A stretch of 18,834 bases of DNA from an uncultured Frankineae bacterium (GTDB lineage: Bacteria; Actinomycetota; Actinomycetes; Mycobacteriales; SCTD01): assembly GCA_902805805.1 (NCBI GenBank), contig CADCUE010000013.1:1-18834 (forward strand), read 5' to 3'. How positions within the stretch are numbered: position 1 is the stretch's first letter; each line of letters starts with the position of its first letter. The notes under the pieces were generated by a model. The model did not search any database and had not been told where the DNA came from. It saw only the letters and a program-made list of their open reading frames with translations. The translations under genes were made by a program, and so were the position numbers. Positions 1-18,834 of the stretch are shown piece after piece.

Positions 1-95
1 CCACCGCCCGCGAGCCGCCCCGCAAGCCACCGCCCGTGAGCCACTCCGGCGCCGGGAGCCCGTCCCCGACCCCGACGACGTCTGAAGGAGCCCCC

Positions 96-905
96 TTGCC
101 CGAGGGGCACACGATCCACCGCCTGGCGCGCGACCACCGCCCCCTGCTCGTCGGCCGCACGGTCAGCGCCTCCAGCCCGCAGGGCCGGTTCGCCACCGGC
201 GCGCAGATGCTCACCGAGCGCGTCGTCGAGGACGTCGAGCCGTACGGCAAGCACCTGTTCTACGCCTTTGCCGGCGACGTGCTCCTGCACGTGCACCTCG
301 GGCTGTACGGCTCCTTCACCCGCGGGACCGGTCCGGCCCCCGAGCCGCGTGGTGCGCTGCGGCTGCGGATGGTCGTGGACGACGAGGCAGACGGGTCGTG
401 GTTGGACCTGCGCGGTCCCACCGCCTGCGAGCTGTTCACGCCGCACGACCGGGACGCCGTGGTGGCCCGCCTCGGACCGGATCCGCTGCGCAAGGACGCC
501 GACCCGGCCAGAGCGTGGAAGCGCATCTCCGGCAGCCGTACGGCCGTCGGCGCGCTGCTGATGGACCAGTCGGTGCTGGCGGGCGTCGGCAACGTCTACC
601 GGGCGGAGGTCCTCTACCGCGCGGGTCTGTCGCCGTTCCGGCCCGGGCGCGAGGTGCCGGAGCGGGTCTTCGACGCGATGTGGGCGGACCTGCGGGTCCT
701 GCTGCGGGCCGGCGTCCGGGCCGGGCACATCGTCACGACGGCGAAGGAGGACCGGGACCGGCGGTCCGGACCGGCCCGGCGCGAGGACCGGTTCTACGTC
801 TACCGCCGGCACGGCCTGCCGTGCCGGCGGTGCGGCACCGAGATCCGCACCGAGGTCATGGTCGGACGCAACCTGTTCTGGTGCCCGGTCTGCCAGCCGG
901 CCTAG
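96..905 (+). CDS. nei: Fpg/Nei family DNA glycosylase (endonuclease VIII-like)
   Basis: Base-excision-repair enzyme that removes oxidised bases and nicks the abasic site. I chose the TTG at 96 because a GAAGGAG Shine-Dalgarno lies at 84-90 and because the protein must begin Met-Pro-Glu: after Met removal the Pro is the Schiff-base nucleophile and Glu3 is catalytic. The start PEGHTIHRLAR followed by SSPQGRF is typical of mycobacterial Nei1-type proteins. Visible parts of the 269-residue product are Lys52 in GKHL (the beta-elimination lysine region), the helix-two-turn-helix with LAGVGNVYRAEVL at about 161-173, and a C-terminal zinc finger with Cys243, Cys246, Cys263 and Cys266, which includes the conserved GRNLFWC. 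A start at 36 would bury the N-terminal proline and is rejected. It is convergent with the acetyltransferase gene, with 38 bp between stops. The family call is firm; Nei1 versus Nei2 is by similarity from memory. Confidence 0.95.
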   Translation: MPEGHTIHRLARDHRPLLVGRTVSASSPQGRFATGAQMLTERVVEDVEPYGKHLFYAFAGDVLLHVHLGLYGSFTRGTGPAPEPRGALRLRMVVDDEADGSWLDLRGPTACELFTPHDRDAVVARLGPDPLRKDADPARAWKRISGSRTAVGALLMDQSVLAGVGNVYRAEVLYRAGLSPFRPGREVPERVFDAMWADLRVLLRAGVRAGHIVTTAKEDRDRRSGPARREDRFYVYRRHGLPCRRCGTEIRTEVMVGRNLFWCPVCQPA

Positions 906-918
906 CCCCGCCGGTCAG

Positions 919-932
919 GACAGCCGGCTGTC
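919..932. repeat. 14-bp perfect palindrome between convergent genes
   Basis: GACAGCCGGCTGTC lies between the stops of the glycosylase gene and the acetyltransferase gene. Folded, it gives only a 5-bp stem with a CCGG loop and no T-run, so it is at best a weak bidirectional terminator. It could also be a chance GC-rich palindrome. Confidence 0.4.
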
Positions 933-943
933 AGAGCCGGTCG

Positions 944-2143
944 TCAGAACACCAGCGGGCACCAGGGCGCCGGGCCCGCGGCACCGAACGCCGTGCTGGT
1001 GACGTCCCGCGCGCCGGCCGTGCGCTCCTCGACCGGCCGCGACCGCAGCGGCGTCCCCCCGAGGTAGGCGGCTCCCAGGTCCTCGGCGGCCAGCGCCAGG
1101 TCGGCCGCGGCACCGGTGCGCTCGCACACCGCGCCCGTCCGGTCGCCGGTCAGGCGCCAGCGCCCGGAGTTCCACGGCGCGCGCTGGTCGGTCACCTCGA
1201 GCACGACGTCGACGTCGCACGCGTAGGTGCGGCTGCGCAGGGCGCCCGGGACGTCCACCAGGCGCACCCACAGGCTGTCGCGCAGCTGCGCGCGGGCGCG
1301 TCGGGGATCTGCCAGCAGGGACAGCCGCAGCGGGTCGTCGGGCGCGAGCGACCGCGCGCGCACCTCGCTGGTCAGGTCGAGATCGAGCAGGTGCCGCCAC
1401 AGCCGTGCGCCGGCGCCGGGGTCGGCGGCCAGGACCTCGCGCACGTGCACGACACCGGCCGGCACGTGGTCGGACCAGACCGGGTCCACGGAGTACAGCG
1501 CGTAGCCGCCTTCGGTGACGACGGCCTGCAACGGTGACGCGCTGCCGCGGGAGTGCTCGGGGTCGTGCAGCCGGTAGTCCCACCACACGGCGTCCCGCGC
1601 CGGGAAGCCGGGCGTGCGGGTGGCCACCGACGCGTACACCTCCTCGAGGTGCGTGCGGTCCGGCTCGACCAGCGTCAGCCTCCCCGGCGGCACCGCGGTG
1701 CGGAAGGCGGCGCCGCGCGGCAGCGTGGCCGACAGGTTCCAGGCGGCCGGGCCGTAGCCGTAGCGGCTGTAGATGGCCGCCTCCGACGCCCACAGCGCGG
1801 CGACGGCCGTGCCCTCCTCGTGCAGGTCGGACAGCTGGCGCTGCATCAGCGCCCCCAGCAGACCCTGCCGACGGAAGGTCGGCAGCACGCTGACCCACGT
1901 CACGCCGGCCACCGGCAGCACGGCCCCGGGGACCGTCAGCGTGAGCGCGAAGGAGCCGGCCGTCGCGATCAGCCGACCGTCCGCGTGCGCGGCGTAGAAG
2001 CGCGCCGGGTCGACCAGGGCCAGCTCGACGTCGACGTCGTCCGGGTGCGACGGCGTGCCGAAGGCCTGCGACAGCACGGCCCAGGCGGTCGGCAGCTCTG
2101 CGGGCTCCAGCACACGGACGTCAGCGGCCACGGGCGACATCAT
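944..2143 (-). CDS. eis: Eis-like GNAT N-acetyltransferase
   Basis: Protein of 399 residues, close to the 402 of Mycobacterium tuberculosis Eis, which acetylates many amines of aminoglycosides and also protein lysines. The N-terminal GNAT domain carries the acetyl-CoA loop WVSVLPTFRRQGLLGALM at about 83-100. SRYGYGPA at about 127-132 holds the tyrosine equivalent to the Eis general acid (Tyr126). A second GNAT-like half and an SCP2-like C-terminal domain follow. The protein ends in Phe; in Eis the C-terminal Phe carboxylate is part of the catalytic machinery, so the end looks intact. Two tandem ATGs (2143 and 2140) are possible starts. It is divergent from the phosphatase gene with only 37 bp between them. 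Substrate cannot be read from sequence; drug acetylation is family-based inference. Confidence 0.9.
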   Translation of the reverse strand: MMSPVAADVRVLEPAELPTAWAVLSQAFGTPSHPDDVDVELALVDPARFYAAHADGRLIATAGSFALTLTVPGAVLPVAGVTWVSVLPTFRRQGLLGALMQRQLSDLHEEGTAVAALWASEAAIYSRYGYGPAAWNLSATLPRGAAFRTAVPPGRLTLVEPDRTHLEEVYASVATRTPGFPARDAVWWDYRLHDPEHSRGSASPLQAVVTEGGYALYSVDPVWSDHVPAGVVHVREVLAADPGAGARLWRHLLDLDLTSEVRARSLAPDDPLRLSLLADPRRARAQLRDSLWVRLVDVPGALRSRTYACDVDVVLEVTDQRAPWNSGRWRLTGDRTGAVCERTGAAADLALAAEDLGAAYLGGTPLRSRPVEERTAGARDVTSTAFGAAGPAPWCPLVF

Positions 2144-2164
2144 CCCCGATGCCGCGGCCACCTG

Positions 2165-2170
2165 TACCCT
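2165..2170 (+). promoter_or_regulatory. Candidate -10 element of the membrane phosphatase gene
   Basis: TACCCT matches the TANNNT pattern of actinobacterial -10 boxes and ends 10 bp before the ATG at 2181. That ATG has no Shine-Dalgarno, so a leaderless or nearly leaderless transcript is plausible. There is no clear -35. Weak evidence. Confidence 0.3.
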
Positions 2171-2180
2171 CCCCGAGATC

Positions 2181-3308
2181 ATGGCACTTCCTGCGGCGTT
2201 CACCCGTGGCCCGGTGCCGCGGTTCGTGACCGCCGTGGTGCTCGCCCTGCCGCGGGGCATCACCCGGCTGCGCCGCTCTCCACCGCCGGAAGGGCCGGCA
2301 CTCGTCGGCCTCGTGCTGCTCGCGGTGCTCCTCGTCGTCGGCGGCGAGATGCTCGGCAAGGAGTACGTGCCGCCGGCCTCCCAGGTGCTGCCGCTGCTCG
2401 GCGGCAGCCTGCTGCTGCGCCGCAAGGCGATGCGCGCCCTGCTCCTCGTGGTCGCCGGCTGCCTGGCGTACGCGCTGTTCGACATGAAGCTGTTGGACGT
2501 CCGTCCGGGCGCGCTGGTGGTCGTGCTCGTCACGGCCGCCGTGAGCTACGAGTTCAGCCGCTCCCGCGAGGAGACCGGGCTGAGCGGGTCCTCCGGTGAC
2601 ACCTTCGTCGTCGAGCTGCGGCAACGGCTGCAGCGGCAGGGCGAGCTGCCCCGGCTGCCGAGCGGCTGGCGCGGCGAGGCCGTGCTGAGCCCGGCCGGTG
2701 GCGGGCCGTTCGCCGGGGACTTCGTGGTCAGCGCCCTGCGGGACGAGGGCCGGTGCCTCGAGCTCGCCCTGGTCGACGTCTCCGGCAAGGGCATCGAGGC
2801 GGGCACCCGCGCGCTGCTGCTGTCCGGCGCCCTCGGCGGGCTGCTCGGCTCGGTGCGCTCGGACGGCTTCCTGCCCTCCGCGAACCGCTACCTCGACCGG
2901 CAGGAGTGGGACGAGGGCTTCGCCACGGCGGTGCACCTGGTCGTCGACCTCGTCGACGGGAGCTTCTCGGTGGAGTCGGCCGGTCATCCGCCGGTCGCGC
3001 TGTTCGACGCCGGATCGGGCCGGTGGAGCCTGCTCGGAGCCCACGGGGTGGCGCTGGGCCTGCTGCCCGAGGCGTCGTACGAGGCTGTCACCGGCCGGCT
3101 GGACCGCGGCGACGCGCTGATCCTCTACACCGACGGGCTGGTCGAGGTGCCGGGACGCGACCTCGAGGTCGGCATCGACAAGCTGCTGGGCGAGGCCGAG
3201 CGGCTCGTGCCGCACGGCTTCACCGGCGGAGGTCAGCTGCTGGTCTCGCGCGTGGCGACCGCGGGCACGGACGACCGTGGACTCGTGCTGCTCTGGCGCG
3301 ACACGTAG
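2181..3308 (+). CDS. Membrane-anchored PP2C/SpoIIE-type serine phosphatase
   Basis: Predicted 375-residue inner-membrane phosphatase. Residues 1-125 hold three to four hydrophobic helices (about 39-56, 66-80, 84-102 and 110-124). Residues 140-375 form a PPM/SpoIIE domain. The metal-binding aspartates expected of the family are present: Asp180 in FAGDF, Asp199 in LVDVSGKG, Asp318 in YTDGLVE, and Asp364/365 near the end before the final LVLLWR strand. Such enzymes usually dephosphorylate STAS anti-anti-sigma factors. No STAS or kinase gene adjoins this one, so its target is unknown. The ATG at 2181 is chosen because the hydrophobic region follows it directly and the in-frame sequence upstream runs through the divergent acetyltransferase gene. 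It is tail-to-tail with aat, with 5 bp between stops. Confidence 0.88.
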   Translation: MALPAAFTRGPVPRFVTAVVLALPRGITRLRRSPPPEGPALVGLVLLAVLLVVGGEMLGKEYVPPASQVLPLLGGSLLLRRKAMRALLLVVAGCLAYALFDMKLLDVRPGALVVVLVTAAVSYEFSRSREETGLSGSSGDTFVVELRQRLQRQGELPRLPSGWRGEAVLSPAGGGPFAGDFVVSALRDEGRCLELALVDVSGKGIEAGTRALLLSGALGGLLGSVRSDGFLPSANRYLDRQEWDEGFATAVHLVVDLVDGSFSVESAGHPPVALFDAGSGRWSLLGAHGVALGLLPEASYEAVTGRLDRGDALILYTDGLVEVPGRDLEVGIDKLLGEAERLVPHGFTGGGQLLVSRVATAGTDDRGLVLLWRDT

Positions 3309-3313
3309 GACCC

Positions 3314-4102
3314 TCAGGGCGCCCGGCTCGCCGAGGCGGCCGCGAGCCGGCTGACCGGCCGCCGGTCGCTCGCCAGCACGAACGGCGCGTCCCGCACGGA
3401 GGCCAGCACGGCCAGGTAGTCGGCGCGGCGGACGAGCACCGAGCCCAGCGATGCGAGGTGCGGCGTCTCCTCCTGCACGTCGACGAGGCTGGCGCCGGCG
3501 TCGCGCAGGCGCGCGCACAGCTCGACGAGCGCGACCTTCGAGGCGTCGGTCGCCCGGTGGAACATGGACTCGCCGCAGAAGACCTGCCCGACCCGCACGC
3601 CGTACAGGCCGCCGACGAGCGCATCCCCGTCCCACACCTCGACGCTGTGTGCTCCGGCCGTCGGGGACGGCGGTGCGGAGTGCAGCTGCGCGTACGCCTG
3701 ACGCATGCGCGGCGTGATCCAGGTGCTGTCGCGCTCCGCGCAGCCGGCGACGACCTGCTCGAACGCCGCGTCCACCGTCGTGGTCCAGCCGCAGGACCTC
3801 AGCCGGGCGCGCAACGACCGCCGTACGACGACCTGCTCGGCGAGCAGCACCGCGCGCGGGTCGGGGGAGCACCACGGCACGAGGGCGTCGGGGCCGGGGA
3901 GCACGGGGAGCTGCCCCCGGCGCACCAGCCGCCGCGTCGAGCGCTCGAGGGCCTGCTCGTCCGCGCCGGACGACGGCCAGGGGAAGCACCCGGCCCGGTA
4001 GGCGGAGACGAGCGTCGAGGCGTCCAGCGTGCCGCCCAGCGCGACGAGACTGCGCGGAGCCCGCGCGACGTCGAGCGAGGCGAACGGGTCCTCGGGCGGC
4101 AT
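3314..4102 (-). CDS. aat: Leucyl/phenylalanyl-tRNA--protein transferase
   Basis: Transfers Leu or Phe from aminoacyl-tRNA to N-terminal Arg or Lys of proteins, making them N-degrons for ClpS/ClpAP (known for the family). The signatures are clear: AYRAGCFPW near 35-42, SPDPRAVL at 79-86, WITPRMRQAY at 128-137, GGLYGV with FCGESMF at about 164-181, and TPHLASLGS at about 213-221. The product is 262 residues against 234 in Escherichia coli. Most of the excess is an insert of roughly 25-30 residues (about 44-74) between FPW and the SPDPRAVL motif. The gene follows the Ser/Thr kinase by 16 bp on the same strand, so co-transcription is likely. A perfect inverted repeat fills that junction. The Shine-Dalgarno is poor (ACGGTGG). 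Confidence 0.95.
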   Translation of the reverse strand: MPPEDPFASLDVARAPRSLVALGGTLDASTLVSAYRAGCFPWPSSGADEQALERSTRRLVRRGQLPVLPGPDALVPWCSPDPRAVLLAEQVVVRRSLRARLRSCGWTTTVDAAFEQVVAGCAERDSTWITPRMRQAYAQLHSAPPSPTAGAHSVEVWDGDALVGGLYGVRVGQVFCGESMFHRATDASKVALVELCARLRDAGASLVDVQEETPHLASLGSVLVRRADYLAVLASVRDAPFVLASDRRPVSRLAAASASRAP

Positions 4103-4109
4103 CTGGCCA

Positions 4110-4124
4110 CCGTAGGACCTACGG
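4110..4124. repeat. Perfect 15-bp inverted repeat at the kinase/aat junction
   Basis: CCGTAGG-A-CCTACGG, with 7-bp arms, overlaps the kinase stop codon (4119-4121) and ends 8 bp before the aat start codon. As RNA it could form a 6-bp hairpin with a 3-nt loop next to the aat ribosome-binding region. It could therefore affect translational coupling or be a small operator. Function is inference. Confidence 0.5.
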
Positions 4125-5897
4125 AGCGCCGACCTGCACGTCCTGGAGCGGCCACCACACGGCCGCGGTGCCCTCGGCCGTCGCGAGCAGCAGAGCGGCG
4201 GTCAGCGCCAGCGCGACCGCGACTGCGACGGCTCCGGCGGTCCCGGGAGTCGCCGCCACGAGTGCGCCGCGCAGCAGGCGCCGGGACGGTGCGTGCGCCC
4301 GTCGGCTGAGCGCGGTCAGGAAGCCGACGACGACGCCGGCGGCGGCGGTCAGCTCGGGCCGCTCGAGCCCGCTGACGTCGGGCGAGCTGAGCCAGACCAG
4401 GCCCGCCGGCACGGCGGCCGCCAGCAGGAGCATGGGCAGGCTGAGCAGCGTGTCGCCGAGGGCCAGCACGGCGTACCACGGCGAGCTCAGGGCGGTGACG
4501 ACCGGGTCGCGGCGGCGCTGTCCACGACGCTCGCGTCGCCCGCGCAGCCGGTCGCCGGCGCGTCCGGTCGCCCGGAGCAGGACGAGCAGCACCAGGGCGG
4601 CGCCGGCGCCGACGACCGGCGCGACCAGAGTGGCAGCGCCGAGCAGCCCGGCGCCGGCGGCCGCCGTCGCTCCTGCCTGCAGGCGGCGGGCGGGGGAGCG
4701 GTGCGGGTCGGCCTGCTCGTCGAGGATGGCGTCGTCCGCGTCCCAGTCGCCGGGCCCCCACTCGTCACGGCCCCACTCGTCACGGCCCCACTCGTCACGG
4801 CCCCCGCCGTCGGGGTCCTCCTGTCCGTGCCCGCGCGCCCCGTCGTCGGCCCCGTCGTCTGCTCCGTCGTCGGGCACGTCGTCGGCCGGCGGCGCTGCGG
4901 GCCAGGGAGCACGTGCCGCGAGCACGGGCCGCGGGCCGGTGGAGGCGGTCGCCAGCTCGCGCACGGGCTCGGTCAGCCCCCGCGTGCCGGCCCTGGGCAC
5001 CGTGTCGCTCGGGTCGTGCGCCGGACGCGCGGTGTGCAGCACGGAGGTGGCGTCGACGTCGTGCGGGAGGTGCACGGTGACCGGCGCGGCCGCCGTCGTC
5101 CCGCCGAGCGCGCGCAGCAGGCTGCCGGCGTCGGGCCGCCGTGCCGGGTCCGGGTCCATCGCGGCCGAGACCAGGGCGGCCAGCGGCTCCGGCAGGCCGT
5201 CGAGGTCGGGCTGGCCGTGCACGATGCGGTACAGCACCGCTTCGGGTCGTCCGGTGCCGTACGGCGGGCGGCCGGTGCCCGCGAGCGCGACCGTCGCCCC
5301 CCAGGCGTGCACGTCCACGGCGGCGCTGACGGCCGAGCCGATGACCTGCTCCGGCGCGAGGTAGCCCGGCGTGCCGATGATCAGGCCGCTGCGGGTCAGC
5401 GCCGTGACGTCGACAGCGGTCGCCAGGCCGAGGTCGATGACGTGCGGCTGGCCGTCGAGGACGAGGACGTTGCCGGGCGTCAGGTCCCGGTGCACGACGC
5501 CGGCGCCGTGCAGGGCGGCGAGCGCGTCCGCCAGACCCCGCGCCAGCACGTGCAGCTCGTCCGGCGGGAGCGGTCCCGAGCGGCTGACGAGGTCGTCGAG
5601 CCGCGTCCCCGGCACGAAGCGGGTCACCAGGTAGGGGGTGTCGGCCTCGACGTCGGCGTCCAGCACCTCGACGAGGTGCGGTCCGCGGACCCGGCGCAGG
5701 GCGTCCAGCTCGTGCCGGAAGCGGCGCCGGGCCTCCGGGTCCGGGAAGCCGTCGCGCAGGACCTTCACCGCGACGGCCCGGTCGTCGGGGGAGACGCCGA
5801 GGTAGACGGTGCCCATGCCGCCCTGCCCGATCCGGCCCAGCAGGCGGTGCGGTCCGACGCAGGCCGGGTCCGACGGTCGCAGTGGCGTGACCGGCAC
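4119..5897 (-). CDS. Membrane-bound Ser/Thr protein kinase (PknB-like family)
   Basis: A 592-residue Hanks-type kinase. The N-terminal kinase domain (about 17-265) shows the glycine loop GQGGMG at 24-29, Lys45 in AVKVL, a helix-C Glu63, catalytic loop HRDLTPGN at 136-143, a DLG instead of DFG at 155-157, GTPGYLAPE at 175-183 and the conserved AWG near 198. The family lysine of HRDLKPxN is Thr140, a change also seen in other actinomycete kinases. Residues 338-400 are an acidic, low-complexity linker with short repeats. Residues 405-580 hold at least four hydrophobic segments, so the C-terminus is multi-spanning rather than carrying extracellular PASTA domains. GTG at 5897 is chosen because GGGGAGG lies 4 bp upstream. 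It lies between the small membrane peptide gene (83 bp upstream) and aat. Confidence 0.93.
   Translation of the reverse strand: MPVTPLRPSDPACVGPHRLLGRIGQGGMGTVYLGVSPDDRAVAVKVLRDGFPDPEARRRFRHELDALRRVRGPHLVEVLDADVEADTPYLVTRFVPGTRLDDLVSRSGPLPPDELHVLARGLADALAALHGAGVVHRDLTPGNVLVLDGQPHVIDLGLATAVDVTALTRSGLIIGTPGYLAPEQVIGSAVSAAVDVHAWGATVALAGTGRPPYGTGRPEAVLYRIVHGQPDLDGLPEPLAALVSAAMDPDPARRPDAGSLLRALGGTTAAAPVTVHLPHDVDATSVLHTARPAHDPSDTVPRAGTRGLTEPVRELATASTGPRPVLAARAPWPAAPPADDVPDDGADDGADDGARGHGQEDPDGGGRDEWGRDEWGRDEWGPGDWDADDAILDEQADPHRSPARRLQAGATAAAGAGLLGAATLVAPVVGAGAALVLLVLLRATGRAGDRLRGRRERRGQRRRDPVVTALSSPWYAVLALGDTLLSLPMLLLAAAVPAGLVWLSSPDVSGLERPELTAAAGVVVGFLTALSRRAHAPSRRLLRGALVAATPGTAGAVAVAVALALTAALLLATAEGTAAVWWPLQDVQVGAP
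4756..4800. repeat. Three perfect tandem copies of a 15-bp unit inside the kinase gene
   Basis: The unit CCCCACTCGTCACGG occurs three times head to tail with no mismatch. On the coding strand it encodes RDEWG repeats at about residues 367-381 in the acidic linker between the kinase domain and the membrane helices. The unit length keeps the frame, so copy number can vary without breaking the gene. A neighbouring DDGA repeat (about 343-354) makes the whole linker repeat-rich. Confidence 0.85.
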
Positions 5898-5936
5898 CGC
5901 GCCTCCCCGTGCTCGTCGGCTCTGTCCCCGACGTCG

Positions 5937-5942
5937 AGGCTA
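5937..5942 (-). promoter_or_regulatory. Candidate -10 element for the kinase gene
   Basis: On the minus strand TAGCCT fits TANNNT and lies about 40 bp upstream of the kinase GTG, in the 83-bp gap after the small-peptide gene. There is no recognisable -35. It could give the kinase its own transcript in addition to read-through. Confidence 0.25.
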
Positions 5943-5980
5943 TCCCGAGGTCTGCGAGCCGGGTGGGTCCGGAGGCCGGG

Positions 5981-6139
5981 TCAGCCCCTCGCATCCATCA
6001 TGGCGTCCCACGCCACGCCGACCAGGTGCAGCGCCTCGCCGACACCGCGTCCGACCGCGGCGGCGGAGGCGTCGCCACCCGTGGAGCCCAGCACGATCAC
6101 GATGATGACCAGGAAGATCAGGATGTTCTTGAGGTTCAT
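5981..6139 (-). CDS. Small single-pass membrane protein (52 aa)
   Basis: ATG at 6139 is preceded by a near-perfect Shine-Dalgarno (GAGGAGGTG, about 4 bp away), and the frame stays open for 52 codons to a TGA. The N-terminus MNLKNILIFLVIIVIVLG is one hydrophobic helix with a single flanking lysine. After a short GSTGGDAS turn comes an amphipathic tail of about 28 residues (AVGRGVGEALHLVG and onward), ending MMDARG. The AT-richer Asn-Lys-Ile codons at the start and the strong ribosome site argue that it is real. It is the first gene of a leftward set with the Ser/Thr kinase and aat, and is divergent from the PH-domain protein. I do not recognise a named family. A regulatory subunit, a membrane-stress peptide or a toxin-like peptide are all possible, and none is shown. 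Confidence 0.75.
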   Translation of the reverse strand: MNLKNILIFLVIIVIVLGSTGGDASAAAVGRGVGEALHLVGVAWDAMMDARG

Positions 6140-6304
6140 CGCACCTCCTCGTGGTCAGGACGGTCGGTCGCGGGCAGTGACACGGGGTACAGGCTGGCAC
6201 AGTCGCCGCCCGCTGCCACCCCCGGTCGTCGGCGTGTCGCGGCCGGCCTGGGCCGCACGCGGGGACGATGCCCCGAGCGGGCGGTCCGGCGAGGGAGGTG
6301 CGGC

Positions 6305-7060
6305 ATGGCGGAGCCGGACGACGTGCCGCCTGCGCCCCCGCTGCACCGCGCCACGGCGGCGCTGCGGGGCTCCGCGCAGCGCCTCGGCCGGACCGTGGCC
6401 GAGGCGGGCGAGCGGGTGCGGCGGTGGGACGAGGACAAGCGCAAGCCGTCGTTCGTCTCCGACGCGGAGGAGGTCTGCATCGATGCGCGACGCCACCCGC
6501 TCCTGCTGCTGACGCCCGCCCTCCGCACGCTGTGCGGGCTGATCGCGCTCGCCGCCGTGGGGGGCTTGTGGCCGCTGCTCGGCTTCGCCCTGCTCACCGC
6601 CTTCTGGGCGACGGGCCGGTTCCGGCTCGGTGTCCGCCGGACGGCGACCGTCGCGGGTGTGGCCACCGTCGCCCTGGTCGTGCTGCCCGCGGTGGCGCGG
6701 CCGGTGTGGTGCGTCGTGGCCCTGCTGGCCTGGGCCGCCGAGGACGTCGCGGACTGGTACTTCGACCGGCTCGTGGTGACCGACAAGCGCATCTACCGGC
6801 GCTACGGGGTGCTCACCGAGCACGCCCCGTCGATCTCGCTCACCGGGATCGCCTACCTCGACGCGAGCGTTCCGCCCCTCGGGCGGCTGCTGCGCAAGGT
6901 CAAGCTGACGTCGTACGGCACGCTGAGCCTGGACTCGGTGGCGCAGCGCGACGCCCCGCTGTCGCGGTTCGACCTCATCCCGGACGTCGTGCCGCTGTCG
7001 CACCAGATCCTCGACCTGCGGTCCAAGGCCATGCCGAAGTACCCGCCGCCGCCGCCCTGA
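6305..7060 (+). CDS. Bacterial PH-domain (YdbS/bPH2-like) membrane protein
   Basis: A 251-residue protein. A charged N-terminal segment (1-62) precedes three to four hydrophobic stretches (about 66-100, 113-130 and 133-150). The C-terminal domain (about 152-238) starts with WYFDRLVVTDKRIYRRYGVL, the usual opening of bacterial PH domains, and continues through a basic beta-strand pattern RLLRKVKLTSYGTLSLDS. These proteins are membrane-associated and their ligands are mostly unknown. The ATG at 6305 has GGGAGGTG just upstream (6293-6300). The protein ends in a proline run. It is divergent from the small membrane peptide with 165 bp between start codons, and tail-to-tail with the AAC(2') gene (35 bp). 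Confidence 0.85.
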   Translation: MAEPDDVPPAPPLHRATAALRGSAQRLGRTVAEAGERVRRWDEDKRKPSFVSDAEEVCIDARRHPLLLLTPALRTLCGLIALAAVGGLWPLLGFALLTAFWATGRFRLGVRRTATVAGVATVALVVLPAVARPVWCVVALLAWAAEDVADWYFDRLVVTDKRIYRRYGVLTEHAPSISLTGIAYLDASVPPLGRLLRKVKLTSYGTLSLDSVAQRDAPLSRFDLIPDVVPLSHQILDLRSKAMPKYPPPPP

Positions 7061-7095
7061 GGTCCCGCAGCCCTGCGCCGACGTCGGGGGGCGGC

Positions 7096-7632
7096 TCACC
7101 ACGGGTCGCCGTCCCGCCAGTCGCAGACGATCTCGCCGTGCAGGTCGAGCCGCACGTCGGGAGAGAAGGGCAGGACGAAGACGCAGTCGTCGTCCTCCGG
7201 GGTCCGGACGACGCCGGCGGGGGTGAGGACCGCCGTGGGTCCCTGCCAGCGGCGCCATCCGCGGGCGGCGTAGAGCGCGGCTCCCGCACCGGTCGCCCCC
7301 AGTGCGCCCAGGTCGTACGCGCCGCGCGCGACGGCCTCGAGCGCCGTCATCAGCGCCGCGCCGTGCCCCCGTCGCTGGACGTCGGGCCGCACGGCCACGC
7401 CCTCGACGTACCCGGTGCGCCAGGCGCGGCCGGCGTGCAGCAGCCGGCGCTGCACGAGGGCGGCGTGGCCGACGAGCTCCGGTCCGTCCCACGCCAGCGC
7501 GTGCAGCCCGCCGAGGCAGTGCTCCCAGTCGGCGTCGGTGAGGTCGTCGAAGACGTCGTCGAGCAGGCGGGCGGCGCCGGCGAGGAGCCCGGGCCCGAGC
7601 TGTCCGGTGTGGGCGAGCTCGACGCGGACCAT
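7096..7632 (-). CDS. aac(2')-I: Aminoglycoside 2'-N-acetyltransferase AAC(2')-I
   Basis: GNAT enzyme of 178 residues (181 in Mycobacterium tuberculosis AAC(2')-Ic), which acetylates the 2'-amino group of aminoglycosides such as gentamicin and tobramycin. The similarity runs along the whole length: DADWEHCLGGLHAL at 33-46, HAALVQRRL at 56-64, GYVEGVAVR at 74-82, RGAYDLGALG at 103-112, LYAARGW at 120-126, GPTAVLTPAG at 131-140, TPEDDDCVFVLP at 144-155 and CDWRDGDPW at the end. Equivalents of residues implicated in substrate binding or catalysis in AAC(2')-Ic (Glu82, Tyr126, C-terminal Trp181) appear as Glu77, Tyr121 and Trp178. ATG 7632 fits the homologous N-terminus; its Shine-Dalgarno is weak (GAGGA, 10 bp away). 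It lies 86 bp downstream of the lipid-kinase gene. Its natural substrate may not be a drug. Confidence 0.92.
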   Translation of the reverse strand: MVRVELAHTGQLGPGLLAGAARLLDDVFDDLTDADWEHCLGGLHALAWDGPELVGHAALVQRRLLHAGRAWRTGYVEGVAVRPDVQRRGHGAALMTALEAVARGAYDLGALGATGAGAALYAARGWRRWQGPTAVLTPAGVVRTPEDDDCVFVLPFSPDVRLDLHGEIVCDWRDGDPW

Positions 7633-7718
7633 GCGTCCAGGGTCCTCGAGAGCGCTGCGGGAGCCGGCCCGGGGTGGTCCCGCAGGAGGTCCGGGGAGGC
7701 ACCTCCGTCCGAACGGGG

Positions 7719-8612
7719 TCAACCTCCCGCGGGGGCAGGCCCCTGCGGCGCCAGGACGGTGAGCGCCCCGGGCAGCACGTCGACCTCGACGGGCAGCGGC
7801 CCGACCGGTTCGCCGTCGGCGTACGCCGTCATGGCCGGGGCCTCGAGCCGGACGGTGCGGGCACGGAACGTCCGGACCTCGGGTCGGCCGACGTGCCGAC
7901 CGCGGTAGACCGACGGGAACAGCCGCAGGAACCGCGCGGTCGGCAACGGGGTGAGGACCGTGACGTCGAGCAGGCCGTCGGTGGGATCGGCGTCCGGGCA
8001 GACGAGCATCCCGCCGCCGTACGAGCGGCTGTTGCCGACGGCGACCAGCATCGCCGGCAGGTGCAGCGGCACCCCGTCGATGACGACGTCGTACGGCACA
8101 GGGCGGAACACCCGGAGCTCGGCGAGCACTGCCAGGGGGTAGCGGGCGGCGCCGCGCGGCCAGGTCAGGGCGTTGGCCCGCTCGGTGACGCGAGCGTCGA
8201 AGCCGGACGACAGGACGGTGACGAAGACCCGGCCACCCACCCGCCCGACGTCGAGCGCGCGGCGCCGTCCGTGCAGCACCACGTCGACCGCGCTGAGCGG
8301 GTCGGCCAGGCCGAGCATCCGGGCCGCGTCGTTGCCCGTGCCGGCGGGCACGACGGCCAGCGGCACCCCGGTGCCGAGGACGGCGGTGGCCGCGAGGTTG
8401 ACCAGCCCGTCCCCGCCGAGCGCGGCGAGCGCGTCGACGCCGCCGGCGACCGCCTGCCGGGCCAGCTCGGCCGCGCCGGCGGCGTCGTCGCCGACCAGCA
8501 CGTCGACGTGCGCGCCGCCGGCCCGCAGCCGGTCCCTCACCGCAGCCGTCAGCCGCTGCCCGCGTCCGCCGCCGGCGGTCGGGTTCACGAGCAGCGCGAC
8601 CCGGAGCGGCAC
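7719..8612 (-). CDS. Diacylglycerol/sphingosine kinase family lipid kinase (DagK catalytic domain)
   Basis: A 297-residue soluble lipid kinase of the DagK_cat/YegS-like family, expected to phosphorylate diacylglycerol or a related membrane lipid. Motifs: LLVNPTAGGGRG at 7-18, GGDGL at 66-70 (the family usually has GGDGT), and VPAGTGNDAARMLG at 88-101, the nucleotide-binding part. The C-terminal half has GNSRSYGGGMLVCPDADPTD and then DGLLDVTVL, typical of the second domain. GTG 8612 is the likely start. It has no Shine-Dalgarno, but a TAGCGT -10 box ends 7 bp before it, suggesting a leaderless transcript. It is 22 bp after the phosphoribosyltransferase stop, so it may be made both by read-through and from its own promoter. 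Confidence 0.9.
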   Translation of the reverse strand: MPLRVALLVNPTAGGGRGQRLTAAVRDRLRAGGAHVDVLVGDDAAGAAELARQAVAGGVDALAALGGDGLVNLAATAVLGTGVPLAVVPAGTGNDAARMLGLADPLSAVDVVLHGRRRALDVGRVGGRVFVTVLSSGFDARVTERANALTWPRGAARYPLAVLAELRVFRPVPYDVVIDGVPLHLPAMLVAVGNSRSYGGGMLVCPDADPTDGLLDVTVLTPLPTARFLRLFPSVYRGRHVGRPEVRTFRARTVRLEAPAMTAYADGEPVGPLPVEVDVLPGALTVLAPQGPAPAGG

Positions 8613-8619
8613 ACCGCGG

Positions 8620-8625
8620 ACGCTA
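8620..8625 (-). promoter_or_regulatory. Candidate leaderless -10 box of the lipid kinase gene
   Basis: Minus-strand TAGCGT fits TANNNT and is followed by 7 bp and then the GTG start at 8612. This is the spacing expected when transcription begins at the start codon. It sits inside the 22-bp gap after the preceding gene. Confidence 0.45.
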
Positions 8626-8634
8626 GCCGAGCCC

Positions 8635-9267
8635 TCAGGGCGGAGCCTGCAGCAGCGCCACGACCTCCTGCTCGGAGGTGGGCGTGAAGTCGTCGTACCA
8701 GGTGGACACCGACCGGAAGCGGTGGGGGGTCAGCACGGCGACCACCTCGTCCGCATGCTGCCGCAGGTCGGCGAGGGTGTCCGACGGGGCGACGGGGACC
8801 GCGAGGACCACCCGGCCGGCACCGGCCGCCCGGAGCACCTGCAGGGCCGCTCGCGCGGTGGCTCCGGTGGCCAGGCCGTCGTCGACGACCACCGCCGTCC
8901 TGCCCTCGACGGGGCACGGCGTCCGGCCCGACCTCAGGCGGGCAGCGCGGCGCTCCACCTCTGCCTGCTCGCGCCGAAGGACCTCGTCGAACTCCTGCTC
9001 GGTCACCCCGGTCCGGCGCAGCAGCCCGACGTTGCGCACGACGACCCCGCCCTCGCCGACGGCACCCATGGCCAGCTCCGGCTGCCCGGGGAGCCCCAGC
9101 TTGCGCACGACGACGGCGTCCAGCGGGGCGGCCAGGGCGCGGGCCACCTCGTCCGCGACGGGGACACCGCCGCGCGGGAGCCCGAGCACGACGACGTCCT
9201 GGCCGCGCAGGTGCCCGAGGCGACCGGACAGCACCCGGCCGGCGTGGCCCCGGTCTGCGAAGCGCAT
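8635..9267 (-). CDS. Phosphoribosyltransferase-domain protein
   Basis: A 210-residue type I PRTase-fold protein. The PRPP loop TAVVVDDGLATGATA at about 124-138 is diagnostic; LGLPRGGVPVADEVA at 28-42 and VVRKLGLPGQPELAMGA at 53-69 are the other conserved blocks. This is the stand-alone subfamily often found near stress genes. Substrate is unknown; it is not a recognisable hypoxanthine, uracil or orotate enzyme. ATG 9267 is preferred over GTG 9273 because GAGGAG lies 5 bp before the ATG and overlaps the GTG. It follows the STAS gene by 12 bp and so is probably the fourth gene of the RsbQ-type operon. Confidence 0.9.
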   Translation of the reverse strand: MRFADRGHAGRVLSGRLGHLRGQDVVVLGLPRGGVPVADEVARALAAPLDAVVVRKLGLPGQPELAMGAVGEGGVVVRNVGLLRRTGVTEQEFDEVLRREQAEVERRAARLRSGRTPCPVEGRTAVVVDDGLATGATARAALQVLRAAGAGRVVLAVPVAPSDTLADLRQHADEVVAVLTPHRFRSVSTWYDDFTPTSEQEVVALLQAPP

Positions 9268-9279
9268 GGCCACTCCTCG

Positions 9280-9633
9280 TCAGGTCGGGTGCTCGAGCCC
9301 CATCGCGGTCAGAGCGTCCGGCAGCGTGTCGCTGACCAGCGCGTCGGCCATCCCCACGATCTCCAGGACGCGGCGGCAGGGGCCGGTCGGCGGGCAGACG
9401 ACGCGGAACGGCACACCGCACTGCCGGCTCTCGCGGGCGAACCGGTCGACGAGCCGACAGCCGGAGCTGTCGAAGAAGGTGACCTCGGTCAGATCCAGGA
9501 CCAGCGCGGTCGCGCCGGCCACCAGGTCGGCGACCCCGGGGAGCAGCAGATCCGTGCTGCGGACGTCCACGTCGCCGACGGCGTGCAGCACGCGCACGCC
9601 GGGCGGCTCCTCGAGGGTCTGCACGGTCATCAT
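9280..9633 (-). CDS. rsbV-like: STAS-domain anti-anti-sigma factor (RsbV/SpoIIAA-like)
   Basis: A 117-residue single STAS domain. The strand-helix motif VLDLTEVTFFDSSG at 45-58 holds the DSSG phosphorylation site; Ser57 corresponds to the serine phosphorylated in SpoIIAA and RsbV. In the known pathway the unphosphorylated form binds an anti-sigma kinase and frees the sigma factor. The ATG at 9633 overlaps the TGA of the upstream PP2C phosphatase as ATGA, so the two are translationally coupled. The phosphatase is therefore the obvious enzyme that dephosphorylates this protein. No RsbW-type kinase or sigma factor is in the window. A second ATG follows directly at 9630. Confidence 0.92.
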   Translation of the reverse strand: MMTVQTLEEPPGVRVLHAVGDVDVRSTDLLLPGVADLVAGATALVLDLTEVTFFDSSGCRLVDRFARESRQCGVPFRVVCPPTGPCRRVLEIVGMADALVSDTLPDALTAMGLEHPT

Positions 9634-11213
9634 CGGGCAGCGTCCACCGCGACAGGAGCCCGGTGCGGCCGGTGCTGCACGTCCGGGGACCGGGCCTGGT
9701 GCACGGCCGTCCCGTCCCAGGACAGCAGCAGCAGGCAGACGTCGTCCCGGACCACCTCGTCGACGAGCAGGGTGTCGGTCAGCGCAGCGACCGCCTCGGG
9801 CAACGGCAGGTCGCGCACCCGCTCCCCGGTCGCCACCAGCAGGTCCAGACCGTCGTCGAGCTGGCGACCACGGCGCTCGACCAGCCCGTCGGTGTAGAGC
9901 AGCAGGCGGTCGCCGGGCTCCAGCCGGACCTCCGCCTGCTGCCGCAGCGGGAGGTGCAGGAAGCCGCCGAGCGGGGTGGACCTGCCGTCCCACAGCAGTC
10001 GCGGTGCTCCCTGCGCCGGCACGAGCAGGGGAGGGGGATGGCCCGCGCAGGCGTACGTCACTCGACCCGTCGCGAGGTCCAGCTCCGCGAGCACGACCGT
10101 GGCCATCCGCGCCGCCTCGACCCGCTCCACGAAGGCGTCCAGCCGTGAGAGCAGTCGGGACGGTCCCGTCCGCGGGTCCGCGATGGCGCGCACCGCGCTG
10201 CGCAGCTGACCCATCGCGCTGGCGGCTCCCAGCCCGCGACCGACGACGTCGCCGACGAGCAGGCACAGCCGCCCCTCGCCGGACAGGAAGACGTCGTACC
10301 AGTCGCCGCCGACCTCGAGCATCTCGACGCCCGGCCGGTAGGCGGTGGCGACGGCGAAGCGCGGGTCGACCGGCGGGTCGACGGCCAGCAGCGAGTGCTG
10401 GAGCTCCCGGGCGACGCCGGCGCTCTGCTCGTAGCGCTGCGCGCGGTCCAGCGCCAGACCGGCCTGCTGGCCGACGGCGGTGAGCACCTCGAGGTCGAGC
10501 GGCTGCCCGCCGGGGTCGCGACCGGCGGTGACCACCAGGACGCCCTGCAGGTCGGTCTGCCCGTGCAGCGGGACCACGACCCGTCCGGACTGCTCGACCG
10601 CGCCGTCGGCCTGCAGCACGGACGGAGGCGGGTCCGCCCGGGCGGCCCGGCTCGAGGCGGGGGTGCGCAGCACCAGCACGCCGTCGGAGTCGGCCAGCAG
10701 CAGCGCCGCCTCCGCCGCCCCGAGGGGGCCGAGGGCCGCCGCGACGAGCGCGTCCGCGACGGCGGCGACCCCGAGGGCCTGCGACAGCGCGGCGGTCGTG
10801 CTCTGCAGCGAGCGCACCTGCGCGGCGCTGCGCTCGGCGGCGGCCCTGGCGGCGCGCAGCTCGCGCTCGAAGCCGGTCCGGCCGCCGGCGGCCGCGAGGG
10901 CGACGTCGACGTGGCCGGTCGCGGGGTCCGCCACGGCGGTCAGGACCACCGGCCGGCGACCCTGAGGGCCGGCCAGCTCGAGGGCCACCTCGTCGGCCCG
11001 TCCGTCGACGCGCAGCAGCGGTGACAGGTGGGTCTCCCAGTAGATGCGGCCGCCGACCGACAGCAGCTCGGGCAGCCGACGACGGCCGACGACGTCCTCG
11101 CGCGGGAGACCCACCCAGTCCAGGAACGTCGCGTTGGCCTCGCCGACGGTCGCGTCGGGCAGCAGGCGCAGCAGACCGCAGGGCGCGCGGTCCCACGGCT
11201 CGTGCGAGGTCAG
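9630..11213 (-). CDS. rsbP-like: RsbP-like PAS-GAF-PP2C serine phosphatase
   Basis: Predicted activator phosphatase of the STAS protein encoded next. Domains, numbered from CTG 11213: PAS about 8-70 (DRAPCGLLRL, EANATFLDWVG, GRIYWETHLSPLLR), a helical linker about 113-145, GAF about 145-260, and PP2C/SpoIIE about 285-500. Metal-site aspartates are Asp304 (GGDWYD), Asp322 (GDVVGRG), Asp442 (YTDG) and Asp491 (RDDV). The start is a problem. The first ATG, GTG or TTG in frame is GTG 11114, which has no Shine-Dalgarno and would cut off the first 33 residues of a good PAS domain. The frame is open back to a stop at 11226, and the only plausible initiator there is the CTG at 11213, 1 bp after the RsbQ-like stop. 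I therefore give the longer form; GTG 11114 is the conservative alternative. Bacillus subtilis RsbP is PAS-PP2C and needs RsbQ. Confidence 0.85.
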   Translation of the reverse strand: MTSHEPWDRAPCGLLRLLPDATVGEANATFLDWVGLPREDVVGRRRLPELLSVGGRIYWETHLSPLLRVDGRADEVALELAGPQGRRPVVLTAVADPATGHVDVALAAAGGRTGFERELRAARAAAERSAAQVRSLQSTTAALSQALGVAAVADALVAAALGPLGAAEAALLLADSDGVLVLRTPASSRAARADPPPSVLQADGAVEQSGRVVVPLHGQTDLQGVLVVTAGRDPGGQPLDLEVLTAVGQQAGLALDRAQRYEQSAGVARELQHSLLAVDPPVDPRFAVATAYRPGVEMLEVGGDWYDVFLSGEGRLCLLVGDVVGRGLGAASAMGQLRSAVRAIADPRTGPSRLLSRLDAFVERVEAARMATVVLAELDLATGRVTYACAGHPPPLLVPAQGAPRLLWDGRSTPLGGFLHLPLRQQAEVRLEPGDRLLLYTDGLVERRGRQLDDGLDLLVATGERVRDLPLPEAVAALTDTLLVDEVVRDDVCLLLLSWDGTAVHQARSPDVQHRPHRAPVAVDAAR

Positions 11214-11214
11214 G

Positions 11215-12015
11215 TCACGCCGCCGTCAGGTAGCGGCGCATCGCGTCGACCAGCTGGTCCGGAGCGCTGAGGTTGGGGCAGTGGCCGGTCGCGTCGAGCA
11301 CGACCAGCTCGCTGCCCTCGAGGTGCTCGGCGACGTAGGTCCCGACCTCGACGGGGGCGATGACGTCCTCCCGGCACTGCACGACGAGCGAGGGGGTGCG
11401 CACCCGGGCCAGGTCGTCGCGGTTGTCCGACAGGAACGTCGTGCGCGCGAACTGCCGCGCGATGCCGGGGTCGGTGCGGCAGAAGCTGCTCGCCAGCTCG
11501 TCCCCCAGCTCGGGGCGGTCGGGTGTGCCCATGATGACCGGCGCGATGTGCTGCGACCAGCCGAGGTAGTTGCCGTCCATCGTGTCGAGCAGCTCGTCGA
11601 TCTCGTCGGCGGTGAAGCCCCCCCGGTAGCCCTCGTCGTCGACGTAGCGCGGGCTCGGGCCCACCAGGACCAGCCGGTCGAACAGCTCCGGTCGCTCTGC
11701 GGCGGCCAGCACGCCGATCATCGCGCTCACCGAGTGCCCGACGAAGACGACGGGGGGCAGCTCCAGCGCCTCGACGAGCTCGACGACGTCGGCGGCGTAG
11801 CCCTCCAGCCGTGCGTAGCGGGACGGGTCGTACGCCGACAGGTCGGAGCCGCCCGCGCCGACGTGGTCGAACAGCACCACGCGGTGGGTCGGCTCGAAGG
11901 CCGGCACGACGTGGCGCCACATGCCCTTGTCGCAGCCGAAGCCGTGCGCGAGGACCAGGGGAGGCGAGTCCGGTCGGCCCGCCACCGAGACGTTGTTCCT
12001 CTCCAGGACGTCCAC
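11215..12015 (-). CDS. rsbQ: RsbQ-like alpha/beta hydrolase
   Basis: A 266-residue alpha/beta hydrolase very like Bacillus subtilis RsbQ (269 aa), which activates the PAS phosphatase RsbP under energy stress. It is of the same fold as the KAI2/D14 receptors. Shared blocks are AHGFGCDKGMW at 23-33, LFDHVGAGGSDL at 48-59, YDPSRYARLEGYAADV at 62-77, VFVGHS at 90-95, LVGPSPRYV at 117-125, GNYLGW at 148-153, CRTDPGIARQFA at 179-190 and ATGHCPNLS at 242-250. The catalytic triad is Ser95, Asp217 and His245. The residue after the nucleophile region is SVSAM where RsbQ has SVGAL. GTG 12015 is the chosen start: it matches the RsbQ N-terminus (VLERNN) and follows a TAATCT -10 box by 7 bp, with no Shine-Dalgarno. 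It is the first gene of the operon, with the phosphatase immediately downstream. Confidence 0.93.
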   Translation of the reverse strand: MDVLERNNVSVAGRPDSPPLVLAHGFGCDKGMWRHVVPAFEPTHRVVLFDHVGAGGSDLSAYDPSRYARLEGYAADVVELVEALELPPVVFVGHSVSAMIGVLAAAERPELFDRLVLVGPSPRYVDDEGYRGGFTADEIDELLDTMDGNYLGWSQHIAPVIMGTPDRPELGDELASSFCRTDPGIARQFARTTFLSDNRDDLARVRTPSLVVQCREDVIAPVEVGTYVAEHLEGSELVVLDATGHCPNLSAPDQLVDAMRRYLTAA

Positions 12016-12022
12016 ATCGGTC

Positions 12023-12028
12023 AGATTA
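12023..12028 (-). promoter_or_regulatory. Leaderless -10 box of the rsbQ-like operon
   Basis: Minus-strand TAATCT is close to the consensus -10 and is followed by exactly 7 bp and then the GTG start at 12015. No consensus -35 is seen about 17 bp upstream, so an activator or an alternative sigma factor may be involved. A 10-bp palindrome GGTCCGGACC lies at 12052-12061, upstream of the promoter. Confidence 0.55.
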
Positions 12029-12136
12029 GGCCCGATGTCCAGGTCCGGCACGGTCCGGACCTCGGGATCGGCCGGTCCTGCCGCTCCGTCGTCCACCTGC
12101 TCGAGGAGGCGACGCGCGGCAGGCCGCGGTAGCCGG

Positions 12137-12616
12137 TCAGACGCAGGAGCCGCTGGGAGGTCCACCGGGGGCGGCTGCCACGAGGGTCTGCAGGAGCCGG
12201 ACGAGCCGGTCGCGGTCCTGCACCGGCAGGGCGCCCATCACCTCCCGCTCGGCGGCGTCCGCCGCCGCTGCTGCCCGCCGCGCGACCTGGCGGCCCTGCG
12301 CGGTGACGGCGACGAGCCGCAGCCGCCGGTCGTCGGGCGACTGCTCCCGGCGTACGAGGCCCCGCTGCTCCAGCGTGTCGACCGTGGCGACCATGGTGGT
12401 CTTGTCGAGCCCCACGGCGGCCGCGAGCCCGAGCTGGGGACGGGGTCGCGGCGCTGCGGCGAGCAGCACCGACAGCTCCCGTGGCGTGACGCCCTCCTGC
12501 GCGAGGGCGGTCGACAGCACCGCTGCGACCTGCTGGCCGGCGCGCGCGAGCAGCCAGCCGAGCCGCCCGGCCAGCTCCGGCGGCAGAGCCGGAGGGCCGG
12601 CGCAGCACTCGCTCAC
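12137..12616 (-). CDS. MarR-family transcriptional regulator, probable redox-sensing autorepressor
   Basis: A 159-residue winged-helix regulator. The DNA-binding region is about 62-108: LGLAAAVGLDKTTMVATVDTL is the helix-turn-helix, and RREQSPDDRRLRLVAVTAQG is the wing with the typical DDRR. Its only cysteines are Cys4 and Cys5 at the N-terminus and Cys158 at the penultimate position. In a MarR dimer the two ends pack together, so thiol sensing is an attractive inference. GTG 12616 is the start: a TAGTCT -10 box ends 6 bp before it and there is no Shine-Dalgarno. It is divergent from the DUF6069/DsbA-like pair across 82 bp containing a large palindrome, the classic layout for a MarR protein repressing itself and its neighbours. 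Confidence 0.92.
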   Translation of the reverse strand: MSECCAGPPALPPELAGRLGWLLARAGQQVAAVLSTALAQEGVTPRELSVLLAAAPRPRPQLGLAAAVGLDKTTMVATVDTLEQRGLVRREQSPDDRRLRLVAVTAQGRQVARRAAAAADAAEREVMGALPVQDRDRLVRLLQTLVAAAPGGPPSGSCV

Positions 12617-12622
12617 GTCCGA

Positions 12623-12628
12623 AGACTA
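12623..12628 (-). promoter_or_regulatory. Leaderless -10 box of the MarR gene
   Basis: Minus-strand TAGTCT fits TANNNT; 6 bp later comes the GTG start at 12616. It directly abuts the left arm of the 25-bp palindrome, so a bound repressor would cover this promoter. Confidence 0.55.
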
Positions 12629-12653
12629 CCGAGTCGAGAACGTCTTGACTCGG
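12629..12653. promoter_or_regulatory. 25-bp palindromic operator, probable MarR binding site
   Basis: Perfect 7-bp arms CCGAGTC (12629-12635) and GACTCGG (12647-12653) flank an 11-bp centre that is itself partly symmetrical (AGA and TCT), giving 20 of 24 positions paired. The right half contains the -35 TTGACT of the rightward promoter and the left end touches the -10 of the MarR gene. A dimer bound here would block both. The assignment to this MarR protein is inference from position. Confidence 0.75.
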
Positions 12654-12673
12654 ACGATCCACGGTCGTACGGT
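12645..12673 (+). promoter_or_regulatory. Sigma-70-type promoter of the DUF6069/DsbA-like operon
   Basis: TTGACT (12645-12650) and TACGGT (12668-12673) are separated by exactly 17 bp, the best promoter in the window. Transcription would begin near 12680, giving a short leader with the GAAGGAG ribosome site at 12687-12693 before the ATG at 12699. Confidence 0.7.
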
Positions 12674-12698
12674 CCGTCCATCTGGGGAAGGAGCCGTC

Positions 12699-13130
12699 AT
12701 GACCACTCGCACCGCGTCCCGACCGGACACCGCCTCCGGCCTGGCTCGTCCGATCGCCCTGGCCGTCGTCGCCGCCGCCGCTGCTGCCGCGCTGGTCCAC
12801 CTGCTGTTCGACGCCGCAGGAGCAGACTTCGTCGTCGCGCCACCGGGGCAGGAGCCGAGCACCGTGAGCGCTGTCATGGCCGCGGGCACCGCTGCGCTCG
12901 TGACCCTGCTCGGGGGCGGGGTCGCCGTGCTGCTGAGCCGTCTCACCCGTCGGCCCGCCCGCGCCTTCCTCGTCCTCGCCGGGGTCGTCTTCGCCCTGAT
13001 GGCCGTCAACCCGCTGCTCGCGGCCGACCAGGCGCTGACCGTGATCGCCCTCGAGGTCGAGCACCTGGCCGTCGCGGCGGTCGCCCTCGCCCTGCTGCTC
13101 CCGCCGCTGCGGGCGCGGGAGCGCGCATGA
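12699..13130 (+). CDS. DUF6069 family four-helix membrane protein
   Basis: A 143-residue integral membrane protein with four hydrophobic segments (about 17-38, 54-80, 86-109 and 116-136), short loops and a basic C-terminus LRARERA. The pattern, with an AxxxxLVHLLF first helix and EVEHLAVA in the last, fits the DUF6069 family of actinobacteria, whose function is unknown. GAAGGAG lies 5 bp before the ATG. Its stop overlaps the start of the DsbA-like gene as ATGA, so the two are coupled and controlled together by the MarR operator. A role in drug or thiol-stress tolerance would be guesswork. Confidence 0.85.
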   Translation: MTTRTASRPDTASGLARPIALAVVAAAAAAALVHLLFDAAGADFVVAPPGQEPSTVSAVMAAGTAALVTLLGGGVAVLLSRLTRRPARAFLVLAGVVFALMAVNPLLAADQALTVIALEVEHLAVAAVALALLLPPLRARERA

Positions 13131-13744
13131 CGGCGCCGGACGCCGTTGCGGTCGACGTCTGGTTCGATCCGGCCTGCCCCTGGACGTGGACGACCTCCCG
13201 CTGGCTCACCGACCACGTGGCGCCGCACCGGCCGCTCGAGCTCCGCTGGCACGTCATGTCGCTGGCCGTGCTGCACGAGGGCGCGGAGCTGCCGCCGGAG
13301 CGGGCCGCTCGCGTGGAGGCCGGCCGTCGGGCCCTGCGGCTGCTGGCCGCCGTCGGGCAGCGGCACGGCTCGGAGGCGCTGGGTCGGCTCTACACCGCCG
13401 TCGGCACCCGCGTGCACCGCGACGGGCGCCTGCCGGACGCCGAGCTCGCCGCCGAGGCGCTGGCCGAGGTCGGCCTGGACACCGCCCTCGTGACAGCGCT
13501 GGACGACGTCTCGCTGGACGCGGTCGTGCGCAGCTCCCACGACGAGGGGCAGGCCGTCGTCGGCGAGGCGGCCGGGTCGCCGGTCCTGTCGTTGGACGGT
13601 CGCGGCTTCTTCGGACCGGTCCTCACCCCGGTGCCGAAGGGCCAGGAGGCGCTCGACCTGTTCGAGGGGCTGCGCCTGCTCGCCGGCACGAGGTCGTTCG
13701 CCGAGGTCAAGCGGGCCCGCAGCGGTCCGCCCGACGTCGGCTGA
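13127..13744 (+). CDS. DsbA-family thioredoxin-fold protein, mycothiol-dependent reductase type
   Basis: A 205-residue DsbA-like protein of the kind typified by Mycobacterium tuberculosis Rv2466c, a mycothiol-dependent reductase/nitroreductase. The active site is VWFDPACPWTWTTSRW at 11-26. Cys17 is the only cysteine of the motif; the second position of CxxC is Thr20, which fits a monothiol mechanism using mycothiol as partner. A helical insert fills the middle, and a GSPVLSLDGRGFFGPVLTPVP block near 156-176 supplies the thioredoxin-fold cis-Pro region. Its ATG overlaps the DUF6069 stop by ATGA. It is tail-to-tail with the DUF3352 gene, with 10 bp between. The family is clear; the substrate is not. 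Confidence 0.88.
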   Translation: MTAPDAVAVDVWFDPACPWTWTTSRWLTDHVAPHRPLELRWHVMSLAVLHEGAELPPERAARVEAGRRALRLLAAVGQRHGSEALGRLYTAVGTRVHRDGRLPDAELAAEALAEVGLDTALVTALDDVSLDAVVRSSHDEGQAVVGEAAGSPVLSLDGRGFFGPVLTPVPKGQEALDLFEGLRLLAGTRSFAEVKRARSGPPDVG

Positions 13745-13754
13745 CCCCGACCGG

Positions 13755-15347
13755 CTACTCCACCGTCAGGCGGAAGCGGAAGGTCGCGTCGCCGCCCCCG
13801 TCCAGCGTGGCGCTGTAGCCGGCGGCCCGCAGCGGCTCGAGGTTGCGGCGCTCGGTCTCCGTCATCCCCTCCTGCGCACCGCTCTGCGCCATCAGCCGGG
13901 TCAGGTCGACGTAGTAGGTCAGGCGGCTGTCGGCCGCGTCGGGGACGGTGCGCTGGAACAGCTCGTGATCGCCCAGCCGCTCGGTCGACGCGCCGGCACC
14001 GGAGGGGTCGTAGGTGACCGTGTAGCCACCGTCGACCGTTCGGACGTCCAGGCCGGGCGGGATCTCCGGGGCCGAGTCGAGCGCGCGCTGCACCAGCTCG
14101 ACGGCACGTGCGCCGTCCGGGCTCTCGACGTGGGCCAGGACCCTGCCGCCGTCGGCCGAGAAGTCACCACCCACCGCGACGGCGAGCTCCCCGCCCAGCA
14201 GGACGGGCAGGTCGTCCGGGAGGCGGAGGCCGTACTCGTCCAGCATGGGCTGCAGCTCGTCGAGGTCCGCGCGCGCCTGCTGGTCGAGGGAGGCGTACAG
14301 CTGCGCGAGCCCGTCCCCGAGCCCGGTCACGCTGAAGGCGCCGAGGCTGTCTGCCGGGAGGTCCTCGACCAGCCCGGCCGGCGGCGTCTTCGTCCACTCG
14401 CCGTCGACCAGCGCCTGCAGCTCCGGCGAGTCGCCGAGGGAGACGCCGATGCTCCGGCCGACGACCTGCACCCCGTCGTCCTCCACCCGGGCGCCCACGA
14501 CGACCAGCCCCTCGGGGTCGAAGCCGGGCTGCGAGGCGAGGACGTCCTCCCGCGACTCGGGCGGTACGGAGGCGTAGGCGGCACCCACGTCCATCCAGCC
14601 GAAGGCGATGTGGTCGCCGTCGAGGGCGTCGACGCCCTCGACGAAGCGCGGGTTGTCCGCCAGGTGCTCCTGGGAGCCCGCGGCGCGGTCGACGGCCGCC
14701 TGGTCGTCGGACAGCAGGACGTAGTCGTCGTCCGGGGTGAAGGCCCAGTGCAGCGGTTCGTCGGCCGAGCCCTGGGCGGCCAGCGCCGCCAGCCCCCGCT
14801 CCGCCTCGGCGCGGTCGGTGACCTGGACCGCGGCCATCACTCCCGGCTCGGAGGGGGTCTCCGGGTCGGGTGCCAGGACCGCCAACCCGGCGCGCTCGCC
14901 CAGCCACGGCTCCAGGTCGCGGTCGTAGTCGACGTCCTCCTCGTCGGCCAGCAGGGTGCGCAGCAGGTCGTCCTTGAGGCTGTCCTGTCCTGAGACCCCG
15001 CTGTCCGGGAACTTCTGCGACAGCCGGTACGCCGCGATCTTCTGCCCCGCGGCCGGGTCGAGGTCGAGGGACAGGAACCCGATCGCGTCGTGCGGCAGGA
15101 CGTCATGCGGCTGCGTCCCGCCGCCGCCCAGCGCGGTGCCCGCGTACACCGCGCCGGCCCCTGCGCCCGCCACCAGGACAGCCGAGGCAGCGACGAGCAG
15201 TCCGCGCCGGCCCTTGCGCCGCTCGGCGTCGCGCCCGACCACGTCGCGCTGCAGCGCCAGCAGGGTCGAGGCGGGGCCGCCGCACGCCCGGCAGGTGGAG
15301 GAGCCAGCCTCGAGGGCCGTGCCGCAGGAGTCGCAGGAGCGCGTCAT
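13755..15347 (-). CDS. Zinc-ribbon, membrane-anchored DUF3352 protein
   Basis: A 530-residue protein in three parts. Residues 5-22 form a small zinc ribbon (Cys5, Cys8, Cys19, Cys22: CDSCG and CRACG). A basic stretch RRKGRRG precedes one membrane helix at about 48-72. The remaining 450 residues, which should be outside the membrane, match the DUF3352 pattern: an opening LPHDAIGFLSLDLDPAAGQ, a D-SLKDDLL block, repeated A-x-V-x-DRAEAERGL sections, and a closing YYVDLTRLM and GYSATLDGGG. The function of DUF3352 proteins is unknown. ATG 15347 is the only start that keeps the zinc ribbon; the ribosome site is poor. A cytoplasmic zinc ribbon joined to a large exported domain suggests signalling across the membrane, which is inference. 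Confidence 0.85.
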   Translation of the reverse strand: MTRSCDSCGTALEAGSSTCRACGGPASTLLALQRDVVGRDAERRKGRRGLLVAASAVLVAGAGAGAVYAGTALGGGGTQPHDVLPHDAIGFLSLDLDPAAGQKIAAYRLSQKFPDSGVSGQDSLKDDLLRTLLADEEDVDYDRDLEPWLGERAGLAVLAPDPETPSEPGVMAAVQVTDRAEAERGLAALAAQGSADEPLHWAFTPDDDYVLLSDDQAAVDRAAGSQEHLADNPRFVEGVDALDGDHIAFGWMDVGAAYASVPPESREDVLASQPGFDPEGLVVVGARVEDDGVQVVGRSIGVSLGDSPELQALVDGEWTKTPPAGLVEDLPADSLGAFSVTGLGDGLAQLYASLDQQARADLDELQPMLDEYGLRLPDDLPVLLGGELAVAVGGDFSADGGRVLAHVESPDGARAVELVQRALDSAPEIPPGLDVRTVDGGYTVTYDPSGAGASTERLGDHELFQRTVPDAADSRLTYYVDLTRLMAQSGAQEGMTETERRNLEPLRAAGYSATLDGGGDATFRFRLTVE

Positions 15348-15662
15348 GGGAGTCCCGTCGCAGGAGGGGTCGACCTCGTGCGACGAGGTGGGGGCTCAGG
15401 CGTGCTCGTCTGCTGCTGGTCGCTGGGTGCGGTGCCGACGGTAGGGGCGTCGCGCGGCCGCTGTCCGCCGAACCGGCGGATCGGACCGGCTTCTCACTCG
15501 CGCGGGGGACGGCCGCTGCCGGTCCGGGGAGGCGACCCGGGCCGGGCAGGGTCCGCCCGTGCCGGGCGGGGCATGTCCCGTGCCTCCGCCGACTTCGGGA
15601 GCCGCCGTGCGACGCACCGCCCACCAGGCCGAGACACTGCCTCGCCGCGACGGGCCACCGCG
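15348..15662. other. 315-bp divergent intergenic region with two perfect inverted repeats
   Basis: This gap separates the DUF3352 gene (leftward) from the alcohol dehydrogenase gene (rightward). I see no convincing gene in it. It contains ACCTCGT-GCG-ACGAGGT at 15373-15389 and TCCGCCG-AAC-CGGCGGA at 15464-15480, both with perfect 7-bp arms and 3-bp centres. A weak minus-strand -10 (TACCGT) is at 15438-15443, about 90 bp before the DUF3352 ATG. No clear rightward promoter is seen. Confidence 0.6.
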
Positions 15663-16697
15663 ATGAGGGCGCTGCAGCTGGTCGAGCCGCAGCGCGCGGA
15701 GCTCAGCCAGGTGCCGGACCCCGAGCCGGCGCCCGGCGAGGTGGTGCTCGCGGTGACCGGCGCCGGGGTGTGCCACTCGGACCTGCACATGCTCCACGCC
15801 AGGCGGGTGGTCTTCCCGCTGCCGCTCGTGCTGGGGCACGAGGTCGCCGGGACGGTGGCAGCCGTGGGCGAGGGCGTGTCGGGATGGGAGACGGGGGCCG
15901 GTGCGCTGGTCCACCTGTGCTGGGGCTGCGGGCGGTGCCGGGCGTGCGTCGCCGGCGCGGACAACTACTGCGACGCCCACCCCCGGCGGACCGTCCCCGG
16001 TCCGGGACTCGGTCATCCCGGCGGCATGGCGGACAGGATCGCGGTGCCGGCGCGCCATCTCGTACCGCTGGGGGATCTCGACCCGGTCGCGGCTGCCCCG
16101 CTCACCGACGCAGGTCTCACGCCGTACCACGCGGTGGCGGTGTCCCGGAGCCGCATCACCCCGAGCTCGACCGTCGCGGTGATCGGCGTCGGCGGGCTGG
16201 GTCACGTCGCCGTCCAGGTCCTGCGGGCCACGACGGGCGCCACGGTCGTCGCCGTCGACACCGACGAGGCCCGGCTGCGCTCCGCCGAGGAGCTCGGCGC
16301 CGACCGCGCCCTGCTGTCGGACGAGCAGACCGCACCCGCGCTGCTCGGACTCACCGGCGGGGCCGGTGTCGACGTCGTGCTGGACTTCGTCGGCGCGCCC
16401 GCGACCGTCGCGCTCGCCGGTGACGTGGTCCGCAGCGGCGGGCAGGTGACGCTCGTCGGACTCGCGGCGGGCACGCTGGCGCACACCGCGGCTCCGCCGC
16501 CCATCGGACTGCCCTGGGGCGTGTCGGTCGTCAAGCCGTACGGCGGGACGCGCCGGGAGCTGGCGGAGGTCCTCGCGCTGAGCCGGGCCGGGCGCATCTC
16601 GGTGGAGGTCGAGCGGGCGCCGCTGTCCGACGCCCTCGCCGTGCTCGACCGGCTGGAGCGCGGGCAGGTGCGGGGGCGCGCGGTGCTGGTGCCGTAG
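15663..16697 (+). CDS. Zinc-dependent NAD(P) alcohol dehydrogenase, ADH-A-like
   Basis: A 344-residue medium-chain dehydrogenase. Catalytic zinc ligands are Cys37 (GVCHSDLH), His59 with Glu60 (LGHE), and Asp149 ([12 protein letters not shown]), where many relatives have Cys; the same Cys-His-Asp set occurs in Rhodococcus ruber ADH-A. The structural zinc site is Cys89, Cys92, Cys95 and Cys103. The cofactor loop is [17 protein letters not shown] at 173-189, followed by [11 protein letters not shown] with an acidic residue after the second strand, favouring NAD+. It should oxidise secondary alcohols or reduce ketones. ATG 15663 gives the usual N-terminus MRALQLVEP; no Shine-Dalgarno is evident. 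It is followed by dtd on the same strand after 71 bp. Confidence 0.93.
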
Positions 16698-16730
16698 GCG
16701 CGCCGCTCGGCGCTCCGGTTGGATGGTGGC

Positions 16731-16769
16731 GTGGAGCACCTGTGGCGCGCCCTGCGGGACGGCCGCTAG
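16731..16769 (+). CDS. 12-codon upstream mini-ORF overlapping the dtd start
   Basis: GTG at 16731 opens a reading frame [12 protein letters not shown] that ends in TAG at 16767-16769, overlapping the dtd GTG by one base (TAGTG). A TTGGAT element ends 6 bp before the GTG, so it could be a leaderless start. Translation of this peptide would bring ribosomes to the dtd start, which has no good Shine-Dalgarno of its own. It could be a coupling leader peptide. Chance cannot be excluded. Confidence 0.35.
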
Positions 16770-17194
16770 TGCGGGCCGTGCTGCAACGGGTGTCACGCGC
16801 GTCGGTCTCCGTCGCCGGCGAGGTGGTCGGCCAGATCGAGGGCGAGGGGCTGCTCGTGCTCGTCGGCGTGACGCACGACGACGGGCCCGAGCAGGCCGAC
16901 CGCCTGGCCCGCAAGGTGGCCGAGCTGCGCCTGCTGCGCGACGAGCGGTCCGTGCTCGACGCGGGTGCCGCCGTGCTGGTCGTCAGCCAGTTCACCCTGT
17001 ACGGCGACGCGCGCAAGGGGCGGCGACCCAGCTGGAGCGCCGCCGCGCCGGGACCTGTCGCGGAGCCGCTCGTGGAGGCCGTCTGCCAGCGGCTGCGCGA
17101 GCGGGGCGTCGCCGTCCGTACCGGCGTCTTCGGTGCCGACATGTCCGTCGAGCTGGTCAACGACGGTCCGGTCACGCTGGTGCTGGACCTGTAG
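16769..17194 (+). CDS. dtd: D-aminoacyl-tRNA deacylase
   Basis: Hydrolyses D-amino acids (and glycine) mischarged onto tRNA, a proofreading enzyme that acts as a dimer. The 141-residue length and motifs fit: [15 protein letters not shown] at the start, [17 protein letters not shown] at 73-89, and [10 protein letters not shown] at 131-140, which with its Gly-Pro pair forms the chiral selector. The central segment is a few residues shorter than in Escherichia coli, as is usual in actinobacteria. GTG 16769 matches the family N-terminus; an earlier in-frame GTG at 16742 would add nine residues and is less likely. The gene start overlaps the end of a mini-ORF. Confidence 0.95.
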
Positions 17195-17230
17195 GCGGCC
17201 CTCCACGCCTGGCGCGCGCCCGGTCCTGGC

Positions 17231-17236
17231 TAGCAT
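17231..17236 (+). promoter_or_regulatory. Candidate -10 box of the acetamidase/formamidase gene
   Basis: TAGCAT within CTGGCTAGCATCG fits the TANNNT pattern and would give a leader of roughly 70 nt before the ATG at 17315. There is no recognisable -35. Confidence 0.4.
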
Positions 17237-17280
17237 CGCGGCGCTCGACCCGGCCGGCGAGTCCTCCGGCCCGAGGACCG

Positions 17281-17308
17281 CTCGCGCTCACCGCGGGCTG
17301 AGAGCGAG
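17281..17308 (+). promoter_or_regulatory. Hairpin overlapping the formamidase Shine-Dalgarno
   Basis: CTCGCGCTCA (17281-17290) can pair with TGAGAGCGAG (17299-17308) in 9 of 10 positions, leaving an 8-nt loop. The 3' arm covers the first half of the GAGGAG ribosome site (17306-17311) of the gene at 17315. It may limit translation initiation; no known riboswitch class is recognised. Confidence 0.4.
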
Positions 17309-17314
17309 GAGCGG

Positions 17315-18256
17315 ATGGCGCAGCACCGCCTCGAGCCGACGCCCGAGAACGTCGTCGACGTGTTCTCCCGGGACACCCCGCCCGTGCTCACCGTCCGGCC
17401 GGGCGACACCGTCGTGGTCCGCTCCCTGGACGCCTCCGGTCATCTGCTCCCTCAGCGCACCCCGGGCGATCCCCGACCGAAGCTGATCCCGCACGCCCAG
17501 GGGCACTGCCTCACCGGGCCGATCGCCGTCACCGGCGCCGAGCCGGGGATGTTCCTCGAGGTGCGGCTGGCGTCGCTGCGCCCGGACAGCTGGGGCTGGA
17601 CGGTCGCGGCCGGCCGTGACACCCCGCTCAACCGCAGGCTCGGCGTCGAGGAGTTCCCTCCCTCGTGGCTGCTGTGGAGCCTGGACAGCGCATGCGGCCT
17701 CGCCACGGAGCAGCACGGCTTCCGCGTCCCGCTGCGGCCGTTCCTCGGCGTCATCGGCGTGGCGCCCGCCGAGCCGGGCGAGCACTCCACCATCCCGCCG
17801 CGGGCTGCGGGCGGCGGGAACATCGACTGCCGTGAGCTCGTCGCGGGCGCGGTGCTGTACCTGCCGGTGCTGGTCCCGGGGGCGCTGCTGAGCGTCGGGG
17901 ACGGCCACGCTGCGCAGGGCGACGGCGAGGTGGGCGGCACGGCGATCGAGTGCGCCATGACGACCGAGCTGGTCGTGGACCTCGTGCGGGAACGGCCGGT
18001 GCCGGGCATCCACGCCGTGGCGCCCGCAGGCCGCATCACCTTCGGCTTCGACGTCGACCTGGACGTGGCGATGGGCGACGCCCTGGACGCCATGCTGCGG
18101 TGGATCTCGGCCGCGCACGACCTCGATCGACCGACAGCGCTGGCGCTGTCGAGCGCGGTCGTCGACCTGCGCATCACCCAGGTCGCCAACCAGGTCTGGG
18201 GGGTCCACGCGCTGCTGCCGGACGGCGCCCTCGACCGTCCGTCGGCCGAGAGCTGA
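17315..18256 (+). CDS. Acetamidase/formamidase family amidohydrolase
   Basis: A 313-residue member of the FmdA/AmdA family, which releases ammonia from short aliphatic amides such as formamide or acetamide. Conserved blocks are GHCLTGPIAVTGAEPGMFLEV at about 63-83, GGGNIDCREL at about 166-175, GDGHAAQGDGEVGGTAIEC at about 195-213 and the FGFD stretch near 244-247. The length and order are normal for the bacterial soluble enzymes. ATG 17315 is preceded by GAGGAG, 3 bp away. It is separated from dtd by 120 bp with its own probable promoter and a leader hairpin. Substrate preference cannot be read from the sequence. Confidence 0.92.
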   Translation: MAQHRLEPTPENVVDVFSRDTPPVLTVRPGDTVVVRSLDASGHLLPQRTPGDPRPKLIPHAQGHCLTGPIAVTGAEPGMFLEVRLASLRPDSWGWTVAAGRDTPLNRRLGVEEFPPSWLLWSLDSACGLATEQHGFRVPLRPFLGVIGVAPAEPGEHSTIPPRAAGGGNIDCRELVAGAVLYLPVLVPGALLSVGDGHAAQGDGEVGGTAIECAMTTELVVDLVRERPVPGIHAVAPAGRITFGFDVDLDVAMGDALDAMLRWISAAHDLDRPTALALSSAVVDLRITQVANQVWGVHALLPDGALDRPSAES

Positions 18257-18292
18257 CGGTCAGAGGCGGGCAGTTCGTGCGGGGCGATGAGT

Positions 18293-18307
18293 TCCGGTCT
18301 CACCGGA
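18293..18307 (+). promoter_or_regulatory. Perfect hairpin overlapping the VOC gene Shine-Dalgarno
   Basis: TCCGGT-CTC-ACCGGA has perfect 6-bp arms with a 3-nt loop. Its 3' arm shares GGA with the GGAGGT ribosome site (18305-18310) of the gene at 18321. It could modulate translation; the evidence is only positional. Confidence 0.35.
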
Positions 18308-18320
18308 GGTCTGGACCGGC

Positions 18321-18713
18321 ATGACGACCACTGCGGCCACGAAGGCCTCCCTCGCCACCGCCATGTTCACCGTCTCCGACCAGGACGCCGCACTCGACTT
18401 CTACACCGGCTCGCTCGGCTGGGAGGTGCGCGGCGACCTGCGCTTCGGCCCCCAGGGCGAGCACCGTTGGCTCGAGGTCGCGCCGCCCGGATCGGTCGCG
18501 CGGCTGGCGCTCAACCCGCCCATGGGCAGCACCCCCGGCGGAGCCGCCATCGGCGTCGAGATCGACGACGTCCTGGCCGAGCACGCGCGCCTCACCGCCG
18601 TCGGCGGGATCGACCTGGACCCTGCGCCGACGCAGGTCCCCGGCGCTCCGCTGATGTTCTCCCTGCGCGACCCGGACGGGAACGGCATCTGGATCGTCTC
18701 GCCCGGCGGCTGA
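18321..18713 (+). CDS. VOC/glyoxalase-fold family protein
   Basis: A 130-residue single-domain protein of the vicinal-oxygen-chelate superfamily. The first beta-alpha-beta unit reads ATAMFTVSDQDAALDFYTGSLGWEV (about 12-36, shown in pieces by FTVSD, ALDFYT and LGWEV), and the second ends with FSLRDPDGNGIWIV (112-125), the usual DPDGN turn and metal- or ligand-binding strand. Members include glyoxalases, dioxygenases and drug-binding proteins; the reaction here is unknown. ATG 18321 has GGAGGT 10 bp upstream, somewhat far. It lies 64 bp after the formamidase gene and may share its transcript. Confidence 0.85.
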   Translation: MTTTAATKASLATAMFTVSDQDAALDFYTGSLGWEVRGDLRFGPQGEHRWLEVAPPGSVARLALNPPMGSTPGGAAIGVEIDDVLAEHARLTAVGGIDLDPAPTQVPGAPLMFSLRDPDGNGIWIVSPGG

Positions 18714-18729
18714 CCGGCGGGCGGTCGGG

Positions 18730-18834
18730 TCAGGCCTGCCCTGTCGCCGAGGTCCCGAGAAGGCCCGTGAGGACGAGCCGGGCGGGGCCGCGGCGTACTC
18801 CTCGACGTCGAGGTGGCGGGTGTGCGCGCCGCCG
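18730..18834 (-). CDS. Possible C-terminal end of a leftward gene, partial
   Basis: A minus-strand frame enters from the right edge and stops at 18730-18732, ending ARLVLTGLLGTSATGQA. The upstream half of this frame is arginine- and proline-rich and unconvincing. The neighbouring frame reads HTRHLDVEEYAAA, which looks more like real protein. A frameshift near the C-run at about 18783-18787 would join the two. With so little sequence I cannot name a family, and it may be no gene at all. Confidence 0.25.
   Translation of the reverse strand, partial: RRRAHPPPRRRGVRRGPARLVLTGLLGTSATGQA

What the first reader, a model, noticed from the sequence alone, without database searches (positions are those of the whole stretch)
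9280..12015. RsbQ-RsbP-RsbV type energy-stress module in an actinobacterium
An RsbQ-like hydrolase, a PAS-GAF-PP2C phosphatase and a STAS antagonist lie in one tightly packed operon (1-bp gap, then ATGA overlap). RsbQ-RsbP is best known from the Bacillus sigma-B pathway. Here the phosphatase gained a GAF domain, and no sigma factor or RsbW kinase is nearby. The RsbQ/KAI2-like pocket suggests that a small-molecule ligand feeds the switch, so the operon may be a ligand-gated partner switch with an unknown sigma target.
Basis: partly seen in the sequence, partly recalled or inferred. Interest (0 to 1): 0.7.

Follow-up and report, generated by a model that had tools for sequence, protein, structure and literature searches.

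The report
RsbQ-gated phosphatase switch, kinase missing
Three neighbouring genes in an uncultured actinobacterium encode a receptor-like hydrolase, the phosphatase it is expected to control and that phosphatase's likely target; the parts are familiar, but this copy lacks the kinase domain that many close relatives carry, so the switch probably borrows a kinase from elsewhere in the cell.

Summary
On the minus strand lie an RsbQ-type hydrolase (11215-12015; 52% identical to Bacillus RsbQ over 263 residues), a PAS-GAF-PP2C phosphatase (9630-11213) and a STAS antagonist with a DSSG motif (9280-9633). RsbQ followed by this PAS type is a published module (Nadezhdin 2011, PMC3183031). Here the PAS follows RsbQ in 79 of 80 relatives (the 80th is cut by its contig end), and PAS-PP2C directly follows RsbQ in 77 of 80 loci fetched from one order. 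The STAS gene is a minority companion (13 of 80).

The window's copy and its nearest kin lack it; loss is the simplest reading, but gain is not excluded. Kinase and sigma factor must then act in trans; candidates exist in relatives' genomes, none could be checked in the window's own genome.

"Energy stress" is not supported; ligand gating is plausible and untested. A known kind, new variant, moderate interest.

The parts
11215..12015 (-). Q: RsbQ-type alpha/beta hydrolase, GTG start; catalytic Ser101, Asp223, His251 in the numbering of P0002
   Evidence: Pfam Abhydrolase; PDB 1wom RsbQ E 6.7e-90, 136 of 263 aligned residues identical; triad residues 81 of 81 in the aligned set
9630..11213 (-). 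P: PAS-GAF-PP2C phosphatase, 527 aa if it starts at the CTG at 11213
   Evidence: no ATG/GTG/TTG start in frame that would keep the PAS whole
10890..11177 (-). RsbP-type PAS domain (P residues about 13-108)
10446..10769 (-). GAF domain (P residues about 149-256), flanked by long helices 109-145 and 241-276
9714..10376 (-). PP2C/SpoIIE phosphatase domain (P residues about 280-500) with motifs GGDWYD 302, GD 321-322, TDG 441-443, RDD 489-491
9630..9713 (-). disordered tail of P where many relatives carry an RsbW-type HATPase_c_2 domain instead
   Evidence: pLDDT under 50 for residues 513-527; relatives' tails, Pfam HATPase_c_2 in P0013, P0046, P0089, P0122 and L042
9280..9633 (-). V: STAS antagonist (RsbV/SpoIIAA type) with DSSG at residues 55-58
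   Evidence: Pfam STAS 1.2e-11; TIGR00377 41.8 bits, below its cut-off 53.45; DSSG in 16 of the 31 STAS hits of both locus sets, DSxG in 27 of 31, none found in 4

Best explanation
A three-gene RsbQ-RsbP-RsbV type partner-switch input. Most likely working order: (1) Q binds, and perhaps turns over, an unknown small molecule (inferred). (2) Loaded Q acts on the PAS domain of a P dimer (inferred from B. subtilis genetics; RsbP-PAS type and constant adjacency shown here). (3) The signal passes through the helices that flank an added GAF domain, which may take a second input, to the PP2C domain (architecture shown by model, signalling inferred). (4) PP2C removes phosphate from the DSSG serine of V (inferred). 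(5) Free V titrates an RsbW-type kinase/anti-sigma factor. In many relatives that kinase is the C-terminal domain of P itself; in this copy it is absent, so the opposing kinase and the sigma factor must be encoded elsewhere, which opens the switch to a shared trans network.
For: Q is 52% identical to RsbQ with its triad intact. PAS right after Q in 79 of 80 relatives, the 80th cut by its contig end with a partial PAS hit; 77 of 80 loci from one order have PAS...PP2C directly after Q, L153 has it about 0.8 kb further on, L155 has PAS-GGDEF-EAL, L192 has no PAS. PP2C catalytic aspartates invariant in 50 rows. V has DSSG. HATPase_c_2 follows the PP2C domain in 8 of 80 relatives that also have STAS next and in 87 of the 120 best homologues (3 of the 87 are short hits, and the 120 include a near-copy of the window). 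Window clade without HATPase sits among HATPase-bearing rows. HATPase_c_2 hits in 8 of 8 relatives' genomes and SigBFG over its cut-off in 7 of 8; a STAS gene beside a HATPase gene elsewhere in 4 of 4 genomes looked at.
Against: No biochemistry. No genome is held for the window, so its trans kinase and sigma factor are unseen. STAS adjoins in only 13 of 80 relatives, so V need not be the only or the main target. Distance correlations show no special Q-PAS link: partial r(Q,PAS|PP2C) 0.453 against r(Q,PP2C|PAS) 0.449, 137 rows. The C12 position of the RsbP-PAS signature is Cys in only 47 of 80 rows. The two database proteins that join Q to P or P to STAS (P0046, P0089) look like frameshift read-throughs, and L078's joined frame runs across masked letters, so no sound fusion was found. 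The start codon of P is not a standard one.
Confidence: 0.68

Rival explanations
1. The phosphatase's real target is a STAS protein elsewhere (for instance the one of the RsbV-RsbW pair beside the H+-pyrophosphatase gene); V is a duplicate or a bystander.
For: Most Q-P loci have no STAS beside them: 67 of 80 relatives. A STAS-HATPase pair lies next to a H+-pyrophosphatase and a helicase gene in both relatives whose neighbourhood was scanned (in L199 the HATPase gene itself was not put to Pfam there, it is a hit).
Against: V overlaps P by four bases and keeps the DSSG motif; the P-HATPase-STAS order recurs in 8 of 80 relatives and in 4 or 5 of 80 loci of the order set.
Confidence: 0.18
2. Q is an enzyme that makes and hands over a ligand or cofactor for the PAS domain, which is the true sensor (model 1 of Nadezhdin et al.), rather than a receptor whose occupancy is read by the PAS (model 2). 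This is a rival for steps 1-2 only.
For: Triad Ser, Asp, His kept in 81 of 81 sequences; triad mutants of RsbQ are null in B. subtilis (PMC3183031 section 11).
Against: Triad conservation fits both models; plant relatives D14/KAI2 keep the triad and are receptors (recalled; KAI2 paper seen in passages).
Confidence: 0.4
3. The locus is decaying: P has no standard start codon after an indel near its start and has lost its kinase domain.
For: No ATG/GTG/TTG start that keeps the PAS whole; relatives often start P at a GTG overlapping the stop of Q. The near-identical database protein P0004 is called only from the GTG at 11114, 494 aa.
Against: The P frame is open throughout with GC3 0.94; catalytic residues kept; P0005 to P0008 have the same shape with ATG starts.
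Confidence: 0.08
4. An energy-stress (ATP or nutrient) sensor as in the sigma-B pathway.
For: Homology to RsbQ-RsbP, needed for the energy-stress response of B. subtilis (PMC3183031 abstract).
Against: The same paper says the cue of the module is unknown and that energy input may enter through the RsbW kinase instead (section 11).
Confidence: 0.15

Closest known systems
RsbQ-RsbP of Bacillus subtilis sigma-B pathway
   Same: RsbQ-type hydrolase gene directly before a gene for a protein with an N-terminal RsbP-type PAS domain and a C-terminal PP2C phosphatase; catalytic triad kept
   Different: GAF domain between PAS and PP2C; STAS gene directly downstream; no known sigma target
RsbQ-PAS sensing module (Nadezhdin, Brody, Price 2011, PMC3183031)
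   Same: the module itself, 45 examples there, with PP2C, histidine kinase or GGDEF output; two Streptomyces among them; the same three outputs came up here (59 of 80 PP2C by tblastn; of 18 others scanned 16 histidine kinase and 2 GGDEF)
   Different: the words GAF and STAS do not occur in that main text; RsbV and RsbW occur there only for B. subtilis in the passages shown
Rv1364c of Mycobacterium tuberculosis
   Same: PAS, PP2C, RsbW-type kinase and STAS domains in one order (PMC10950880 passage); best fold match of the P phosphatase domain, 3ke6
   Different: Rv1364c is one polypeptide; here Q is present, a GAF is added, V is a separate gene, and the kinase domain is absent in this copy
KAI2 / D14 karrikin and strigolactone receptors of plants
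   Same: homologous hydrolase (PDB hits 8vcz, 5z7w, 3vxk and others, E about 1e-59 to 1e-62)
   Different: different partner proteins; no ligand known for the bacterial protein

Membership tests
RsbQ-PAS module | RsbQ homologue encoded directly upstream of the PAS protein | tested here: met
   Q ends at 11215, P starts at 11213 or nearby
RsbQ-PAS module | RsbP-type PAS domain is the most N-terminal domain | tested here: met
   AlphaFold2 model, PAS at residues 13-108
RsbQ-PAS module | characteristic residues of RsbP-PAS (C10, L13, L48, Q53, F55, C56, Y59, E72, P86 region) | tested here: inconclusive
   window has C12, L15, L51, R56, Y58, W59, H62, E75, P88 at positions matched by spacing; the B. 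subtilis RsbP sequence was not held, so no direct alignment
RsbQ-PAS module | helical or coiled-coil linker to the output domain | tested here: met
   helices 109-145 and 241-276 in the model; no coiled-coil program was run
RsbQ (Bacillus) family | Ser-His-Asp triad in an RsbQ/KAI2-type hydrolase | tested here: met
   S101, D223, H251; RsbQ best PDB hit
RsbQ (Bacillus) family | direct contact with and activation of the PAS phosphatase | not testable with these tools
   needs binding and phosphatase assays
PP2C/PPM phosphatase of SpoIIE/RsbU/RsbP type | SpoIIE profile and metal-binding aspartates | tested here: met
   Pfam 2e-44; invariant D304, D322, D442, D490, D491; which of these bind metal is recalled
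RsbV-type antagonist | STAS domain with phosphorylatable serine in a DSxG motif | tested here: met
   STAS 1.2e-11; DSSG at 55; phosphorylation itself not testable
Rv1364c-type phosphatase-kinase protein | RsbW-type kinase domain after the PP2C domain in the same polypeptide | tested here: not met
   no HATPase hit in the window; present in relatives
sigma-B energy-stress pathway | RsbW and a SigB/F-type sigma factor controlled by the module | tested here: inconclusive
   none found in the window; no genome held for it; SigBFG over cut-off in 7 of 8 relatives, elsewhere in the genome; no SigB-like promoter pattern in the window, 0 found with 0.01 expected

The most novel reading that the evidence does not exclude
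In this lineage the RsbQ homologue is a receptor for a diffusible butenolide- or lactone-like signal, as its plant relatives KAI2/D14 are, and the operon is a hormone-gated phosphatase; dropping the built-in kinase turned a closed, self-opposing switch into an open input that lets this signal feed a shared actinobacterial RsbV-RsbW network. About a third of genomes in one order would then carry an RsbQ-gated input (131 of 397).
Probability: 0.1. Interest if true: 0.8.

Novelty: new variant of a known kind. Interest (0 to 1): 0.42.

Why it matters
The ligand of RsbQ is unknown, and so is the endogenous ligand of its plant relative KAI2 (PMC10504578, abstract start in a search listing). Actinobacterial operons that place the hydrolase, its phosphatase, in many cases the kinase, and the antagonist side by side would give a compact assay for that ligand: the read-out is the phosphorylation state of one small protein. 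Comparing kinase-bearing and kinase-less copies would also show how a self-contained switch is rewired into a shared network.

Tried and rejected
Natural fusions as proof of contact: P0046 (Q joined to P) and P0089 (P joined to STAS) came up, but both junctions read like a shifted frame (last residues of Q, last part of the HATPase; my reading, not tested on DNA). L078 looked like one frame over Q, PAS and PP2C, but the junction holds masked letters. None is used as evidence.

Co-evolution: partial distance correlations gave no PAS-specific signal. The Q profile used there and had been built with L078's long frame in it (seen); a clean profile confirmed Q in 161 of 161 loci and PAS with it in 160. 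In one search L078 was wrongly counted as lacking PAS and PP2C for this reason; and one search show both.

A joint alignment of Q and P rows on P0046 for a docking-like model came out badly aligned and was dropped. No complex was modelled. SigB-type promoter search: 0 matches, but only 0.01 expected, so it says nothing. PHROGs: only a general esterase/lipase family for Q. Plasmid search by DNA: two partial matches, none over 80% of the query.

Gain or loss of the kinase domain: the large FastTree tree (161 rows, 94 with, 67 without) needs 13 changes, 6 forced by well-supported branches. The careful tree of 47 chosen rows needs 10 (7-10 over bootstraps), only 2 forced by well-supported branches, and its bootstrap had not settled; the branch that sets the window clade among HATPase-bearing rows has 88/87, below the star. 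The outgroup rows lack the domain, so gain is not excluded. L042, whose P is split over two frames, is not in either tree.

Census limits: the 80 relatives are the best 80 of 236 confirmed, found with patterns from the window's own Q. The 80 order loci are 80 of about 142 matches in 131 genomes, taken from the better-scoring part of the list by hand, one per genome, not at random. Flank lengths differ (3.8 to 20.8 kb in the first set).

Literature: eight searches ran in the open PMC library; none of their listings showed an RsbQ-PAS-GAF-PP2C-kinase-STAS operon. Subscription papers are mostly missing there. The identification of the pair beside the H+-pyrophosphatase with the bldG locus of Streptomyces is recalled, not tested.
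Full report
Observation. Q (12015-11215), P (11213-9630) and V (9633-9280) are packed on the minus strand, with V's start overlapping P's stop. A phosphoribosyltransferase gene (8635-9273) and a YegS-type lipid kinase gene (7719-8612) follow closely in the same direction, but neither they nor the MarR gene upstream had any tblastn hit at E 1e-4 in the 80 relatives' loci, so the conserved unit is Q-P, with V in some.

Start of P. The frame of P has no ATG, GTG or TTG between an upstream stop (11228-11226) and the GTG at 11114, which would cut into the PAS domain; a CTG at 11213 is the only near-standard start that keeps it. Relatives often begin P with a GTG overlapping the stop of Q. The near-identical database protein P0004 (494 aa, one residue different in the part shown) uses the late GTG. 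P0005, 78% identical, begins with ATG and has the whole PAS.

Co-conservation. In the 80 best RsbQ relatives (of 236 confirmed) the PAS hit lies within about 200 bases after Q in 79; the 80th (L037) ends at its contig end and shows a partial PAS hit. PP2C follows in 59 of 80 by tblastn; of the 21 others 3 are cut by contig ends and the 18 scanned are histidine kinases (16) or GGDEF proteins (2), which repeats the published picture. In one order, an RsbQ-like protein occurs in 131 of 397 genomes. Of 80 fetched loci, 77 have PAS and PP2C directly after Q; L153 has PAS-GAF-PP2C-HATPase and STAS about 0.8 kb on, L155 has PAS-GGDEF-EAL, L192 has no PAS. Among the 78 with PAS and PP2C in one frame, the distance between the two domains falls into classes: 42-53 residues (31 loci, the classical form), about 170 (2 loci, the window's form), 228 (1) and 340-412 (44; GAF-type insertions by profile, and one of them, L121, shows two GAF stretches in Pfam).

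The missing kinase. In the first set a HATPase_c_2 domain and then STAS follow PP2C in 8 of 80 relatives; L034 (Kineococcus xinjiangensis), L066 and L077 have STAS downstream without it; L044 and L056 have STAS upstream; L074 has only a weak separate HATPase hit; so STAS adjoins in 13 of 80. In L042 P is split over two frames. Pfam confirms HATPase_c_2 in the five tested. Among the 120 best homologues of P, 87 have the domain by profile (3 of these are short hits) and 33 lack it, the window's near-copy among them. Trees place the window with P0005 to P0008, all without the domain (100/98 in the careful tree), inside a set that includes HATPase-bearing rows (starred in the FastTree tree, 88/87 in the careful one). 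The domain has come or gone several times: 13 changes in the large tree (6 forced by supported branches), 10 in the careful one (2 forced). Direction is not proven, since the outgroup rows lack it too.

Where a kinase could come from. All 8 relatives' genomes searched hold HATPase_c_2 hits (20 to 43 each at E 1e-3, some of them surely histidine kinases), and 7 of 8 hold a SigBFG sigma factor over the cut-off. In 4 of 4 genomes searched for STAS, one STAS hit lies right beside a HATPase hit; in the two scanned (L199, L200) this pair sits between a helicase and a H+-pyrophosphatase gene, which I recall as the bldG-type locus. Kineococcus xinjiangensis, which like the window lacks the fused kinase, is one of them. 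For the window's own organism nothing can be said, since no genome is held.

Mechanism. The best-supported account is the B. subtilis scheme: Q contacts the PAS domain and activates PP2C through helices, PP2C frees V of phosphate, and V draws an RsbW-type protein off its sigma factor. Only the parts, their order and their catalytic residues are shown here. The contact rests on published two-hybrid, pull-down and mutant data for RsbP (PMC3183031, abstract, sections 4 part 1, 6 and 11 part 1 seen). An AlphaFold2 model of 2RsbP/2RsbQ is published (PMC12143880, passages). My correlation test added nothing.

Comparison. It is a member of the RsbQ-PAS module by the features tested. It works like the B. 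subtilis pair but is not shown to belong to an energy-stress pathway. It resembles Rv1364c in parts, yet fails its defining one-chain kinase. Streptomyces has RsbQ homologues too: SCO3690 was deleted in S. lividans (PMC6295645, passages), and S. coelicolor is said to hold 45 RsbW, 17 RsbV and 44 RsbU/RsbP homologues (PMC8346170, passage). In the eight literature searches I saw no description of the operon with GAF, fused kinase and STAS.

Verdict. Real, well conserved in its Q-P core, of a known kind, with two variant features: the GAF insertion and the absent kinase domain next to a kept antagonist. Interest 0.42: a specialist would find it useful rather than startling; its best use is as a compact assay for the unknown RsbQ ligand.

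Noticed in passing
window about 2181-3308 (+): A second SpoIIE-family phosphatase (2.4e-28) with a hydrophobic N-terminal part, unrelated in place to the operon.
   Followed up: partly
window 4119-5897 (-): A Ser/Thr protein kinase (Pkinase 7.1e-37; AfsK/PknB-like by NCBIfam, below cut-offs).
   Followed up: no
window 8635-9273 and 7719-8612 (-): Phosphoribosyltransferase and YegS-type lipid kinase genes follow V closely and may be co-transcribed; no hits to them in the 80 relatives' loci.
   Followed up: partly
L007:10799-10995: About twenty tandem copies of a 9-base repeat (coding HPE) at the start of the Kineococcus sp. TRM81007 phosphatase gene, between the stop of Q and the PAS.
   Followed up: no
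L153: A PAS-GAF-PP2C-HATPase protein plus STAS gene about 0.8 kb after RsbQ instead of directly next to it.
   Followed up: no
L155:2017-4578: RsbQ followed by a PAS-GGDEF-EAL protein within an order where PP2C is the usual output.
   Followed up: no
L192: The only RsbQ of the 80 order loci without a PAS protein beside it.
   Followed up: partly
L042: Phosphatase gene of Verrucosispora sioxanthis split over two frames (real or sequencing error); described only.
   Followed up: no
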